A stretch of DNA of 64,000 nt from Pseudobdellovibrionaceae bacterium (GTDB lineage Bacteria; Bdellovibrionota; Bdellovibrionia; Bdellovibrionales; Bdellovibrionaceae). Location: assembly GCA_019637875.1 (NCBI GenBank), contig JAHBUW010000010.1, positions 62,001-126,000 of the forward strand, written 5' to 3'. The notes under the pieces were generated by a model. That model was given only the letters and a program-made list of their open reading frames with translations. It ran no database searches and was not told the origin of the DNA. Below, in pieces: positions 1 through 64,000 of the stretch; position 1 is the stretch's first letter, and each line of letters begins with the position of its first letter. Both the position numbers and the translations under genes were made by a program.

Positions 1-1234
1 CGAACGCGATCTCACCGCGAGAGATCAGGGCGAACTTGCCCTTCACTGCCGCTGTGAAGTCCTCGGGCTTACCCAGACCGCAATCAACCAACTCATTGGT
101 CAAAGGCTGAGTCACTTCGGGCGAACCGGCGAAACCAGCAGAGACAACGTCACGGGATTGAGCGCCCACCGAAACTTGAACTTTCGATTCGCGGCCCGAA
201 CCCACAGGAACCGCCGAGATGACCGCCACGCCAGGAGCGGTGATGTCGAGCTCAGGTCCATATTGCGAGAACGACGCACGAGTCGAAGTCGAATCCACCG
301 CACCCACCGCAATCACGGTCGGGAAAGCTGCGGGATAGCTCACGCGCGGAGTGCCTTCGTTACCCGAAGCCGCGATGACGGTGATACCGGCTGCATCGGC
401 CGCTTCAACCGCACGTTTTTCCGAGAGCGAACCCAAAGGACCGCCGAGCGACATGGTGATGACGTCGACTTTCTCTTCGATCCCCCAGTTGATCCCGCGA
501 GAAACCGCGATGTTCGAGCAGCCTTGTTCTCCGCAAACGCGACCCATCAGGATCTTCGCTTCGGGAGCAACACCGCTGAAGCCGTCCGCGAACAAAACGC
601 CCGCGACCGTACCGGCCACGTGAGTTCCGTGTCCGACGACATCAGTCACGTCCGACGAATCGGCCATGGAGTTGAAGTCTTTTCCTTTTTCGTAGTTCGC
701 CGCCAGTGCGGGATGGTTCACATCCATACCGGTGTCCAGAACCAGAACGCGGGCGCCAGCGCCTTTGCCGTTCACGGCCCAAGCTTCGTGCGACTTCACG
801 AGCGTGATTCCATAAGGAGTCTTCGCGCCTGCGGGCGAAGCCGCGAGGATTTGGTTCATGTCGACGTTCCAGGGCTTCCAGGGTTGGAAACCTTGGATCG
901 GGAGCGGAGCGGGGTGGAAGGTCTCGGGCTCAATCGCCGCGACCAGTCCCGACGCTTGCAGCTCGGCGATCTGTGCATCGTCCATATCGACGACGACCGT
1001 GTTCAGGTGCTTCAAGGAATCTTCGACTTGGGCAGCAGGGCCCAGATCGGCGAAGAAGCTGACATCACCCAATGCCAGGTTTTGCTGCAGCATAAACTGA
1101 GCATGCACCTGATTGAATGCGGCCTTGTTCTTGAAGTTGACCAGGTATTTTGCGGCGTCGGCGTTTTGAGTTGTGCCCAAAACAGTTGCAGACAGCAGCG
1201 CGAGAACGGCAAATCTTCCATTGATTTTGTTCAT
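1..1234 (-). CDS. Secreted subtilisin-like serine protease (S8), 3' end cut by window edge
   Basis: The frame opens at an ATG preceded by GAGGGGGGAACACG and stays open for 411 codons to the window edge. Residues 1-27 form a signal peptide (hydrophobic core, NADA cleavage region). Residues 28-105 look like an I9-type inhibitory propeptide. The S8 domain follows, with catalytic Asp167 (VLVLDTG), His202 (GHGTHVAG) and oxyanion Asn292 (ASGNEGT). From about residue 355 a PA-like insert begins, so the catalytic Ser motif must lie beyond the edge. Known of the family: exported endopeptidases activated by propeptide removal. Inference: extracellular or periplasmic protein degradation. The catalytic Ser cannot be checked here. 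Confidence 0.9.
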   Translation of the reverse strand, partial: MNKINGRFAVLALLSATVLGTTQNADAAKYLVNFKNKAAFNQVHAQFMLQQNLALGDVSFFADLGPAAQVEDSLKHLNTVVVDMDDAQIAELQASGLVAAIEPETFHPAPLPIQGFQPWKPWNVDMNQILAASPAGAKTPYGITLVKSHEAWAVNGKGAGARVLVLDTGMDVNHPALAANYEKGKDFNSMADSSDVTDVVGHGTHVAGTVAGVLFADGFSGVAPEAKILMGRVCGEQGCSNIAVSRGINWGIEEKVDVITMSLGGPLGSLSEKRAVEAADAAGITVIAASGNEGTPRVSYPAAFPTVIAVGAVDSTSTRASFSQYGPELDITAPGVAVISAVPVGSGRESKVQVSVGAQSRDVVSAGFAGSPEVTQPLTNELVDCGLGKPEDFTAAVKGKFALISRGEIAF

Positions 1235-1377
1235 CGTGTTCCCCCCTCAGAGAATCTTGAATCAACGAGTCCAATTGTTGCTGGGTCGAATCATCAACAC
1301 TCGCGAAGTTTCAATTCAAGAAATCTTTTCCAGTTTCCTTCAAATAATATTTATGGAAGGCAAAAGCCCGTCAGAAC

Positions 1378-2256
1378 TCAGGAATTCTGTGAGGTTCTGT
1401 TTTTTTCTGTGAGGGCTATCTTGCTTGAAATGATTTGAGTTTTCACTCGATCTGTCATGGACGTCGGATCGAAGCGCCCGTTTTTAAGGCGCTCGCTTCG
1501 CGGCCCCCTAATGCTCTGCTTCAAACGAATCTTCAGGATCTCTTGAGCCATTTGCAGGCCATCTTTCACCGGGTGGACGCGGCTTTCATCGACATGATGC
1601 CACTCCACCGGATGCTCGATGCACTCCAACCCCAGGCCCAAAGCGTTCAGCACCACCTCGGCATCCCAAGCGAAACGGTTCACGGTCCACAGCTGCAGAA
1701 TCGCCCGCAAATCCTCGCCCGTGGCGAAAAGTTTGAAACCGCACTGCGTATCCTTAAAAGGGACACCGGTCACCAGACGCAGGAGTTGATTGAAAATGCG
1801 GCCCATCTTTTCGCGCCACCACACCTGACGGGTCAGGATCTGGCTTTCGGGATGACGACGGGAACCGAAAATCAAAAAGGCCTGCGGAAAGCGCGCGCGG
1901 GCAGCGGAAAGCCCCCACAACTCTTTCCAAGGCGTGGCCTCATCCGCATCGGCGACAAGCACCGCGTCCGCGAAGCCGTCGAAATAAGTTTCCATTTCGA
2001 ACAGCCCTGGCGAAAAACGGTGGCTGCGCCCTTCCTTTGATTCTCACGGAACTCGACAAGCTCCAACCAGGGAAAGCTTTTCTTCTAAAACCAAACGCGA
2101 AGTCGCGTCTTTCGAGCCATCATTCACGACGATGACCTTCGCGAGCTCCCACGGAAAATCCGGCCGCTGAGCCGCTTCGCGCAGACGCGTGAGCGTCCGC
2201 GGAAGCCGCCGTTCCTCGTTATACGCGGGAATGATGATCGCGAGTCGGAGTTTCAC
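1378..2256 (-). pseudogene. GT2 glycosyltransferase (dolichyl-P-glucose/mannose synthase-like), frame disrupted
   Basis: A GTG start with CCAGGAGAAGC ahead opens a GT2 domain (LAIIIPAYNEERRLP, VIVVNDGSKDAT). An in-frame TGA at 2046-2044 then interrupts it. The rest (VLVADADEATPW, GVPFKDTQCGFKLF, EWHHVDESRV) continues in the same frame from about 2010. Between the two, family-like sequence (FRENQRKGAATVFRQG) appears in another frame. This fits two compensating single-base shifts, near 2075-2047 and near 2020-2005. The intact family transfers a sugar from a nucleotide sugar to a polyprenyl phosphate at the membrane. The start lies inside the 3' end of the upstream ABC transporter gene, so the two were probably co-translated. 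It may be a real pseudogene or a base-call error. Confidence 0.75.
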
Positions 2257-5200
2257 GCTTCTCCTGGGTCGGGGTCTGGATCTGGGCCTCGGACTCCGCA
2301 CGCTTCGTCGGCACCAAACGACGTTTGAGTCGACCATGCGCGAGCTCAAGGATCTGATCACAGTCTTTCACGGTCCCGAGGCGATGGGCAATCACGATCA
2401 TCGTCATCGGTCCGCCGTCCGCGGTGGCGCAGGCCTCGCGGATGACCCCTTGAACCAAGGCATCGGTCCGCACGTCCACGCTGGCCGTCGCCTCATCCAA
2501 AATCAGGATGCGCGCGCGGAGCAGAAGCGCCCGGGCGAGGCAGATCAGCTGCCGCTGCCCTTGACTCAAGTTCGCGCCGTTCTCGACGACCTCGGACGCC
2601 AGTCCCTGCGGAAGTCCGCGCACGAAATCCGCCAGCCGCACTTTTTCCAGGACGCGCCAGATCTCGTCGTCGGTGAATTTACCGAAGCGATCGAGGTTCG
2701 TGCGCAAGGTTCCCAGAAACAGCGTCGGGTCCTGCGGAATGATCGCCAGCGCCCGCCGCAGTTGGCGCAGCGGGATCTTCGCGATGTTCACGCCATCGAT
2801 CCGGATCTCGCCCTCCATCAACTCGATGAAGCGATAAAGCGCCTGGAAAACCGTCGACTTGCCCGAGCCCGTCCGCCCGATGAGCCCCACCCGTTCGCCG
2901 GCCTGGATCTCGAAACTCAAACCGTTCAAGACCACCGGCAGATGCTCGGCGTAGCGCAACTTCACGTCGACGAATTCGACCTTCCCCGCCTGCGGCCACT
3001 CGGCCACGCGGCGAAGGGTCGCCTCGTGCGCGTGCCCTTCAGGAGCGACCGCGATGAAGCTGCGGATGCGCTCGACCGAAGTCATCCGCGCTTCCACCTC
3101 GGCCCAGATCCGGATCCCCCAGTTCAGGACGCCCCAGAACCCCAGCGACGAAACGGTCAAAAGCCCCGCCACGCCCGCGGTCATTTGTCCCTGGCGAACG
3201 GCGAAACAGATCAGCGTCGTCGTCACCATGGCGACCAAAGCGCCCACCACCGGAATGCGCGAACTGAACCAGCGGTTCACCATATAGTGTCCGTAGAACA
3301 TGCGCTGGTTATTCGCGAGCCGCTGCGCGAACTCGCGGAAGAACCAGTCCTCACGTCCCAGCGAACGCAACACCACCAGACCTTGCAGGGTCTCTTTGTA
3401 GTGAGCGTAGCGCGGCGAGCGGCTGACCGAGTCCAAACGTTTCACTTCGCGCGCGCTCGCACGGTAGGCGCTCTGGATTCCGTGGTAGACCGCAAACACC
3501 GGCACCAGGAACACGATCACCAAGGGAAGAACACTCACGATCAGGACCAAATTCACCAGGACCTGAACGAGGCTTTTCACCGAGTTCTCGAACGACCACT
3601 GAAGCTCGATATCCACCGCTTCCAGATCGCGCGAGAACCTTTGCAGAATGCGTCCCACCGGCGTCGCATCGAAAAACCGGATCTGCGCGCGCAAAATCGC
3701 CTTCAACATCCGGTCATGCAGCTCACGCCCGGCCTTCAGTCCGCGTTCGAGCCAATACAGGTCCGACCACAGGACTCCCCCGAGCGTCAGCACGCCCAGC
3801 GCGCCGTACACAAGCACCGCCGTGATCGGCGACGCGAAAAGGCCCCTCAGCCCTTCGAGCACGGAGGGAAGCCCCTCGCCCGACTGCGCGTTCGAAACCC
3901 ACGCGAGCCAAGTCTTTTGCACGAGCGGCATCGCCGTCGCCGCGATCGCCAGTCCCAAAAGCGCCGCCCAGATGAACGGACGGCGCTTCGGGTCCGCGCC
4001 CCCGAGGGTTTGGATGTACTGATAGTACACCGAACCGCCGACGGCGCCCTGCTCACGATCCTCGTCCTCGGTCACGCGCGCCACGGTCCAGCTGCCGTCA
4101 CCGGCCTTCTTCGGAGCTTCCGCTTCTTGCTTCGCGGCCTCTTCCCGGGCCAGGGACTCGGCGTGCGCGGCGGCCTCATGCTCTTTCAAAAACGCGACGA
4201 ACTCGGGGCAAGTCGCGCGCAACTCCCGCGCCGAGCCCAAGCCCTTCACCTCACCCTGCTCCAAGAACAAGATCCGGTCGAAGCGGTCCAAATGCTCCAA
4301 ACGATGGGTCACAGTCACGCGCGTGCGTTCCCGCCAGGCGCCTTCGATCAAACGTTCGACCAGCTGAGTTTCCGTGCGCGGGTCCACCGCCGAAAGCGGA
4401 TCATCCAAGAAAATGATCTCGGGATTTTGCAGCACACTTCGCGCGAGCGAAATCCGCTGCTTCTGTCCGCCCGAAAGGTTGACGCCACGCTCGCCGATCT
4501 CGGTGTCGAGGCCCGAGCGCATGAACTCCAGATCTTCTTCCAAACACGACGCCCACAGCGCCCGCGCCCATTCGTCTTCACGTACGTCCGTGCGCCCGAA
4601 GCTCAGGTTCTCGCGGATCGTGGAGTTGATGATATAGGCTTCCTGAGGGACATATGCTGTTGCGCTTCCCGGCGCAAGTGCGGTCGCCCCCCGGGGCGCA
4701 GAAACCGTCTGTTCACCTCTCTGTTCACTTGCCCGCGCGGCCGCGATGGCGATGTCGCCCTCGAAGTCCACCTCGCCCAGCAGCGCGTTCAAGACCGACG
4801 TCTTCCCCGAGCCCACCGGACCGACGATGGCGAAATTCTCGCCCCGACGGATCTGGAAGTTCACGTCCTTCAGCGCGCGGACGCCCGCGTACTGAAGACC
4901 CAACCCACGCACCTCGATCGCGACCGCGGACTGCGCGTCCAGCGCACGACGTTTTTCCTGACGTTGCGGTTGATCCACGAACGACGAGATCCGGCGCGCG
5001 GCGACCCGCGCGTTGGCGAGCATGGCAATGATGCGCGAGAACATCGCGAAAGGATCTTCCACCAAGCGGAACAAGCTCACGGCGACGAAAACGAGCGCGG
5101 GCTCGAGCTTTCCGCCGAGCAGCACGTGCGTCCCCAGAACCACGAACAAAACGAGCGTGCCCACCCCCACGTAAACGAGGGTCGAACCCATTTCCGCGCG

Positions 5201-6058
5201 CGCCAGTTTCCCGCGCAAACGCAGCTCTTCGTGGCGCAGGGCTTGGACTTCGCGACTGACGGATTTTTCCCAGGTGAAGTATTTCACCACGCGAATGCTG
5301 GACAGGATCTGCGACATCAGTGTCGTGCGCGCGTCGCGCTTTTTCATGAGCTTTTCGTCCAGCTCGCTGAAGAGTTTGCCGGTTCTTTTCGTCATGGGGA
5401 TCAAAAGCGCCAAGACCGCCAGCCCCGCCCACGCGGCCGCGCCCAAATAATGGAACAGCAGCACCACGAAACCGGTCAGCAGCACGATATTGTAGACGAC
5501 ATCGCCGATGACCGAGCCCATATTCGCGACGGAGTCGGAATCCGAACTCATGTGATTCACGATATCGCCGACGGGCAGATTGTCGCGCGCCGATTTACGT
5601 AAGCCCAACGAGTGCCGGAACAGCTTGCGGTTGATCGTATTCGTCAGCACCTGGTAAAGCCCGAGCGTGCGGGCGAAGTAATGCTGCACCAAAAGCCCCG
5701 ACGCCAAACCCGCAAGGCCGATCCCCAGACCGTAAGCGACCGTCAGCTCGAAGTTCGGCATGCCCGCTTCGATCGTGCGGACGAACTCGTAAACCAAGAT
5801 CGGCGAAAGCAGCGAAGCCAGCGCGCAAAGCGTGATTAAAACGTACGCGGGAATCCAGAACGCGCGCGACTCCCGCGCCAGCGTCCACGCCAGCTTCGAC
5901 CACGACGACCAATCCACCCGATCTTCATCGACCGAACGGATGTCGGGCGCGAACGCCGGCGGCAGCTCGAAAAGATCTTGGGCTTCGAGGTTTTTCGTGC
6001 GCCCCAGCTTGATCAGCGGGCTGACGTTCTGGAAAAAAATAAACTTCAAAAATTTCAC
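2219..6058 (-). CDS. Full-length ABCC/MRP-like ABC exporter (TMD-NBD-TMD-NBD)
   Basis: The 1279-residue protein has four domains on one chain: TMD1 (about 65-350), NBD1 (about 385-610), TMD2 (about 690-960) and NBD2 (about 1025-1245). NBD1 has Walker A GPVGSGKT (413-420), signature LSGGQ (528) and Walker B IIFLDD (548-553), with Asp where the catalytic Glu normally sits. NBD2 has GRTGSGKS (1061-1068), LSQGQ (1164), ILILDE (1184-1189) and switch His1225. A degenerate first site with a canonical second site is typical of eukaryotic ABCC proteins. The start is GTG with a weak ribosome site. The gene overlaps the downstream glycosyltransferase start by 38 bases. Inference: ATP-driven export of an amphipathic or conjugated substrate; substrate unknown. 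Confidence 0.93.
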   Translation of the reverse strand: MKFLKFIFFQNVSPLIKLGRTKNLEAQDLFELPPAFAPDIRSVDEDRVDWSSWSKLAWTLARESRAFWIPAYVLITLCALASLLSPILVYEFVRTIEAGMPNFELTVAYGLGIGLAGLASGLLVQHYFARTLGLYQVLTNTINRKLFRHSLGLRKSARDNLPVGDIVNHMSSDSDSVANMGSVIGDVVYNIVLLTGFVVLLFHYLGAAAWAGLAVLALLIPMTKRTGKLFSELDEKLMKKRDARTTLMSQILSSIRVVKYFTWEKSVSREVQALRHEELRLRGKLARAEMGSTLVYVGVGTLVLFVVLGTHVLLGGKLEPALVFVAVSLFRLVEDPFAMFSRIIAMLANARVAARRISSFVDQPQRQEKRRALDAQSAVAIEVRGLGLQYAGVRALKDVNFQIRRGENFAIVGPVGSGKTSVLNALLGEVDFEGDIAIAAARASEQRGEQTVSAPRGATALAPGSATAYVPQEAYIINSTIRENLSFGRTDVREDEWARALWASCLEEDLEFMRSGLDTEIGERGVNLSGGQKQRISLARSVLQNPEIIFLDDPLSAVDPRTETQLVERLIEGAWRERTRVTVTHRLEHLDRFDRILFLEQGEVKGLGSARELRATCPEFVAFLKEHEAAAHAESLAREEAAKQEAEAPKKAGDGSWTVARVTEDEDREQGAVGGSVYYQYIQTLGGADPKRRPFIWAALLGLAIAATAMPLVQKTWLAWVSNAQSGEGLPSVLEGLRGLFASPITAVLVYGALGVLTLGGVLWSDLYWLERGLKAGRELHDRMLKAILRAQIRFFDATPVGRILQRFSRDLEAVDIELQWSFENSVKSLVQVLVNLVLIVSVLPLVIVFLVPVFAVYHGIQSAYRASAREVKRLDSVSRSPRYAHYKETLQGLVVLRSLGREDWFFREFAQRLANNQRMFYGHYMVNRWFSSRIPVVGALVAMVTTTLICFAVRQGQMTAGVAGLLTVSSLGFWGVLNWGIRIWAEVEARMTSVERIRSFIAVAPEGHAHEATLRRVAEWPQAGKVEFVDVKLRYAEHLPVVLNGLSFEIQAGERVGLIGRTGSGKSTVFQALYRFIELMEGEIRIDGVNIAKIPLRQLRRALAIIPQDPTLFLGTLRTNLDRFGKFTDDEIWRVLEKVRLADFVRGLPQGLASEVVENGANLSQGQRQLICLARALLLRARILILDEATASVDVRTDALVQGVIREACATADGGPMTMIVIAHRLGTVKDCDQILELAHGRLKRRLVPTKRAESEAQIQTPTQEKRETPTRDHHSRV

Positions 6059-6526
6059 AATTCACCATCCATCCCGAAACCGGCGCGGACGCAAGCTCGA
6101 GTCAGGACCTTGTGGAAATCGTGAATAAGATGCGGCGCGCAGCAAGCGGCTTTTCGCTCATCACGATGACCATGAAGGTCTTCGTTCAAAAATTCAATTT
6201 TAGAGAGAGAGCTGGGTCGCGGGAAGCGATCAACCTCGGCCGCAGGAACGCGATCAATCTCGCGAGTGGAGCACCAAGGAGGGGTTGGCAGCTGAGCCAT
6301 CAACCATGGACTGGGCAACGAGCGAGGTCGTATTCATTTTGTAAATTCCAATCATGGAAGATCCCCTTTCTATAGAGTATCCGCTGAGGCTAACGAAGAG
6401 ACCTCACGAACGTCAAAGATGTATTTCATGAAGATGCATTTTGCGGATTGCGTTACATCGACTTGAATTGCGCGCGTTCATCGAGTCAATTTGGAAGTCC
6501 ACGTGATCTTACTCCCTGGAGGCTTC
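6059..6526. other. 468-base non-coding stretch between divergent genes
   Basis: It holds the 5' regions of the leftward ABC exporter and the rightward lipoprotein gene. No frame here has a convincing ribosome site, domain or composition. A short rightward stretch near 6445-6480 reads LRYIDLN, faintly like the end of Y1 (REP-type) transposases, but nothing around it supports a gene. The sequence TGGAGGCTTC at its right end is the ribosome site of the lipoprotein. I see no clear terminator or repeat. Confidence 0.5.
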
Positions 6527-7327
6527 ATGCGTTTGCAATCGGCTTTAACTCTTGTCGCGGCGGCGACCCTTACGCTTCTTCTTGCGGGTTGCGCGAGCTA
6601 CTTCAAACGCAAAGAGTGCGAAGCGAAGAACTGGTACCAATACGGGTACGACCTGGCGATGAAAGGTCAACGCATCAACAACGACAATTTCGTCGGAGAG
6701 TGCCGCAAAGCCGAGGCGGAGTTTTCGGAAGCCGATCTGGATCGCGGTTTCAAAGCCGGAATGTCGAACTACTGTAAACCCGAAGTCGTGACCCAAACCG
6801 GCCGCAGCGGTGAACACATCAATCTGGATCTTTGCGATCCCGGTCAGGCCCGCATGCTGCGCGCCCGTCACACCGAAGGCGTGCGTCTGTTCTGCGATCC
6901 CAAAAACGGTTACAACGTCGGCACCACGGGCCGCGTGTACAACAAGATCTGCCCCGCCGAACTGGAAAAGGCCTTCCTTCCCGAATTCAACCGCGGCCGT
7001 AAGAAGTACCTGTCCGCCATGGTCGCCGAGACCCAAGGTAAAGTGGCCGACCTGGATCGCCGCGTGAACGACAAAGACCGCGAGATGCGCAACTTCCAAA
7101 CCCAGCTCGCGCTGATCCCGCCCCCGCAAACCGTCGTGAATCGCACGGTCACCCCCGCCGGCATGGTCGAGAAAAAGGAAACCTCGGACCCTTACGAGCA
7201 ACGCCGCGAGAACGTGCAACAGAACCTGCGCCGCACCGAAAGCGAAGTCCGCGAACTCCAATCGCAGCAGCAAACCCTACGCGACGAGCTCTACAAGTAC
7301 TCGCGCGAACTGCAGACGATCGAGTAA
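6527..7327 (+). CDS. DUF2799-like outer-membrane or periplasmic lipoprotein
   Basis: ATG at 6527 was chosen over an upstream in-frame start because TGGAGGCTTC precedes it directly and the peptide then begins with a lipoprotein signal (hydrophobic run ending LLLAGC, lipidated Cys22). The middle (about 25-165) carries spaced W/Y/G/C residues (CEAKNWYQYGYDLAMKG, GMSNYCKPE, LFCDPKNG, GRVYNKICP) in the pattern of DUF2799 proteins. Residues about 175-265 are highly charged and Gln-rich with heptad-like spacing (DLDRRVNDKDREMRNF, LQSQQQTLRDELYKY), so probably coiled coil. Function unknown; the coiled coil suggests an envelope scaffold. No obvious operon partner. Confidence 0.85.
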   Translation: MRLQSALTLVAAATLTLLLAGCASYFKRKECEAKNWYQYGYDLAMKGQRINNDNFVGECRKAEAEFSEADLDRGFKAGMSNYCKPEVVTQTGRSGEHINLDLCDPGQARMLRARHTEGVRLFCDPKNGYNVGTTGRVYNKICPAELEKAFLPEFNRGRKKYLSAMVAETQGKVADLDRRVNDKDREMRNFQTQLALIPPPQTVVNRTVTPAGMVEKKETSDPYEQRRENVQQNLRRTESEVRELQSQQQTLRDELYKYSRELQTIE

Positions 7328-7346
7328 GTCCCTTTCGGGCGCGTTC

Positions 7347-8045
7347 TCAGGCGACGTCTTTGAAGATTTTCGATAAGTGTTCGAAACCGCCTTGCAGCTC
7401 CATAGGGAGAAGCGAGGCGAAGCCATCCAGAATGACGATGGCGTTTTTGTCGGCGTCACCTTTCGAGATCGAGCGCACGCGCTGGATGATGTGACGGTTG
7501 ACGATGTTGACCTGCGCGTACTTGTCCATCAGCTCGATGAGCTCCAGATCGGGCGCGATGCCCTTATTTTTCACGCGCAAGAATTGCGAAATCAGAAATT
7601 TTCCCAAAACCCGCACAACCGTTTCATCGAAGGTCGAGAACGGCAGATGGTAACGGCTCATGGGCTTGAACAGATTCATGTGCGAGCACTTCGAGCTTCC
7701 CATCACGAGACCGAACAGCGACTGCAGTCCGGTTTGCAGATCGGTTTTTTTACCGTAGAAACGATTTTCGGTGCGCACGAAAACGGTCGTCGCCTTGTGC
7801 GAGAGCTCCGTTTTGAACGCCTCGGCGACGCGCGCGACGCTTTGGGCGACCGGGCAATGGGTCAACTCGCCTTTTTTGTAGGGACAATGGCTACACTGAT
7901 GAAATTCGAGGCGCGTCCAATCCGGTGACTCCATCGTCGGATCGTCGATGAGTGCGCCCGAGTCCGCATCGATACGCACTTTGAAACCCCGGCTCGTGCC
8001 GTCATCAAATTTGAATTGGTAGTCAAAGAGGATATCTGCCATCAT
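7347..8045 (-). CDS. Conserved-looking cytoplasmic protein of unknown function with Cys cluster
   Basis: About 232 residues starting MMADILFDYQF at a double ATG (8045 or 8042). A longer frame runs further upstream but lacks protein-like composition. No signal peptide. An N-terminal acidic, beta-rich part is followed by CSHCPYKKGELTHCP (about residues 55-69), a C-x2-C-x8-C cluster that could bind metal. The remainder is probably helical. It is divergent from the tricorn-like protease with only about 45 bases between starts, so the two must share or overlap promoters. I do not recognise the family with confidence and assign no function. Confidence 0.8.
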   Translation of the reverse strand: MMADILFDYQFKFDDGTSRGFKVRIDADSGALIDDPTMESPDWTRLEFHQCSHCPYKKGELTHCPVAQSVARVAEAFKTELSHKATTVFVRTENRFYGKKTDLQTGLQSLFGLVMGSSKCSHMNLFKPMSRYHLPFSTFDETVVRVLGKFLISQFLRVKNKGIAPDLELIELMDKYAQVNIVNRHIIQRVRSISKGDADKNAIVILDGFASLLPMELQGGFEHLSKIFKDVA

Positions 8046-8090
8046 AGCTTGTTTCGGTTTTCCCTCGATTTTGCCTGAGGTATTCCAGTG

Positions 8091-11000
8091 ATGAAAAAGC
8101 AGTCTTTGCCCGGTTATATGTCCCAGCCCTCGATCTACAGCCAGCCCCCCGGCGGCTCCCGGACCGGACCAGAGTCTAGATCCGGCTCTAGCGACGTCTC
8201 GGGATTCGTGGCCTTCATTTGTGACGACGACCTTTGGACCGTGGGACTCGAAGGCGGACGCGCGCACCGGATCACGGCGAATCTCGGGGTCGTCGCCGAA
8301 CCCGCGATCTCTCCCGACGGCGAGCAGATCGCTTTTGCGGGAACCGACGGCGGAATCAAGGACATCTACCTGACCGACGCCGAGGGCGGATCCTCGCGGC
8401 GCCTGACTTATCTGGGAATTTCCAAACTCATCGGCTGGAAGGACGCGAATACGCTTCTGTACACCTCGGCGCATGAATCCACCAGCGCCCGGGTCGCCTA
8501 CATCTACGAGCTGGATCTGCGCTCGCTCGATTCGAAACGCCTACCGGTCGGCCCCGCGACCGACATTTCCTTCGGCTCGAAAGGCCGGATGGTTCTGGGA
8601 CGTCACTGTCGCGACTCGGCCCTCTGGAAGCGCTACAAAGGCGGTACCGCCGGCGTCTTCTGGGTGGGCGCGAAGGGCGGAAAATTCAGCCGCATCCTCG
8701 CGAACGTGACGTCGAACCTGACGAACCCCCACTGGATCGGCGAGCAGATCTATTTTCTGAGCGACATCGACGGCATCGCGCAAGTTTATCGCGTGAACGC
8801 CGACGGTAAAAATCTGAAGTGCCTGACGAATCACCGCGAGTTCTACGCGCGCAAACTCAACACCGACGGCCGCCTCTTGACCTATCAATCCGGGGGCGAT
8901 CTGTTCGTCGCGACTCTCGATGGTCGCAGCCGCAAGCTCGACATCCAAGTGAAGACCCCGGCCGTCCAAGCCGAGCCACGCTTCGAGGACGCCATCGACT
9001 ATCTGCAAGAGGTCGCGATCTCGCCCAAAGGCGAAGAGCTCACGATCATCGCCCGCGGCCATGGCTTTCGTTTGAAGCCTTGGTCGGAGGGCGTGACCGA
9101 ACTTTCCGCCGCCGATCCGCTCCGCAGCCGCTTGCCGGTCTACGTCCGCGATGGGCGTGAACTGGTCTTCGTCCGCTCGGATCATGTCGCCGCCGAAAGT
9201 TTACATCTGACCGATCTAAAAACCCGCGAGACGAAAACCATCTTCCCCGCCGTGAACTGGGGCAAGATCTGGGGACTGTCGAAAGTGCCCCACCGCAATC
9301 AGCTGGTGCTGGCGAACAACCGCAACCAGATCTTCCTGATCGACCTCGACAAGAACTCCCATCGCCAAATCGAGAGATCGAATTTCGGCCGCATGAGCGA
9401 GATCTCGTTCAGTCCCGACGGTAAGCTGCTCGCGTACACCTCGTTCTTGTCGTCCGAGCGCACGGGCATCCGCCTTTACGACATCGAGAACCAAGAGCTG
9501 CGCTGGCTGACGACGCCGATTCATTCGGATTGGTCCGGCAGTTTCGATCAGACGGGAAAGTATTTTTACTTTCTGAGCATTCGCGAGTTTTACCCGAACT
9601 ACAACGCGACCCACTTCGACCTCGGCTTCCCGTTCGCGGGACGCCCCTACGTCGTCACGCTTCGCCGCTCGACCGAAAGCCCTTTCCACCAGTTCCCCGA
9701 GGTCGACCAAACGAAAACCGCTTCGACCGACGACAAGGATTCGAAGAAAAAAACGGACGCCACTTACGCCGCCCAGAAACGCAAGGACGCGAAGACCAAG
9801 TCGCGCGCCACGCAAAAAGACGACGGCAAAAAAATCCCCGACGTCATCATCGATTGGGAAGGTTTGGACAACCGGATCGAGGCCCTGCCCGTGAAGATCG
9901 GTGGTTACCAACGCCTGGTGGGCCTGGAGAACAAGGTTCTTTACACCCGCGCGCGGATCAACCCCATCCGCGATTTCGCCATGCGGGTGACCGAGCCCGA
10001 TCCCGAACTGCTTCAGTACAGCTTCGACAAACAGAAAGAAGAGGTCTTCGCCCCCGCCGTTCGCGGCTTCGAAGTGAACGAGGACCGTTCGAAAATCTGT
10101 CTGCGCGTGAAGTACAAGCTGCGGCTGATCCCCACCCGCGAGATCCCGCGCGATGGCGGTGGACAAGACCGCCTGGATGGCTGGGTTTACACCGACCGTT
10201 TGCGCCTGCGGATCGATCCGCGCAACGAATGGAAACAAATGTACCGCGAAGCTTGGGAGCTGCAGAAAGAGCACTTCTGGGACGAAGGCATGAGCCGCAT
10301 CGATTGGGATCTGATTTACCGTCGCTACCTGCCGCTCGTCGACCGCGTCCGCACCCGCTCCGAGATGTCGGATCTGCTATGGGAAATGCAGGGCGAGCTG
10401 GGAACTTCGCACTGCTACGAATACATGGGAGACTACTTCCGCCGTCCGCCGATGAATCCGGTGGGCTACCTGGGCGGCGAATTCAAATTCAATCCCCATG
10501 ACAAGTGCTTCGATGTCGTGCGCCTGTATCCCGGCGACTCGTGGATCGAAGGCCACAGCTGTCCCCTGCTGGGGCCGAAAGCGGGCCTCAAACCCGGCGA
10601 CAAACTGATCGCCATCGACGGCTGGCGTTTGGCCGAACCCGGCGATCTGGGTTTCCGACTCCTGAACAAAGCGGGCGTCGAGGTCAATATCGAGATTCGC
10701 CGCAAAGGCGCCAAAGACACCGAGATCATCAGCGTGAAGACGCTCCGCCAGCAGGTCTCGTTGATTTACCGCGAGTGGGTGAACACGAATCGCGCCTACG
10801 TCCACAAAAAATCCGGCGGCAAGCTCGGCTACGTGCACATCCCGAACATGATGTCTTACGGATATTCCGAGTTCTACCGCGGTTTCCTCACCGAGCACGA
10901 TCACGACGGTCTCGTCGTCGACGTTCGCTACAACGGCGGCGGCCACATCTCGCAGCACATTTTGAAAGTGCTCGCGCAAAAAGTGATCGGCTACGATCAG

Positions 11001-11468
11001 TCGCGCTGGAACGGCGTCATGAAGTATCCGACCTACGCGGTGAACGGACCCGTGGTCGCATTGACGAACGAAAACGCGGGCTCGGACGGCGACATCTTCA
11101 GCCACTCGTTCAAGCTGATGAAGATCGGGCCGCTCATCGGCAAACGCACATGGGGCGGCGTCATCGGGATCAACGGACAGTACTCGCTCCGTGACGGCAC
11201 GACCACCACGCAGCCCGAGTACAGCTTCTGGTTCAAGGACGTCGGCTGGTCGGTGGAAAATCACGGCACCGAACCCGACATCGAAGTCGAGTTCCCGCCC
11301 GAGGCTTACGCCAAAGGCCAAGACCCACAGCTTGACCGTGCCATCGAAGAGGGCCTGAAGCTCGCCCGTCGTCAGCCCCCGCTGAAGGCCGATCTTAAAA
11401 AACGTCCCGACCTGCGCCTTCCCGCCCCGCCCATGGACGCGACCGCAACGAAAGCGAAACGCAAATGA
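8091..11468 (+). CDS. Tricorn-like protease (beta-propeller, PDZ, S41-type catalytic domain)
   Basis: About 1125 residues, close to archaeal tricorn (about 1070). Residues 40-520 contain repeated propeller strands (PAISPDGEQIAFAGTDGG, EISFSPDGKLLAYTSF). A Lys-rich linker (about 545-585) follows, then a C-terminal core with a PDZ-like segment (GLKPGDKLIAIDGWRL) and tail-specific-protease elements. By analogy with tricorn the catalytic residues are His774 (GTSHCYEY), Ser998-Asp999 (NAGSDGD) and Glu1056 (VENHGTEPD), all present. No signal peptide, so probably cytosolic, where tricorn trims oligopeptides. GTG 8088 and ATG 8091 are adjacent; GAGG lies 7-10 bases upstream. The stop overlaps the aldehyde dehydrogenase start (ATGA). 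Confidence 0.94.
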   Translation: MKKQSLPGYMSQPSIYSQPPGGSRTGPESRSGSSDVSGFVAFICDDDLWTVGLEGGRAHRITANLGVVAEPAISPDGEQIAFAGTDGGIKDIYLTDAEGGSSRRLTYLGISKLIGWKDANTLLYTSAHESTSARVAYIYELDLRSLDSKRLPVGPATDISFGSKGRMVLGRHCRDSALWKRYKGGTAGVFWVGAKGGKFSRILANVTSNLTNPHWIGEQIYFLSDIDGIAQVYRVNADGKNLKCLTNHREFYARKLNTDGRLLTYQSGGDLFVATLDGRSRKLDIQVKTPAVQAEPRFEDAIDYLQEVAISPKGEELTIIARGHGFRLKPWSEGVTELSAADPLRSRLPVYVRDGRELVFVRSDHVAAESLHLTDLKTRETKTIFPAVNWGKIWGLSKVPHRNQLVLANNRNQIFLIDLDKNSHRQIERSNFGRMSEISFSPDGKLLAYTSFLSSERTGIRLYDIENQELRWLTTPIHSDWSGSFDQTGKYFYFLSIREFYPNYNATHFDLGFPFAGRPYVVTLRRSTESPFHQFPEVDQTKTASTDDKDSKKKTDATYAAQKRKDAKTKSRATQKDDGKKIPDVIIDWEGLDNRIEALPVKIGGYQRLVGLENKVLYTRARINPIRDFAMRVTEPDPELLQYSFDKQKEEVFAPAVRGFEVNEDRSKICLRVKYKLRLIPTREIPRDGGGQDRLDGWVYTDRLRLRIDPRNEWKQMYREAWELQKEHFWDEGMSRIDWDLIYRRYLPLVDRVRTRSEMSDLLWEMQGELGTSHCYEYMGDYFRRPPMNPVGYLGGEFKFNPHDKCFDVVRLYPGDSWIEGHSCPLLGPKAGLKPGDKLIAIDGWRLAEPGDLGFRLLNKAGVEVNIEIRRKGAKDTEIISVKTLRQQVSLIYREWVNTNRAYVHKKSGGKLGYVHIPNMMSYGYSEFYRGFLTEHDHDGLVVDVRYNGGGHISQHILKVLAQKVIGYDQSRWNGVMKYPTYAVNGPVVALTNENAGSDGDIFSHSFKLMKIGPLIGKRTWGGVIGINGQYSLRDGTTTTQPEYSFWFKDVGWSVENHGTEPDIEVEFPPEAYAKGQDPQLDRAIEEGLKLARRQPPLKADLKKRPDLRLPAPPMDATATKAKRK

Positions 11469-12841
11469 CTCCCGTCACGGACATTCCCGCCCACATCGAA
11501 GCGGTGAAAAATGGCCGCGCCGCCGCCCGCAACAGCGATCTGCGCGCGCGCCTGAAGCTGCTCGAGACTTTCGAGAAGTCCCTTCTGGAACATCAAGAGG
11601 GTTTCGTCCGCGCCCTGGCGCAGGACTTCGCGAAGCCGCGCTTCGAAGCCCTCATGAGCGAGCTTTTCCCCGTCAAAGAAGAGATCAAAATCATCCGCGC
11701 GGAACTCGCCGATTGGATGCGCGACCAACGCGTGACCGGCAGTCCCTTTTTCCCGGGCGGCAAGTCCTACATCCGCCACGAAGGCAAGGGCACGATCCTC
11801 GTGATCGCCCCCTGGAACTATCCCGTGGCGCTGGCCCTCGTCCCCCTGGTGGGCGCGCTCGCGGCCGGCAACACGGTTTTACTGAAGCCCTCCGAGCTGA
11901 CGCCCGCGACTTCGAAGATGCTCGCGGAATTTTGCGCGAAGACCTTCCCCCCGCACTTGGTTCGCGTGGTCGAAGGCGGCGTGCCGCAGACCGAAGCGCT
12001 CTTGAAGCATGAGTTCGACCACATTTTCTTCACCGGATCGACCGCCGTTGGGAAAATCATCATGCGCGCCGCCGCCGAACACCTGACGCCCGTCACTCTT
12101 GAGCTCGGTGGCAAATCGCCGGCGATCGTCGCTCCCGACGCGGATTTACGTCACGCGGCCGAGCGGCTCCTCTGGGGGAAAAGCCTGAACGCGGGTCAGA
12201 CCTGCGTCGCCCCCGACTACGTTTGCGTCCCCGAAGCGAAACTCGCGGAATTCAAGAACCTGCTCGAGCAAGCCCGCGCGCAAATGCAACCCCGTCTGGA
12301 TGAGCAACCGCAGATCGTCACCGAACGTCACGCCAAACGCCTGAAAGACATGCGCGCGGAACTTCCCGACGTCGCGAACGTCGAAGAGGCCGATCCCCGT
12401 CGCGTGACCTTAGCGTTCCCCGCGAACCCTCCGGCGGATTCCAAAGTCATGCAGGAAGAGATCTTCGGCCCCTTGCTCCCGCTGGTGAGCTACCGCGATC
12501 TGGATGAGGTGTTCACCCGCATCGCGCAGGGCCCCCGTCCACTGGCGCTCTATGTCTTCGCGAAATCCCGCCGCACCCAAGAGCTCATTTTATCCAAAAC
12601 CAACTCGGGCGGCGTCTGCGTGAACGACACGCTTTTGCATTTGGGAAACCACCATCTGCCCTTCGGCGGCACCGGGTCCAGCGGCATGGGGAATTACCAC
12701 GGCGTCGCTTCGCTGCGTGCGTTCACGCATGAGCGCGCGGTCTTCAAACAAGGACCGCTGAAAATGCTTCCGCGCCTTCTGTCGCCGCCCTATACTGAAG
12801 GACGAAACCGTCTGATCGAAAAGATCCTACGCTGGATGTAA
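11465..12841 (+). CDS. NAD(P)-dependent aldehyde dehydrogenase (class 3-like)
   Basis: 458 residues, the short length typical of class 3 and fatty-aldehyde dehydrogenases. It has the Rossmann segment (VIAPWNYPVALALVPLV, FTGSTAVGK), general base Glu213 (LELGGKSPAIV) and catalytic Cys247 (NAGQTCVAPDY). It oxidises aldehydes to carboxylates. The C terminus (KMLPRLLSPPY region, then a basic tail) resembles enzymes that act on long-chain or coniferyl aldehydes. The ATG overlaps the tricorn stop by four bases, so the two are translationally coupled. Substrate specificity cannot be read from the sequence. Confidence 0.93.
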   Translation: MTPVTDIPAHIEAVKNGRAAARNSDLRARLKLLETFEKSLLEHQEGFVRALAQDFAKPRFEALMSELFPVKEEIKIIRAELADWMRDQRVTGSPFFPGGKSYIRHEGKGTILVIAPWNYPVALALVPLVGALAAGNTVLLKPSELTPATSKMLAEFCAKTFPPHLVRVVEGGVPQTEALLKHEFDHIFFTGSTAVGKIIMRAAAEHLTPVTLELGGKSPAIVAPDADLRHAAERLLWGKSLNAGQTCVAPDYVCVPEAKLAEFKNLLEQARAQMQPRLDEQPQIVTERHAKRLKDMRAELPDVANVEEADPRRVTLAFPANPPADSKVMQEEIFGPLLPLVSYRDLDEVFTRIAQGPRPLALYVFAKSRRTQELILSKTNSGGVCVNDTLLHLGNHHLPFGGTGSSGMGNYHGVASLRAFTHERAVFKQGPLKMLPRLLSPPYTEGRNRLIEKILRWM

Positions 12842-12850
12842 AGGAGTCGC

Positions 12851-13360
12851 ATGAGCCCCGTTTGGAAAGGTCTGATCATCCTCTCTTTGGTGATGAACTT
12901 CGCCCTCGTGATGCGTGTTTTCGTTTCCGGCACCGCGCCCACCGTCAGCTCCGAACCCGCCGCGCAAACGCAGACCCCGACGTCCTCGCCGACCACCCCG
13001 TCCGATCCGACGTTGCGCCACCATGAAATTCCCGTGGCCGTGGCGACCCCGCCCCCGCTTCAAGTCACCGATGACAACAGCTCGCTCGCGCGAAAGATCA
13101 AAGGTGAGCTCTTCCCCGAGATTCAAAACTCGGCCGCGAAGAATTTTCCCGGCCTTGAGGCCGAAAAGATCGACCTCACGAATGGACGCTTCGTCGTGTC
13201 CATGAAGACGGTGATCAATAGCCGCATCACTCGCGAGTCGGCACGCGGCTTAGTGATGAGCGTCATGCGGAGCTATACCGAGAAACATGCCGAGCTCAAA
13301 GGACGCTCCCCCATCGTGATTTTCCCCGGGGATCCCCCGTCGATGGGGCAATCCCTGTAA
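12851..13360 (+). CDS. Small membrane-anchored protein, unknown function
   Basis: 169 residues, start ATG with AAGGAGTCGC just upstream, 9 bases after the aldehyde dehydrogenase stop, so same operon. One N-terminal membrane segment (about 5-27), a Pro/Thr/Gln-rich linker (30-75) and a compact 90-residue C-terminal part with mixed alpha/beta pattern, presumably periplasmic. No family recognised. Its position as third gene behind the tricorn-like protease may be functional or incidental. Confidence 0.75.
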   Translation: MSPVWKGLIILSLVMNFALVMRVFVSGTAPTVSSEPAAQTQTPTSSPTTPSDPTLRHHEIPVAVATPPPLQVTDDNSSLARKIKGELFPEIQNSAAKNFPGLEAEKIDLTNGRFVVSMKTVINSRITRESARGLVMSVMRSYTEKHAELKGRSPIVIFPGDPPSMGQSL

Positions 13361-13476
13361 GTCTTTACAGAATTTGGTGAGATTTCCGGCAAGAAATTGC
13401 GATTGGCTCCACAAGAATTCCTGATTGGTCAGACGCCAAGGACGGCGATATGTTGGCCCCGATCCCTGGAGTTCCC

Positions 13477-13683
13477 ATGCGTAAGCCGTCTTCCGATTTT
13501 TTCGCCCGTCAATTTTTCTTGATCTGCGCGCTCATGATTAGCTTCTGCCTGGCCCATACCTTGATGGCGGGCAGTTTGTTTTCGTCGACTTCGCGCGCGG
13601 AGTTCGAGAAAAGCCGTGCCGAGCTGAATGCCCGCAAAGAAGCCGCGCTCAAACGCCCCGCGACCGGCCGCTGGCCGCTCTGA
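13477..13683 (+). CDS. Short single-span membrane protein, unknown function
   Basis: 68 residues. ATG at 13477 is preferred to one 27 bases upstream because CCTGGAGTTCCC precedes it. A single hydrophobic segment (about 10-35) is followed by a charged, helical tail (EFEKSRAELNARKEAALKR). No homologue recognised. The gene is convergent with the parvulin gene, 20 bases away. Confidence 0.55.
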   Translation: MRKPSSDFFARQFFLICALMISFCLAHTLMAGSLFSSTSRAEFEKSRAELNARKEAALKRPATGRWPL

Positions 13684-13703
13684 CGACTCGCGGGCCGCTT
13701 TAA

Positions 13704-14003
13704 TTAGGTCTCGGATTGTCCGACCACGGGCGCGGGATTGCGCCGAATCAAATGATACCCGAACCGGGTCCGTACCGGCCCCGAGATCTGCCCCACCGCC
13801 AAAGGCTCCAAGGCCTCGCGAAAATCGTCCACCAAACGTCGATCGTCCACGGCCCCCAAGTCCCCGCCCCGCGCGGACGAGGGACAACTGGAGTGTTTGC
13901 GCGCAAGCTCTTCGAAATCCGCGCCCTCTTGCAAGCGGCGCTCAAGATCCTCGGCTTGGTATTTCTGCGCGACCAAAATATGCGAAACGTGCACGATCGC
14001 CAT
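13704..14003 (-). CDS. Parvulin-type peptidyl-prolyl isomerase, cytoplasmic
   Basis: 99 residues forming a lone parvulin domain with family landmarks HVSHILV, ADFEELARKHSSCPS, GGDLG and FGYHLIR. It catalyses cis-trans isomerisation of peptidyl-prolyl bonds. No signal peptide and no chaperone arm, so like E. coli PpiC (93 residues). The start overlaps the hflX stop in a TGATG junction, so it is translated by coupling after HflX. Confidence 0.93.
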   Translation of the reverse strand: MAIVHVSHILVAQKYQAEDLERRLQEGADFEELARKHSSCPSSARGGDLGAVDDRRLVDDFREALEPLAVGQISGPVRTRFGYHLIRRNPAPVVGQSET

Positions 14004-15400
14004 CAGCTGAGTCCGTGTTTGGATTTAAAACGTTTCAAATCATCGGGGCTCACGCGCACCCGAAACAAAAACCCGTGCTCCGTATGCGTCTCACCTAAGA
14101 TGCGCATCTTCTGCCGGACTTCACCCACGGCGGAGTTCACCGTATAGGGAATCAGCAGATCGAAATCGCCCATCGCGCTCTCGAAATGGCGAATCAGACG
14201 ATCCCGGAAGCCCGCCACGTCGGCCGGATTCTTCGCGGAAAGAAACACCGCTTGCGGAAATTCTTGCTCGAGCGAGGCCCGCAACGCGGGATCCAAACGG
14301 TCCACCTTGTTCAGCACGAGCCACGATTCCAAGTTTTGCGCGCCGACCTCATCGAGGGTCCGGCGCGTGACTTCCAGCTGCGAACGGAAGCTCGGATCCG
14401 AAGAGTCGACCACGAACAAAAGAAGCGACGCGTGTTTCGCCTCATCCAGCGTGGATTTGAACGACGCGACCAGGTCATGGGGCAACTTCTTGATGAATCC
14501 GACGGTGTCGGAAATCAAAATCCGCGGCACCGATTCGGGATGCAGCTGACGAACCGTCGTATCGAGAGTCGCGAAGAGTTTGTCGGCGACCAGCACCTCG
14601 CTGCCGGTCAAAGCGCGCATCAATGACGACTTTCCGGCGTTCGTGTAGCCGACGAGGGCCACGGTGATCTCCTGCGCGCGACGGGTCCGGCGGTGATCTT
14701 GTTCGTCGCCGATGGCGTCAAGTTCTTCCTTCAGTTCCTTGATGCGGTCACGGATCCGCCGACGATCGAGCTCCACGCTGGTCTCGCCCGCGCCTTTCGC
14801 GCCCACTCCGCCGCCGCCGCGATCCTCGTTGCCACCGGTCTCGCGCACGCGCGGGGCCACGTAGGTCAGCCGCGCGATTTCGACCTGGAGCTTCGCGGCT
14901 TTGGTGCGCGCGTGGCGACTGAAGATCTCGATGATCACGCCCGTACGGTCGAGCACGTTCACGCCGAAGCATTTCTCTAAATTACGAAGCTGCGAGGGCG
15001 AAAGATCGCAGTCGACGATCACGACGTCCGCGCGCCCCGGCGCTTCGCCCTCGAGATAGTCGTCGGCCGTTTCGGGGGCCGAGTCTTCCAGCTCCTCTTC
15101 GTCTTCGTCGTCGTCCGGCGCGTTCTGGAATTTCAACGCCGCTTTGTGCTTTTTGCGGGTAAAGAGTTTGCCGACTTCACCGGCTCCGCCGGTCCAGCGC
15201 GCGATCTCTTTCAGTTTGCCGTCCCCCAGCACCGTGGCCGCGCGTTCACTGGGACGTTTTTGCCACGTCGAATGGACGACGTCGTACCCGAGCGTATCCA
15301 CCAGACGCGTCAGCTCGGCGAGCGAAGCCTGGACGTCGGTCTCGGAAACTCCGGGAAGTTGAAGGGCGACAAGGAGTGCGGACGGGCGAGGTTCATTCAT
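14003..15400 (-). CDS. hflX: HflX ribosome-associated GTPase
   Basis: 465 residues from ATG 15400; an upstream in-frame extension lacks typical sequence. The N-terminal HflX domain (about 8-230) includes a long acidic insertion (DDDEDEEELEDSAPE). The coiled region has the family Arg-rich segment (GETSVELDRRRIRDRI). The G domain shows G1 GYTNAGKSS, G3 DTVGFIKKLP and G4 NKVD. Known role: GTP-dependent splitting of stalled ribosomes, often under heat stress. The gene heads a two-gene unit with the parvulin. The acidic insertion of about 40 residues is longer than usual. Confidence 0.95.
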   Translation of the reverse strand: MNEPRPSALLVALQLPGVSETDVQASLAELTRLVDTLGYDVVHSTWQKRPSERAATVLGDGKLKEIARWTGGAGEVGKLFTRKKHKAALKFQNAPDDDEDEEELEDSAPETADDYLEGEAPGRADVVIVDCDLSPSQLRNLEKCFGVNVLDRTGVIIEIFSRHARTKAAKLQVEIARLTYVAPRVRETGGNEDRGGGGVGAKGAGETSVELDRRRIRDRIKELKEELDAIGDEQDHRRTRRAQEITVALVGYTNAGKSSLMRALTGSEVLVADKLFATLDTTVRQLHPESVPRILISDTVGFIKKLPHDLVASFKSTLDEAKHASLLLFVVDSSDPSFRSQLEVTRRTLDEVGAQNLESWLVLNKVDRLDPALRASLEQEFPQAVFLSAKNPADVAGFRDRLIRHFESAMGDFDLLIPYTVNSAVGEVRQKMRILGETHTEHGFLFRVRVSPDDLKRFKSKHGLS

Positions 15401-15504
15401 CGGGGCCCAGTCTGCCACAGCTCCCGCGCTTAGACCAGACTTCGGATGAGCCCACCGGGTTCCGGTCTTATGGGAGGGCCTCAAATATCCGAAAACCTAA
15501 AAGA

Positions 15505-17616
15505 ATGTCGCGGCTTTGGCACTGGTTTCCAATTGTGATGATCGCCGGAATCGGATGGTGGGTGGTGACGCCCGCGCCGTCCCGCCTTGCCCATTTCGAA
15601 GATCGCGTCGCCGCGAGCCTGCGCCACCCCGCTTTCGACCGCGAACGCGAAGCGAGTCCCGACACGCTCGTGCCTTTACCCGAGCAGTGGCGCGCGCGCG
15701 ATCCGATGCGCCCGAATCTTTGCCTGATCACGATCAACTCCGCCGACGAAGGCGAGATCTTTCGCGAAAAACTCAAAAGCCAGTTCAATATTTTCGAGCT
15801 TGCCGCGGGCGCACCGACGGGATTTCTGCGTCGCGCCTGCCAAGCGGGCATCGAGTGCGACATCCTGCTGGTCTCGGGTCACTTCGCCGGCAGTTTTTTC
15901 GGCACGAGTGCCTTCCGCCTCGGCACGAACGAACTGGAACTGGCCAGCTGCGACGCCGGTTGCCGCGGCCTCTTCCAGAAACCGAAAGAGGTCTTCCTTT
16001 TCGGCTGCAACACCCTAGCGACCAAACGCCCGGACCATCGCACCGCCGGTGAGTACGCGGACCTTTTGGTCTCGCACTACCAATTTTCGCGCGCCCAGGC
16101 CGAAGAGGTCGCGGCGTTTCGTTATTCCCCCATCGGCGGCGAGTTTGCTGGCCGCATGCGGACGATCTTCCCGCGCTCGCGCCTTTACGGCTACTCGGGC
16201 GTCGGGCCCACGGGCCCGCAAGTCCGGACGCGTTTGCAGAAGTACGTCGACGGTCTCGAAGATTACGGCGCTTATTTTCACGCCTTCGATCCCTTAAATG
16301 GAGAACCCAACAAAGCCCTACGCAAGCTCCTGAAGGGAACCGTCTTCACGGAAACCCGCGGCGCGGGAGAAAAAGCCGAAAGCCCCGTCTGCGTCCTGAA
16401 CGACAAACGCCGCACGTTGAGCGATCGTCTGGCGTGGATCAACGCCGTCTTCCGCGACGAGAACTCGCGCCTGCAGTACCTTCCCGTCATTGATAGCTGG
16501 TTGGAAAAACTCGAAGAGAATTTCGGCCGCGGCCTGCCGGACGCGGAGCAAGGGGTGCTGGACCGTCTTCAGCACGATGCGAACGCGAAGAAATCGGTCT
16601 TAAGTCAAATCGCACGTCCCGTACCGGGCCTCATCAGCACGCAGCTCGACATTTTGAATTTCGCGCGGCGGGTGGGTTGGGTCGGCGGGGACGACTACCA
16701 CGTTCACGGTCGACGACTTCTCGGCAAAAGTTTGAAGTACAATTTGGATCGCGCCGAGGCCGACATCATCTGCGCATGGGATGGACGTTTCGACCTCGCG
16801 CCCGATCAATTGCCCCCGCGTCCTTGGACCGAGCCGACCCTGAAAGCGCTTCGCTGCCTGGGCGTCCAAAACGCCGAGACGCTCAAACTCGTGGCGCAAG
16901 ATCTCGCGCGCCCCGAACTGGCTGGCCTGGCCGCCGAGATCATCGGGCGCAGCCGCAGCGAAGATCCCGCCGTCGTGGGACCGCTGCTGGCCCTTCTGGA
17001 CAGTTCCGACACGGTCGCGCCCATCCACGCCCTGCACTTCATCCAACGTCGCGGCACGACCGATCGCGCACTGATTCTAAAGATCGCCGAAATGGCGGGA
17101 CGCTTGCGCTCGATCGCGGGGGCGAAAGCGGTCGAAACGCTGACGACATTACAAGCCTTCGACAGTGAAATCCAAAATCGCCTGCTGAAGCTGCTCGAGG
17201 AACGCCCCTTCCCCGCCGTGGCCTCGGCGATCCGCGATTACCTGATCGCCACCCGCACGCCCAATCCCGAGGTGCACCGCACGCTCGCCGCTTTGATTGA
17301 AAGATCCGCGGATCCGCGCGTGGCGGGCTACATGGTCCAGGCGCTGGGTGAGCTGAAGCCTCAGGACGTTTCCATTCAGCTGCTGTTGGCGGAAGGCGCG
17401 AGCGAAATCGCGAACGACGAAACCCGCGCGCTTTTCATCGTGGCGCTGCGAAAAATCCGTCCGCAAAACGCCGAGGTTCAACGTAGAATCGCGAACGGAC
17501 TCGACCATGAATCCGCTCGCGCTCGCCGGGAGATCTATCAACTGTTGCAGGAACTGGCACCCACGGACCCCCGCCTCCGCTTTCGCTTATGGCGGGTGAA
17601 CCCCGAGTCCCCTTAA
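15505..17616 (+). CDS. Membrane-anchored protein with possible caspase/CHAT-like dyad and helical repeats
   Basis: 703 residues from ATG 15505, chosen because a signal anchor (about 6-22) follows directly; the ribosome site is weak. Residues about 70-230 contain DILLVSGHFAG (His126) and EVFLFGCNTLA (Cys168), each at the end of a hydrophobic strand 42 residues apart, as in clan CD peptidases such as caspase and CHAT domains. After a helical middle, residues about 430-690 form repeated helix pairs resembling HEAT repeats (VVGPLLALLDSSDTVAPIHA, LIERSADPRVAGYMVQALG). I do not recognise the whole protein. Inference: a periplasm-facing cysteine peptidase or its inactive relative using the repeats to bind a partner. 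It is divergent from hflX. Confidence 0.75.
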   Translation: MSRLWHWFPIVMIAGIGWWVVTPAPSRLAHFEDRVAASLRHPAFDREREASPDTLVPLPEQWRARDPMRPNLCLITINSADEGEIFREKLKSQFNIFELAAGAPTGFLRRACQAGIECDILLVSGHFAGSFFGTSAFRLGTNELELASCDAGCRGLFQKPKEVFLFGCNTLATKRPDHRTAGEYADLLVSHYQFSRAQAEEVAAFRYSPIGGEFAGRMRTIFPRSRLYGYSGVGPTGPQVRTRLQKYVDGLEDYGAYFHAFDPLNGEPNKALRKLLKGTVFTETRGAGEKAESPVCVLNDKRRTLSDRLAWINAVFRDENSRLQYLPVIDSWLEKLEENFGRGLPDAEQGVLDRLQHDANAKKSVLSQIARPVPGLISTQLDILNFARRVGWVGGDDYHVHGRRLLGKSLKYNLDRAEADIICAWDGRFDLAPDQLPPRPWTEPTLKALRCLGVQNAETLKLVAQDLARPELAGLAAEIIGRSRSEDPAVVGPLLALLDSSDTVAPIHALHFIQRRGTTDRALILKIAEMAGRLRSIAGAKAVETLTTLQAFDSEIQNRLLKLLEERPFPAVASAIRDYLIATRTPNPEVHRTLAALIERSADPRVAGYMVQALGELKPQDVSIQLLLAEGASEIANDETRALFIVALRKIRPQNAEVQRRIANGLDHESARARREIYQLLQELAPTDPRLRFRLWRVNPESP

Positions 17617-17620
17617 GCCA

Positions 17621-18493
17621 TTAGCATCCGGACTGTCTGGCCAAGTAAGACTCGCGAATCGGTGTCTGCGGACACAAAGGCGATGTCGGATAACCACCAT
17701 GAATGTTTTTATGACGTTCGCAATCCTCGTTACGTGTGCCGTTCGAAATCTCTTTGACCCAGCACTTGAGCGGCACGCCGCGATTGGGAAGATCCTTCGC
17801 CCAGTATTCGACGCCCGCGCGGTCGGGCCAGCGTCCGAACAGATACTGGTAAGCCAAACAGAACTCGTTCGCGTAGTAGTCGGTGCAGTAGATGGGACGT
17901 GTGTTCACGCAAGCCGCCGCCGCCTGGACCAGAGCGCCGCGACGAGAGTTGCCGGTGCCCACCAGTTCTCCGTTTTGACAGATGAACTGAGTCTCGAGCG
18001 CATAAGTATCGTAGTTTTGCGAACCGTCTTGGCAAACCGCCGCGGCGACTTGAGTTTGACCCAAGACACGCCAAGTGGTTCCGCCATGCGCGACCTGTCC
18101 GCAATTCAACTTCGTGACGGGCGTCGGCGAAGGGACGGGCTCTTCCGTGACCGGAGGCGTGGTGCCGGGTGAGGTCGTGCCGGTACAGTTGATGCCCAAA
18201 CCCGCACGCAGGCGAGAGCCGGGACGATGGCCGATCGCTTCGGGCGCGCCGTTTTCGCAGCGGTAAGTCGTGATGTTCTCGTAGAGGTCGTCCCCGGACG
18301 CGCACTGCACTTTCGGGACTTCGATTTCACCGTTACGCTCTTCCCAAGTCGCGCCTTCGTTACAAGAGTCGCCGTTCGTTTGCGTTTGCGCGAAGCGCGG
18401 CGCTTCGCTGGGCAGTTCACTAAAGCTCGTTCCCGCGCAGCCCATCAGCCCCAGTGCGAGAAGCGGCATCGAAAGCAGTGTTTGCGTCTTCAT
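17621..18493 (-). CDS. Cys-rich lipoprotein with DUF4214-like C-terminal motif
   Basis: 290 residues, ATG preceded by GGGGGGATGAAAA. The lipobox LMGC gives lipidated Cys19. Two similar Cys-containing segments (about 40-105 and 130-200: C...W....G....P.VQC then YRCENG or FICQNG) are joined by a Thr/Pro linker. Near residue 205-245, CLAYQYLFGRWPDRAGVEYW matches the DUF4214 pattern (L-x-R-x-P-D-x2-G-x2-Y-W). DUF4214 is found in surface proteins of unknown activity. It ends 5 bases from the convergent helical-repeat gene. Likely surface-exposed and disulfide-stabilised; function unknown. Confidence 0.82.
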   Translation of the reverse strand: MKTQTLLSMPLLALGLMGCAGTSFSELPSEAPRFAQTQTNGDSCNEGATWEERNGEIEVPKVQCASGDDLYENITTYRCENGAPEAIGHRPGSRLRAGLGINCTGTTSPGTTPPVTEEPVPSPTPVTKLNCGQVAHGGTTWRVLGQTQVAAAVCQDGSQNYDTYALETQFICQNGELVGTGNSRRGALVQAAAACVNTRPIYCTDYYANEFCLAYQYLFGRWPDRAGVEYWAKDLPNRGVPLKCWVKEISNGTRNEDCERHKNIHGGYPTSPLCPQTPIRESYLARQSGC

Positions 18494-18608
18494 TTTTCAT
18501 CCCCCCTGATGAATACAGGATCGCTTTGAACGACCCCGATTCCGACTTATGAAGGAGATAGGAATGACCAGGAGTTTGACGTCCATCCCGGTCTGAGACG
18601 GCCGCTGT

Positions 18609-20231
18609 CTAAAACTCCGGCGCTGGCGTGAGCAGCGGACGTGTCCGGAACTCCACTTCCGTGAGTGGCGGCTCCGTCAGTTCCACATGGGGACGCAGAT
18701 CTTGGAAGGCCGGCCCCTCGATGACTTTGCCGTGGCAATCGAAACGCGAGCCGTGACAGGGGCAATCCCATGACTTCTCGACCGTATTCCATTGGACGAT
18801 ACCCGCCAAATGCGGGCAAACCGCCGACATCAATTCCATATTGCCGTCATCGTTTTTGTACGCGGCGATCATCTTGAGTCCTTCGCGAACGACGACGCCT
18901 TCGCCCGCAGGCAAGTTCGCGAAATCCGGATCCCCCTTCGGCGTGAACCAGTCCACATACTGGGCGGCCACGTTCACGTTCTCGAGCAGGAACCTTCCCG
19001 TCGCGCGCAGACTGACCCGGGACGGATTGTAAAGCGTCTCCCAAACGTTCGGACGACCCATGATCTGATCGGTGATGAGCATCGCCCCGATCGTTCCGTG
19101 GGTCATCCCGTTGCCGGAGTCGCCGGTAATGACGTAGACGTTATCGCGATCCATCGGGTTGTGCCCCAGGAAGCCGACGCCATCCATCGATTGCATCACC
19201 TGCCCCGACCAGCGGTAAAGCAGATCGGTCGACTGAGGGAACTTCGCGCGCGTCCACTCCAGAAGCCGGGTGAAGCGGGCCTCGGGGTCTTGATCCTGGC
19301 CGGTCTTGTGGTCTTCGCCGCCGACGATCAAAATGTCGTAATCCAATTCCATCAAGCCCGGATCCGCGTCGCGCGGACCGGCCTCCAGGCGCACGTAGTG
19401 GAACGGCTCTTCCGAGTCCCAGTAAAAGCCCTCGCGCACCGTGCCCGCCGGCACCTTCACGCCGATGACGTAGCTACGGTAGGGCGCTTGTTTGGTGTGG
19501 ATCGCGAAGAGATCATTCACCGGTGAGTTCGTGGCGACGACGATCGCCTGCGCTTGGACCGTGTGACCCTCCTGCGTTTTGACGTAGGCATCCTCACCGC
19601 CGCGGACCTCGACGGCACGTGTGCGCGTGAAGATGCGTCCTCCCCGCTCTTCGAACTTGTTCGCCAGCGCGTTCAAATATTTCACCGGGTGCAGCTGCAA
19701 CTGATTCGGAAATCGCAGACAAGGCCCCTCGCTCATCGAAGGAACCGGCGACGTCGCCAGCCGCTCGACCTCGAAAAGTCCCGCGCGGTGGCAGGCCTCG
19801 AGCTCGTCTTCCAGTAGGCGTTCGTGCCCCCCGTCCGCGAAAAGGTAGCCGTCGACGAAACGCATCTCGCAATCGATGCTTTCGTCCTCGACGATTTTGC
19901 GTACGAATTCGATCGCTTCGGAGTGACTGTCGGCCGCCATCTCGGCGCCGCGGGCCCCGTGGTAGCGCTCCAGATTCACGTAACGCTCATCGAGCGCGGT
20001 CACGAACTGCGCCGTCGTGCGGCCGCTCTGTCCCGACGCGATCTCGAAGTCTTCCAGCACGCAGACCCGCTTGCCTTCTTTCTGCAGAAGGTACGCCGTC
20101 GTCAATCCGGCGATGCCGCCGCCGATCACGCAGACGTCGACATTGAAATCGTGAGTGAGCGCACCGATGTGCGTTTCGGCTTCCGCGTCTTGCCAGAGGG
20201 AACGGGTTTCTCCAGGGTGAATCGCGCTCAT
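18609..20231 (-). CDS. FAD-dependent oxidoreductase fused to C-terminal Rieske 2Fe-2S domain
   Basis: 540 residues from ATG 20231, with AGGAGGCCGTG just upstream. An N-terminal DAO-type FAD domain has the dinucleotide fold VCVIGGGIAGLTTAYLL (about 33-50). The C terminus is a Rieske domain with Cys472-His474 and Cys490-His493 (CPHLAG, CPCHGSRF) in the two-Cys, two-His pattern. Such fusions occur as uncharacterised cytosolic oxidoreductases: FAD oxidises a substrate amine or similar and the cluster passes electrons. No export signal. The substrate cannot be inferred, and neighbours give no pathway. Confidence 0.93.
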   Translation of the reverse strand: MSAIHPGETRSLWQDAEAETHIGALTHDFNVDVCVIGGGIAGLTTAYLLQKEGKRVCVLEDFEIASGQSGRTTAQFVTALDERYVNLERYHGARGAEMAADSHSEAIEFVRKIVEDESIDCEMRFVDGYLFADGGHERLLEDELEACHRAGLFEVERLATSPVPSMSEGPCLRFPNQLQLHPVKYLNALANKFEERGGRIFTRTRAVEVRGGEDAYVKTQEGHTVQAQAIVVATNSPVNDLFAIHTKQAPYRSYVIGVKVPAGTVREGFYWDSEEPFHYVRLEAGPRDADPGLMELDYDILIVGGEDHKTGQDQDPEARFTRLLEWTRAKFPQSTDLLYRWSGQVMQSMDGVGFLGHNPMDRDNVYVITGDSGNGMTHGTIGAMLITDQIMGRPNVWETLYNPSRVSLRATGRFLLENVNVAAQYVDWFTPKGDPDFANLPAGEGVVVREGLKMIAAYKNDDGNMELMSAVCPHLAGIVQWNTVEKSWDCPCHGSRFDCHGKVIEGPAFQDLRPHVELTEPPLTEVEFRTRPLLTPAPEF

Positions 20232-20332
20232 CACGGCCTCCTTTGCGAATCCGGGGAAAGACTCCCCAAACAAGGCAAGTTGCAAACCCCGGGCAAAGGA
20301 CAATTGGGTAAAATGGGCGTGGATGGCGGAAT

Positions 20333-21358
20333 CTATCGACGAGCGTCGAGGGATTGCGAAGGGGTTTCCCCCGCCGTACTGCGATTTTTCTCGCTACGGA
20401 TGTAGTCCACGGCAAAGACGTTCCCCATGAGCTCATCCTCCGTGACCCAGACGTGGCCTTTTTGGCAGCGGGAACGATAAGGCTCGTGGTACGGGCTACA
20501 GCTCAGGCCCCAGCTGTTGCGAATCATGTACTGACATTGGCCGTTGATCATCTTTCGACCGACGATAGAGCTCGCATGTTTGCCGTGAAGGCCTCCGGCG
20601 CCTTGCAGGAAGTTGCGGTAGCTGATGCCCGCGATCCGTCCTTGGCCGAGGGCCGTATCGATGGCGCGACGAAAACGGTCGTTGAGTCCCTGTCCGCCGT
20701 AACTGGGATCCGTCGCGCGTTGGTATTGGGCGACGCTCACGACACTGAGTGAATCGATCGAGCGCCGACAAGAACGGGCGATCAGATCTTCGGCCGCCGT
20801 TTGGTTGGCCCGATGAATATCGTAAGTTCCGGGATTGAATCGGCGCGCCTGGCCGTTTTGAAAACGCAGAAGGTCACTTCCCTGACCGCGATTCTGCGCG
20901 GTCAACTCGGACTCTGAGCAGACCTTGGATCTTTCGAACGCCGAATCGAGTGTCCGCTGCACGACGCCGCCATCGCTTTGCGCGGAGTTCAAACTCAACC
21001 CGGTCTTGCGTTGATATTCGTGCGCCATTTGCATTGCCGAGACGTCATCGAACATCGCGCCACTTTGGTTCAGACCGAGCACGCGGGATTTATCTTGGCG
21101 CAAGGCCTGCGACATCAAATCCGCCGCCGTGTAGGCGTAACACCAACCCAGATCTTGCTGATTGCGAACGGGTCCCAGGGTGCGGCGCAGGTCGACGGGA
21201 TAACAACGATCGATCACGTCCTGCTGAGCGCGTGGTTCTTCGCGTTCAATCCGGATCGTGGCCTTCGGAAACTTCCCCGTTTTGGGATCGATGAAGCCCG
21301 CTTGCGCGAATGAAATAGGAAGGCCGCACAGAATGGCGACGAGACTTCTCACGAACAT
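20333..21358 (-). CDS. Secreted papain-like (C1) cysteine protease
   Basis: 341 residues with an N-terminal signal peptide (hydrophobic to AQA, about 20). C1 landmarks are in order: oxyanion Gln67 and nucleophile Cys73 (NQQDLGWCYAY), His261 (GKHASSIVG) and Asn281 (IRNSWG), with spacing from Gln to Cys as in papain. There is no long propeptide, unlike papain. About eight further Cys residues suggest disulfides. Inference: exported endopeptidase, part of the degradative repertoire here. It ends about 100 bases upstream of the Rieske protein start on the same strand. Confidence 0.88.
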   Translation of the reverse strand: MFVRSLVAILCGLPISFAQAGFIDPKTGKFPKATIRIEREEPRAQQDVIDRCYPVDLRRTLGPVRNQQDLGWCYAYTAADLMSQALRQDKSRVLGLNQSGAMFDDVSAMQMAHEYQRKTGLSLNSAQSDGGVVQRTLDSAFERSKVCSESELTAQNRGQGSDLLRFQNGQARRFNPGTYDIHRANQTAAEDLIARSCRRSIDSLSVVSVAQYQRATDPSYGGQGLNDRFRRAIDTALGQGRIAGISYRNFLQGAGGLHGKHASSIVGRKMINGQCQYMIRNSWGLSCSPYHEPYRSRCQKGHVWVTEDELMGNVFAVDYIRSEKNRSTAGETPSQSLDARR

Positions 21359-21516
21359 GATTCCCTTTCCCTGCCCTCCTCTATTTTAGGGGGAAAGCCC
21401 CGCGCACCGTGAGCCCGCGCCGGAAGCCCGTCTCAACTTGAAACAAGGGAGGGACTCCGAGCGGTCGCAAACGCCCCGCGTTGTCGCCTGATTGCTCAGC
21501 ACTCCGGGCTTGGCCG

Positions 21517-21545
21517 TTGCTTTTGAATAGGTGCCAAGCTAGATT
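21517..21545 (+). promoter_or_regulatory. Probable sigma70-type promoter of tRNA-Cys
   Basis: TTGCTT (21517-21522) and TAGATT (21540-21545) are 17 bases apart and lie 31 bases upstream of the tRNA, leaving a leader of about 25 bases. The call rests on spacing and position only. Confidence 0.45.
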
Positions 21546-21576
21546 CGTGGGTCTGTTCATAGGAACATCCCTCGAT

Positions 21577-21650
21577 GGTGGCGTGGCCGAGGGGCTAGGC
21601 ACGGCTCTGCAAAAGCTGTCACGGCGGTTCAAGTCCGTCCGCCACCTCCA
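21577..21650 (+). tRNA. tRNA-Cys (anticodon GCA)
   Basis: 74 bases. Acceptor arms GGTGGCG and CGCCACC pair fully, followed by discriminator T and an encoded CCA. The anticodon arm is CGGCT-CTGCAAA-AGCTG with GCA at positions 34-36. The T arm carries GGTTCAAGTCC. It stands alone between two protein genes. Cysteinyl-tRNA synthetase is encoded in the same window near 43 kb. Confidence 0.95.
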
Positions 21651-21683
21651 ACTTCCCTGTATTTTACCTCTCACGAGGTCTTC

Positions 21684-23057
21684 ATGGCGATCCACCCCCC
21701 ACGTCTTCAATTTTTAGGTGCCGCGAGCACGGTCACGGGCTCCAAATACCTTCTGCATTATCAGGATCGTAAAATCCTGATCGACTGCGGGTTGTTTCAG
21801 GGACTCAAAGACCTGCGCTTGAAAAACTGGGAGGCTTTTCCCGTCGACCCGCGCACGATCGACGCGATCGTGCTGACCCACGCGCACATCGATCACTCCG
21901 GCTACATCCCGCGGCTGATCAAAGAGGGCTTCCGTGGGAAGGTCTACTGCACCCGCGCGACGCTCGAGCTCTGCCGGATCCTTCTGCCGGACACGGGATA
22001 CCTGCAAGAGGAAGAGGCCGAGTACCTGAATCGACGCCGCCTCTCGAAACACCAGCCCGCGCTCCCGCTCTTCGGGCAAAAAGACGCCGAAGAATCGCTG
22101 CGCGCTTTCGTCCCCCACGACTTCGACAAAGAATTCGAACTCGCCCCCGGCCTGAGCGTCACCTTCATCTACGCGGGCCACATCCTGGGCGCGGCGCAAG
22201 CGATCGTCCGCGCGGGCGATCGGGTCATCGGTTTTTCGGGCGACCTCGGCCGACTGCAAAATCCGATTTTCTATCCCCCCGCGCCGCCGCCCCCGCTCGA
22301 CTATCTGGTCGTCGAATCGACCTACGGGGACCGCCGTCACGAAGACGCCCAACCGATGGAAGAGCTGGCCAAGATCGTGAACAAGGCCCACCAAGATGGC
22401 GGCGTCGTGATGATCCCGGCGTTCACCGTAGGGCGCGCGCAAGAGATCATGTATTTCCTGGCGCAGCTGAAAAAATCCAAACGTATCCCCGACCTTCCGA
22501 TGTACCTGAACAGCCCGATGGCGACGAACGTCACGAGCGTTTTTTCGAAGTTCCGCGCCCTGCACCGCCTCAGCGAGCGGGAGTGCGACGAAACCTGCGG
22601 CGTCGTGCACTACGTGAAAAACGTCGAAGAATCCAAAGAGCTGAATCTGAAAAAAGGTCCGATGGTGATCATCTCGGCCAGCGGAATGCTGACCGGTGGA
22701 CGCATCCTCCACCACATCAAAACTTTCGGCGCGGATCCCAAGAACTTCATCGTGCTCTCGGGTTTTCAGGCGCTGGGAACGCGCGGCCGCAAAATCCAAG
22801 ACGGCGCGACCGAGATCAAGATCTTCGGCGAACTCTCGCCCATCGGCGCGCAGGTGCGTACGTTGCAAAACCTTTCGGCGCATGCGGATTACGCCGAGAT
22901 TCTAACGTGGATCCGCGATTCCCAACTTCAACCGAAGAAGGTCTTCGTCACTCACGGTGAGCCGAGCGCCGCCGAAGCGATGAAAGAGAAGCTGCAGACC
23001 GAACTGGGTCTCGACGCCGTTGTCCCCGTGCAGGATCAGGAATTCCTTCTGGACTAG
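21684..23057 (+). CDS. MBL-fold beta-CASP RNA nuclease (CPSF/RNA-processing exonuclease family)
   Basis: 457 residues. The metallo-beta-lactamase zinc motif HAHIDH (66-71, in LTHAHIDHSGY) is followed by YAGHILGAAQ, GDLGRLQNP and a beta-CASP insertion (VMIPAFTVGRAQEIMYFL). The C-terminal motifs SGMLTGGRILHH and LSAHADYAEIL carry the late His ligands. No KH domain. The family cleaves or trims RNA in the cytoplasm. It starts 33 bases after the tRNA-Cys 3' end, so it may be co-transcribed with the tRNA. Confidence 0.93.
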   Translation: MAIHPPRLQFLGAASTVTGSKYLLHYQDRKILIDCGLFQGLKDLRLKNWEAFPVDPRTIDAIVLTHAHIDHSGYIPRLIKEGFRGKVYCTRATLELCRILLPDTGYLQEEEAEYLNRRRLSKHQPALPLFGQKDAEESLRAFVPHDFDKEFELAPGLSVTFIYAGHILGAAQAIVRAGDRVIGFSGDLGRLQNPIFYPPAPPPPLDYLVVESTYGDRRHEDAQPMEELAKIVNKAHQDGGVVMIPAFTVGRAQEIMYFLAQLKKSKRIPDLPMYLNSPMATNVTSVFSKFRALHRLSERECDETCGVVHYVKNVEESKELNLKKGPMVIISASGMLTGGRILHHIKTFGADPKNFIVLSGFQALGTRGRKIQDGATEIKIFGELSPIGAQVRTLQNLSAHADYAEILTWIRDSQLQPKKVFVTHGEPSAAEAMKEKLQTELGLDAVVPVQDQEFLLD

Positions 23058-23099
23058 GCTGCCGCTCGCCCGACCGCCCGAATCTCCGGCAGAAGACCA

Positions 23100-23183
23100 T
23101 ATACTATAATATATCATATATGGACATAAACATATCCTATAATATATTATACAATCACCATATTATATGTTTTAATAAATACA
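23100..23183 (+). promoter_or_regulatory. AT-rich promoter/operator region of the mobile mystery A/B pair
   Basis: This segment is almost entirely A and T inside high-GC sequence. CTATAATATAT occurs at 23104-23114 and again at 23137-23147, 33 bases (about three helical turns) apart, and several partial palindromes of TATA type surround them. It sits directly before the XRE-type gene, the usual place for an autoregulatory operator. The exact promoter cannot be fixed because many -10-like hexamers are present. Confidence 0.6.
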
Positions 23184-23204
23184 ATGAAGACGAACAAGGC
23201 CCTT

Positions 23205-23657
23205 ATGAAAACCCAGCGCAAAAGCCTCGATGAAAAGCTTCGCGCTTTCGTGAAGGCCCGCGCCGAGCTTCGCCCCAAAGCCGGTTGGATCCGCGCTCTG
23301 CGAGAGGCCTTGGGAATGACGACCTCGCAGCTCGCCGAACGCATGGGCATCCAGCAGTCCGGCGTGACGTTGATGGAAAAACGCGAAGTCGAGAAAAAAG
23401 TGACCCTCGAGACCTTGGAGCGTGCCGCGAAAGCGTTGAACTGTGAACTCGTTTACGCCCTCGTCCCGCGCGAAAATCTGGAAAAGATCGTCGACGAGCA
23501 AGCCGCGCGCGCGGCGAAGCGCATTCTCGCGCGGACGCTGCACACGATGCGTTTGGAAACCCAGGAGGTCGGTGCCGCGGAAAGTTCGCTGCACGAGCGC
23601 GAGCTCGCGACGGAACTCAAGAATAAACTGGATCGCCGCCTTTGGGGCACGCGTTGA
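23205..23657 (+). CDS. Mobile mystery protein A, XRE-type DNA-binding regulator/antitoxin candidate
   Basis: 150 residues from ATG 23205, preferred to ATG 23184 because AAGGCCCTT precedes it and family members begin in this way. The helix-turn-helix (about 30-85) is LGMTTSQLAERMGIQQSGV. The C-terminal half is charged and helical. Its pairing with a Fic-domain protein immediately downstream matches the mobile mystery A/B gene pair, found mostly on mobile DNA. Inference: it represses the pair through the AT-rich upstream region and may counter the Fic protein. The stop overlaps the next start (TTGA). Confidence 0.85.
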   Translation: MKTQRKSLDEKLRAFVKARAELRPKAGWIRALREALGMTTSQLAERMGIQQSGVTLMEKREVEKKVTLETLERAAKALNCELVYALVPRENLEKIVDEQAARAAKRILARTLHTMRLETQEVGAAESSLHERELATELKNKLDRRLWGTR

Positions 23658-24256
23658 GCGACTTCAAATTTGAGTACCCGCCCGGCGCGACGCCGCTGAA
23701 TCCGAACGAACTCGCCGGTCTGAAACCCACCTACATCTCGACGCAACGTGAGCTGAACGCGGCCGAACAGGACAACATCTTGCTCGGAGAAAAATGGGCG
23801 TTCGCGCAAAAACGAAAGGACTTTCTGTCCGAAAAATTCATGCGCGAACTGCACCGAAAAATGTTCGGGCACGTCTGGAGCTGGGCGGGCAGCTACCGCA
23901 ATTCGGATAAGTCGATCGGCGTTCCTTGGTTCGAGATTCCGGCCGAGATCAACAAGCTCTTACACGACGTCCGCTACTGGATCAGCTACGAAACCTACCC
24001 GATCGACGAAATCGCGGCCCGCCTTCACCACCGCTTGGTGTTGGTTCACCCGTTTCCGAACGGCAACGGCCGCTGGGCACGGGCCATGGCGGACGTCCTC
24101 TTGATGAGCCTCGATCAACCGCGCTTCTCTTGGGGCGCCCACCTCAACGCCGGAACCCTCGGCGAACACGGCGACGCCCGCGCACGCTACATCCGCGCAC
24201 TACGCCTCGCCGACACGAAAAACTACGCGGAGCTTTTGGCTTTCGTCCGCTCTTGA
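23654..24256 (+). CDS. Mobile mystery protein B, Fic-domain enzyme
   Basis: 200 residues. TTG 23654 overlaps the preceding stop and gives MSDFKFEYPPGATPL, the expected N terminus; TTTGGGGC upstream may act as ribosome site. The Fic motif HPFPNGNGRWAR has the active His. Asn stands where HPFx[D/E]GNGR enzymes have an acidic metal ligand, so typical AMP-transfer activity may be altered. An Arg/Lys-rich helix follows. Fic proteins usually attach AMP or other phosphate-containing groups to hydroxyl side chains. Inference: toxin-like or modifying partner of the XRE gene. Confidence 0.87.
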   Translation: MSDFKFEYPPGATPLNPNELAGLKPTYISTQRELNAAEQDNILLGEKWAFAQKRKDFLSEKFMRELHRKMFGHVWSWAGSYRNSDKSIGVPWFEIPAEINKLLHDVRYWISYETYPIDEIAARLHHRLVLVHPFPNGNGRWARAMADVLLMSLDQPRFSWGAHLNAGTLGEHGDARARYIRALRLADTKNYAELLAFVRS

Positions 24257-24286
24257 GAACGCCGAGACGCCGAATCAAGACGTCAA

Positions 24287-26266
24287 TCACGGCTTCAAAC
24301 AGCCGGGCTTCTCCCCACGCACTTGAATCAGCGTGTTCTCGAAATCGGATTTTTTCGTTCCCGCGTTCAAATGGTTCGTCCAGTAGGTGTGACGTTCCAT
24401 ATTCCAGCAGCCGGGAAGATGTTTTTTGTAGAGATCGAAAACCGTGAGCGCGTGCCCCGTCCACAGGCTTCGCGCGCAGGCGGGCTGGTCCCCGGCGGCA
24501 TTCAAAAGCGACTGACGGAAATGGGTGGGGTTACTCGCTCCGCTCGTGAGGTTCGCGACCCACTCTTTTTGACGTGACGTCGTCCAGCAGCCGGGAAGTT
24601 CGGCTTTATAACCGTCCCAGACGTTCAGGCCCACGCCCGTGAAGTGCCCGCGCATGCAAGCGGGCTGCTTCGCGGTTTCCGCGACGAGCGTCGTGCGGAA
24701 GTCGGCGACGCTGCCGCCGTTCTTCAAAAACGCCGTCCACGTTTGCAAACGATCCGCATTCAAACAACCGGGCAAGATCTCGGCGTACAGCGCTTTGACG
24801 GTGGGGGCATGATCCACCACGACCGGCGTTTGCGGGCCCGTCACGACGGGATCTTTTGGGTCGGTGATGACGGGGTCCTTGGGATCTACGATGACCGGGT
24901 CCTTCGGGTCAGCAATCACGGGCTCCTTGGGATCGATAACACCGGGATCCTTCGGATCCGTGATGACGGGATCCTGCGGATCCACGCCGCCGCCGCTCCC
25001 CGTGGAGGCAAAGACGGCGTAGAGGGCGCGCATCATCTCGGAGAGGCTGCCGTCGGGTCGACGGAGGTAGTCGCCCACGGTGTTCGGGGGCGCGTTCTCC
25101 CACATGGACCAGTAGAGCACGTAAGGCATACCCGCTTTCAAGAGATCGCGGATGAGCTCCGCTTGCAGCGGTACCTGCGGCAGGTAAGCGCCGTTCGCCG
25201 CGATCTCGGGCACCGCGATTTCCGAGACGACGACTTGATTCGTGCCGAAGGTGGGGCTCGGCTTCGCCTTCGCGCGGATCAGCTTGAGCGCCTGGTGGAA
25301 GTTCCGGTACTTCCCGGCGGGCGTCGCGGTTTCGTCGTTGGCCGTATCGTGCGCCGAATAGCCGACCAGATCGCAGGTCACCTGCGGCAGAATATCGCGG
25401 GTCAGGCTTTTGCCCCGTTCGGTGACGACACCTTCGTCCGTGTCCTGAAGGTAGCCGCGCAGGCGCACGACCTCGCACAAATGGTAGACTTTCGCTTTCG
25501 TATTCGCGACCGCGGCCCGCGCGTCCGTGACCGCGCGTTGCCGCACGCGCCAGTACTCGCGGAAGTTCGCGAGCCCCATGTCGGTGCCGGGCGCTTCGTA
25601 ATCCAATTCGCCGTTGGCTTTCTCGCGGAGCGTATGCCAGTCGCCCTCGTGATTCTGGAGGACGAAAGTTTTGTTTTCATTTTTGAACTGGGTCAGAAAA
25701 TACACCGCAAGATCGTAGGTCTCTTGATAGTTTTTTTGCAGATCGTCCGCAGTCTGGATCTTTTTGTCGAACGCCCAGTAGTCGGCGTAACGATCGGCGA
25801 TCGTATCCGCCGAGATGAAGATGGTGTGGAAAGGCATCGCGAGGACCTCGCGGAAAGCGGGAACCTCGGCGAGCTCCTTCAAGCTTTTCACCTGATTCAG
25901 CTGCGCCGCCGGCAGATGGTAGAACGCAGGGTTTTTGGTGACCGCGCGGCTCATTTGGATTTTCGTGGTCTTGATCCCGAGCGCGAGCGTGTCTTTGGCG
26001 GCGTCAACGAAGACGGTGTCCATCCCGCCGTGGGGATTGTAGAGCGGATTCTCGTTCGCCACGCCGAAACCGGTCGGCACGGACGCGATCTGCGAAGGCG
26101 TCGCCGCGAGGAAGGCCTCGCCCCGTAACGTGCGCGACATCGACGGAAGGTCTTCAAGGCCCTTCAGTTCGAGTCCCGGCCCGCAGGCCGACAAAAACAA
26201 AATGCTGATGATGGAAAAGACGAGCGTCGCATGGCGCGGCCATGCACGGCGATTGAGCTCAAGCAT
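24287..26266 (-). CDS. Large lipoprotein: glycosidase-like domain, repeat linker, three DUF4214-like modules
   Basis: 659 residues, start preceded by CCGGGGGGATGTCGA. The lipobox LSAC gives Cys28. Residues about 60-420 resemble a TIM-barrel glycoside hydrolase, with an acidic motif FVLQNHEGDWH and a late strand YWSMWENAP that could supply catalytic Glu residues; this is tentative. A linker of repeated DPKDPVI units (about 430-480) follows. Residues about 490-659 hold three 55-60-residue modules, each with LPGC, then R...W...L..G, then F, then QPAC or KPGC. Inference: a surface-anchored glycan-acting protein with binding modules. Confidence 0.8.
   Translation of the reverse strand: MLELNRRAWPRHATLVFSIISILFLSACGPGLELKGLEDLPSMSRTLRGEAFLAATPSQIASVPTGFGVANENPLYNPHGGMDTVFVDAAKDTLALGIKTTKIQMSRAVTKNPAFYHLPAAQLNQVKSLKELAEVPAFREVLAMPFHTIFISADTIADRYADYWAFDKKIQTADDLQKNYQETYDLAVYFLTQFKNENKTFVLQNHEGDWHTLREKANGELDYEAPGTDMGLANFREYWRVRQRAVTDARAAVANTKAKVYHLCEVVRLRGYLQDTDEGVVTERGKSLTRDILPQVTCDLVGYSAHDTANDETATPAGKYRNFHQALKLIRAKAKPSPTFGTNQVVVSEIAVPEIAANGAYLPQVPLQAELIRDLLKAGMPYVLYWSMWENAPPNTVGDYLRRPDGSLSEMMRALYAVFASTGSGGGVDPQDPVITDPKDPGVIDPKEPVIADPKDPVIVDPKDPVITDPKDPVVTGPQTPVVVDHAPTVKALYAEILPGCLNADRLQTWTAFLKNGGSVADFRTTLVAETAKQPACMRGHFTGVGLNVWDGYKAELPGCWTTSRQKEWVANLTSGASNPTHFRQSLLNAAGDQPACARSLWTGHALTVFDLYKKHLPGCWNMERHTYWTNHLNAGTKKSDFENTLIQVRGEKPGCLKP
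24846..24989 (-). repeat. Six-copy 24-base tandem repeat encoding DPKDPVI linker
   Basis: Six imperfect 24-base units lie end to end (starts 24846, 24870, 24894, 24918, 24942, 24966) and encode eight-residue D-P-K-D-P-V-I-x units. Because the unit is a multiple of three, copy changes keep the frame. It forms the flexible linker of the lipoprotein at 24287-26266. Confidence 0.9.
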
Positions 26267-26448
26267 TCGACATCCCCCCGGACGATGAAGAGCCTTCGGT
26301 GCAGTTCTTGGACCAAAATTGGGCGTTTCATGTTGAGAAGAATTTCGGCGAGGCTCAACGTGAGAGCGGCCGGCGAACGGACGCCGTCAGAAAAGTGATG
26401 CCTGAATTTCCGTTGGACAGGGAATGCGTCGAAATCCGAAAGGGAAAT

Positions 26449-26523
26449 TGGTCGGGTCTACAGGATTTGAACCTGTGACTTTTACCGTGTGAAGGTAACA
26501 CTCTACCGCTGAGTTAAGACCCG
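26449..26523 (-). tRNA. tRNA-Val (anticodon CAC)
   Basis: 75 bases. Acceptor arms CGGGTCT and AGACCCG pair, followed by A73 and an encoded CCA. The anticodon arm is TTACC-TTCACAC-GGTAA with CAC at positions 34-36. The T arm is ACAGG-TTCAAAT-CCTGT. A73 agrees with valine identity. Confidence 0.93.
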
Positions 26524-26546
26524 ATTTCAAGGACTTGAAACACCTT

Positions 26547-26576
26547 CATTTAGACTGAGGGGGCCAGCGCGGTCAA
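26547..26576 (-). promoter_or_regulatory. Probable sigma70-type promoter of tRNA-Val
   Basis: On the minus strand TTGACC (26576-26571) and TAAATG (26552-26547) are 18 bases apart, ending 23 bases before the tRNA 5' end. Spacing and placement support it; the -10 is imperfect. Confidence 0.5.
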
Positions 26577-26637
26577 CTTTTCCTTCGGCCCGAGATGCGG
26601 TAAAAACGGGCGAAATGTTCTTTCCCCGGAGGTTAAA

Positions 26638-26979
26638 ATGAATCCCTTCGTTCTCGTGAACCTGGTTTCGATTCTGGCTTTTCTCCTGAGCTTAGCGGGG
26701 CTGTTCGACTGGGCGCTGGGCTCGGTCCTCATGATCGGCGGCGTGGGCCTTTCGACAATGGCCGGCGTCTTCTGGCTGAGCCGCCGAATCTCTCCCGCCG
26801 TCGCCCCTCGGCTGGCGTTTGTCGCGATGGTTCCCATCAGCGCCTGGCCCGCACTCCGAATCGGGGAGTGGCTCAATGAACGGGTCTTCGATGGAATGGT
26901 CACGCTCGTCGCGCTGGCCTACTTCGCGGGTCTGACTCTCGTACTGTTCGCGCTGGGCCTCTCGTCACGAAAGGCCTGA
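26638..26979 (+). CDS. Small integral membrane protein, unknown function
   Basis: 113 residues, ATG preceded by CCGGAGGTTAAA. Four hydrophobic stretches (about 4-22, 27-47, 57-73, 87-107) predict a four-span inner-membrane protein. No motif or family recognised. It stands alone, ending 3 bases from the convergent Cys-repeat gene. Confidence 0.72.
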   Translation: MNPFVLVNLVSILAFLLSLAGLFDWALGSVLMIGGVGLSTMAGVFWLSRRISPAVAPRLAFVAMVPISAWPALRIGEWLNERVFDGMVTLVALAYFAGLTLVLFALGLSSRKA

Positions 26980-26982
26980 GGC

Positions 26983-27321
26983 TCAGTTCCCCCCGCCGCA
27001 GGCCTTGGCCGCTTCCAAGCGGCTGAGGTGGGTCTTCGAAAACAGATGCTCGATGCAGTCCACTTCGACGCCGCCGCGGCAGTACTCGACCGCGTCGATG
27101 CGGCTTAAATGAGTTTTAGAGAAAAGATAGTCCACGCATTCCATGGAAACCCCGCCACGGCAGAGATTGGCGGCCTCGATGCGACTCAGGTGAGTCTTGG
27201 AAAAAAGTTGCTCGATGCAATCGACCGAAGGACCGCGGTTCTCGCAGCGGACGGAACTGGACGCATGGACTTGGGAAAACAGACCGGCGAAAGCGATTAC
27301 GAACATCAGAAACGGGCGCAT
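26983..27321 (-). CDS. Secreted protein made of three 27-residue Cys repeats
   Basis: 112 residues, start with AAAGGAGTCACC upstream. The signal peptide ends near residue 20 (QVHA). The mature part is three units with a 27-residue period: Cys35/Cys54, Cys62/Cys81 and Cys89/Cys108. Each reads C-[IV]-[ED]-x2-LFSKTHLSR-[IL]-[ED]-A, then Cys-x-GG. The two Cys of each unit probably close a helical hairpin, or bind a ligand if reduced. No catalytic motif. The near-identical core LFSKTHLSR with differing codons suggests selection on the peptide. Function unknown. Confidence 0.8.
   Translation of the reverse strand: MRPFLMFVIAFAGLFSQVHASSSVRCENRGPSVDCIEQLFSKTHLSRIEAANLCRGGVSMECVDYLFSKTHLSRIDAVEYCRGGVEVDCIEHLFSKTHLSRLEAAKACGGGN
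26992..27219 (-). repeat. Three tandem 81-base coding repeats (27-residue units)
   Basis: The repeats encode residues 35-110 of the secreted Cys-repeat protein. LFSKTHLSR and CxGG recur at the same place in each unit while many third codon positions differ. Confidence 0.88.
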
Positions 27322-27399
27322 GGTGACTCCTTTTGAAACCGGGAAGTCCCCACAGCAAGAGGCACGCCAAGCGGTCCGGCGCGAACCGACCCCATGTCT

Positions 27400-28050
27400 T
27401 TATTTCCGGGCGAGTTCTTTCTCGATCGCTTCCTTGAGCTGAAGGTAGCCGATCTCTTCGATCATCTTGCCGTTGATGAAAAAGGTCGGCGTGTAGCGAA
27501 CGCCGAGCTTCACCCCGTCCTCGCGGTCCGCGTCGATCTTCCAACCGTGCTTCGCGATCACGGCCTCGCGCTCGAGCTTCGAGTCATCAACGCCGATCTC
27601 CTTCAGGTAGCGCGCGATCAGCTCGGGACGGGGTTGCCCGTGATTAGCCCAAGCGGGCTGCGTCTCGAACAGGTAGTTCAACGCCTCGGTGTATTTGCCC
27701 TGCTCGCGCGCTTCTTCCAACGCGCTCGCCGCCCACTTCGAGTTTCCGTGAAAAGGCATGTAGCGGATCACGATGCGCAATTTCCCCGGAAACTCCTCGA
27801 GCAGCCGGTTGACGATGGGGTTCAGCGCGCGGCAGGCTTCGCACTCCGGATCCAGAAATTCCACGATGGTTACGGGCGCGTCCGCCGTTCCCTTCACGGG
27901 ACTGTGGGCTTTTTCCAAGAGGGCGTTGTCGATCACGACGCCGGTGGCCCCGCCCGTCGTCGTCGCGGGTTTCTGCCACAAAGTAAGCCCAGCGAAAACC
28001 GCCGCCGCGGCGATGATGACGATCAAAACGAAGAGTTTGTTGGATTTCAT
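27400..28050 (-). CDS. DsbA-like thiol-disulfide oxidoreductase, membrane-anchored
   Basis: 216 residues from ATG 28050 (GAAGGAGAAAAACGC upstream). An N-terminal membrane anchor (about 6-25) precedes a thioredoxin fold with active site CEAC in FLDPECEAC and cis-Pro loop YTPTFFI. It oxidises cysteines of exported proteins and is re-oxidised by the DsbB partner encoded just upstream, whose stop overlaps this start (ATGA). The many Cys-rich secreted proteins in the window are plausible clients. Confidence 0.92.
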   Translation of the reverse strand: MKSNKLFVLIVIIAAAAVFAGLTLWQKPATTTGGATGVVIDNALLEKAHSPVKGTADAPVTIVEFLDPECEACRALNPIVNRLLEEFPGKLRIVIRYMPFHGNSKWAASALEEAREQGKYTEALNYLFETQPAWANHGQPRPELIARYLKEIGVDDSKLEREAVIAKHGWKIDADREDGVKLGVRYTPTFFINGKMIEEIGYLQLKEAIEKELARK

Positions 28051-28478
28051 GCGTTTTTCTCCTTCAGCAAAAGATTCGCCGCACTCAACAGGTGCAGAGC
28101 CAGAAAACTGATCCAAGACATCAGCGGAATCGTGATGAACCCCAGCCATTCGATTTGTTTCGTGGTGCAGGACACGCCCTGACTGCACGGCGTGATGCTG
28201 TCCGGGATGATCCCGTAATACAAAAGCACGTGGTAGCTCGCGATGGCGAAGCCCGCGAAGGTGAGCGGCAGAACGTAGCGGTGAAAACGCAAGTCCCCCG
28301 TCCAGAGCGCAACACCGCAAATCGCGACGAGCGGATACATCGCGATCCGCTGGTACCAACAGAGTTGGCAGGGCGGATACTTCAGAACCTCGCCAAAATA
28401 GAGACTTCCCAAGGTCGCGACGACCGCCAGGACAAACGAGATTTGCAGCAGCATGCGGCGACGGTCGTCGGTGGTCAT
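28047..28478 (-). CDS. DsbB/BdbC-like disulfide bond formation membrane protein
   Basis: 143 residues from ATG 28478 with AAGGAGGACC upstream. Four membrane spans. The first periplasmic loop has CQLCW after YPPC and the second has CSQGVSC, the two redox pairs of the family; the short second loop is BdbC-like. It re-oxidises the DsbA-like protein using quinone. It lies between the cation exporter (8 bases upstream) and dsbA (4-base overlap), so the three genes form one operon. Confidence 0.92.
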   Translation of the reverse strand: MTTDDRRRMLLQISFVLAVVATLGSLYFGEVLKYPPCQLCWYQRIAMYPLVAICGVALWTGDLRFHRYVLPLTFAGFAIASYHVLLYYGIIPDSITPCSQGVSCTTKQIEWLGFITIPLMSWISFLALHLLSAANLLLKEKNA

Positions 28479-28486
28479 GGTCCTCC

Positions 28487-29134
28487 TTAAGCGTGGTTCA
28501 AGTCGAGCGCCTCCGCGTTCGCGGCGTCGAGCTCGCCCCGCGCCTCGACGATCACCTGGATCGACGACCACAAGAAGAGCCCCGCGATCGCGGCTCCCAC
28601 GAGCAAATCCGGAAGCCCGGAGTTAAAGTACGCGACCAACCCGCTCGCCCCGATGACGCCGGCGTTCGCGATGATATCATTGCGTGAACAAAGCCACGTC
28701 GACTTCATGTTGATGTCATCACTACGGTGCCGGTAAAGCAGAAGCAAGCAGTAGAGGTTCGCGGCGAGCGCCACCACCCCGATCGCGCCCATGGTTTCCG
28801 CGAGCGGCACCGTCTGGGTCATGTAGCGAAAAATCGCTTGTCCTAAAACGGCGGCACCGAAGACCGCCATGATCACGCCCTTGGCGTACCCCGCCCGGGC
28901 GCGCCAAACGGCGCCCTTATGAAGCGCGTAAAGACTGAAGGCGTAAACGCTCGCATCGCCCAGCATATCCAGTGAGTCGGCCATCAACGCCGTCGAGCGC
29001 GAGATCCAACCGAATCCCAGCTCGACCGCGAACATGACCGCGTTCACCACGAGCACGATCTTCAAGATCCCCGCCTGCTTCTGGCGAAGCGCGGCCAACT
29101 CCGACGACTTGTTTTCGCAACAGCTCTTTCCCAT
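28487..29134 (-). CDS. Cation diffusion facilitator family heavy-metal exporter
   Basis: 215 residues from ATG 29134 (AGAGGTGTCGG upstream). The N terminus MGKSCCENK could bind metal. Six membrane spans follow. Span 2 carries ALMADSLDMLGD (Asp56, Asp60) and span 5 NDIIANAG (Asp153, Asn157), at the positions of CDF metal ligands. There is no long His loop and no full C-terminal domain, so it is a short member. It exports a divalent metal in exchange for protons. The divergent MerR regulator and its operator at 29157-29189 indicate metal induction, probably Pb, Cd or Zn. Confidence 0.9.
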   Translation of the reverse strand: MGKSCCENKSSELAALRQKQAGILKIVLVVNAVMFAVELGFGWISRSTALMADSLDMLGDASVYAFSLYALHKGAVWRARAGYAKGVIMAVFGAAVLGQAIFRYMTQTVPLAETMGAIGVVALAANLYCLLLLYRHRSDDINMKSTWLCSRNDIIANAGVIGASGLVAYFNSGLPDLLVGAAIAGLFLWSSIQVIVEARGELDAANAEALDLNHA

Positions 29135-29156
29135 CCGACACCTCTTCCCGATCTCC

Positions 29157-29189
29157 ATTAAAAAGCCTTGAGTCACTCCAGACTCAAGG
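29157..29189 (-). promoter_or_regulatory. MerR-type operator/promoter of the cation exporter-dsbB-dsbA operon
   Basis: A perfect inverted repeat CCTTGAGTC / GACTCAAGG (29166-29174 and 29181-29189, 6-base centre) overlaps a minus-strand promoter TTGAGT (29187-29182) and TTTAAT (29162-29157) with a 19-base spacer. Overlong 19-20 base spacers bridged by a dyad are the hallmark of promoters activated by MerR proteins through DNA distortion. It lies between the divergent regulator and exporter genes. Confidence 0.88.
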
Positions 29190-29204
29190 CTAATGCTCTC
29201 GGTC

Positions 29205-29597
29205 ATGATCCGAATCGGCGAATTGGCGAAAAGAACGGGGCTCACGGTCGATACCGTGCGCTTTTATGAGAAACAGGGATTGATTCGCAGCGCGGGGCGC
29301 TCGGAAGGCGGCTACCGGGAGTTTTCCGACGACACCGCGGAAACCTTGAGGTTCATCGCCAAATGCCGGGCCCTGGATATTTCTTTAAGTGAGATCAAAA
29401 AGCTTTTGCACGTGCGTTCGCGGTCCGCGAAATCCTGCCGTGAGGCCAACGTCGTGATCGACGATCAGTTGGCGCGCCTTCGGGATCGTATCCGGGAGCT
29501 CAAGAAGCTTGAACTGCAACTCGCGGAGCTGCGTTCGGTTTGCAATCAGGAGCTCGACCCCAGCGACTGCGAGATCATCAAATCCCTCAATCGCTAA
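29205..29597 (+). CDS. MerR-family metal-responsive regulator (CadR/PbrR type)
   Basis: 130 residues from ATG 29205, giving MIRIGELAKRTGL, the canonical MerR start; an upstream in-frame ATG at 29193 lies next to the operator. The winged helix (3-70) includes TVDTVRFYEKQGLI. A dimerisation helix follows. Cys78, Cys113 and Cys122 (C-x8-C at the end) match the three metal ligands of Pb/Cd sensors PbrR and CadR. It represses and, with metal, activates the divergent exporter operon through the dyad at 29166-29189. Confidence 0.92.
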   Translation: MIRIGELAKRTGLTVDTVRFYEKQGLIRSAGRSEGGYREFSDDTAETLRFIAKCRALDISLSEIKKLLHVRSRSAKSCREANVVIDDQLARLRDRIRELKKLELQLAELRSVCNQELDPSDCEIIKSLNR

Positions 29598-29627
29598 GAG
29601 CCGAAAAGCCTCGAAGACAACGACGAC

Positions 29628-30137
29628 TCAGTCGCTGTCACCGCTCGCCGAGAAGCTCATGAGGCCCGCTTTCGAGTAGCAGTTGAACGCCGCTTTACCG
29701 TGGCTCATGTTGCCGCGGCAGAACTGATTGTTCGCGGTTTGGAAGATGAAGTTCTCGCCCAAGATTTCGATGTCGACGACCGTATCTTCCAGCATTGCCG
29801 CGCCGATTTCGGCGATAATCCGGCGCTCTTTGTCGTTCCAGCGGGGAGCGCACTCGTAGCTGATCGCGCGGTCCTTGTAGGTGCCCTTGCAGATTTGACC
29901 GTCTTGGGTTTTCACTTCGAAGCTGTTCGTCGCTTCATCAGAAGAGAACTCCGCGATGTTTTTCCAAGGGAGGCCTTTGAACGACAAAACCGTCAACACG
30001 GCCTGACCATAACCTTGGTACTTCACTTGCGTCCGGCGCTGGTACTCTTGAAACAGCGGTGTCGATTCGATTCCCGCCGCCGCGACCGCGACGGTCGCGC
30101 CCAAAGCCACGATCACTCCCCAAATCCATGTCTTCAT
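29628..30137 (-). CDS. Secreted protein of unknown function
   Basis: 169 residues from ATG 30137 with CGGGAGAGAACC upstream; longer in-frame starts have no signal peptide. The signal peptide ends near residue 20 (AVAAA). The mature part has three Cys (CKGTYK, YECAPRW, FCRGNMS) plus a late one (FNCYSK), in a beta-rich pattern. No family recognised. It is convergent with the MerR regulator gene. Confidence 0.75.
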   Translation of the reverse strand: MKTWIWGVIVALGATVAVAAAGIESTPLFQEYQRRTQVKYQGYGQAVLTVLSFKGLPWKNIAEFSSDEATNSFEVKTQDGQICKGTYKDRAISYECAPRWNDKERRIIAEIGAAMLEDTVVDIEILGENFIFQTANNQFCRGNMSHGKAAFNCYSKAGLMSFSASGDSD

Positions 30138-30294
30138 GGTTCTCTCCCGCACCGCAGTGCCTGATTTCAACGCAGGCCGCTCGACGCCGCCGCGTGATTT
30201 TCCCCGCGTCGTCCCCGATTCCGCCGCCCGTGGCAATTCCCCGCCCCCGCCCCGTCCAGATGAAAACGGAGCGACAATCGCGTTGCCAAAATCA

Positions 30295-31761
30295 TCAATG
30301 CCGAAGGTCCATCTGCCACTGGTGCAGGCGCGAGAAGTTGTCCACGGCCCAAGGCATGGCCTCGTTGAAATCCTCCAACCGAATCTCGTCACGCAGATCC
30401 AGATCCGCGATCGAGCGTGCCACCCGCAGGGCCGCGAGCCGGCGCCGTTCCGACAAGGCCTGCGAGGTGAAACCGATCTCGCGCACCGTAGGTGAAACCT
30501 GCGCCCACAGATCGGCCCCCGACAGTCGTCGGTTGGATAGATTCCGTCCCCGTTCGCGTTGCCAAGCCTGAACGCGCAGAACTTTCGCGCGCACCTCCGC
30601 GACCCGGATTTCGCGCGCGGGCGATTTGCGCGGCGGATAGTGCAGCACCTGAAAACGGTCGAGCAGCGGTCCCGACAAACGTTCACCATAGCTGCGACAA
30701 CGTTTCGCGGAGTAGCGGCAGCGCAGATTCGGCGTGAGTCCCGGCACCAGATCCCCGCAGGGACAAAGATTCGTCGTCGCCGCGATCACGCAGTCCACCG
30801 CGTATTTGCGAACGCCCGCCAAGCGCCCGACCCGCAGCTCTCCGGTCTCGAAGGGACCACGCAACGCCTCGAGCACTTCGCCGTCGAACTCCAAAAGTTC
30901 GTCCAGCACGAGAAGGCCCCGATGCGCGCGCACGATTTCGCCCGGGCGCGGAGGATTCCCGCCCCCGAGCATCGCCATCCGTGGCGTCGTCGAATGCGGC
31001 TCGATCAAGGGGCGCCAGGAGCCGGCCTCGGGGTCGTCCCGCTGCTCGCGCCGCAGCTCACGCTCTTCCGTGATGGAGAGATCCGGCAACATCGTATGCA
31101 GAAGGCGCGCGAAGGTGGACTTGCCCGAACCCGCAGGCCCCGCGAGCAAAGTATGGTGCCCTCCGACCCCGATGATCTCGAGAAGTCGCGCTTCCGCCGC
31201 CGAGACGAATTCATTTCCAACCGGAGGCGGTCGCGACATCGGCACGCCCCGTGCCGTGTCGGCTTCCAGCTCGTAGAACCCATTCCCGCCCGCGCGCAAG
31301 TCCGCAAGGTGGCTCAACCGTCGCACCGGAAAATCCGCAGCGGCTGAGGCACTTCCCGCACCTGTAAGCACCACCTCCCCTTGCGTGACCCGCGCCCGCG
31401 CCAGATCCGCGGGCTCTTCCACTTGACCGCGCAAACCGAGCTCGCCGTAGATAGTGACCCGCCCTAACTCCGGCGCTTCGACTTGTTCGGTCGCCCACAG
31501 GTAAGCGAGCGCCACGGCCAGTTCGAGTCCCCGCGAGGATTTTCGGATATGGGTGGGTTTGAGGTTCACGAGAATCTGCTGCGCTACGGGAAACTGAAAA
31601 CCCGCCGCCTTGATGGCGCTTTTGATCCGGGCCGCGGACTCTTTCAATGTCAGATCCGCACCGCCGACAAATTGAATGGTCGGCAGCCCGGGCCATAGCA
31701 TGAGTTCGACATCGACGGGTTTGAGTTCTTGGTCTTCGTTATAGAAGCTGAGGATTCGCAT
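30295..31761 (-). CDS. ComM/YifB-like AAA+ ATPase (Mg-chelatase family)
   Basis: 488 residues. The N-terminal Lon-protease-like fold has LPTIQFVGGADLTLKESAAR and LVNLKPTHIRK. The AAA+ core has Walker A GPAGSGKST and Walker B LLVLDELLEF, then the Mg-chelatase-type NLCPCG motif with a Cys pair (CPCGD). A C-terminal helical part follows. ComM is a hexameric helicase that promotes branch migration during natural transformation. It lies 21 bases after the XerD-like gene on the same strand, so both may act in DNA recombination. Confidence 0.92.
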   Translation of the reverse strand: MRILSFYNEDQELKPVDVELMLWPGLPTIQFVGGADLTLKESAARIKSAIKAAGFQFPVAQQILVNLKPTHIRKSSRGLELAVALAYLWATEQVEAPELGRVTIYGELGLRGQVEEPADLARARVTQGEVVLTGAGSASAAADFPVRRLSHLADLRAGGNGFYELEADTARGVPMSRPPPVGNEFVSAAEARLLEIIGVGGHHTLLAGPAGSGKSTFARLLHTMLPDLSITEERELRREQRDDPEAGSWRPLIEPHSTTPRMAMLGGGNPPRPGEIVRAHRGLLVLDELLEFDGEVLEALRGPFETGELRVGRLAGVRKYAVDCVIAATTNLCPCGDLVPGLTPNLRCRYSAKRCRSYGERLSGPLLDRFQVLHYPPRKSPAREIRVAEVRAKVLRVQAWQRERGRNLSNRRLSGADLWAQVSPTVREIGFTSQALSERRRLAALRVARSIADLDLRDEIRLEDFNEAMPWAVDNFSRLHQWQMDLRH

Positions 31762-31782
31762 GCCCGAAGGCGACTGCGAAGC

Positions 31783-32670
31783 CTATTCCAGGTCCTGATC
31801 GCGCGGAGGTTTGGACAGAGGGTGATGCTCGTCCACGGTTCGGACAAGATTCTGGGTCGTGACGTTCGTGTACACCTGCGTCGTCTGGATCGACGAGTGA
31901 CCGAGCAGCACTTGGATGCTGCGCAGATCCGCGCCGTTTTCCAGAAGCGAGGTCGCACAGGCGTGCCGGAAGCGGTGCGGATTCACGGGTTCGCTGAAAC
32001 CCGCTTTCGCCGACCAAGCCGCCAACCAACGCCAGACATCGACCCGCGAAGGACGATGACCGCGGTCATTGATCAAAAGCGCGTTCAGCAAACGATCTTC
32101 TTTGAGAAGATTCGTGCGCGCGTCTTCCAGATATGCACGCAGCTCCGTGACCAAATGATCGGTCAACGGAACCATCCGCTCTTTATGTCCCTTGCCGACG
32201 ATCTTGATCCAACGGTCGGAAGGGCTGAAGTCGATCAAATTCAAACCGATGAGTTCGGATACGCGGCAACCGACTCCGTACAGGAGCATCAAAGTCACGC
32301 GGTTGCGCAAGGTCTTCGCGGGATCTTCCACGACGCTCGCTTTCACGAGCAGCTGGAACTCTTCGAAGCTGAGAGTCTTCGGCAGTTTCGCGGTCACTTT
32401 CGGCGGACGGAGCTCTCCGAGTTCGGGAACTTTCTCGCCGCGCGTTTCGATGTAGCGCAAATAAGTCCGAACCGACGAGACCACGCGGGCCTGCGAACGG
32501 GTCGATAAGTTTTGCTTACGCATGAAATCGAAAAAGGCCGGAATCGGCTGTTTGGTGTCGAGGAAGTTCTTATAAAGCTCGAGATCACGCCGGTAAGCCA
32601 TCACCGTATTTTGTGATCTTCCCCGAACATGCTGCAAGTCTTCGAAAAACTCGATCCAATAAGGGAGCAT
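31783..32670 (-). CDS. XerC/XerD-type tyrosine recombinase
   Basis: 295 residues from ATG 32670; a TTG two codons upstream is possible, and neither has a strong ribosome site. The N-terminal SAM-like DNA-binding domain (1-95) and catalytic domain carry Arg136 (GCRVSELIGL), Lys160, His232/Arg235 (HRFRH), His258 (LLGHSSIQTT) and nucleophile Tyr267. Length and order fit chromosomal dimer-resolution recombinases rather than phage integrases. No attachment site or mobile genes flank it. Confidence 0.92.
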   Translation of the reverse strand: MLPYWIEFFEDLQHVRGRSQNTVMAYRRDLELYKNFLDTKQPIPAFFDFMRKQNLSTRSQARVVSSVRTYLRYIETRGEKVPELGELRPPKVTAKLPKTLSFEEFQLLVKASVVEDPAKTLRNRVTLMLLYGVGCRVSELIGLNLIDFSPSDRWIKIVGKGHKERMVPLTDHLVTELRAYLEDARTNLLKEDRLLNALLINDRGHRPSRVDVWRWLAAWSAKAGFSEPVNPHRFRHACATSLLENGADLRSIQVLLGHSSIQTTQVYTNVTTQNLVRTVDEHHPLSKPPRDQDLE

Positions 32671-32728
32671 CGCCAACTATGAAACGGCAATGCTCTTCGA
32701 AAGGCAAGTCATTTAAAGTTATTGGGGA

Positions 32729-33343
32729 CTATCGGGTCACCAATTGTCCGCAGTAGACGCCATTCACTTGATCCAAAATCATGTTCAAGTTCACACGATT
32801 GGTTTGCGAATTGCGACTCACACCTTGAGGATCCTGACCATTGTAGACCGTCGAAGTTCCGACACGGAAAACAATGCGGGAACCGTTGCCGCTCAAGGCT
32901 TCGAAGGTTCCGTTCGACAGCACTCCGCCCACGCCGAGCATCGACGAAGACATCGGACGAATCTCGTAATCTCCGGGAGCCGCACCGCAGACCATCATGT
33001 CGCCTGCTTGCACGATCCGCAGTACGCCTTGCAGCGTCACGGGACCTTGATAAGCAAGGATGGCTTTCGGGTCGTTCCAGTTCACGGTCGCGACCTGATT
33101 CACGATGATATCGAAGGCGAACATGACGTTTTCGTTCGTGGTCGACGAGCGCACGCCGATCAAACCCGGGAAGGGCTGGTTGATCGTGCCCGCGCAAGTG
33201 GGACAGCCGACCCAGTTCGGCGTGACGTTCGTCACGACCGGCGCGTTCGAATTGTCGTTCTTCTTACATGCGGTGAGGGTCAATGCGGACAGAGCGGCCA
33301 AAGTGAGGAACGCGGTCTTCATTGCTTTCGTTAATGTGTTCAT
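32729..33343 (-). CDS. Lipoprotein of unknown function
   Basis: 204 residues from ATG 33343, with AAAGGAGGTGCGTG upstream. The lipobox LTAC places lipidated Cys near residue 26. A short Asn/Pro linker is followed by a beta-rich domain with WVGCPTCAG and late Cys residues. No family recognised. It lies just downstream of another lipoprotein gene on the same strand (27 bases), so the two are probably co-transcribed. Confidence 0.8.
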   Translation of the reverse strand: MNTLTKAMKTAFLTLAALSALTLTACKKNDNSNAPVVTNVTPNWVGCPTCAGTINQPFPGLIGVRSSTTNENVMFAFDIIVNQVATVNWNDPKAILAYQGPVTLQGVLRIVQAGDMMVCGAAPGDYEIRPMSSSMLGVGGVLSNGTFEALSGNGSRIVFRVGTSTVYNGQDPQGVSRNSQTNRVNLNMILDQVNGVYCGQLVTR

Positions 33344-33369
33344 CACGCACCTCCTTTAGATGCTTGAAG

Positions 33370-34209
33370 TTAGTTGCCGAACGCCTTGGCTTTATTGAGA
33401 GATTGGAAAGTGCCAAGAAGTTTATAACCATTGCCGGGACGAAGGGGACGACCCGTTTTCGGAATCACGCACGAACCGCTATCCGAACCGCAGGTGTAGA
33501 AGGTTCCGCAGCGATAGGGGCTGGGAGAGAAGTGGAACCAACACTGCGTCGGGCTCTGTTGCGCCGGCGCGACTTCGAAATTTTTGAACCAGATCTCACC
33601 GTTCACTTCGGCGTAACCGCCGCCGTCGCCTTGATCCACGCCACCCGTGATCACGAGAACCACCGCGCCGATCCTGTCCTGGAAGAAACCGTGGAACACA
33701 CGCTTCCCGCCCCTCATGAACCAGTTATTGAATTCCGAGTTCAAGTAACCTTGGTAAGCGTTCTTGTACGTCTGGTTGCCACCCTGAACCGGGCTCGTCG
33801 GATAGGGCTGATACTGGCTTCCCGAGAACGTCGTATTGAAAATCCCGATATAATAGGTGCCGGTGTCGTAATAGCCGAGCTTGACGTGACCGTCGTAGCG
33901 ACCGCTACCGACGTCCGTCACCTTGACGTTGATTTTCATGTTCTGCGGATTGTTCAAAGGGCGCGACTGCACGTATTCATTCAAAGTCGCCAAATCCGAA
34001 TATTGAAAAGTGACCGTCGATCCCGCCTCGTTGTTCAGCGGATGGTTGTCCGGAAGCGGAGTGGGCGTCGCGCCCGGGCCCGGTGTCGGCGTCGCTTGCG
34101 GATTGTTTCCGTCGTCGTTCGAGCCGGCCATCTTCTCTTGGGCACAGCCCGCGAGCATCGCGACTGCCATCAGCAGCACCAATGCTTTTTTGAGAGATTG
34201 AGTCTTCAT
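33370..34209 (-). CDS. Lipoprotein with Pro/Thr linker, unknown function
   Basis: 279 residues from ATG 34209, preceded by AGGAGGAAAGCC; the upstream extension is rejected. Lipobox LAGC (Cys about 22). A linker ATPTPGPGATPTPLP is followed by a beta-rich domain (about 60-240: VTFQYSDLATLNEYV, NVKVTDVGSGRYDGHVKLGY) and a Cys-containing tail. It resembles surface beta-sandwich lipoproteins but I recognise no named family. First gene of a two-lipoprotein unit. Confidence 0.82.
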   Translation of the reverse strand: MKTQSLKKALVLLMAVAMLAGCAQEKMAGSNDDGNNPQATPTPGPGATPTPLPDNHPLNNEAGSTVTFQYSDLATLNEYVQSRPLNNPQNMKINVKVTDVGSGRYDGHVKLGYYDTGTYYIGIFNTTFSGSQYQPYPTSPVQGGNQTYKNAYQGYLNSEFNNWFMRGGKRVFHGFFQDRIGAVVLVITGGVDQGDGGGYAEVNGEIWFKNFEVAPAQQSPTQCWFHFSPSPYRCGTFYTCGSDSGSCVIPKTGRPLRPGNGYKLLGTFQSLNKAKAFGN

Positions 34210-34354
34210 GGCTTTCCTCCTGACGGAAATCTTCACTTACCGGTCAGGATTGCGAGCCTTATGCCAAAAAAACGGAATGAATAACCCAAGGGTCCCGGAC
34301 ACTTAGAAGGTGTCTCAAATTGGGCATGAAAAAGGGGTGACGCGAGCGGTCCCC

Positions 34355-34377
34355 CGCTGTCGAGATTTTCGACAGCG
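34355..34377 (-). terminator. Hairpin downstream of the 34393-35307 gene
   Basis: CGCTGTCGA and TCGACAGCG pair fully around a 5-base loop, 16 bases after the gene stop on the minus strand. No U-run follows directly, so it may be an mRNA end-stabilising hairpin rather than an intrinsic terminator. Confidence 0.4.
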
Positions 34378-34392
34378 CGAAGCCCCCGCCCA

Positions 34393-35307
34393 TCAGGGGC
34401 GCAGCTTCAAAAGGCCGTCGCGATCGACGACGTGGAAGAGCCCTTGGTCCTCGGTCTCTTCAATCTCGAGCCCCGAGTAGGTGGCTTTATCTCCATCGCG
34501 CCAGCTGCGGAAGTTCGTGGTCCGCACGTCCAGGCTCAAGTCCTTCTCCAGCACCCGGGTCTCGCCCCCTTGATGACGGCAGATCACACCCTTCTCATCC
34601 ACCAGCAGGCGGAAGCAGGCCGGCCCCGACATTTTCTGGAAACGGCAGACGCGGACGCCACTGTCCAAACGGTCCAGATGGATCGCGTATTTGTTTTCGC
34701 CGATCCAGAAACGGTTCGACCAGAACTGCAAAAGCCCTTCGCCCTGATCGCGCGAAGCCGCGCAGACATCCAATTGACTGTGGCGAACGATGTCTTTCAC
34801 CGCAAACGAGTTCTGACGGAAGGCTTTCAAATCCTCGATCTTGAAATGACCCGGACGATCGCCCGAACACTCCAGAGTCTGATCGTCCAGCAGTTTCAAG
34901 CCCGTGCACTTCCAGAAGTGCGTCGCCGAGCGAATCAGGTTTTGACCTTCGCGGGTATAAAGAGCCGCATAGCCCTTCGCGCTTTGGCCAACGACAAGCT
35001 CCGCCGAGATTTCGGTGAATTTATCGTAGTCAAAAACGACCACCTTCCCCTTTTCACTGACGAACGAGGGCTTACACTCGCGCGGCGAGCAAGACCGACG
35101 GGAATCACCGCATTCGATCAGCGAGGGAAAAAGCGCCGAGCGTTTCACACCGCGGCAAAAGGTCATCTCACCCAGATAGCAGTGCGGACCGCGGGACTCA
35201 CCGAACTCACAGACGGCCGCGGGCTCTTGCGCAAACGCCGGAGTCGCACAAACAGTCGCCCAAACGAAGGCGCCCAGAACACCACCCGCCAATTTCAAAA
35301 TGAACAT
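34393..35307 (-). CDS. Secreted Cys-rich protein of unknown function
   Basis: 304 residues. ATG 35307 is preferred to ATG 35313 because GGGGAG then lies at a usable 6-base distance. The signal peptide ends at AFAQ (about 27). The mature part has a Cys-dense N-terminal third (CEFGESRGPHC, FCRGVKR, RRSCSPRECK) and a beta-rich remainder with paired Cys. No motif of a known enzyme. It is followed by the hairpin at 34355-34377. Confidence 0.78.
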   Translation of the reverse strand: MFILKLAGGVLGAFVWATVCATPAFAQEPAAVCEFGESRGPHCYLGEMTFCRGVKRSALFPSLIECGDSRRSCSPRECKPSFVSEKGKVVVFDYDKFTEISAELVVGQSAKGYAALYTREGQNLIRSATHFWKCTGLKLLDDQTLECSGDRPGHFKIEDLKAFRQNSFAVKDIVRHSQLDVCAASRDQGEGLLQFWSNRFWIGENKYAIHLDRLDSGVRVCRFQKMSGPACFRLLVDEKGVICRHQGGETRVLEKDLSLDVRTTNFRSWRDGDKATYSGLEIEETEDQGLFHVVDRDGLLKLRP

Positions 35308-35328
35308 CTTCATCTCCCCGTCCCTTTT

Positions 35329-36594
35329 TTAGCGAGCCTTTTCCACAATCAGTCCATCCACGTTCACCAAACGCCCGTGCCGCAGTTTCGATCCCTGCGA
35401 CAGTCGGCGTTTCAAGTCGTCAAACGCGGTTTGCTCCATGACCAAGGTTTGACGGTCATAGCGCGAGTCGATCAGCTGCGTCGCCGTGTTTTGAAAGCGC
35501 TCCATCGTGTCTTCGATGAAGCTCACCCGACGTTCTTTCGACTTCAGGCTCATGCCGGCCTCGCCGAACATCACGTTCGTGCGGCCGATCAATTGCGCCG
35601 CCGCCTTTTCGTAGGACGTCATCAGATGAATGATCATCTCGGGATCCGCCACGCGCAGCTTGTGACAGGGCGCCCAACCCGGACGGCAGCTCCAGTAATC
35701 CGACATGATCGAGCCGCCGAAGACGTTCTGGTTGTACGGGATTTTTTTGTAGTAGTCCGTATAGGGAGGAACTTTCGAACCCACGCCCAAAAGGTGCGTC
35801 GGCACGTTCAACGTGCGCCACACGTTGTCGGTCACGCCCTTCGGCAAAAGCCCCGACTGTTCGACCATCGTGACCGCGAAGCTCCCGCAACCCCCGCCCT
35901 CGAAACGGTCGGGACGCAGGTTCAACCCGAAGTGCCGCTGGGGCTCCTTGGGATGCTTGATGTAGGTCTTCAGCCAGCCCAGCATCTTCTGGCATTCGGC
36001 GCTCGAGACCTCGAACGCGATGAAACGCAAACGATTCGCTTGGCTCGCCTCTTCGATGACCTCTTCGGCCTCTTCGGGCGTATTCAAATAACCGTCGCGG
36101 AAGCTCGACATGAAGGTCGAAAGCCCCCAGCCCGACCGCAGCATCTGCATGCCTTGGTTCTGCTGTTCACCCGTTTGTCCGGTGGCGCCCGAATCCATCC
36201 CGCCGCGGGCGTTGCGACACTGCCACGCGACCATCGCGTGGCCGATGTCCATGTCGCTCGTGTTCATGGTCATCAGCGAGCGACGTAGACGATCCGCCGT
36301 GCGGAAATCGAAAACGTACTGCGGGTTCTTCTTAAGAAGGATGATGTAGTTGCGATCGCGCTTCAGGCCCAAGCCCTGATCGATCTGCATGGGCAGACCC
36401 GCATTGAGCTCCGCGTAGTCGCGAGGCTCCTCGGGCATTTCTTCGGATTGTAGATCCTCATCACGGAAGGGACCGCGCTGGTCGCCGTACTGGGCGCGGC
36501 CCGCGTTCGCCACTTGCGGCGGAACCGTACGCGCCCACGCGCCTTGCGCCTGCAGCAAGATGACGAGACTCAAGATGAAGCGCGAGGAAGACAC
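35329..36594 (-). CDS. Secreted protein with possible permuted papain-like His/Cys pair
   Basis: 421 residues from GTG 36594, which has TTTTGGAGGTTTCC upstream; the longer TTG start would place the ribosome site inside the gene. Signal peptide to about residue 21 (GAWA). DIGHAMVAWQC (His119) precedes GGGCGSFAVTMVEQSGLL (Cys236). His before Cys, with Cys at the start of a helix, is the order of circularly permuted papain-like NlpC/P60 and LRAT-type proteins. This fold call is inference. It ends 21 bases before the next secreted-protein gene on the same strand. Confidence 0.72.
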   Translation of the reverse strand: MSSSRFILSLVILLQAQGAWARTVPPQVANAGRAQYGDQRGPFRDEDLQSEEMPEEPRDYAELNAGLPMQIDQGLGLKRDRNYIILLKKNPQYVFDFRTADRLRRSLMTMNTSDMDIGHAMVAWQCRNARGGMDSGATGQTGEQQNQGMQMLRSGWGLSTFMSSFRDGYLNTPEEAEEVIEEASQANRLRFIAFEVSSAECQKMLGWLKTYIKHPKEPQRHFGLNLRPDRFEGGGCGSFAVTMVEQSGLLPKGVTDNVWRTLNVPTHLLGVGSKVPPYTDYYKKIPYNQNVFGGSIMSDYWSCRPGWAPCHKLRVADPEMIIHLMTSYEKAAAQLIGRTNVMFGEAGMSLKSKERRVSFIEDTMERFQNTATQLIDSRYDRQTLVMEQTAFDDLKRRLSQGSKLRHGRLVNVDGLIVEKAR

Positions 36595-36776
36595 GGAAAC
36601 CTCCAAAAGGCGATGAAGCCCAAGGGTTTCTTTTCGAAATCCGTGCCGTGTCTATTCCATTTAGATTGGACTCCGCGCGCGGCGGCCTGAAAGAAGAATA
36701 GAGTCGAAGTTCAACTCGACACCTCCGATTTTCGCGAAGGGAATTTTCTGCCCGTCATTATTTTTGACAGTTGATG

Positions 36777-37985
36777 CTAGCGAGCCTGCGCATAACCTCG
36801 CGGGGGTGCGCCCACTCGCGCGAGCGGATAATAGTGATTCAAGATCTGCGTGGACGACAGGCCCTTCTCGGCCCAGTCTTTCGATCCCCACTGACAAAGA
36901 CCGACGCCGTGACCGTAGCCTTGCCCCTCGAAAACGACGTCTTTGCCTTGTTCGCGCGTATGGAAGCGCAGGCTTTTCAATTTTCCGAAACCCAAAAGCT
37001 GCCGGAAATTCTGACCCGACAGGATTTTCAGATCGCTCATCCCGTCCCACCACTCCACCAGCGTCACGCGCTGATCAAACAGGCTTTGGATCCACGAGAA
37101 TTCCAAACCCGCTTTCGTCGCCGCCGGTAAACGACGGTCGCCGCCGGGATCTTGCAATTGCTTTTTCAGCCAGTTCTTTTCGGCGACGAACTTCCATTTG
37201 TTCGAGGGCCGCGCCTCGCACGAGGGATCGCGCACGCTTTTATATTCACCGACCGGTCCCCACACGAATTCGGGGGTCGTCGTGCGCCCGCCGCAGTCCG
37301 CATGGTAGTAGGCGCGGAAGACTTCGCCCCCCGCCCCGCGCAGGACCTGATCGCGGGTTCCCGCAAGCGCCTCGGCCCAGCGTCTCAGCGCCGGTGAAGC
37401 CCGCCGTTTGGGCGTCACCCATTCGAATTCCTGATCCAGAATCGAACCTTCCAGATCGAAGCTCCACGCCGTGCGCGCGCGCATCTGCGACAGCGTATAG
37501 GAACGCGTCGCCACGGCCTGCGCCTTGAGCGCCTCCATGGGCCACATCCCCGGCATCTCGCGACTCAAGACGCCCAACAGATAGTCCGTGAAGGCGACCT
37601 CGGCGCGCAGCTCGATGACGCCCGCGACCTGATCCAAAATCAAATGGGGAGGCAAATTCTTGGGCCCCATCTTGGCCTCGCGGGTCTCGAAGCGCACGGG
37701 AGGCTCGCCGATCAGGCGTTCCAGAACCGCCTTGCCGCCCGAGGTGACCCGCATCCGCAAAGCGCCGGCCGGCGCCTTTTCTATTTTCACGCGCAGAATC
37801 TGTCCGGGGCGCTTCGTGAATGCTTCCTCATCGAAGCGCAGGCTTTCGGTGACGAATTCCAACTCCGCCGGAGCCGACCCCAACCGAACGCGCACATGAT
37901 CCGTATCGGCGGCATAAGAGGAGGAAAGAAAAAAGAAGGTGGAGATCAGGCCCAGTCCCAGGCCCGCACGCACCTTGGGAAACAT
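36777..37985 (-). CDS. SpoIID/LytB-domain exported protein
   Basis: About 402 residues from ATG 37985, giving a clean signal peptide to SYAAD (about 26); longer starts are possible. The SpoIID/LytB domain includes DYLLGVLSREMPGMWPMEA, LKAQAVATRSYTL and YYHADCGGRTTT. A C-terminal GQGYGHGVGLCQWG, characteristic of the family, is intact. SpoIID enzymes are lytic transglycosylases that act on denuded glycan strands. In a non-sporulating bacterium the role is probably cell-wall remodelling or, if a predator, prey wall processing. Confidence 0.9.
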   Translation of the reverse strand: MFPKVRAGLGLGLISTFFFLSSSYAADTDHVRVRLGSAPAELEFVTESLRFDEEAFTKRPGQILRVKIEKAPAGALRMRVTSGGKAVLERLIGEPPVRFETREAKMGPKNLPPHLILDQVAGVIELRAEVAFTDYLLGVLSREMPGMWPMEALKAQAVATRSYTLSQMRARTAWSFDLEGSILDQEFEWVTPKRRASPALRRWAEALAGTRDQVLRGAGGEVFRAYYHADCGGRTTTPEFVWGPVGEYKSVRDPSCEARPSNKWKFVAEKNWLKKQLQDPGGDRRLPAATKAGLEFSWIQSLFDQRVTLVEWWDGMSDLKILSGQNFRQLLGFGKLKSLRFHTREQGKDVVFEGQGYGHGVGLCQWGSKDWAEKGLSSTQILNHYYPLARVGAPPRGYAQAR

Positions 37986-38060
37986 CCATGTCCCCACGTG
38001 GTTCGGCATAGACCCAGTCCACCCAAAGACCGGGTCCGGCACAAGACCAGGGACCGGTTA

Positions 38061-38489
38061 TCAGGACGGAAGTCGCGCCTTCAGGGTTTTCAGGATTTCC
38101 CAGGTTTCACGTTTTCTTTCGGGAGCATGACGCAGATCCCGCGGCCCGAGAGCCGTTTCCAAATTGAACTTTAGTCCAGCCTCGTTCGCGAAGTGACGAA
38201 GACGCTCCGTCAGGTCCGCCGAGAAGCTTAAAACTTCACCCCGTCCCGCCAACGCATCCGCATGCTGCGCGACCTCGCCCGGCAAGAGTTCCCGCACTTC
38301 AAAATCGCGAGCGGTCAACCCGATGGCGCCCATCATCTTCTGGAACATCTCATCTTGCCCGAGACCCTCCGGCCAGGGGATGTCGACGATCAAAAGGGCG
38401 GGCTTGGTTTCAAAACGCCGCGGCAGCGTGCGTACGCCCAGAACGTGATCGAAATAATTGAGCATGAATTTACCGGCCGCTTGTTGCAC
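38061..38489 (-). CDS. Small protein of unknown function coupled to uvrC
   Basis: 142 residues starting at a GTG that overlaps the uvrC stop (TAGTG). The N-terminal half has a strand-turn pattern (PALLIVDIPWPEG, FEVRELLPGE) and the rest is helical. No recognised family. Tight coupling to uvrC suggests co-expression with repair genes but gives no mechanism. Confidence 0.72.
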   Translation of the reverse strand: MQQAAGKFMLNYFDHVLGVRTLPRRFETKPALLIVDIPWPEGLGQDEMFQKMMGAIGLTARDFEVRELLPGEVAQHADALAGRGEVLSFSADLTERLRHFANEAGLKFNLETALGPRDLRHAPERKRETWEILKTLKARLPS

Positions 38490-40513
38490 TAGTCTTTTCC
38501 TTCGATCGCGTTCAAATCATGACTGGCTGTATCTTCACCCGTATCCTCGTTGAGCTCCACCTCGTCGCCCTCATTGAGCTGCAGTAGAATCCGTTCCGCG
38601 AGGACGCGGTTGAAACCCGGGACCTCGGAGATCTGCTCGACGCTCGCGCCACGGATGGCCTCGACACTCGGGAACTTCCTTAACAGGTCGCGCTTTCGCT
38701 TTTCGCCAAGGCCCACGACGAAATCAAGCTCGGATTCCAGCGAACTCGCCTCGCGCAGTTTACGGTGGTAGGTGATGGCGAAACGATGCGCCTCGTCGCG
38801 GATGCCCACCAGAATCTGGAAGGCGTCGGTGTTCGGGCGGAAGATCACGGGGTTCGCCCGGCCCGGCAAATAGAAACGCTCTTCCGTCGCCGTCACTTCC
38901 GAATCGCTGAAGTGCCCTTGGGTGCGCGCCTTCGCCAAACCCACCACGGGGATCTTCTGCCCGATCTCTTCCAGGATCTTCACCGCCACCGCCAACTGCC
39001 CCTTGCCCCCATCAATGACAATGAGCTGCGGGGTTTCGTATTCGTCGTGCTTAAAACGACGACCCAAAACCTCGTTCATCGAGGCGAAATCGTCCGTCCC
39101 CACGACCGTCTTGATCCGGTAACGGCGGTAGTGTTCTTTCGAAGGAACTCCATCCTCGAAAACCACCTGCGAAGCGACGGTTTCTTTCCCTTGGAAAGTC
39201 GAAATATCGAAGCACTCGATCCGCGTCGGCAATTCCGGCAGTCCCAGCTTGGTTTGGATCTCTTCGAGGCCCTTTTTCTTCTCTTCGGATTTCGTGACGT
39301 ACTTTTCGAAATGGGCCTGCGCGTTCGCGCTCGCCATCTCGCTGAGCGCCGCGGCCTTCCCGCCCAGATTGAAGCGCACGACGACCTTGTCACCCCGGCG
39401 CTCACACAAGACCGCCTCTAGAAGTTTGGTCATGTCCGTCCCCAAGTCCACGGGCAGGATGACGTCATCCGGGATGATGTTGTCCTCGTAGTACTGGTTC
39501 AGGAAACTCACCAGCCATTCGCGCGCGTCTTCCGCCGGGTCCTCGGGGTTCAGCAGCGGGAAGAAGTGCGGACGCGTCCCGATCACGCGGCCCGCGCGCA
39601 CGTGGACCGTTTCGATCAAGGTTCCGCGCTCATCGCCGAAGAAACCCACGGCATCCTGATCTTTTTCCGAAAGATCATTGATGACGTTTTGTTTCTCCAG
39701 AATCGCCTTGATGGCGCCGACCGAGTCACGCAGCCGGGCCGCGACCTCGAAACGTTCATCCTGCGCCGCCGACATCATCCGTTCACTCAAGACCTTCAGC
39801 AGTTTCTTATCCTGGCCTTTCAGAAACGAACGGGCGCCCTCGATGTCGGCGCGGTACTCGTCCACGGTCACCAGCTTCACGCAAGGGGCCGTGCAGCGCC
39901 CAATCTGGTGGGTCATGCAAGGGCGCCGACGCGTTTTGAACACCGAATCCGTGCAATCGCGAATTTTGAAAGTGCGATTCAGAAAACGAATGGTTTCGTG
40001 GACCGCCGCGCCCGAGGTGTAGGGTCCGAAGTACTGCGATCCATCCCGCTTCACCTTGCGCGCCAGATACAGGCGCGGGTACTCGTCCTTCAGCGAAATT
40101 TTGATATAGGGATAGGATTTGTCGTCTTTCAGCCGGATGTTGTACTTCGGCCGATGCTTTTTGATCAGCGAGGCCTCAAGTAAAAAGGCTTCGACCTCGG
40201 TTTTCGTCAGGATGTATTCGATTTCGAAGATGTTCCGCACCAGAAAGCGCGTCTTCGGCGAAAGATCCTGCGAGTTCGAGAAGTAGCTGCGCACGCGATT
40301 GCGCAAATTCTTCGCCTTCCCGACGTAGATGATCTTGTCGCCCTCGGATTTCATCAGGTAAACGCCCGACTGGGTCGGATACTCGCGCACCTTCTCCAGA
40401 ATCGCGTCGAGTCGCTCCCCGACGGTCGGTTTGCGCGGGCCGGAGTCGACCTCGCTCCCCTCTTCGGGTCTTGGCTTCTTGGGACCCTTCCGGGGATAGC
40501 GATATTCGCTCAT
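38489..40513 (-). CDS. uvrC: Excinuclease ABC subunit C
   Basis: 674 residues. The GIY-YIG nuclease (about 45-130: [30 protein letters not shown] split over this region) is followed by a Cys region ([16 protein letters not shown]), the UvrB-binding UVR motif (about 240-275), the RNase H-like nuclease ([19 protein letters not shown]) and C-terminal helix-hairpin-helix repeats. It makes the 3' and 5' incisions in nucleotide excision repair. A 30-residue charged N-terminal extension and an acidic tail are longer than in E. coli. The start overlaps the uvrB stop by 4 bases. Confidence 0.97.
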
Positions 40514-42558
40514 GCCGTGCCTTTAGCGTCCTTTTCTCCGGGCACGGATTTCAGATTCAGATCCATGATCTGCAGACGTTTGATCTCGTCACGGATCTTC
40601 GCGGCCTCTTCGAACTCCAGACGCTCCGAAGCCTTTTTCATCTTCTCGCGCATACGTTCGATCTCGAGCTGAATCTTCGAGGGCTCTTTCGAGAACTTCT
40701 CGAACAGATTCGCGGTGCGGTCTTCTTTCCCCGCGCCGATGGTCACGTTGCCGTCGAACAGATCGCCCAAGCCTTCCAGGATCTTCTTCTTGATCGTGGC
40801 GGGAGTGATCCCGTGCTCTTTATTGTACTTTTCCTGGATGTGGCGACGGCGTTGGGTCTCGTCGATGGCTTTTTGCATCGATTCGGTCACCGTATCGCCG
40901 TACAGGATCACGCGCCCGTTCACGTTCCGCGCGGCGCGACCGATCGTCTGGATCAACGAGCGCTCCGAACGCAGGAAGCCCTCTTTGTCCGCATCGGTGA
41001 TCCCCACGAGCGAGACCTCCGGAATGTCGAGGCCCTCACGCAGAAGGTTGATCCCAACCAGAACGTCGAAGACGCCCAGACGCAGATCGCGGATGATCTC
41101 GACCCGCTCCATGGTTTCAATATCGGAATGAAGGTACTTCACCTTCACCCCCAAGTTTTCGAAATACTCGGTCAAATCTTCCGCCGAACGTTTCGTCAGC
41201 GTCGTGACGAGGACGCGCTCTTTTTTCGCAATGCGATCGCGAATCTCTTTTAGCAGATCATCGACCTGATGTTTGACCGGACGCACTTCCACGAGCGGGT
41301 CCACCAGGCCCGTGGGACGGATGATCTGCTCGACGATCATGCCCTCGGACTTTTGCAGTTCATAGGCCGCCGGCGTCGCCGAGACGTAAACGACCTTATC
41401 CATGAGCGCTTCGAACTCTTGAAAGTTCAAAGGCCGGTTGTCGAGCGCGGACGGCAAACGGAAGCCGTGCTCCACCAGATTCATTTTGCGCGCGCGGTCC
41501 CCACGGTACATCCCGCCGATCTGCGGAACGGTGACGTGGGACTCGTCGATGAAGGTGATAAAGTCGTCGGGGAAGTACTCCAGCAAAGTCGGCGGCGGCT
41601 CGCCCGGCCCCCGGCCCGTCATGTGGCGCGAGTAGTTCTCGATGCCCTGGCAGAAGCCCATGTGCTCGATCATCTCGATGTCGTAGAGCGTGCGCTGCTC
41701 GATCCGCTGCGCCTCGAGGAACTTCATCTCTTTCTGGAAGGTCTGGAGGCGCTCGCGCAGCTCATCACGGATCTGCGCGACCGCGCGCTTCATCTTGTCG
41801 TCCTCGGTCACATAGTGAGAGGCCGGATAGATGGCGACGCTCTCGAGCTCTTCGAGCACCTTCCCCGTCAAGGGATCAACCCACTTCAAAGTCTCGATAT
41901 AATCCCCGAACAGTTCGATGCGCAGCGCGCGCTGCTCCTCGTAGGGCGGGAACACTTCCACGATGTCGCCGCGCACGCGGATCGTCCCGCGCGAGAAATC
42001 GACGTTGTTGCGTTGGTACTGGATGCGGATCAGCTCTTTCAGCAGATGATCACGCTTCACCTGGGTATTGGCCTGCAGGTGGATCATCATGCCCTCGTAA
42101 GCCTCGGGCGAACCCAGACCGTAGATGCAGCTGACGGAGGACACGATGATGACGTCATGGCGATCGAACAAGGAGCGCGTCGCCGAGTGGCGCATGCGAT
42201 CGATCTGCTCGTTGATAGCCGAGTCCTTCTCGATGAAGGTGTCCGTCGACGGGATATAGGCTTCGGGTTGGTAGTAATCGTAGTACGAAACGAAGTACTC
42301 CACCGCGTTCTTCGGGAAGAGCTCCTTGAATTCCGCATACAGCTGCGCCGCGAGCGTCTTGTTCGGCGCCATGACGAGCGCGGGGCGATTCAGCTGATTG
42401 ATGACGTGAGCCATGGCGAAGGTCTTCCCCGACCCCGTCACACCCAAAAGGGTCTGATGCTTCAGGCCCGAGCCGAAACCGTCCACGAGTTCTTTGATCG
42501 CCTTGGGCTGATCGCCCGAAGGTTTGAAATCCGATACGAGTTCAAATTTGCGTTTCAC
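40510..42558 (-). CDS. uvrB: Excinuclease ABC subunit B
   Basis: 682 residues from GTG 42558. Motif [10 protein letters not shown], the beta-hairpin region with [12 protein letters not shown], helicase motif [11 protein letters not shown], later motifs [17 protein letters not shown] and QTIGRAARN, and a C-terminal UVR motif are all present. UvrB is the damage-verifying helicase that loads UvrC. It forms the operon uvrB-uvrC-unknown, downstream of gltX-cysS on the same strand. Confidence 0.98.
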
Positions 42559-42604
42559 CGGGCAATCCTATCCTTGGGTGGCCACCGATCCCCAACCGAC
42601 CGCG

Positions 42605-44092
42605 CTACTTACTGACTTCCCAGAAACTCCCCTGGGTCGTGTCCGAGATGCTGATGCCTTTGTCGGTCAGGAGCTTCCTCAGCTCGTCCGACTTCGCGAA
42701 GTCCTTGGCGTTGCGGGCCTCCGCACGTTCTTTCACAATGAGCTCGATTTCGGCTCTGTCCAGATTCATACGCTTCAAAAGACGATTGTCGAGATCCGTC
42801 AGAAACTGTGCGGGCGGCTCGGCGAAAACGGACATCAAACGCCCATAATTGGACGCGAAATTCCGGAAGCCCACGGCCGTCCCCATGACGGCCGCGTTCA
42901 CCTTCATCCCCCGGCGCACTTTCGCGTTGAAAGCCCGGACGATCTCGAACAGCCGCGCGATCCCTTCCGCCGAGTTGAAATCGTCATCGAACGAATGCGA
43001 CGCCTTTTCCCAGGCCTCCGCCATCGTTTTCGAAAAGTCCGCGGGCACCGCCGCGTCCTCGGTCAGGCCCGCCGCCTTGCCGTCCGCGATCAGACTCTCG
43101 GCCAACGCCAACGCCGAGTAGACCCGCGCCAGACCCGCAATGGCCTGGTCGACGGCCTCTTCACCGAGGTCCAGCGTCGAGCGGTAATGCACGCTCATCA
43201 TCATGAACTTCAGGATCTCCGGATTGTACTCATCCATGAAGCCGCGCGCGGTTTTGATGTTCCCGATGGACTTCGACATTTTCGCGCCGCCGAAGTTGAT
43301 CATATTGTTGTGCATCCAGTACTTCACGTATTGGTGCCCGGACGCCCCTTCCGACTGCGCGATTTCGTTCTCGTGGTGGGGGAAGATCAGATCCATCCCG
43401 CCGCCGTGAATGTCGATCGACTCACCTAGATGCTTGCGCACCATGGCCGAGCACTCGATGTGCCAGCCCGGACGCCCTTGGCCCCACGGCGAATCCCACG
43501 AGGGCTCGCCGGGTTTCGCCGCTTTCCACAAAGCGAAATCCAAAGGATCGCGCTTTTTCTCGTCCACTTCCACCCGCGTCCCGCTCATCATATCGTCGAT
43601 GTTGCGGTGACTGAGTTTGCCGTAGCCCTCGAACGAGCGAACCGCGAAGTTCACGTCTTTCCCCAGCGAGGTTCCCTCGGTGACGTAGGCTTTGCCGCCC
43701 TCGATCAGCTGACCGACCAGCGAGCGGATCTCATCCATCGTCTCGGTCACCTTGGGGTTCGCGTCGTGTTTGCGCAGCTTCAGACGACCGAAGTCTTTTT
43801 CGAACTCTTCGATGTACTGCTTCGCCACGTCGGCCGAATCGCGATTCTCTTTCAGCGCGCGGTTGATGATCTTGTCGTCCACGTCGGTGTAGTTGTAGAC
43901 GAAGTTCACCTTGTAGCCGCGTTCTTCCAGCCATTGGCGCACGAAATTGTAAACGATGACGCCGCGGAAATTCCCGACGTGCAAAAGATCGTAAACCGTG
44001 GGGCCGCAGCAGTACATCTGCACCACCGGCGCGTTGCGGGGCTCGAAAGCCTCGCGCGATTTGGTCATGGAGTTGTAGATCGTGATTCCCAT
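42605..44092 (-). CDS. cysS: Cysteinyl-tRNA synthetase
   Basis: 495 residues. The class I signature is HVGN with zinc ligand Cys in MYCCGPTVYDLLHVGN; the other zinc ligands are in ECSAMVRKHLG and FPHHENEIAQSE; KMSKSIGN closes the active site. It charges tRNA-Cys, whose gene lies at 21.6 kb. The start is 4 bases after the gltX stop, with GGGGTAAGACC overlapping the gltX end. It is slightly longer than the E. coli enzyme (461), mainly in the C-terminal part. Confidence 0.97.
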   Translation of the reverse strand: MGITIYNSMTKSREAFEPRNAPVVQMYCCGPTVYDLLHVGNFRGVIVYNFVRQWLEERGYKVNFVYNYTDVDDKIINRALKENRDSADVAKQYIEEFEKDFGRLKLRKHDANPKVTETMDEIRSLVGQLIEGGKAYVTEGTSLGKDVNFAVRSFEGYGKLSHRNIDDMMSGTRVEVDEKKRDPLDFALWKAAKPGEPSWDSPWGQGRPGWHIECSAMVRKHLGESIDIHGGGMDLIFPHHENEIAQSEGASGHQYVKYWMHNNMINFGGAKMSKSIGNIKTARGFMDEYNPEILKFMMMSVHYRSTLDLGEEAVDQAIAGLARVYSALALAESLIADGKAAGLTEDAAVPADFSKTMAEAWEKASHSFDDDFNSAEGIARLFEIVRAFNAKVRRGMKVNAAVMGTAVGFRNFASNYGRLMSVFAEPPAQFLTDLDNRLLKRMNLDRAEIELIVKERAEARNAKDFAKSDELRKLLTDKGISISDTTQGSFWEVSK

Positions 44093-44096
44093 GGTC

Positions 44097-45605
44097 TTAC
44101 CCCATCTTCGCCAGGCACTGCTCGGCCCGCGCGATCAAACTCGCCTTTTTCATCAACGGAACGAGGATCTGTAATTCCGTGCCGTGGGGTTTACCGATGA
44201 CGGCCACCCGAATCGGCATGAACAGGTTTTTCCCCTTCACCGCCGCTTTCACCTTCACTTCGTCTTGCACTTTCGCGAAGTCCTCGGCACTCAGCTCCTC
44301 TTGCGGAAGCGCCTTCAGTCCGGCGATCCAGGCTTCGAAGACGGCCTTCGATTGCGGCCAAGTGAAGACCTCGTCCGCTTCAGGCAAAATCGCGTAGCTG
44401 CCGTCCGCCAAAGGACGGTACAGCTCGACCGCGTCCACCATGGTCTCAAGCTTCGGGCGGAAAGTTTCCACCGAGCGGCTCTGCCACGCGGGATCCGCCG
44501 GCAACTGCAGTCCGGCCTCTTTCAGAAACGGCGCGATCTCGCCCCAGATTTTCTCGTTCGACAGCGCCCGCAGATGCACCGAGTTCATCCATTTGAGCTT
44601 CACGGCATCAAACACCGCGCCCGCAGGATTGAAACGATCCAGCGAGAACGAGTCGACCAGCTCTTGCGCGGACATCACTTCTTTCCCGTCCGGATGCGAC
44701 CAGCCCAGCAACGCGACGAAATTCGAAAGCGCCTCGGGCAGATAACCTTCGCCCTTGAACTCGTGGCACGAGGTCGCGCCCTTGCGCTTCGAGAGTTTCT
44801 TGCGGTCCTCATCCAGGATCAAAGACAGATGCCCGAAGTGCGGCTGCGCCCAGCCCATCGCCTCGTAGATCATCATCTGACGGAGCGTATTGGACAGATG
44901 CTCTTCCGCGCGCAGAACGTGCGTGATCTTCATCATGTGATCGTCGACGACGCAGCAGAAGTTGTAGACCGGCATGCCGCCCGAGCGGAGCAGCACGAAA
45001 TCCCCCACCATATCCGACGGGAATTTGACCTCGCCGCGCACGATGTCCTGGAAGATATAGTCCTTCTTCAGCTCCTTCGTCCGGAAACGCACGACGGCCT
45101 TTCCGCCCTCGGCGATCTTGGCGAGCGCCTTGTCCAGCGGCCAATCGGCGTAGGGGGAGTTCACGTGGGCGTAGGTCCCCGCCTTCATCGCGGCCTCGCG
45201 CTGGGCTTCGATCTCGGCGTCCGTCATAAAGCAGTAGTAGGCCTTCCCCGATTGAATCAGACCGTCGGCGATCTCTTTGTAGATGTTTTGGCGCGCGCTT
45301 TGGCGATAGGGACCGTAGGGTCCCACGTCAGCCAAGGTGTTCGCATCGGGGCCTTCATCCCACTTGAAGCCCAGCCAGTCCAAATCCTCGATCACCATCT
45401 TGAGCGACTCGACCGTCGAGCGGGCCTCGTCGGTGTCTTCGATCCGCAGGATGAACTTGCCGCCGGTTTTGCGCGCGTAGAGGTAATTGTAGAGTGCGGT
45501 CCGCGCACCGCCGACATGCAAATAACCGGTGGGGCTCGGCGCGAAACGCAGGCGCGTCTCGCTTGAAATGGCGGGGTTCGGCGGGAACGAATTCGGTGTG
45601 CTCAC
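44097..45605 (-). CDS. gltX: Glutamyl-tRNA synthetase
   Basis: 502 residues from GTG 45605 with GGAGAGAGCCCACC upstream. Class I motifs RFAPSPTGYLHVGGART and KLSKRKGA are present, as is the bacterial Glu-binding region. It attaches glutamate to tRNA-Glu, and to tRNA-Gln if the organism uses transamidation; this cannot be settled here. First gene of the gltX-cysS pair. Confidence 0.97.
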   Translation of the reverse strand: MSTPNSFPPNPAISSETRLRFAPSPTGYLHVGGARTALYNYLYARKTGGKFILRIEDTDEARSTVESLKMVIEDLDWLGFKWDEGPDANTLADVGPYGPYRQSARQNIYKEIADGLIQSGKAYYCFMTDAEIEAQREAAMKAGTYAHVNSPYADWPLDKALAKIAEGGKAVVRFRTKELKKDYIFQDIVRGEVKFPSDMVGDFVLLRSGGMPVYNFCCVVDDHMMKITHVLRAEEHLSNTLRQMMIYEAMGWAQPHFGHLSLILDEDRKKLSKRKGATSCHEFKGEGYLPEALSNFVALLGWSHPDGKEVMSAQELVDSFSLDRFNPAGAVFDAVKLKWMNSVHLRALSNEKIWGEIAPFLKEAGLQLPADPAWQSRSVETFRPKLETMVDAVELYRPLADGSYAILPEADEVFTWPQSKAVFEAWIAGLKALPQEELSAEDFAKVQDEVKVKAAVKGKNLFMPIRVAVIGKPHGTELQILVPLMKKASLIARAEQCLAKMG

Positions 45606-45713
45606 GGTGGGCTCTCTCCAGAGATGGAAACCAAAAGAGAGAGCTTAAAACGCGGCCCCGGGCTTTGGCAAAGTCTGAGGCACTCCGTCTGGGATTAACG
45701 CTCATCCAGCCTC

Positions 45714-45742
45714 GCGGATGAGGCAAAGAAGTGCTCATCCGC
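45714..45742. other. Perfect 9-bp inverted repeat between carD and gltX
   Basis: GCGGATGAG (45714-45722) and CTCATCCGC (45734-45742) pair around an 11-base loop, about 110 bases upstream of the gltX start and next to the carD terminator. No U-run follows on either strand. It could be an operator for gltX or a second, non-intrinsic stop signal. Confidence 0.4.
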
Positions 45743-45756
45743 AGACCTGATGAGCC

Positions 45757-45789
45757 AAAAAACAAAGGGCCGGTTTTCACCAGCCCTTT
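45757..45789 (-). terminator. Rho-independent terminator after carD
   Basis: On the minus strand AAAGGGCTGGT pairs with ACCGGCCCTTT (one G-U pair) and is followed by GTTTTTT. It begins 25 bases after the carD stop. Confidence 0.9.
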
Positions 45790-45813
45790 CGAGTTCAAAT
45801 TCTATTTTTTGGC

Positions 45814-46380
45814 TTACAAACCGAAGATGGCCCGGACATCGTCCTGCGAGGTCAGCTCGTTTTTATCCACCGCGAGCGAAAGTTCCTTCATCAGGAGCTT
45901 GCGGGCGGTATCGAGCATATTGCGCTCGCCGTAAGAGAGCTCTTTGTCGACTTTCAGCAGGAACAGATCGCGCAAAACTTCAGCGATTTCGTAAACGGAG
46001 CCGGTTTTGATCTTCTCCATATACTCGCGGTAGCGGCGGTTCCAGGTCTGATTGTCGATTTTGACATCGGTCATCTTCAAGATTTCGATGACTTTCGTCG
46101 CTTCTTCTTTAGAGATGATCGGGCGAAGGCCCACGCGACTGACTCCCGACTTGGGAACCATCACGCGCATGCCGGTATCGCGGATCTGTACGATATAGAA
46201 ATCACAGCGGTTTCCGGAGATCTCTTTCGATTCGACGGCGACCACTTCGCCGACGCCATGTCCAGGATAGACGGCGTTGTCGCCCACGTTGAATTCCACG
46301 GGACCCGCGGGAGCGGGCCGCATGCGTTCGCGTTGTGAGCGCTCACGCAGGACTTTTTCTTTGGGACTCGGTCTGGTCAT
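45814..46380 (-). CDS. CarD-family RNA polymerase-binding transcription regulator
   Basis: 188 residues from ATG 46380 with AAAGGGGTGCAG upstream. The N-terminal RNAP-interaction domain (about 28-85) has VEFNVGDNAVYPGHGVGEVVAVE. The C-terminal helical DNA-binding part has NRRYREYMEKIKTGSVYEIAEVLRDL. CarD/CdnL proteins bind the polymerase beta subunit and stabilise open complexes at rRNA and other promoters. A 25-residue basic N-terminal extension precedes the domain. Monocistronic, with its own terminator. Confidence 0.93.
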   Translation of the reverse strand: MTRPSPKEKVLRERSQRERMRPAPAGPVEFNVGDNAVYPGHGVGEVVAVESKEISGNRCDFYIVQIRDTGMRVMVPKSGVSRVGLRPIISKEEATKVIEILKMTDVKIDNQTWNRRYREYMEKIKTGSVYEIAEVLRDLFLLKVDKELSYGERNMLDTARKLLMKELSLAVDKNELTSQDDVRAIFGL

Positions 46381-46562
46381 CTGCACCCCTTTAACTCTTG
46401 CCCCGGCCCCTTAAAAAATCACCCCGGCCAGGTGCAAGTACCCATGAAGATTGGACGTCATGCGCGAAGGGAGGTTTAACAGGTTTGACACAACAAATCA
46501 AACGACCCAGCGGAGTGTCAGCCGATTTGCGGCATGATGATGACTTTTTTCAGGGCATTTAT

Positions 46563-46597
46563 GGAAAAAAAGTAGGTCCGAACGAGTCGGACCTACT
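46563..46597 (-). terminator. Rho-independent terminator after the 46617-48728 protease gene
   Basis: AGTAGGTCCGA and TCGGACCTACT (11 perfect pairs, 5-base loop) are followed on the minus strand by a T-run. It begins 20 bases after the protease stop. Confidence 0.93.
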
Positions 46598-46616
46598 GAG
46601 AACGAAATAAACGGGC

Positions 46617-48728
46617 TTACAGAAGAGCCGACAGGACGAGCGCGAACGGCTGCTTTCCTGCATTCCCCATGGGGATGTTTTGGCCACGGACGCGGACGAT
46701 GTAAGCGCCGGCCGGAGCTTTTTTGAGCTCGATCATCGCGTTGTTGTTCAGGCTGTCGGTGTTCGACAGGTGACCCCCGGGTCCCGAAACCTCGAGATCC
46801 AAGTTGTTCACGAGCGCACGCGAAGCCGACGGGGTTCCCGGCGCATCGGCGTAAACCAAATTCACCAGCAGAGTCTCGCCCGCGTTCACGTTGATCCGGT
46901 ACTCCATGACTTCGCCGGTGCCGAGGCCCGTCTTCTCGTCGATCATTTGCGTTTGTGCGCCGAGCTTTCCCAGCATCGCCATGTCCGAACGACCGTAACC
47001 TTGGTTGTTGTCGGGACGCGGTTTCAGCTCTTGTTTAGGTCCGGTCCCGTATTGACCGGGTGCCAAGTCCACCGCCGTATGCAGAAGAACCGCTTTCACG
47101 AGCGCGCCCGAAGGACGAGCCATGTTGTAGCGCGTACGCAGCACTTCGCGCGCGATGGCGGCTCCACCCGCGACGAGCGGTGTCGACATCGAGGTTCCAC
47201 CCGAATAGACGTACTCGTCGTTGTAGGCGCCCCACAGAAGTTGCGCGGTGGGTGTCTTCGACTTTGCCGACAGGATGTTCGAGCCGGGTCCCACGATTTC
47301 GGGTTTCAAACGACCGTCCGAGGTCGGGCCGCGCGAGCTGAACACCGAGATCCCGTTCGCATCGTCCGACAATTTCGAACTCGAGATGGGCTCTGCGGGC
47401 CAGCTCTCTTTCGCCGAACGCAGTTCGCCGATTTTCGCCTGGATACCGCCGGTCAGATTGTAGTTTTCCGAAGCGCCCACGGTGAGCGAGTTCTTCGATG
47501 TGCCGGGCGAGCTGATCGAGCCCAGATCGATGATGCCGTCCGCGTTTTTATCCACGCCCGAGTTGCCGGCCGCGAAGATCGGCAGAAATTCCGGATTTTT
47601 CCAGACGTAGTCGTCCACCTGCGCCGCCATCGCGTCGTAGGCGCCCAGATTGCGCGGCGAACCCCACGAGTTCGAGTGCAGGCGCGCGCCGTCGTTGAAC
47701 GCGGGCTGGAACATTTTGTCGAGCTTGGGGGGAACGGTCAGATTGTCGATCAAAGGACTCCACATCCCTTGCGGCATCAGCATCGCGTCGTACGCGCCGC
47801 CTTTGAACACGCCTTTGGAAGCGGTTCCGCGACCCGCGATCGAACCCGCAACGTGCGTACCGTGACCCATGGGATCGGACCAATCCTTCGCGCCGATGCC
47901 GAGGATTTGCCCCGACTTGATCCCGCCACGAAATTCCATCGAGACGGTGTCGATGGCGCCCATGTCGAGGCCCGTGTCCGCGAAGCTGACGATCTCGCCC
48001 TGACCGGAAAGACCTTGGGCCCAGACGGCTTCGAAGTTCATCACTTTGGTGCCGGTTTCGAAACCGGTGACGTCGGTGTAATCGCCTTTGCCCGCGGCCA
48101 TCGCGACGATATCCGTGCCGAGGTTCATGTGCATCGCTTCGACCTGGGGAGCCTCTTCGATGTTCTCGACGCCGGGAAGTTTCGCGATCTCGACGATCTT
48201 CTCGACTTCCGCCAAAGCGTCGAGCGTGCGGCCTTCAACCTTGTGGTTGATGCTCATGCGGCGCAGATCCGCCGACAGACGCTGCGCCGAGGTCTCGTCG
48301 AACGCCATCACCCACAGACGCAAGGGTCGTTTCTTCTCGCCGTCGGCGAGAAACGCGCGCGCCGCGATCTTCTTCGCGAGCTCCGAATCGATTTTCCATT
48401 GGGGCTGCCATGCGGCCGAGCCGATGACTTTCTGCGCTTGGATCAGCTCCAGGCTGCGTCCGTCACCGCGAACGAGGAAACCGTTCGGCGGCAGGTAGCG
48501 CAGGATTTCCAGGCCGTGGGCCTTCATCTCGCGACGGGTTTCCGGACGCAGCAGGTCGCCGAACTGGATCACCCATTCGCGATTTTCGTTTTTCTGCAAC
48601 AGGAGTCCGCGGTTTTCGCGGCTGAGTTCAACCTTCTGGCCCCGGATTTCAAGCGCCGCTTGCGCCTGCAGTCCGACCAGCATGAGCGTTGTCGCGACGA
48701 GCGCGCGACCGAACGACCGTGTCATCAT
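46617..48728 (-). CDS. Secreted subtilisin-like protease (S8) with P/C2-like C-terminal domain
   Basis: 703 residues from the double ATG at 48728, with GGAGGGGGAACT upstream. Signal peptide to about residue 24 (QAQA). A long N-terminal prodomain (25-200) precedes the S8 domain with Asp251 (SFADTGLDMG), His289 (GHGTHVAGS), Asn389 (AAGNSG) and Ser513 (GGTSMSTP), a complete catalytic set. Residues about 590-703 form a beta-sandwich (NNLDLEVSGPGG, IVRVRGQNIP) as in KP-43-type subtilisins. Likely an extracellular endopeptidase. Its own terminator follows. Confidence 0.95.
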   Translation of the reverse strand: MMTRSFGRALVATTLMLVGLQAQAALEIRGQKVELSRENRGLLLQKNENREWVIQFGDLLRPETRREMKAHGLEILRYLPPNGFLVRGDGRSLELIQAQKVIGSAAWQPQWKIDSELAKKIAARAFLADGEKKRPLRLWVMAFDETSAQRLSADLRRMSINHKVEGRTLDALAEVEKIVEIAKLPGVENIEEAPQVEAMHMNLGTDIVAMAAGKGDYTDVTGFETGTKVMNFEAVWAQGLSGQGEIVSFADTGLDMGAIDTVSMEFRGGIKSGQILGIGAKDWSDPMGHGTHVAGSIAGRGTASKGVFKGGAYDAMLMPQGMWSPLIDNLTVPPKLDKMFQPAFNDGARLHSNSWGSPRNLGAYDAMAAQVDDYVWKNPEFLPIFAAGNSGVDKNADGIIDLGSISSPGTSKNSLTVGASENYNLTGGIQAKIGELRSAKESWPAEPISSSKLSDDANGISVFSSRGPTSDGRLKPEIVGPGSNILSAKSKTPTAQLLWGAYNDEYVYSGGTSMSTPLVAGGAAIAREVLRTRYNMARPSGALVKAVLLHTAVDLAPGQYGTGPKQELKPRPDNNQGYGRSDMAMLGKLGAQTQMIDEKTGLGTGEVMEYRINVNAGETLLVNLVYADAPGTPSASRALVNNLDLEVSGPGGHLSNTDSLNNNAMIELKKAPAGAYIVRVRGQNIPMGNAGKQPFALVLSALL

Positions 48729-48791
48729 AGTTCCCCCTCCGTGGTGGAATTGAGTTGTCGGGAACAAGTCGAGTCGGCTTTGCCGGGCCGG

Positions 48792-49412
48792 TCAATTTTT
48801 TTCGGCTTCAACGGCCTCGCGCAGCGCACCGGCGGTCCGCTGCAGCAAGATTTCGAGCCCCACGCGCATCGGCCAGCTGAGCGCGCGGTCCTTCGCGCTC
48901 CAGCCTTCGATTCTCACCAGCGTTTGACCCGCGCCGAAACTCGGCACGCCCTCGCCGCGCGCGAACTGCGCCTCGGGCGAACGCAGTTCGAGTTCGGCGG
49001 TGAAGGGAACGATGTCGCCTTCAAGGACCGTGAACTCCACACGGGGATTTTGGGGATGGGGTTTGGGGACCGCACGACCGCGCAGGGTGTAGTCGATCGT
49101 CAGGATTTCGATCCGCATTTTCACTTCGCCCGTCTCTTGATTCCAGGTGAAGTCCTTGAGGAAGCGGCTCGTGCTTTTGATCTTCTCCGGATCGGTCGCG
49201 AAGGCCCAAACTTTATCGAGGGGTTTTTTCGCAAGGCCCACACCTTTCGAAACGGTGCGGCCGTCCTCATTCTTCGCGGAGACCAGAATCTGGCGCTGCT
49301 CCGTCATTTTCTTCCAGAGCTTCGCGTCTTTTTCCCAAAAATCGAGGGCGAGAGCCGCTCTAGCTCCGACGCTCGCAAATAATAAAAAGAGGAACAAGAT
49401 CCGCGCCATCAT
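48792..49412 (-). CDS. Periplasmic START/SRPBCC-like protein
   Basis: 206 residues from a double ATG (49412 or 49409); signal peptide ends near ARAAL (about 20). The mature part (KPLDKVWAFATDPEKIKSTSRFLKDF, then antiparallel strands and a long final helix) resembles the polyketide-cyclase/START-like fold that binds hydrophobic ligands. Function unknown. It lies 63 bases upstream of the subtilisin gene on the same strand and is divergent from the PhyH-like gene. Confidence 0.75.
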   Translation of the reverse strand: MMARILFLFLLFASVGARAALALDFWEKDAKLWKKMTEQRQILVSAKNEDGRTVSKGVGLAKKPLDKVWAFATDPEKIKSTSRFLKDFTWNQETGEVKMRIEILTIDYTLRGRAVPKPHPQNPRVEFTVLEGDIVPFTAELELRSPEAQFARGEGVPSFGAGQTLVRIEGWSAKDRALSWPMRVGLEILLQRTAGALREAVEAEKN

Positions 49413-49473
49413 CCGCGGTCACGATAGCACGGGAGAATGGCTTAATAAAGAGATGTACGCTAGAATAGGGGCG

Positions 49474-50220
49474 ATGGATTGGAAGACGACGGACTCGATT
49501 CAACTTGTCGAAAGCGGCCTCGTCGCTTTGCGAGGTTTTTGGCCGAAGAAGGTCGTCGCGCCCGTTCGCGAAAAAGTGATGAGTGAACTTGAGCGCGTCA
49601 AGATCCGCCAAAACGGGAAATGGGTCGCCGGGAAACTCGATGCGATGCCGGTCTTTCAGCGCAGCGGAGCCCTCAGCCAAATGGTGAGCGTCGGTCCAGA
49701 GTTCAAGCGCCTCTTCGATCAGGAATTGCGTGAGGTTCTGAATCTCGCGGCCGACGGACCGCTCCTTCCGCAGACGCCGACGCCGCAACTTCTGCTCTCG
49801 CTCCCGAACAAAGAGGCGTGGCACGTACCGACGATGAATTGGCATTTGGATCTCAAAGTTCCGCACGATTTTTCTTCGCCGGGACTGCAAGCTTTCGTCC
49901 TGATCGACGACCTGGTCCCGCGCGGGGGCGCAACGCTCGCGATCGCGGGTTCGCACCGTTTGCATGAACTCGCCCGTGAGGGTGGCGCGCACCATATCTT
50001 ACGTCAGCACGCGCAGCTTTCGGCACTTTACGATGCCCGACGCGCGACGGAGCTTGAGGTCGGCAAAACCTATGACGTGAACGGCATTCCGGTTGCGATT
50101 CAAGAAATGAGCGGACGCGCGGGCGACGTGTTCGTGATGGACCTGCGGGTACTGCACTCCCCGTCCCTCAACGCTTCGAAAAATGTACGGATGATGGGAA
50201 CGAACCGCTACTTGAGGTGA
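49474..50220 (+). CDS. PhyH-like Fe(II)/2-oxoglutarate dioxygenase
   Basis: 248 residues from ATG 49474 (AATAGGGGCG upstream); ATG 49453 is an alternative. The facial triad appears as His124-x-Asp126 (MNWHLDL) and His228 (VLHSPSLN), and late Arg residues (Arg239 or Arg246) could bind 2-oxoglutarate. PhyH-family enzymes hydroxylate small molecules, lipids or residues. Its last 13 bases overlap the end of the convergent JmjC-like gene, another enzyme of the same cofactor class. Confidence 0.85.
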   Translation: MDWKTTDSIQLVESGLVALRGFWPKKVVAPVREKVMSELERVKIRQNGKWVAGKLDAMPVFQRSGALSQMVSVGPEFKRLFDQELREVLNLAADGPLLPQTPTPQLLLSLPNKEAWHVPTMNWHLDLKVPHDFSSPGLQAFVLIDDLVPRGGATLAIAGSHRLHELAREGGAHHILRQHAQLSALYDARRATELEVGKTYDVNGIPVAIQEMSGRAGDVFVMDLRVLHSPSLNASKNVRMMGTNRYLR

Positions 50221-51404
50221 GCCAAGGCTCCCGCATTCCCCAAACTCGTGAAGAGCTTCCGGTCCGCGGCCTTCAAAGGAACGGTCTGACCCGAGTTGAG
50301 CAATTTCAACTGATCGACCAGGGCCTTTGAGTATGGAGCCGCGAAAACCTGACCCGCAAACCCGCAACGCAATGTCCGACCCTCCACAGCCCACAGAATC
50401 GGTGAACTCGGTTGCGCGAGCCTGAGATTTTTCCCGAGACGGAATTTGGCGGCCGGTGCGACCTTAAGCCCCTGAGCGGAGAGATGACCTAACCAATACT
50501 CCCGCAGACGGCGTTCGAGCTCTTCCGCATCGAGATGTCCGAGCACTTTTGACGTTTGCGAGAGGAGAGGTGGCAAGTCCGCGACTTCCCCACTCGCCGC
50601 CGGAAAATTTTTGATCGGCGTGGCCCCCAGCTTCGCGTTCTTCCCCAGAAGGGCGCCGACGAGCGGGCCGAGGACTTCGGAGACGACTTCGGCGTGAGGT
50701 TTATCCACCCAAACGCCCAGACTCCACGTGGCCGAGAACTCACCGTCCGACTCGGCGATATGCCATGCCGACGACGGCCAGTAAGTCATGTCGCCCGGTT
50801 TCGCGGTCATGAGTTCCGACGCCTTCAGATGCTTTTTGTATTCGAATGCGCGATCAAGATCCGGATGTTTCGCACCGTATTCATTTCGCCAAAGGCGAAA
50901 ACGTTTCGTCCCCGCCACCGGAAAACTGAAAACGCCGCAACCGTCGACGTGCACGCCGAAGGGCGTCTTCTTATAGTTTCCGAGGTAAAGCCCCATCTCG
51001 GCAAAGCGGTTCGGGAAACCGACGACGCGGTAAAGCTCGCGCGTGAATTCGATCAAGTGACCTTGATATTCCGCGCTCACTTGCAAGAGCTCATCGCAGA
51101 CCAGACCGTAGTCCTCGAAGATCTCGTTCATACGTTCGTGATAACCCTGCAGCGACGCGTCCGCCTTCTCGGGCAGAAGCTCCAAGACTTCGTCCTCATG
51201 AAGTTTCGCCCCATCGACGTAGAACTTGAATCCGGCCGAGTCGCCCCGCGCCCGGCACAGGTCCGCGAATTTCACCAAAAGCTCAAAGACCGCGGCGGCG
51301 TCCATCTTGCGTAGCGGAGTGCCCACGTCTTTCAGCAAGAGAGGTTTTTTCTCCCAATGTTTCGCCGCGAAGTTCTTCCAGAATTGAGAGTTGAGGGATG
51401 TCAT
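50208..51404 (-). CDS. JmjC/cupin-4 type Fe(II)/2OG oxygenase
   Basis: 398 residues, ATG with TAGGAGCCC upstream, 6 bases after the recG stop. The cupin core has His152-x-Asp154 (FGVHVDGCGVFSFPV) and His215 (WPSSAWHIAES), and a Lys/Arg-rich strand (GTKRFRLW) that may contact the cosubstrate. A C-terminal winged-helix-like part follows, as in ribosomal oxygenases of the RoxA/MINA type. Such enzymes hydroxylate protein side chains. Co-transcribed with recG and convergent with the PhyH-like gene. Confidence 0.87.
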   Translation of the reverse strand: MTSLNSQFWKNFAAKHWEKKPLLLKDVGTPLRKMDAAAVFELLVKFADLCRARGDSAGFKFYVDGAKLHEDEVLELLPEKADASLQGYHERMNEIFEDYGLVCDELLQVSAEYQGHLIEFTRELYRVVGFPNRFAEMGLYLGNYKKTPFGVHVDGCGVFSFPVAGTKRFRLWRNEYGAKHPDLDRAFEYKKHLKASELMTAKPGDMTYWPSSAWHIAESDGEFSATWSLGVWVDKPHAEVVSEVLGPLVGALLGKNAKLGATPIKNFPAASGEVADLPPLLSQTSKVLGHLDAEELERRLREYWLGHLSAQGLKVAPAAKFRLGKNLRLAQPSSPILWAVEGRTLRCGFAGQVFAAPYSKALVDQLKLLNSGQTVPLKAADRKLFTSLGNAGALAHLK

Positions 51405-51410
51405 GGGCTC

Positions 51411-53510
51411 CTAACCGATCGAGGCGAGCGCCGCCGGACCATGCGCTTTGAGAAGATATTCACGCAGCGGAAGATGCTCGGGCTTCATCAATGAGGGGTC
51501 TTTCTCCAGAATTGCGAAGGCGGCCTCGCGGGCGTCCTGCAAAATTTCGATGTCGCGCACCAGATGCGCCATCTGGAAACCCGGAAGCCCCGACTGGCGC
51601 GTCCCCATAAATTCACCGGGGCCGCGCAGTTCCAGATCGAATTCGGAAATTTTGAAACCGTCGGTGGTCTTTTCCAGAAACGAGGTCCGCTCGTAGGCTT
51701 CCGTCGACACCGCGTGGCCCAAGATGAAGATGCAGAAGCTTTTGTGCTCACCCCGGCCGACCCGTCCGCGCAGCTGGTGCAGTTGCGAAAGACCAAAGCG
51801 CTCGGAGTGTTCCACCAGCATGATGTTCGCGTTCGGCACGTCGACCCCGACTTCGATGACCGTCGTCGAGACCAGAACTTGAATTTCCCCCGCGCGGAAG
51901 GCCTCCATGACGGCGTCTTTTTCGTCGGACTTCATCTTGCCGTGCAAAAGCCCGAACTTCGCGTCGGGGTACTGCTGTTTCAATTTCTCGAATTCCTCGA
52001 GCGCGTTTTTCAGATCGATCTTTTCGGATTCTTCGACGAGCGGGTACACGACGTAGGCCTGACGCCCCTTCTTGATCTGGTCCATCATGAACTTCAGGGC
52101 CTCGACGCGTTTACTTTCGTAGATGACGCGGCTTTGGATCGGCGAACGCCCCGGCGGCATTTCGTTGATGACCGAAACGTCGAGATCGCCGTAGACGGTC
52201 ATCGCGAGCGTGCGCGGGATCGGCGTCGCGGTCATGACCAGAAAATGCGGCGACTCGCCTTTGCGTTTGAGCGCCGCGCGCTGCTCGACGCCGAAGCGGT
52301 GCTGCTCGTCGACGATGACGAGTCCCAGCTTTTGAAATTGGACCGCGTCCTCGATCAAAGCGTGGGTGCCGATCAGCAGTCCCGTCTTGCCCGAAATCAG
52401 TCGCTCCAGAATTTCGCGACGTTCCGCCGCCTTGGTTTTGCCGACGAGCAGATCCACGCCGATGCCCAAGGGCTCGAAGATTTCTTTCGCATTTTTGAAA
52501 TGCTGTTCGGCCAAGATCTCGGTCGGCGCCATCAGCGCGGTTTGGTAACCGGCCTCGTGGGCGGTCAGCCCCGCCAGGAAAGCGACCACCGTTTTACCGC
52601 TGCCGACGTCCCCCTGCACCATCCGGTGCATGGGCTTCGCGCGCTCCAGGTCCGCGCGAATCTGTTCGAAGACCTTGGTTTGCGCTCCCGTCAGCGCGAA
52701 AGGCAAAGCGGCCAGGGCTTTTCCGACGAGCTCGCCCGAGGTGCGCAGCGCCGGACCTTTTTCGGCCTGCAGTCCCGCCTTGCGCGCGGCCAGATAAAGT
52801 TCCAGCCAGAAGAACTCTTCGAAGATGAGCCGTTTCTGCGCGGCCGCGCGGAAGTTGAAATACAGTGCGGCCTCTTCGTGGGGCGGATTGTGGATCTGGT
52901 AAAGGGCGTGGCTGCGCGGGATCAAACCGTACTTCGCCATCAGCTCTTGCGGAAAAACCTCGGGGCCGTAGGTCTCTTCGGTCAGCTGCGACATCGCCGC
53001 CTTGATCAAGCGACCGATGCGGGCCGAGGTGACGCTTTCGATTTCCGTATAGATCGGCAAAAGCGCGTCTTCCACTTCCTCGTCGGGAACGACGTCGCGC
53101 AGATCGGGGTGATGAAACTCCAGGCGCCCCCGGTAGTCCGTGACCGTCCCGACAACGCGGACCTCTTTCCCCCGTTCGAAACGTTCGAAGTAACCACGGT
53201 AGGGCACGCGAAAGAACTTGCAGTGAATCTGTCCCGAGGCGTCGCGCACAAGGACGTCGTAAATCTTGCGTTTCGCCTTCCCCATCTGAAAGGACGAGAC
53301 GTTCACGATGGTCGCCTTCACGCTGACCAGATCGTTGGGCTTCAGCGAGGCGATATTGCGGGCCGCGCGGCGGTCTTCGTAGGTGCGCGGATAGTAGTTG
53401 AGGAGGTCCTCGACCGTATGCAAACCGCGTTTCCCAAGTTGGGATCCGAGGGCCGGGCCTACGCCTTTGAGGTATTGAATTTCAGTGGTGCGTCTCAGAT
53501 CCGGCGGCAT
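51411..53510 (-). CDS. recG: ATP-dependent DNA helicase RecG
   Basis: About 699 residues if started at ATG 53510; there is no clear ribosome site and longer frames exist. The N-terminal wedge/OB domain begins TEIQYLKGVGPALGSQLGKR. Helicase motifs are I GDVGSGKTVVA, II DEQHRFG, III MTATPIPRTLAM and VI HQLRGRVGRG. It remodels stalled forks and branched DNA. First gene of a pair with the JmjC-like oxygenase. Confidence 0.96.
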   Translation of the reverse strand: MPPDLRRTTEIQYLKGVGPALGSQLGKRGLHTVEDLLNYYPRTYEDRRAARNIASLKPNDLVSVKATIVNVSSFQMGKAKRKIYDVLVRDASGQIHCKFFRVPYRGYFERFERGKEVRVVGTVTDYRGRLEFHHPDLRDVVPDEEVEDALLPIYTEIESVTSARIGRLIKAAMSQLTEETYGPEVFPQELMAKYGLIPRSHALYQIHNPPHEEAALYFNFRAAAQKRLIFEEFFWLELYLAARKAGLQAEKGPALRTSGELVGKALAALPFALTGAQTKVFEQIRADLERAKPMHRMVQGDVGSGKTVVAFLAGLTAHEAGYQTALMAPTEILAEQHFKNAKEIFEPLGIGVDLLVGKTKAAERREILERLISGKTGLLIGTHALIEDAVQFQKLGLVIVDEQHRFGVEQRAALKRKGESPHFLVMTATPIPRTLAMTVYGDLDVSVINEMPPGRSPIQSRVIYESKRVEALKFMMDQIKKGRQAYVVYPLVEESEKIDLKNALEEFEKLKQQYPDAKFGLLHGKMKSDEKDAVMEAFRAGEIQVLVSTTVIEVGVDVPNANIMLVEHSERFGLSQLHQLRGRVGRGEHKSFCIFILGHAVSTEAYERTSFLEKTTDGFKISEFDLELRGPGEFMGTRQSGLPGFQMAHLVRDIEILQDAREAAFAILEKDPSLMKPEHLPLREYLLKAHGPAALASIG

Positions 53511-53611
53511 TTGTGAAAAACTAATCCCCGCCCGGACTTTTGTCCACCGCTCACCCGGACCGCCCCGCAAAAATGAGGCAGGATTTGCCTTCCGGACGTA
53601 CAATTAAAGTC

Positions 53612-54559
53612 ATGGAAACGACTGGCTATTTCAAGGTCCGCATCAACAGCTTGATCCCCGATAAACAGCTGCCGTTCAACCTTTACCTGCGCCTGAATTC
53701 GAAGCTCACGATGTACCTGCGTGCGGGCGACAAAATTCAGAAAGAAAAGCTCCTCTTATTGAACCGCAAGGATACCGGCGAAAGCTTTTTCATCCCCGAT
53801 TCCGAACGGGCCGCGTTCAAAGCCTTCGTGCACAGCCAGATCATGTCCTCGGAACTCGGAGTGCGTGAAAAAGCCATGGTCCTTCGCGAATCCTCGATGA
53901 CCTTGATGGAGGAACTCTACGAGCATCCCGATGTCAATCAGGCGCTCGCCAATTCGCAACCTTTGATTCAAGACTTCATTCAGTTCATGGACACGAACCC
54001 CCACGGGATGTCCGAGCTGATCTCGCTCTCGTCCCATGATTTCTATACGTATAACCACTCCCTTGACGTCGGCATCTACTCGTTGGGTTTGGCGGACGCG
54101 GTGGGCTTTAAAGGCAAAGAGCTGGAAGACATGGGCGTGGCCGCCCTTTTCCACGACATCGGCAAACGCCAGATCTCGCTCGACATCTTGTGCAAAAAGG
54201 GCGGACTGAACGACGCCGAATGGGCGCAGATGCAAAAACATCCGCAGTACGGTCTCGCGATCTTGAACGAAATGTCCAACGCGACCGACGGCGTGAAAGC
54301 GGCCTGCTTCGAACACCACGAATCCTGGGCCGGCAACGGCTATCCTCAGCAGCTCATCGGCGACGAGATCCACCCGTTCGCGCGGATCGTCGCGCTGACC
54401 GACACCTACGATGCGATGACGACCCAGCGTTCCTACAACGTGCCGCTCGCGCCGATCGACGCCGTGACCATGATGAAAGAGAAACTCGCCGGTCGTTACG
54501 ATCCCGAGATGCTCAAAGCGCTCTATGATGTCCTGTTCCGTTTGAAGAAGGTGGCCTGA
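53612..54559 (+). CDS. HD-GYP domain protein, probable cyclic-di-GMP phosphodiesterase
   Basis: 315 residues from ATG 53612; no ribosome site is visible, and TACAAT lies 7 bases before the ATG, so the mRNA may be leaderless. The N-terminal part (1-125) resembles the DUF3391-like region that often precedes HD-GYP. The HD-GYP part has His181-Asp182 (FHDIGKRQ), HHE 235-237 and GNGYP 241-245. The usual HHExxDGxGYP has Ala for the Asp. Known role: hydrolysis of cyclic-di-GMP in motility or lifestyle switching. The stop overlaps the next start (TGATG). Confidence 0.9.
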   Translation: METTGYFKVRINSLIPDKQLPFNLYLRLNSKLTMYLRAGDKIQKEKLLLLNRKDTGESFFIPDSERAAFKAFVHSQIMSSELGVREKAMVLRESSMTLMEELYEHPDVNQALANSQPLIQDFIQFMDTNPHGMSELISLSSHDFYTYNHSLDVGIYSLGLADAVGFKGKELEDMGVAALFHDIGKRQISLDILCKKGGLNDAEWAQMQKHPQYGLAILNEMSNATDGVKAACFEHHESWAGNGYPQQLIGDEIHPFARIVALTDTYDAMTTQRSYNVPLAPIDAVTMMKEKLAGRYDPEMLKALYDVLFRLKKVA

Positions 54560-54975
54560 TGTTCATGCGTAAGATTCTCTTCGTTGTGTCTTTGACCGCG
54601 CTCGCGCTTTTGCCGCGCCTGGAAACGCGGGCCGCGCTCGAGATCGTCGAGCCCGCCGCCCTCTGCGACCGTTTCGAGAAGAAGGCCGACGAAAAGAAGT
54701 GCCTGAACTTCGTGAACACGAAAAAACCCGACACTTACGTCGCTTCGACCTGCCAGTCGCTCGACGACAACAAACTCTTCATGCAGTGCTTGGAGTTCGC
54801 AACGAAAGCCGAAATCGATCCGCGTGAGCTCGAAACCTGCGCGCAAGAGGATCTGTCCGACCAAGAGCGCATGAGCTGCTTGCGCAAAACGGCCGATAAA
54901 AAAGGCCCGAAGTTTCAACGCATGCCCGCTCAGTTTGAGGGCAGCACGAAAAAAAGCCCGGGCAAAAAACGCTGA
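54559..54975 (+). CDS. Secreted Cys-repeat protein coupled to HD-GYP gene
   Basis: 138 residues; ATG 54559 overlaps the preceding stop, and a second ATG at 54565 gives MRKILFVVS. Signal peptide to about residue 26 (TRAAL). The mature part has three Cys pairs spaced C-x11-C, C-x11-C and C-x12-C (CDRFEKKADEKKC, CQSLDDNKLFMQC, CAQEDLSDQERMSC), probably disulfide-closed helical hairpins, then a basic tail. Not recognised. It may be a periplasmic sensor or a partner of the HD-GYP protein. Confidence 0.78.
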   Translation: MFMRKILFVVSLTALALLPRLETRAALEIVEPAALCDRFEKKADEKKCLNFVNTKKPDTYVASTCQSLDDNKLFMQCLEFATKAEIDPRELETCAQEDLSDQERMSCLRKTADKKGPKFQRMPAQFEGSTKKSPGKKR

Positions 54976-54990
54976 GGCGACTTCGCCTCA
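54973..54990 (+). other. Hairpin overlapping the stop of the Cys-repeat gene
   Basis: TGAGGCG (beginning with the stop codon) pairs with CGCCTCA around ACTT. No T-run follows, so termination is uncertain. The 173 bases from here to the CsbD-like gene otherwise show no gene. Confidence 0.4.
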
Positions 54991-55148
54991 CCGGGCGCCA
55001 CGGCTCGTCTTGACGGGCAATTCTCCCTACTTCTGTCCCTTCCGCACCCGAATTCCGACGAATCCGAGATGGCCCAGCCATTGCTCTTTCTGTCGTTCGT
55101 AGCGGTCGCGAGATGCGATTCGCGCGAACCTCAACGAAGGAGAGCCAC

Positions 55149-55427
55149 ATGGGCATCAAAGACGACGTGAAAGGCAAAGTAAAAGAAGTGAAAGGCAAAG
55201 TCCGCGAACAGTGGGGCCAAGCCACCAACGATCCCAAACAAGTGATCAAAGGCAACATCGAGCAGGGTCTCGGTAAAGCCCAACAGGCCGTCTCGGACCT
55301 GAAAGACAAAGCCTCGAAAACTTTCAACGACACCGTCGCGAAAGTGAAAAACCCCGAGAACCCCACTTACGATCGTGAAGTCCCCGGCGTCGTCGACCCG
55401 ATGGCTTCCAACAAACGCAACATCTAG
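55149..55427 (+). CDS. CsbD-like small stress protein
   Basis: 92 residues from ATG 55149 with AAGGAGAGCCAC upstream. MGIKDDVKGKVKEVKGKVREQWG and related Lys/Glu/Val amphipathic stretches match the CsbD family. CsbD proteins are small, hydrophilic, cytoplasmic and stress-induced, with no defined activity. Followed by a strong terminator. Confidence 0.85.
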   Translation: MGIKDDVKGKVKEVKGKVREQWGQATNDPKQVIKGNIEQGLGKAQQAVSDLKDKASKTFNDTVAKVKNPENPTYDREVPGVVDPMASNKRNI

Positions 55428-55457
55428 TCAATTCACTGAGCCTGAGTTGATTTCGAC

Positions 55458-55487
55458 CGCCGCACCTCGAAGGGGTGCGGCGTTTTT
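55458..55487 (+). terminator. Rho-independent terminator after csbD-like gene
   Basis: CGCCGCACC and GGTGCGGCG pair around a 7-base loop and are followed by TTTTT, 31 bases after the stop. Confidence 0.93.
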
Positions 55488-55518
55488 GAGAGACCAAACC
55501 CCACAACGGAGGACTGAA

Positions 55519-55797
55519 ATGAAATCGATGAAATCCATGATCGCGATCACCGCACTGATGATCGCTCCCGCATTCGCCCATGCCGAAACGACGACCACGG
55601 AAAAAGCCGGTCAGGTCGTTGAAGACGTGAAAGACGGCGCCAAAAAAGGTGTCCGCAACATGAAAGACGCCACTTGCGAAATGATCAACGGCAAGATGGA
55701 GTGCGCGGGCAAAAAAGCGAAACACAAGCTGCAAAATGCCGGCGACAAAGTGAAAAACAAAGCGGGTGAAGTGCAAGACGCGGTCGACACCAACTAA
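55519..55797 (+). CDS. Exported amphipathic helical small protein
   Basis: 92 residues, ATG with CGGAGGACTGAA upstream. Signal peptide to about residue 22 (FAHAE). The mature part is a run of Lys/Ala/Val amphipathic helices (EKAGQVVEDVKDGAKKG, KNKAGEVQDAVD) with a central Cys pair (CEMINGKMEC). Similar in style to the CsbD-like protein upstream but exported. Perhaps a periplasmic stress counterpart; function unknown. Confidence 0.78.
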   Translation: MKSMKSMIAITALMIAPAFAHAETTTTEKAGQVVEDVKDGAKKGVRNMKDATCEMINGKMECAGKKAKHKLQNAGDKVKNKAGEVQDAVDTN

Positions 55798-55804
55798 AGT
55801 GGTG

Positions 55805-56002
55805 TTAGGCGGATTTTTTCGCGAGTTTCCGACGCCAGTACTCACGCAAGGCCGGACAGATCTCGCGATTTTGCGTGAGCCGCCGATGGGCTTCCGCGTG
55901 TGCGGGATCGAGCCACTCGAGAGTTTTGATTTTTTCAAGTTCCTGAGTGGTCAGGTCCCTTGGCGCCGGACGGCCGTTCGCAAAAATCTTCCAGATCGCC
56001 AT
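55805..56002 (-). CDS. Small basic protein, unknown function
   Basis: 65 residues, ATG with GGGGGAGCGC directly upstream, itself inside an inverted repeat (56004-56036). Helical and charged (ELEKIKTLEWLDPAHAEAHRR, LREYWRRKLAKKSA), no signal peptide. Convergent with the exported amphipathic protein, 7 bases apart. No family recognised. Confidence 0.68.
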   Translation of the reverse strand: MAIWKIFANGRPAPRDLTTQELEKIKTLEWLDPAHAEAHRRLTQNREICPALREYWRRKLAKKSA

Positions 56003-56003
56003 G

Positions 56004-56036
56004 CGCTCCCCCTTCCTTTATTGTGAGGGGGGAGCG
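56004..56036 (-). promoter_or_regulatory. Inverted repeat enclosing the ribosome site of the 55805-56002 gene
   Basis: CGCTCCCCC (56004-56012) and GGGGGAGCG (56028-56036) pair fully. In the minus-strand mRNA the hairpin includes the Shine-Dalgarno sequence one base before the ATG and could hide it. Read on the plus strand, the same hairpin is followed by TTTGTTTTTG and could terminate transcription coming from 55519-55797. Confidence 0.6.
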
Positions 56037-56092
56037 TTTGTTTTTGAAACTCCGGCGAGGTCGGGCTCTACCGTCGTAAACCAATTGAGAGA

Positions 56093-56428
56093 TTAAAAAG
56101 TGTTATAGCAGTTCTGCGCGGTCGTGACGCCGTCTTTGGCGCGGACGAAGTACTGGCAGCTGTACTCGTAGTAGTGCAGCGTGACCCAGATGTGACGTTC
56201 CACTTCGTCGATCTGCGCATTGTAGATGTTTTTGGTGTCGACGTAGATGTCGGCCAGACGCCCCAGCGTGCAGAGCTCTTCCGTCGAGTACTTCAGCTTT
56301 GCCGCCACGATTTCGATGGCTTTCGCGTACTCGGCGTTCTCATTATATTTGGCGCAGAAGCCACCGGCCGCCGAGGCCTGAACCGACAGTCCCAATCCCA
56401 AAGCCATGATCCAAAGCTTCAACTTCAT
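56093..56428 (-). CDS. Small secreted Cys-containing protein
   Basis: 111 residues from ATG 56428 with CAGGGGGTTAAA upstream. Signal peptide to about residue 20 (ASAAG). The mature part is helical with four Cys (GGFCAKY, EELCTLG, YSCQYF, QNCYNTF). No family recognised. Another member of the small Cys-containing exported set in this window. Confidence 0.75.
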   Translation of the reverse strand: MKLKLWIMALGLGLSVQASAAGGFCAKYNENAEYAKAIEIVAAKLKYSTEELCTLGRLADIYVDTKNIYNAQIDEVERHIWVTLHYYEYSCQYFVRAKDGVTTAQNCYNTF

Positions 56429-56651
56429 TTTAACCCCCTGAAATGGTTGATTTTTATGCAGCATTGGATAAAACCCCGGGGGCCCCTCTGTCACCCGCCC
56501 TCCGGGGGTGGGTCCGAGATGAAAACCAAGCGCCAGAGGCCTCCTCCAGCCGCATTTACCTGTGGCGTTATTGCAAAATGCCCGGTTTTCAATTTGGCCT
56601 GCCGCTCCATGTTTGCTTCCGCGTTGGAAAATCTGTAGACCTTCTGCACCT

Positions 56652-57278
56652 ATGAAAAGAGCTGGTAAGATTCCGCGTTTTAAAATGCAACGTCGTCTGA
56701 TGACCGAACTCCCGGGCCTGGGTAAAGCTGGCGCTCTGGAACGGAAACCCTATCCTCCGGGCCAACACGGCCAACAACGGAAGAAGTTCTCCGAATTCGG
56801 TCTTCAGCTTGAAGAAAAACAGAAGATCCGCGTCCACTACGGACTGCGCGAGACTCAACTCCGTCGTTTCGTCGTCAAGGCGAAGTCGGGTTCGAGCGAT
56901 AACTGGGTCGCGTCTTTGGCTTCGCTCCTTGAGCGTCGTTTGGACAACCTGGTGTTCCGCCTTGGATTCGCACCTTCGATCCCGTCGGCACGTCAGATGG
57001 TTTCGCATCGTAAGGTCATGGTTAACGGCAAAATCGTTAACGTGAAATCTTACGTCGCGAAAGTTGGTGATGTGATCACCCTGACTCAACGCGGACTGGA
57101 AGGCCAAGACTTCCTGAAGGCGCAGATGGCTCCCCGTCTGACTCTGCCGAACTACCTCACCGTTGAAAAAGCGGATGCGGGCGTCACCGGTAAAGTCATC
57201 GACAGTCCGACCGTCGGCGACATTCCTTTCCCCTTCGATGCGGGAACATTCACAAGCTTCTACTCGGGACTGAAGTAA
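56652..57278 (+). CDS. rpsD: 30S ribosomal protein S4
   Basis: 208 residues from ATG 56652. PYPPGQHGQQRKKFSEFG and EKQKIRVHYGL are S4 hallmarks, followed by the S4 RNA-binding domain (RRLDNLVFRLGFAPS, ARQMVSHRKVMVNGK). S4 nucleates 30S assembly on 16S rRNA. The zinc-binding Cys residues of some S4 proteins are absent (C-minus type). It stands alone, outside the alpha operon, with a strong terminator, so regulation through an S4 leader is possible but no leader structure could be established. Confidence 0.97.
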   Translation: MKRAGKIPRFKMQRRLMTELPGLGKAGALERKPYPPGQHGQQRKKFSEFGLQLEEKQKIRVHYGLRETQLRRFVVKAKSGSSDNWVASLASLLERRLDNLVFRLGFAPSIPSARQMVSHRKVMVNGKIVNVKSYVAKVGDVITLTQRGLEGQDFLKAQMAPRLTLPNYLTVEKADAGVTGKVIDSPTVGDIPFPFDAGTFTSFYSGLK

Positions 57279-57363
57279 TTTAAAAACCAGCTAGTAAGGT
57301 GGAGCGATCGAGCGCTCCACCCGAATGAAGAAGAGTCCTCGCGGGACTCAACTTTACCAACCA

Positions 57364-57393
57364 AAGGCCCCCAAAGGGGGCCTTTTTGTTTTT
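57364..57393 (+). terminator. Rho-independent terminator after rpsD
   Basis: AAGGCCCCC and GGGGGCCTT pair around AAA, followed by TTTGTTTTT, 86 bases after the rpsD stop. Confidence 0.93.
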
Positions 57394-57416
57394 CCGGATC
57401 CCGGTGGGAGCCCCGA

Positions 57417-57490
57417 GGGTAGCATCTACTTTCCGGAAAGTAGCACGTACCGCGTGCGGTACCATCTACCGCACGCGGTACGTGGTACCC
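57417..57490. repeat. 74-base cluster of nested palindromes
   Basis: A perfect 18-base palindrome centred on TTTCCGGAAA lies at 57427-57444. Next to it are two perfect 18-base arms (57444-57461 and 57467-57484) separated by CCATC. Each arm is itself almost palindromic (GTACCGC..GCGGTAC). GGGTA opens and TACCC closes the block. It lies between the rpsD terminator and the stop of the leftward rhodanese-like gene. Could be a REP/MITE-like repeat or a compound minus-strand terminator; no T-run follows. Confidence 0.85.
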
Positions 57491-58434
57491 TATTTCAGGT
57501 CTTTGGGTTCGAGGAAGAGGTCGCTCGGGCCGGCGCAGGCGCAGCTCGCTTGCAGGCCGAGGTCGCGAAGGACCAGCGTCAGGTGGCCGGCCATTTCGCC
57601 GAAGGGATCGGTGACGACGACCGGAATCAGATTGGGGTTGTCGGAGCTGGGTTCGCGCGCGGCGGGTTGGGTCAAGCCGACGTCGCCCGAAGTTGCGCCC
57701 GAGAAGAGCGCGCGCAAAGCCATGGGATTCGTTTTTAGCATGCGGAACAGATCGGATTGAGTGAAGCGCACGCGCTGGGCGGCGCCGAATTGCATCTGCT
57801 GCGGCCACTTGATGTCGCGGTCTTTCACCGCCACTTCCACCAAATAGAATTTGCGGCCACTCTTCACGCGCTCGGTGAACTTCGCGCGGGTCTCGAGCAA
57901 TGTTTCGTTCGCCTCGGGCTTCCAGACCGGGGCTTCTTTCGGCGGCGGGATCTCGCCCAGCTGAAGCGCGGGACGGAAATCCGCGGCGTTCTGGAAATCA
58001 GTGCGGGTCACGCCCAGATAACGGAGCGTCCACGCGAGACGTCCCTCTTCCCCTTCGCCCTCTCCGCCACGACCGAGCACGAGAACTTTGGAATCAGGCG
58101 AGATCCCCATCCGGGCCAAGCGGCGCGTGTGAAAGAAGAGATCCCCCTCGAGCGAGTTCGGACGGGGCGCGAGGCGGCGTGTGAAATCGCGCCAGTCCAG
58201 GCGCTGGGCTTGTTTGATCGGCGCGGTGGCCGCGACGAAAGCGGGACGCGCATCAAGGATGATGACCTGCTCGCCGACCGCCTGGCCATCTGCGGCCGAC
58301 TCCGGAATGCCGGTGCCGGCGGGATTCTCCAGAACCGGCGTGCTTTCTGAGACCTTCGTGGGGCCGCCCGCGCAAGCGCCGAGGATCGCGACCAGCGCAG
58401 AGAGGGCAACGAATTTCATCTGAAAGGGCGTCAT
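57490..58434 (-). CDS. Lipoprotein with rhodanese-like domain lacking the active-site Cys
   Basis: 314 residues, ATG with AAGGAGGCCCC upstream. Lipobox LGAC (Cys about 21). Residues about 55-150 follow the rhodanese pattern (VIILDARPAFVAATAPIKQAQRLDW split here, then SKVLVLGRGGEGEGEEGRLAW), but the loop that should begin with catalytic Cys reads GRGGEG. A second poorly preserved domain (about 185-300) resembles it, as in tandem rhodaneses (PVVVTDPFGEMAGHLTLVL). Likely a non-catalytic binding protein in the envelope. Late CACAG near the C terminus is not in the loop position. Confidence 0.75.
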   Translation of the reverse strand: MTPFQMKFVALSALVAILGACAGGPTKVSESTPVLENPAGTGIPESAADGQAVGEQVIILDARPAFVAATAPIKQAQRLDWRDFTRRLAPRPNSLEGDLFFHTRRLARMGISPDSKVLVLGRGGEGEGEEGRLAWTLRYLGVTRTDFQNAADFRPALQLGEIPPPKEAPVWKPEANETLLETRAKFTERVKSGRKFYLVEVAVKDRDIKWPQQMQFGAAQRVRFTQSDLFRMLKTNPMALRALFSGATSGDVGLTQPAAREPSSDNPNLIPVVVTDPFGEMAGHLTLVLRDLGLQASCACAGPSDLFLEPKDLK

Positions 58435-58639
58435 GGGGCCTCCTTGAAAGCCCCTTCATTTTTACGAAGGACCGCGAGAATGTAAAGACAATGGCGCCGC
58501 CGAGGGATCTAAAAACGGATCTGATCCGTGAAGGCGCAGTGATCCGAGACGCCGTCCACAAACTCATCGGCCCCTCGCCTTCCGAGACCGTGCGCGGCCT
58601 GAATATCGATTTCTTCGCATATCAGCATAGGGCGTGTCC

Positions 58640-59293
58640 TCAATTCGTGAAAATCGGCAGGACCGTCAACCGGTCGCCGTTGATCTCGATTTCGAAACCG
58701 GTTTCGCGGAAGCGCTGCACGTGGTACTTTGGGTCGACGCAGGCCGGGGAAAAGCGGCACAGACCGTTGATGACCTTCCGGTCCCCCGTGACGAAATAAA
58801 TCGGCGTGTCGCGGGTCCCGGACAGCGCCAGCAGCTCAGCGATAATATTCCGATCGCCGCGGCCGCGCCCCCCACCGATGTTCGCCTCTTCGAGAATACG
58901 CAAAGTTTCAGGCTTCGGAGCATGCCGGAAGACAGGGAAACGTCCCGAGAGAACTCCGGCGTCCATGACTTCGACTTCGCTGCGAATCGTGCCGACCATC
59001 CCGATGCGGTCAAAGATGTCCTGCCGAGCAAAAAATTGCGGGGTCGTCGTCTCGAAATGCCGGGCCAACGACTCGAACATCGCCGTCCGAGCGCCATCCC
59101 TCGGGACGGACAAGCTGACCTCCACAAGCACATTGATCAGATTGGTATCGAGGAAAACATCGGCCGCGGAAGAACGGCGTGAGCCCGCACCGAACATCGG
59201 GAGGTGATGCACGCCCACGCAACGCGACTGCGCCAGGGCTTCCGAACCCATCCAAAGGCTAAAGAAAAAGATCAGGAACGTCTTCCAGTACAT
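58640..59293 (-). CDS. Exported PIN-like domain protein
   Basis: 217 residues from ATG 59293, which opens a signal peptide (hydrophobic core, ALAQS, about 22); the ribosome site is weak. The mature part follows the PIN nuclease pattern: first Asp in DVFLDTNLINVL (Asp49), a middle acidic helix GRGDRNIIAELLAL (Asp147) and TPIYFVTGDRKVI (Asp171). PIN proteins are metal-dependent RNases, usually cytoplasmic toxins or rRNA-processing enzymes. An export signal is unusual. No antitoxin gene is adjacent. Two Cys near the C terminus may form a disulfide. Confidence 0.75.
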   Translation of the reverse strand: MYWKTFLIFFFSLWMGSEALAQSRCVGVHHLPMFGAGSRRSSAADVFLDTNLINVLVEVSLSVPRDGARTAMFESLARHFETTTPQFFARQDIFDRIGMVGTIRSEVEVMDAGVLSGRFPVFRHAPKPETLRILEEANIGGGRGRGDRNIIAELLALSGTRDTPIYFVTGDRKVINGLCRFSPACVDPKYHVQRFRETGFEIEINGDRLTVLPIFTN

Positions 59294-59470
59294 AGCGAAC
59301 TCATTCGCAATATAACCCCGCCCTCCCGGAAACGACAGGGGGCAAGCCCGCATCCAGAGGACAAGGACCTAAAATACAGGCTTGTCAAAAAGAGGAACAC
59401 CGAACCCCACGAGGCGTTTCTGACACACAAGCGGGACTGGCCGCCCGCCACCAAAAGGAAGAAGGTCCCT

Positions 59471-60997
59471 TTAGGCTTTCTTCGAGTCGTCGGCAGCTTT
59501 GTTCAGGCCGGATTTGATCTTCATCGTCGGGAACAACAGGATGTCGCGGATCGAGGGGCGATCGGTCAGGACCATCACCAAGCGCTCGATACCGAGGCCC
59601 ACGCCGCCTGTCGGGGGCATGCCGGAGTCGATCGCCAGGATGAAATCCTCGTCCATGGGATGTGCTTCTTCGTCGATCGTGCGTTTCGCTTCTTGCTCCT
59701 TCAGTCGATTGTACTGCTCTTCGGGATCGTTCAATTCCGAATAGGAATTGCCGAGCTCCATACCGCAGACAAAGGGTTCGAAACGTTCGACCAGTGCCGG
59801 ATTCGACCGATGCACTTTGGTCAAAGGCGAGATCTCGATGGGGTGATCCATGACGATCGTCGGCTGGATACACTCCTTCTCGGCCGTCGCTTCGAAAATC
59901 TTCATCACCATCTCGCCGCGCGAGAGCGGCTTTTCGATGTCGACGCCGTACTTGCGGCAAGCCTGGAAAAGCTCGTCGAGCGATGCCTTTTCGGGATCGA
60001 TCTTGCCGTACTCGCGGCAGCCGTCGTAAACGGTCAAGCGGCGCCACGGGGGCGTGAAGTCGATCTCGGTGCCTTGGAACGTGACCTTCATCGAACCGGT
60101 CACTTTTTCGGCGACGGTCGCGACCAGGTTTTCGAAACGTTTCATCTGATCATTGTAGTCCGTATAGGCTTCGTACCACTCCATCATCGTGAATTCGGGA
60201 TTATGGGTGCGGTCGATGCCTTCGTTACGGAAGTTGCGGCCAATCTCGAAGACCTTTTCAAAACCGCCCACCACCAAACGTTTAAGATAAAGCTCGGGCG
60301 AGATCTTGAGATACAACTTCATATCGAGAGCGCGGTGGTGCGTATCGAAGGGATGCGCCGAGGCGCCGCCGTACACGGGCTGCAGGACCGGCGTTTCGAC
60401 CTCCATGAAGCCTTCGTTTTCCATCCAGGTGCGGATCTCGCGCACGATTTTCGAGCGTGCGACGAAGACCTTGCGCGACTCTTCGTCCGAGATCAGATCC
60501 AGGTGGCGGTGACGGTATTTGATTTCGACGTCCGCGATGCCGTGGAACTTCTCGGGCAAGGGCTCGAGAGTTTTCGTCAGGATCTCGAACTTCGTGCAGT
60601 GCAAAGACAATTCACCCCGCTGCGTGCGGAAGACGAAACCCTCGATCCCGACGATGTCGCCGAGGTCGATGAGGTTAAACGCCGTGCGCTCGGTCTCGGT
60701 GAGTTCTTCGTTACGGAAATAGACCTGCATGGAGCCGGTCTGATCCTGGATATTGAAGAACGACGCTTTCCCCATCGCCCGCAAAGTCATGAGTCGGCCC
60801 GCGACGCGGAACTTCGACTCTTCCTTTTTCTCCCCGTTTTGCAAAGCTTGGAACTCCGCTTTCAATTGCGCGAGATTGGCGTTGCGCTCGTACTTGTACG
60901 GGAAGGGGTTGATCCCTTTCCCGCGCAGTTCGGTGAGCTTGCGGCGCTTTTCGGCGCGCAGGGGATTTTCATTACCGGGTGTATTCACGTCGCTCAT
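59471..60997 (-). CDS. lysS: Lysyl-tRNA synthetase, class II
   Basis: 508 residues, close to E. coli LysS (505). The N-terminal OB-fold anticodon-binding domain (about 55-160) precedes the class II core: motif 1 region around VETPVLQPVYGGASAHPF, motif 2 FRNEGIDRTHNPEFTMMEWY (a 20-residue stretch), and motif 3 GVGLGIERLVM. It charges tRNA-Lys. It begins 13 bases after the aldolase stop on the same strand, so the two share an operon. Confidence 0.97.
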   Translation of the reverse strand: MSDVNTPGNENPLRAEKRRKLTELRGKGINPFPYKYERNANLAQLKAEFQALQNGEKKEESKFRVAGRLMTLRAMGKASFFNIQDQTGSMQVYFRNEELTETERTAFNLIDLGDIVGIEGFVFRTQRGELSLHCTKFEILTKTLEPLPEKFHGIADVEIKYRHRHLDLISDEESRKVFVARSKIVREIRTWMENEGFMEVETPVLQPVYGGASAHPFDTHHRALDMKLYLKISPELYLKRLVVGGFEKVFEIGRNFRNEGIDRTHNPEFTMMEWYEAYTDYNDQMKRFENLVATVAEKVTGSMKVTFQGTEIDFTPPWRRLTVYDGCREYGKIDPEKASLDELFQACRKYGVDIEKPLSRGEMVMKIFEATAEKECIQPTIVMDHPIEISPLTKVHRSNPALVERFEPFVCGMELGNSYSELNDPEEQYNRLKEQEAKRTIDEEAHPMDEDFILAIDSGMPPTGGVGLGIERLVMVLTDRPSIRDILLFPTMKIKSGLNKAADDSKKA

Positions 60998-61010
60998 TCA
61001 TGGTCTCCGA

Positions 61011-61931
61011 TTAAACGTTTCCGCGAAAAGCGTCTTGAACCGAGTGCAGCAATGCAATCGATTCTTTCTTGGGACGCTGGAAGGCATTGCGGCCCATGAT
61101 CGAACCGAAGCCTCCGCCCCGGGCGATCTCTTTCACTTCATTGATCAGATCGTCCGTGCCCTTGGCCTCGCCACCCGAGAAGATGATGACGCGTTTGCCG
61201 TTGAACGCCGACTGCACGACGTGCTGGATACGATCCGAAAGGGTCGCGACCTTGATGCCTTGTTTTTCGTAAACCTTGCGGGCCGCTTCTTGTTCGATGT
61301 GCGCGGTCGGGGGTTTCACCTTGATGAAGTGCGCGCCCAATTGCGCCGCGATCTGCGCGCAGTAGGCGATGACGTCGATGGCGGTCTCGCCCTCTTTCGA
61401 GAGCTGCTCGCCGCGCGCGTAGGCCCACAGCACGACCACGAGACCGGCTTTTTTCGCCGCCGCTGCCGCCGCCATGATCTCTTCGTACATCTCTTTACGC
61501 ATCGCCGATCCGGGATAAACGGTGAAGCCGATGCCCACGCAACCCAGACGAAGGGCATCGTCCACGCCCGCCGTCAGGGCCGAGATCGGCGCTTTCGGGT
61601 TGAAGAGCGTTTCGGAGTTGTTCATTTTCAGGATCAACGGAATCTCACCGGCGTAGTCACGCGCGATGGCCTCGATGAAACCCAAGGGTGCGGCGTAAGC
61701 ATTACAACCCGATTCGATGGCAAGCTCCACGTGGTAGGTCGGATCGTAAGCGTCGGGATTCATCGCGAAGCTGCGCGCGGGACCGTGCTCGAAACCTTGA
61801 TCCACGGGCAGAATCACGAGTTTGCCGGTGCCGGCCAGACGACCGTGGTTCAGCAGACGGGCCATATTGGCCAGGGTTCCGGGGTTGTCAGCGCCATACC
61901 AGCTTAAAATCTCGCGGACTCGGGGAGTCAT
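61011..61931 (-). CDS. Class I fructose-bisphosphate aldolase (DhnA/FbaB type)
   Basis: 306 residues, ATG with CCTGAGGTGAACCG upstream. KLVILPVDQGFEHGP is diagnostic of the archaeal-type class I family; the Schiff-base Lys is most likely in HFIKVKPP, and FSGGEAKG and FGSIMGRNAF form the phosphate site. It cleaves fructose 1,6-bisphosphate without metal in glycolysis or runs the reverse in gluconeogenesis. Upstream of lysS in one transcript. Confidence 0.93.
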   Translation of the reverse strand: MTPRVREILSWYGADNPGTLANMARLLNHGRLAGTGKLVILPVDQGFEHGPARSFAMNPDAYDPTYHVELAIESGCNAYAAPLGFIEAIARDYAGEIPLILKMNNSETLFNPKAPISALTAGVDDALRLGCVGIGFTVYPGSAMRKEMYEEIMAAAAAAKKAGLVVVLWAYARGEQLSKEGETAIDVIAYCAQIAAQLGAHFIKVKPPTAHIEQEAARKVYEKQGIKVATLSDRIQHVVQSAFNGKRVIIFSGGEAKGTDDLINEVKEIARGGGFGSIMGRNAFQRPKKESIALLHSVQDAFRGNV

Positions 61932-62059
61932 CGGTTCACCTCAGGGGAAGGGGTTTTGAGAGGCGTTCAACCTAGCCCCCGCCCCCCTTGAAATCAAGGA
62001 GTCGGTTGACGCTTTCCCCTCACGGGCGTACAAGAAATGCGAAATAATGAGGTGCGTAA

Positions 62060-62608
62060 ATGTCCGTTTCCGTTCGCCCTGAACCCACGCCGAATCCGGC
62101 CACCATGAAATTCCAGTTTTCCGAGCGTCTGTCGGAGAAGACCCAGGAGTTCGCCTCGGCTCAAGAGACCGACATCTCGCCGCTGGCGCAGAAGCTCTTC
62201 GGTTTTCCCTGGACGGAAAAGGTCTTCATCGGACCGGATTTCGTGACCGTCACCAAACAAGACTGGGTCGACTGGGACGTTCTGCAAGAGCCCCTCGCCG
62301 GCCTGATTGCCGAGCACTTCGAAGCGGGACAACCCCTGTGGGTCGACTATACGCCCTCGAATGACTACGACGACGGCGATACCGATATTGTGAAAAGCAT
62401 CAAAGATGCCCTCGCTCGCGACATCCGCCCCGTCGTCGCGATGGACGGTGGCGACATCGTCTTCGCGAAATTCGAAGATGGCATTTTGACTCTGCAAATG
62501 AAGGGCGCCTGCGCGGGCTGCCCCTCGTCGCAAGCCACGCTGAAAGAAGGGATCGAGGTCCGCATGAAGGAGCTCTTCCCCGAAATCCGCGAAGTCCAAG
62601 CGATGTAG
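62060..62608 (+). CDS. Nfu-type iron-sulfur cluster scaffold/carrier
   Basis: 182 residues, ATG with GAGGTGCGTAA upstream. N-terminal Nfu_N domain (RPEPTPNPATMKFQF, then VFIGPDFVTVTK) and C-terminal NifU-like domain with Cys151 and Cys154 (KGACAGCPSS). Dimers bind a 4Fe-4S cluster between the CxxC motifs and deliver it to apoproteins. Followed after 4 bases by the YjbQ-family gene. Confidence 0.95.
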   Translation: MSVSVRPEPTPNPATMKFQFSERLSEKTQEFASAQETDISPLAQKLFGFPWTEKVFIGPDFVTVTKQDWVDWDVLQEPLAGLIAEHFEAGQPLWVDYTPSNDYDDGDTDIVKSIKDALARDIRPVVAMDGGDIVFAKFEDGILTLQMKGACAGCPSSQATLKEGIEVRMKELFPEIREVQAM

Positions 62609-62612
62609 TTCG

Positions 62613-63116
62613 ATGAAGTACAGCTGGAGCCTGAGTCCCCACGACTGCCCCGGTTTTCAGCGCTTCGAAAAAGTCGACCATGTCGAGGCGGGCGCGCAAG
62701 TCCACCATACGGAGTATATTCACGTCCGCCTTCCCGCCCGCTACGCCCTCGCGAACATCACCGAATATGTGCAAGAGGTTGTCGACCGCGCGGGCGTGCG
62801 CGACGGCTTCGCCTTCGTCTCGGCCATGCACATCACGGCCGGCGTTTACATCAACGATGCCGAGAGCGGTCTTTTGAAAGACATCTCGGTCTGGCTCGAA
62901 AATCTGGCGCCTTACGGCAAAGACTACCGCCACCATCAGACCGGTGAAGACAACGGCGACGCCCATCTGAAATCCTACCTGACGAATCACGCGCTCACCG
63001 CGCCCGTCACGAAGGGCCGCCTCGATTTCGGGACCTGGCAGCAGATTTTCTACGCCGAGTTCGACGGCGAACGCGACAAACGTCTCCTCGTGAAGGTGAC
63101 GGGCCTCAAGGCGTAG
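62613..63116 (+). CDS. YjbQ/UPF0047 family protein
   Basis: 167 residues, 4 bases after the nfu-like stop. Family landmarks include GFAFVSAMHITAGVYIND and the His-rich segment around DYRHHQTGEDNGDAHLKS, and LDFGTWQQIFYAEFDG near the end. Members show weak thiamin-phosphate synthase activity in some assays; the physiological role is unsettled. The His/Glu cluster is consistent with metal binding. Confidence 0.9.
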   Translation: MKYSWSLSPHDCPGFQRFEKVDHVEAGAQVHHTEYIHVRLPARYALANITEYVQEVVDRAGVRDGFAFVSAMHITAGVYINDAESGLLKDISVWLENLAPYGKDYRHHQTGEDNGDAHLKSYLTNHALTAPVTKGRLDFGTWQQIFYAEFDGERDKRLLVKVTGLKA

Positions 63117-63133
63117 TTCACGAAATCGTGAAC
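63116..63133 (+). other. Short perfect hairpin after the YjbQ-family gene
   Basis: GTTCACG and CGTGAAC pair around AAAT immediately after the stop. No T-run follows, so it is a weak terminator candidate or mRNA-stabilising stem. Confidence 0.35.
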
Positions 63134-63184
63134 GGGCGAAATCCTGACTTTTCTTGACGCGCGAATCGCGGTAACTCCCCGCTC

Positions 63185-63550
63185 ATGAAAATCTTCGTAC
63201 TTTTGTTTCTGTTTTTGGCTCCCCGCTTCGGTTTCGCGGACATCCTGAAACCTCAAGACGGCGACGCCTTCGTCTGCGTCGATTCCGTTTCGGGCTTCAA
63301 ATACGAGCTGCGCATCGTGGATCTCGCGAACGAAGAAGCGAAGATCCAAGTCTACGATGCCCAGGGCCTCGCCGGATCGAGCTATGCGGGCGCCGACGCC
63401 GTCGTGATCGAAAGCTACGACGCACTCAACTTCGTGACGATCGTGCTCGGCCTCATTCAAGAGAACATCCGTTTCGAAAACTACGACTTGAATTCCGCGC
63501 TCTACATCGATGGGGGCGACAGTCGGCCGATGTCGTGTCAGGAGCTTTGA
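63185..63550 (+). CDS. Small secreted protein of unknown function
   Basis: 121 residues. Signal peptide to about residue 18 (GFAD). The mature part is beta-rich with two Cys (FVCVDS and a C-terminal SCQEL) that may bond. No family recognised. Its stop shares a base with the next start (TGATG), so it is translationally coupled to the ArsC-like gene. Confidence 0.75.
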   Translation: MKIFVLLFLFLAPRFGFADILKPQDGDAFVCVDSVSGFKYELRIVDLANEEAKIQVYDAQGLAGSSYAGADAVVIESYDALNFVTIVLGLIQENIRFENYDLNSALYIDGGDSRPMSCQEL

Positions 63551-63894
63551 TGGCGCGGTGGACGCTCTACCACAATCCCAGTTGCAGTAAGAGCCGCGAA
63601 GCCCTCGCGGCTTTACGTGAACGCGACGTCGATCTCGAAGTCGTCGAGTATCTGAAAACGCCGCTGACGGAGCGGGAACTCGCATCGCTCATCATCGAAC
63701 TCGATACTGACGTTGCGCGGCTCGTCCGCCAGAAGGAAGAGCTTTTCCTGGCGGCGCCCTTCGACACAAAAGATCCGAAAACCGTGGCGAGCCGCCTGGC
63801 CGAAACGCCCCGCCTTCTTGAACGTCCCCTCTTGCGGGGCGAGGGCCGGGTCACCATCGGTCGTCCCCTTGAGGATCTGCTCGCCCGTCTTTGA
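63550..63894 (+). CDS. ArsC-like glutaredoxin-dependent arsenate reductase family protein
   Basis: 114 residues from ATG 63550. The active-site loop is YHNPSCSKSR with nucleophile Cys12, as in plasmid ArsC. Later Arg residues at expected positions (in RPLLRGEGRVTIGRP) complete an ArsC/Spx-like fold. It reduces arsenate to arsenite using glutathione and glutaredoxin. No arsenite pump or ArsR gene is nearby, so it may be a housekeeping reductase of this fold. Confidence 0.9.
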   Translation: MARWTLYHNPSCSKSREALAALRERDVDLEVVEYLKTPLTERELASLIIELDTDVARLVRQKEELFLAAPFDTKDPKTVASRLAETPRLLERPLLRGEGRVTIGRPLEDLLARL

Positions 63895-64000
63895 GATATT
63901 TTCAAGGCGAGAGGCCCGTCGCCCCGTCTTCTCGAAATGAGGGGGCGCACAACCCATCGCGATTTCTTTGGGGACGCATCGAGAAAGCCGTCTTGAGGGG
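63895..64000. other. Window tail without assignable gene
   Basis: 106 bases after the ArsC-like gene. CTCGCC and GGCGAG flank the end of that gene and could form a loose stem. No start with a ribosome site or recognisable peptide is seen before the edge. Confidence 0.4.

What the first reader, a model, noticed from the sequence alone, without database searches (positions are those of the whole stretch)
58640..59293. PIN-like nuclease domain carrying an export signal
The mature part shows PIN-type acidic positions (Asp49, Asp147, Asp171) in the order DxN, GDRN, TGD, but the protein begins with a signal peptide. PIN RNases are normally cytosolic toxins or rRNA processors with an antitoxin or housekeeping context; here there is neither. 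An exported RNase would fit degradation of foreign or prey RNA, or a contact-dependent effector.
Basis: partly seen in the sequence, partly recalled or inferred. Interest (0 to 1): 0.62.

Follow-up and report, generated by a model that had tools for sequence, protein, structure and literature searches.

The report
Exported PIN-like nuclease of Bdellovibrio relatives
A small protein that looks like a PIN-type RNA-cutting enzyme carries a signal for export from the cell, and in related predatory-type bacteria its gene always sits next to an exported carrier-like protein whose relatives bear toxin domains, so it may be an RNase aimed at other cells.

Summary
Window 58640-59293 (-) is a real 217-aa gene with an N-terminal signal peptide (likely cleavage ALA|QS) and PIN-type motifs in order. 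No database family matches it. Relatives were found only in the same bacterial family: four genomes of one genus, including Bdellovibrionaceae bacterium UBA2351 and Bdellovibrio sp. 28-41-41. All five proteins keep a hydrophobic N terminus, the PIN acidic positions, and exactly three mature cysteines. The five-member profile matches a VapC/PIN profile as well as the accepted PIN_4 family does, and no column shuffle reached that score. AlphaFold models were too poor to test the fold.

New finding: in all four relatives the gene adjoins a standalone exported module of about 590 aa, in three genomic contexts, once in a 4-base-overlap pair. Homologues of that module form the N terminus of longer exported proteins across the phylum, with unrelated C-terminal domains (ADP-ribosyltransferase, HExxH-type, others). 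That is a polymorphic-toxin-like design. In at least one relative the pair lies just downstream of Tad-type genes and an RHS protein. The window's genome lacks the module, so its copy is an orphan.

Best reading: an exported metal-dependent RNase, effector or digestive, acting on other cells' RNA. Catalysis, secretion and target are untested.

The parts
58640..59293 (-). CDS, 217 aa, exported PIN-like protein (stop codon 58640-58642)
   Evidence: homologues in four genomes; profile match to relatives 95.5% probability, score 57.6 vs shuffle maximum 19.6.
59231..59293 (-). Signal peptide, residues 1-21, proposed cleavage ALA|QS
   Evidence: Sequence features and hydrophobic N terminus in all five members. 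No dedicated signal-peptide predictor was available.
58769..59161 (-). PIN-like core, residues 45-175
   Evidence: hhalign to VapC/PF01850 profile covers this span with the motifs in register; positive control.
59147..59149 (-). Asp49, first PIN acidic position (DTN)
   Evidence: Invariant in the family; aligned with the VapC DT(N/S) motif.
59009..59011 (-). Asp95, probable counterpart of the PIN Glu
   Evidence: Aligned with conserved Glu (RER/KEI) of relatives by MAFFT; hhalign places it differently, so tentative.
58853..58855 (-). Asp147, third PIN acidic position (GDRNIIAE)
   Evidence: Invariant; aligned with VapC D..i.A.
58781..58783 (-). Asp171, fourth PIN acidic position (FVTGD)
   Evidence: Invariant; aligned with VapC T.D.
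59219..59221 (-). Cys25, invariant cysteine just after the signal peptide
   Evidence: Invariant; each mature family member has exactly three Cys.
58739..58759 (-). Cys179 and Cys185 (CRFSPAC), invariant, likely a disulfide
   Evidence: Invariant; three Cys in every mature member. The disulfide itself is inferred.
58515..58529 (-). Terminator-like hairpin followed by T run, downstream of the gene
   Evidence: Consensus scan; not evidence of function on its own.

Best explanation
The gene encodes an exported, metal-dependent PIN-type nuclease, most likely an RNase. The signal peptide takes it out of the cytoplasm, where it is harmless to its maker, which explains the missing antitoxin. The oxidising envelope would form a disulfide among its three conserved cysteines, and the folded enzyme would cut RNA of other cells. 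In sister lineages it is made with a standalone copy of an exported module that elsewhere carries toxin domains at its C terminus, so there it is probably a split effector of a polymorphic-toxin-like system of this phylum. In the window's genome the module is missing, and the protein probably works alone as a secreted or periplasmic RNase, for digesting foreign or prey RNA. Shown: the gene, family, conserved motifs and cysteines, N-terminal export signature, pairing and module architecture. Inferred: nuclease activity, RNA as substrate, release, delivery and target.
For: PIN: the family profile against a VapC/PF01850 profile scores 28.6, against a maximum of 16.9 in 200 column shuffles. Five accepted PIN_4 proteins score 26-36 on the same profile, and non-PIN families score at most 15.4. 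Invariant residues include D49, N51, D147, T169, D171. Export: hydrophobic N terminus in all five members, three Cys in every mature member. Effector link: adjacent to the standalone module in 4 of 4 relatives and three contexts, with a 4-base overlap in one. The module is homologous to the N terminus of long exported proteins (98.3%, 393 columns, score 117 vs shuffle maximum 19.8) that carry an ADP-ribosyltransferase domain (PF03496, E 1.2e-23), HExxH motifs or other C-termini. In L013 the locus adjoins Tad-type and RHS genes. Tad-like Kil systems serve prey killing in predatory bacteria (PMC8460266).
Against: Structure prediction did not recover a confident PIN fold (pLDDT 36 and 55), and the fold searches gave nothing. 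No Pfam or NCBIfam family passes its threshold. Without the window protein, the four relatives score only 19.8 against PIN. The window's genome has no copy of the module. No assay was possible.
Confidence: 0.55

Rival explanations
1. A nutritional RNase: a periplasmic or secreted scavenging nuclease that feeds the cell on RNA from lysed or digested cells, unrelated to any delivery system; the pairing in the other genus is incidental to this copy.
For: The window copy is an orphan without the module, between housekeeping genes. Extracellular nuclease activity is documented for Bdellovibrio (review PMC7174725).
Against: Very patchy distribution (5 of 369 genomes of the phylum) is odd for a general nutritional role. 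Adjacency to an effector-type module in all four relatives.
Confidence: 0.25
2. An exported protein with PIN ancestry or a different fold that no longer cuts RNA (for example a binding partner of the module).
For: No confident fold; marginal PIN_4 match in only one member (E 0.12); D replaces E at the probable second acidic position.
Against: The acidic positions and flanking motif residues are among the few invariant ones; the PIN profile match is as good as that of accepted PIN_4 proteins.
Confidence: 0.15
3. A cytosolic or inner-membrane-anchored PIN RNase in which the hydrophobic N terminus is an uncleaved anchor with the domain facing the cytoplasm.
For: The N terminus has only one positive charge, one relative (L003) has no AXA-like site, and no cleavage predictor could be run.
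Against: AXA sites after the hydrophobic stretch in four of the five members including the window protein, three invariant cysteines, no antitoxin, and partner proteins that also begin with signal-peptide-like sequences.
Confidence: 0.05

Closest known systems
VapC-type PIN RNases (PF01850)
   Same: Order and spacing of the acidic motifs (DT[N/S], D..I.A, VT.D); profile-profile match.
   Different: VapC is cytosolic, about 130 aa and encoded with an antitoxin. This protein has a signal peptide, three invariant cysteines, a C-terminal extension predicted as a beta hairpin, and no antitoxin.
PIN_4 / PIN-PhoH proteins (PF13638)
   Same: One relative gives a weak PIN_4 hit (E 0.12); DTN, DNRILA-like and VTKD-like motifs.
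   Different: PIN_4 proteins found here are about 450-aa proteins (PIN plus a further domain) present in nearly every related genome, including the window's own; this one is standalone and rare.
Polymorphic toxin systems
   Same: In relatives the gene is paired with an exported module whose homologues carry varied C-terminal domains, including an ADP-ribosyltransferase.
   Different: PIN domains were reported not to be used in polymorphic toxins (PMC3482391). Here the PIN part is a separate protein, not a C-terminal tip, and no immunity gene was identified.
Tad-like Kil apparatus of predatory bacteria (PMC8460266)
   Same: In L013 the pair lies downstream of CpaB/CpaC/TadA/TadB-type genes (named by eye) and an RHS protein.
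   Different: Not shown to be the Kil system; the contexts in G023 and G079 and the window lack Tad genes nearby; Kil has not been shown to secrete toxins.

Membership tests
PIN nuclease superfamily | Ordered acidic residues at motif positions (D...E...D...D) with DT[N/S] and VT.D contexts | tested here: met
   D49, D147, D171 invariant; second position D95 where relatives have E, register tentative.
PIN nuclease superfamily | Detectable sequence-profile relation to accepted PIN families | tested here: met
   Score 28.6 vs shuffles max 16.9; equal to PIN_4 positive control 26-36. Weaker (19.8) without the window protein; no curated Pfam cut-off reached.
PIN nuclease superfamily | PIN fold | tested here: inconclusive
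   AlphaFold models of low confidence (pLDDT 36 and 55, three-sequence alignments); no fold match.
PIN nuclease superfamily | Metal-dependent nuclease activity | not testable with these tools
   Needs an assay.
VapBC toxin-antitoxin system | Adjacent antitoxin gene and cytosolic toxin | tested here: not met
   No small antitoxin-like gene seen beside it in the window or beside its relatives; signal peptide present.
Polymorphic toxin system | Variable C-terminal toxin domains on a shared exported N-terminal module | tested here: met
   Met for the module family in the phylum; not for the window genome, which lacks the module.
Polymorphic toxin system | Toxin domain fused to the module | tested here: not met
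   The PIN protein is always separate, next to a standalone module.
Polymorphic toxin system | Cognate immunity gene | tested here: inconclusive
   No obvious candidate beside the gene in the window or relatives; no specific test was possible.

The most novel reading that the evidence does not exclude
A PIN-fold RNase has been recruited, as a separately encoded exported effector paired with a polymorphic-toxin-like carrier module, into the arsenal that Bdellovibrio-type bacteria use against other cells, possibly together with a Tad-like apparatus. This would be an exported use of a fold otherwise known from cytosolic toxin-antitoxin and housekeeping roles.
Probability: 0.3. Interest if true: 0.75.

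Novelty: new variant of a known kind. Interest (0 to 1): 0.52.

Why it matters
PIN nucleases are a large nuclease group known from the inside of cells; a comprehensive survey of polymorphic toxins stated that they are not used there (PMC3482391). An exported PIN family tied to a toxin-carrier-like module in bacteria related to known predators would widen where this fold acts. It would also name candidate effectors for contact killing by predatory bacteria, where the toxins are still unknown (PMC8460266). The module family with its interchangeable C-terminal domains may be the more general find.

Tried and rejected
EEP-nuclease remnant downstream (58512-58628, peptide ending SDHCAFTDQIRF): searched in 40 genomes, only chance-level matches (E 0.2 or worse). 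The stretch overlaps a terminator-like hairpin. Dropped.

Viral, phage or plasmid origin: no relatives in IMG/VR, phage or plasmid collections.

Apparent hits in G002 and G270 lie in unrelated proteins and are chance matches.

EndoU family survey: the PF14436 search found nothing in the 40 genomes or in the control genomes, so it is uninformative.

Structure: two AlphaFold jobs gave weak models. The Foldseek PDB, VIA-align and BFVD searches on the second model gave no significant match and cannot be read for or against PIN.

Single-sequence profile comparison of the window protein alone to PIN is not significant (scores 12.7 and 16.2). The PIN case rests on the family profile and the invariant positions.

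Defence-system and phage families: only chance-level hits.

Full report
What was checked. The reported ORF is real: window 58640-59293 on the minus strand, 217 aa. Its codon-position GC (0.59, 0.45, 0.74) matches that of neighbouring genes. The ordered PIN motif appears in 10 of 20,000 shuffles of its mature part and in no other non-overlapping window ORF. The N terminus reads MYWKTFLIFFFSLWMGSEALA|QS, with a hydrophobic stretch and an AXA site. No dedicated signal-peptide predictor was available, so export rests on these features and on conservation in relatives.

Where it occurs. It has one copy in its own 4-Mb genome. There is no match in Pfam, NCBIfam, phages, plasmids or viral contigs, and the only PDB sequence hit is a designed repeat protein at chance level. 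In 369 genomes of the phylum only five hold it: the window's own and four of one other genus of the same family. Two loci carry names: Bdellovibrionaceae bacterium UBA2351 (L013) and Bdellovibrio sp. 28-41-41 (L014). The window's genome is therefore a member of the same bacterial family. Whether it is itself a predator was not tested. Homology of the window protein to the four is firm: hhalign 95.5%, score 57.6, against at most 19.6 for 100 shuffles.

Is it PIN? The five members share 17 invariant columns, among them D49, N51, D147, R148, T169, D171 and three cysteines. The mature family profile was compared with a PF01850 (VapC-type) profile built from sequences of related genomes found (19 extracted, those over 100 aa used). 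It scored 28.6, with the motifs in register. None of 200 column shuffles exceeded 16.9. Five PIN_4 proteins, an accepted PIN family, scored 26-36 on the same test, and non-PIN protein families at most 15.4. The weaknesses: single sequences do not reach significance, the four relatives without the window protein score 19.8, and one member alone shows a marginal PIN_4 hit (E 0.12). Two AlphaFold jobs on three-sequence alignments gave mean pLDDT 36 and 55, and fold searches returned nothing usable. The PIN assignment is thus probable (my estimate 0.8) but not proved by structure.

Is it exported? Every member begins with a hydrophobic segment, followed by an AXA-like site in all but L003. After it, every member has exactly three cysteines, all invariant. 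This fits an oxidising compartment. None has a clear lipobox by eye. Export is likely (my estimate 0.9).

Context in the window. Upstream on the same strand is lysS (59471-60997); downstream a lipoprotein gene (57490-58434), after a terminator-like hairpin at 58529-58515. Larger genes further along are housekeeping (gltX, cysS, uvrB, uvrC, recG). No antitoxin and no partner were seen.

Context in relatives, the main new finding. In all four relatives the gene adjoins a gene for an exported protein of about 590 aa starting YDWLRSSVNEFW. Orientation is divergent in three genomes. In G079 the genes run the same way and overlap by four bases (reading coordinates), which suggests co-translation. 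The surroundings differ (three contexts), so the pair moves as a unit. This module is absent from the window's genome. A broader profile found the module at the N terminus of longer exported proteins (about 670-990 aa as read here) in other genera and families of the phylum. Independent profiles of the standalone and the long forms match with 98.3% probability over 393 columns, score 117 against at most 19.8 for shuffles. The long forms end in different domains: an ADP-ribosyltransferase (PF03496, E 1.2e-23, L095), HExxH-bearing domains (L098, L099), weak DUF5636-like (L096, L102), and others unknown. This is the layout of polymorphic toxins. In the PIN-bearing genomes the module lacks such an extra domain and the PIN protein is encoded beside it. 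A split effector is the simplest reading, but physical association is not shown.

In L013 the pair follows genes that read as CpaB, CpaC, a TadA-type ATPase, TadB, then an RHS-repeat protein (RHS confirmed by Pfam; Tad names are by eye). L014 begins inside the same arrangement, so its Tad genes lie off the contig and were not seen. In G023 a neighbouring exported protein is a sub-threshold EndoU match (E 0.0058). Tad-like Kil systems are needed for contact-dependent prey killing in Myxococcus and are conserved in Bdellovibrionales; their toxins are unknown (PMC8460266). The link is suggestive only.

How it probably works. Made with a signal peptide, the protein leaves the cytoplasm, so no antitoxin is required. 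It folds with a disulfide (inferred) and cuts RNA with a metal ion held by the Asp cluster (inferred from PIN chemistry). In the relatives it may be carried or aided by the module. In the window's genome it acts without it, so a secreted or periplasmic RNase for foreign or prey RNA is the more cautious role there.

Known and new. PIN domains were described as not used in polymorphic toxins and known only from toxin-antitoxin systems in that comparison (PMC3482391, as of 2012). Literature searches held here found no exported PIN effector since, though most subscription journals are not held. I rate it a new variant of a known kind.

Noticed in passing
L095:1135-3417, L098:1006-3717, L099:835-3345, L096:1006-3513, L102:955-3351, L097:1-2580, L023:5013-7760, L024:4678-7629: A family of long exported Bdellovibrionota proteins shares an N-terminal module (C..(D/E).KYGKG-like motif and glycine-rich hydrophobic segment) and differs in C-terminal domains, one an ADP-ribosyltransferase, two with HExxH. 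It looks like a polymorphic effector family with no Pfam model for the shared module.
   Followed up: partly
L015:10678-11454 (G023): Next to the PIN relative lies another exported protein with a sub-threshold bacterial EndoU nuclease match (E 0.0058), so two exported candidate RNases may sit side by side.
   Followed up: partly
L013:5761-7782: An exported RHS/DUF6531 protein followed by a small exported peptide sits between Tad-type genes and the PIN/module pair; the small peptide recurs in L014, and a similar RHS protein lies near the module in L024.
   Followed up: no
L013:10897-12588 and L014:3375-4946: A long protein with a coiled-coil look and paired cysteines follows the PIN gene in these two relatives only; no Pfam match.
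   Followed up: no
window 58512-58760 (-): Open frame ending SDHCAFTDQIRF resembles an EEP-nuclease C terminus by eye, but no relative was found and it overlaps a terminator-like hairpin; probably chance.
   Followed up: yes
window 56562-57278 (+): An S4-like ribosomal protein gene (by eye) that appears to stand alone, away from a ribosomal operon.
   Followed up: no
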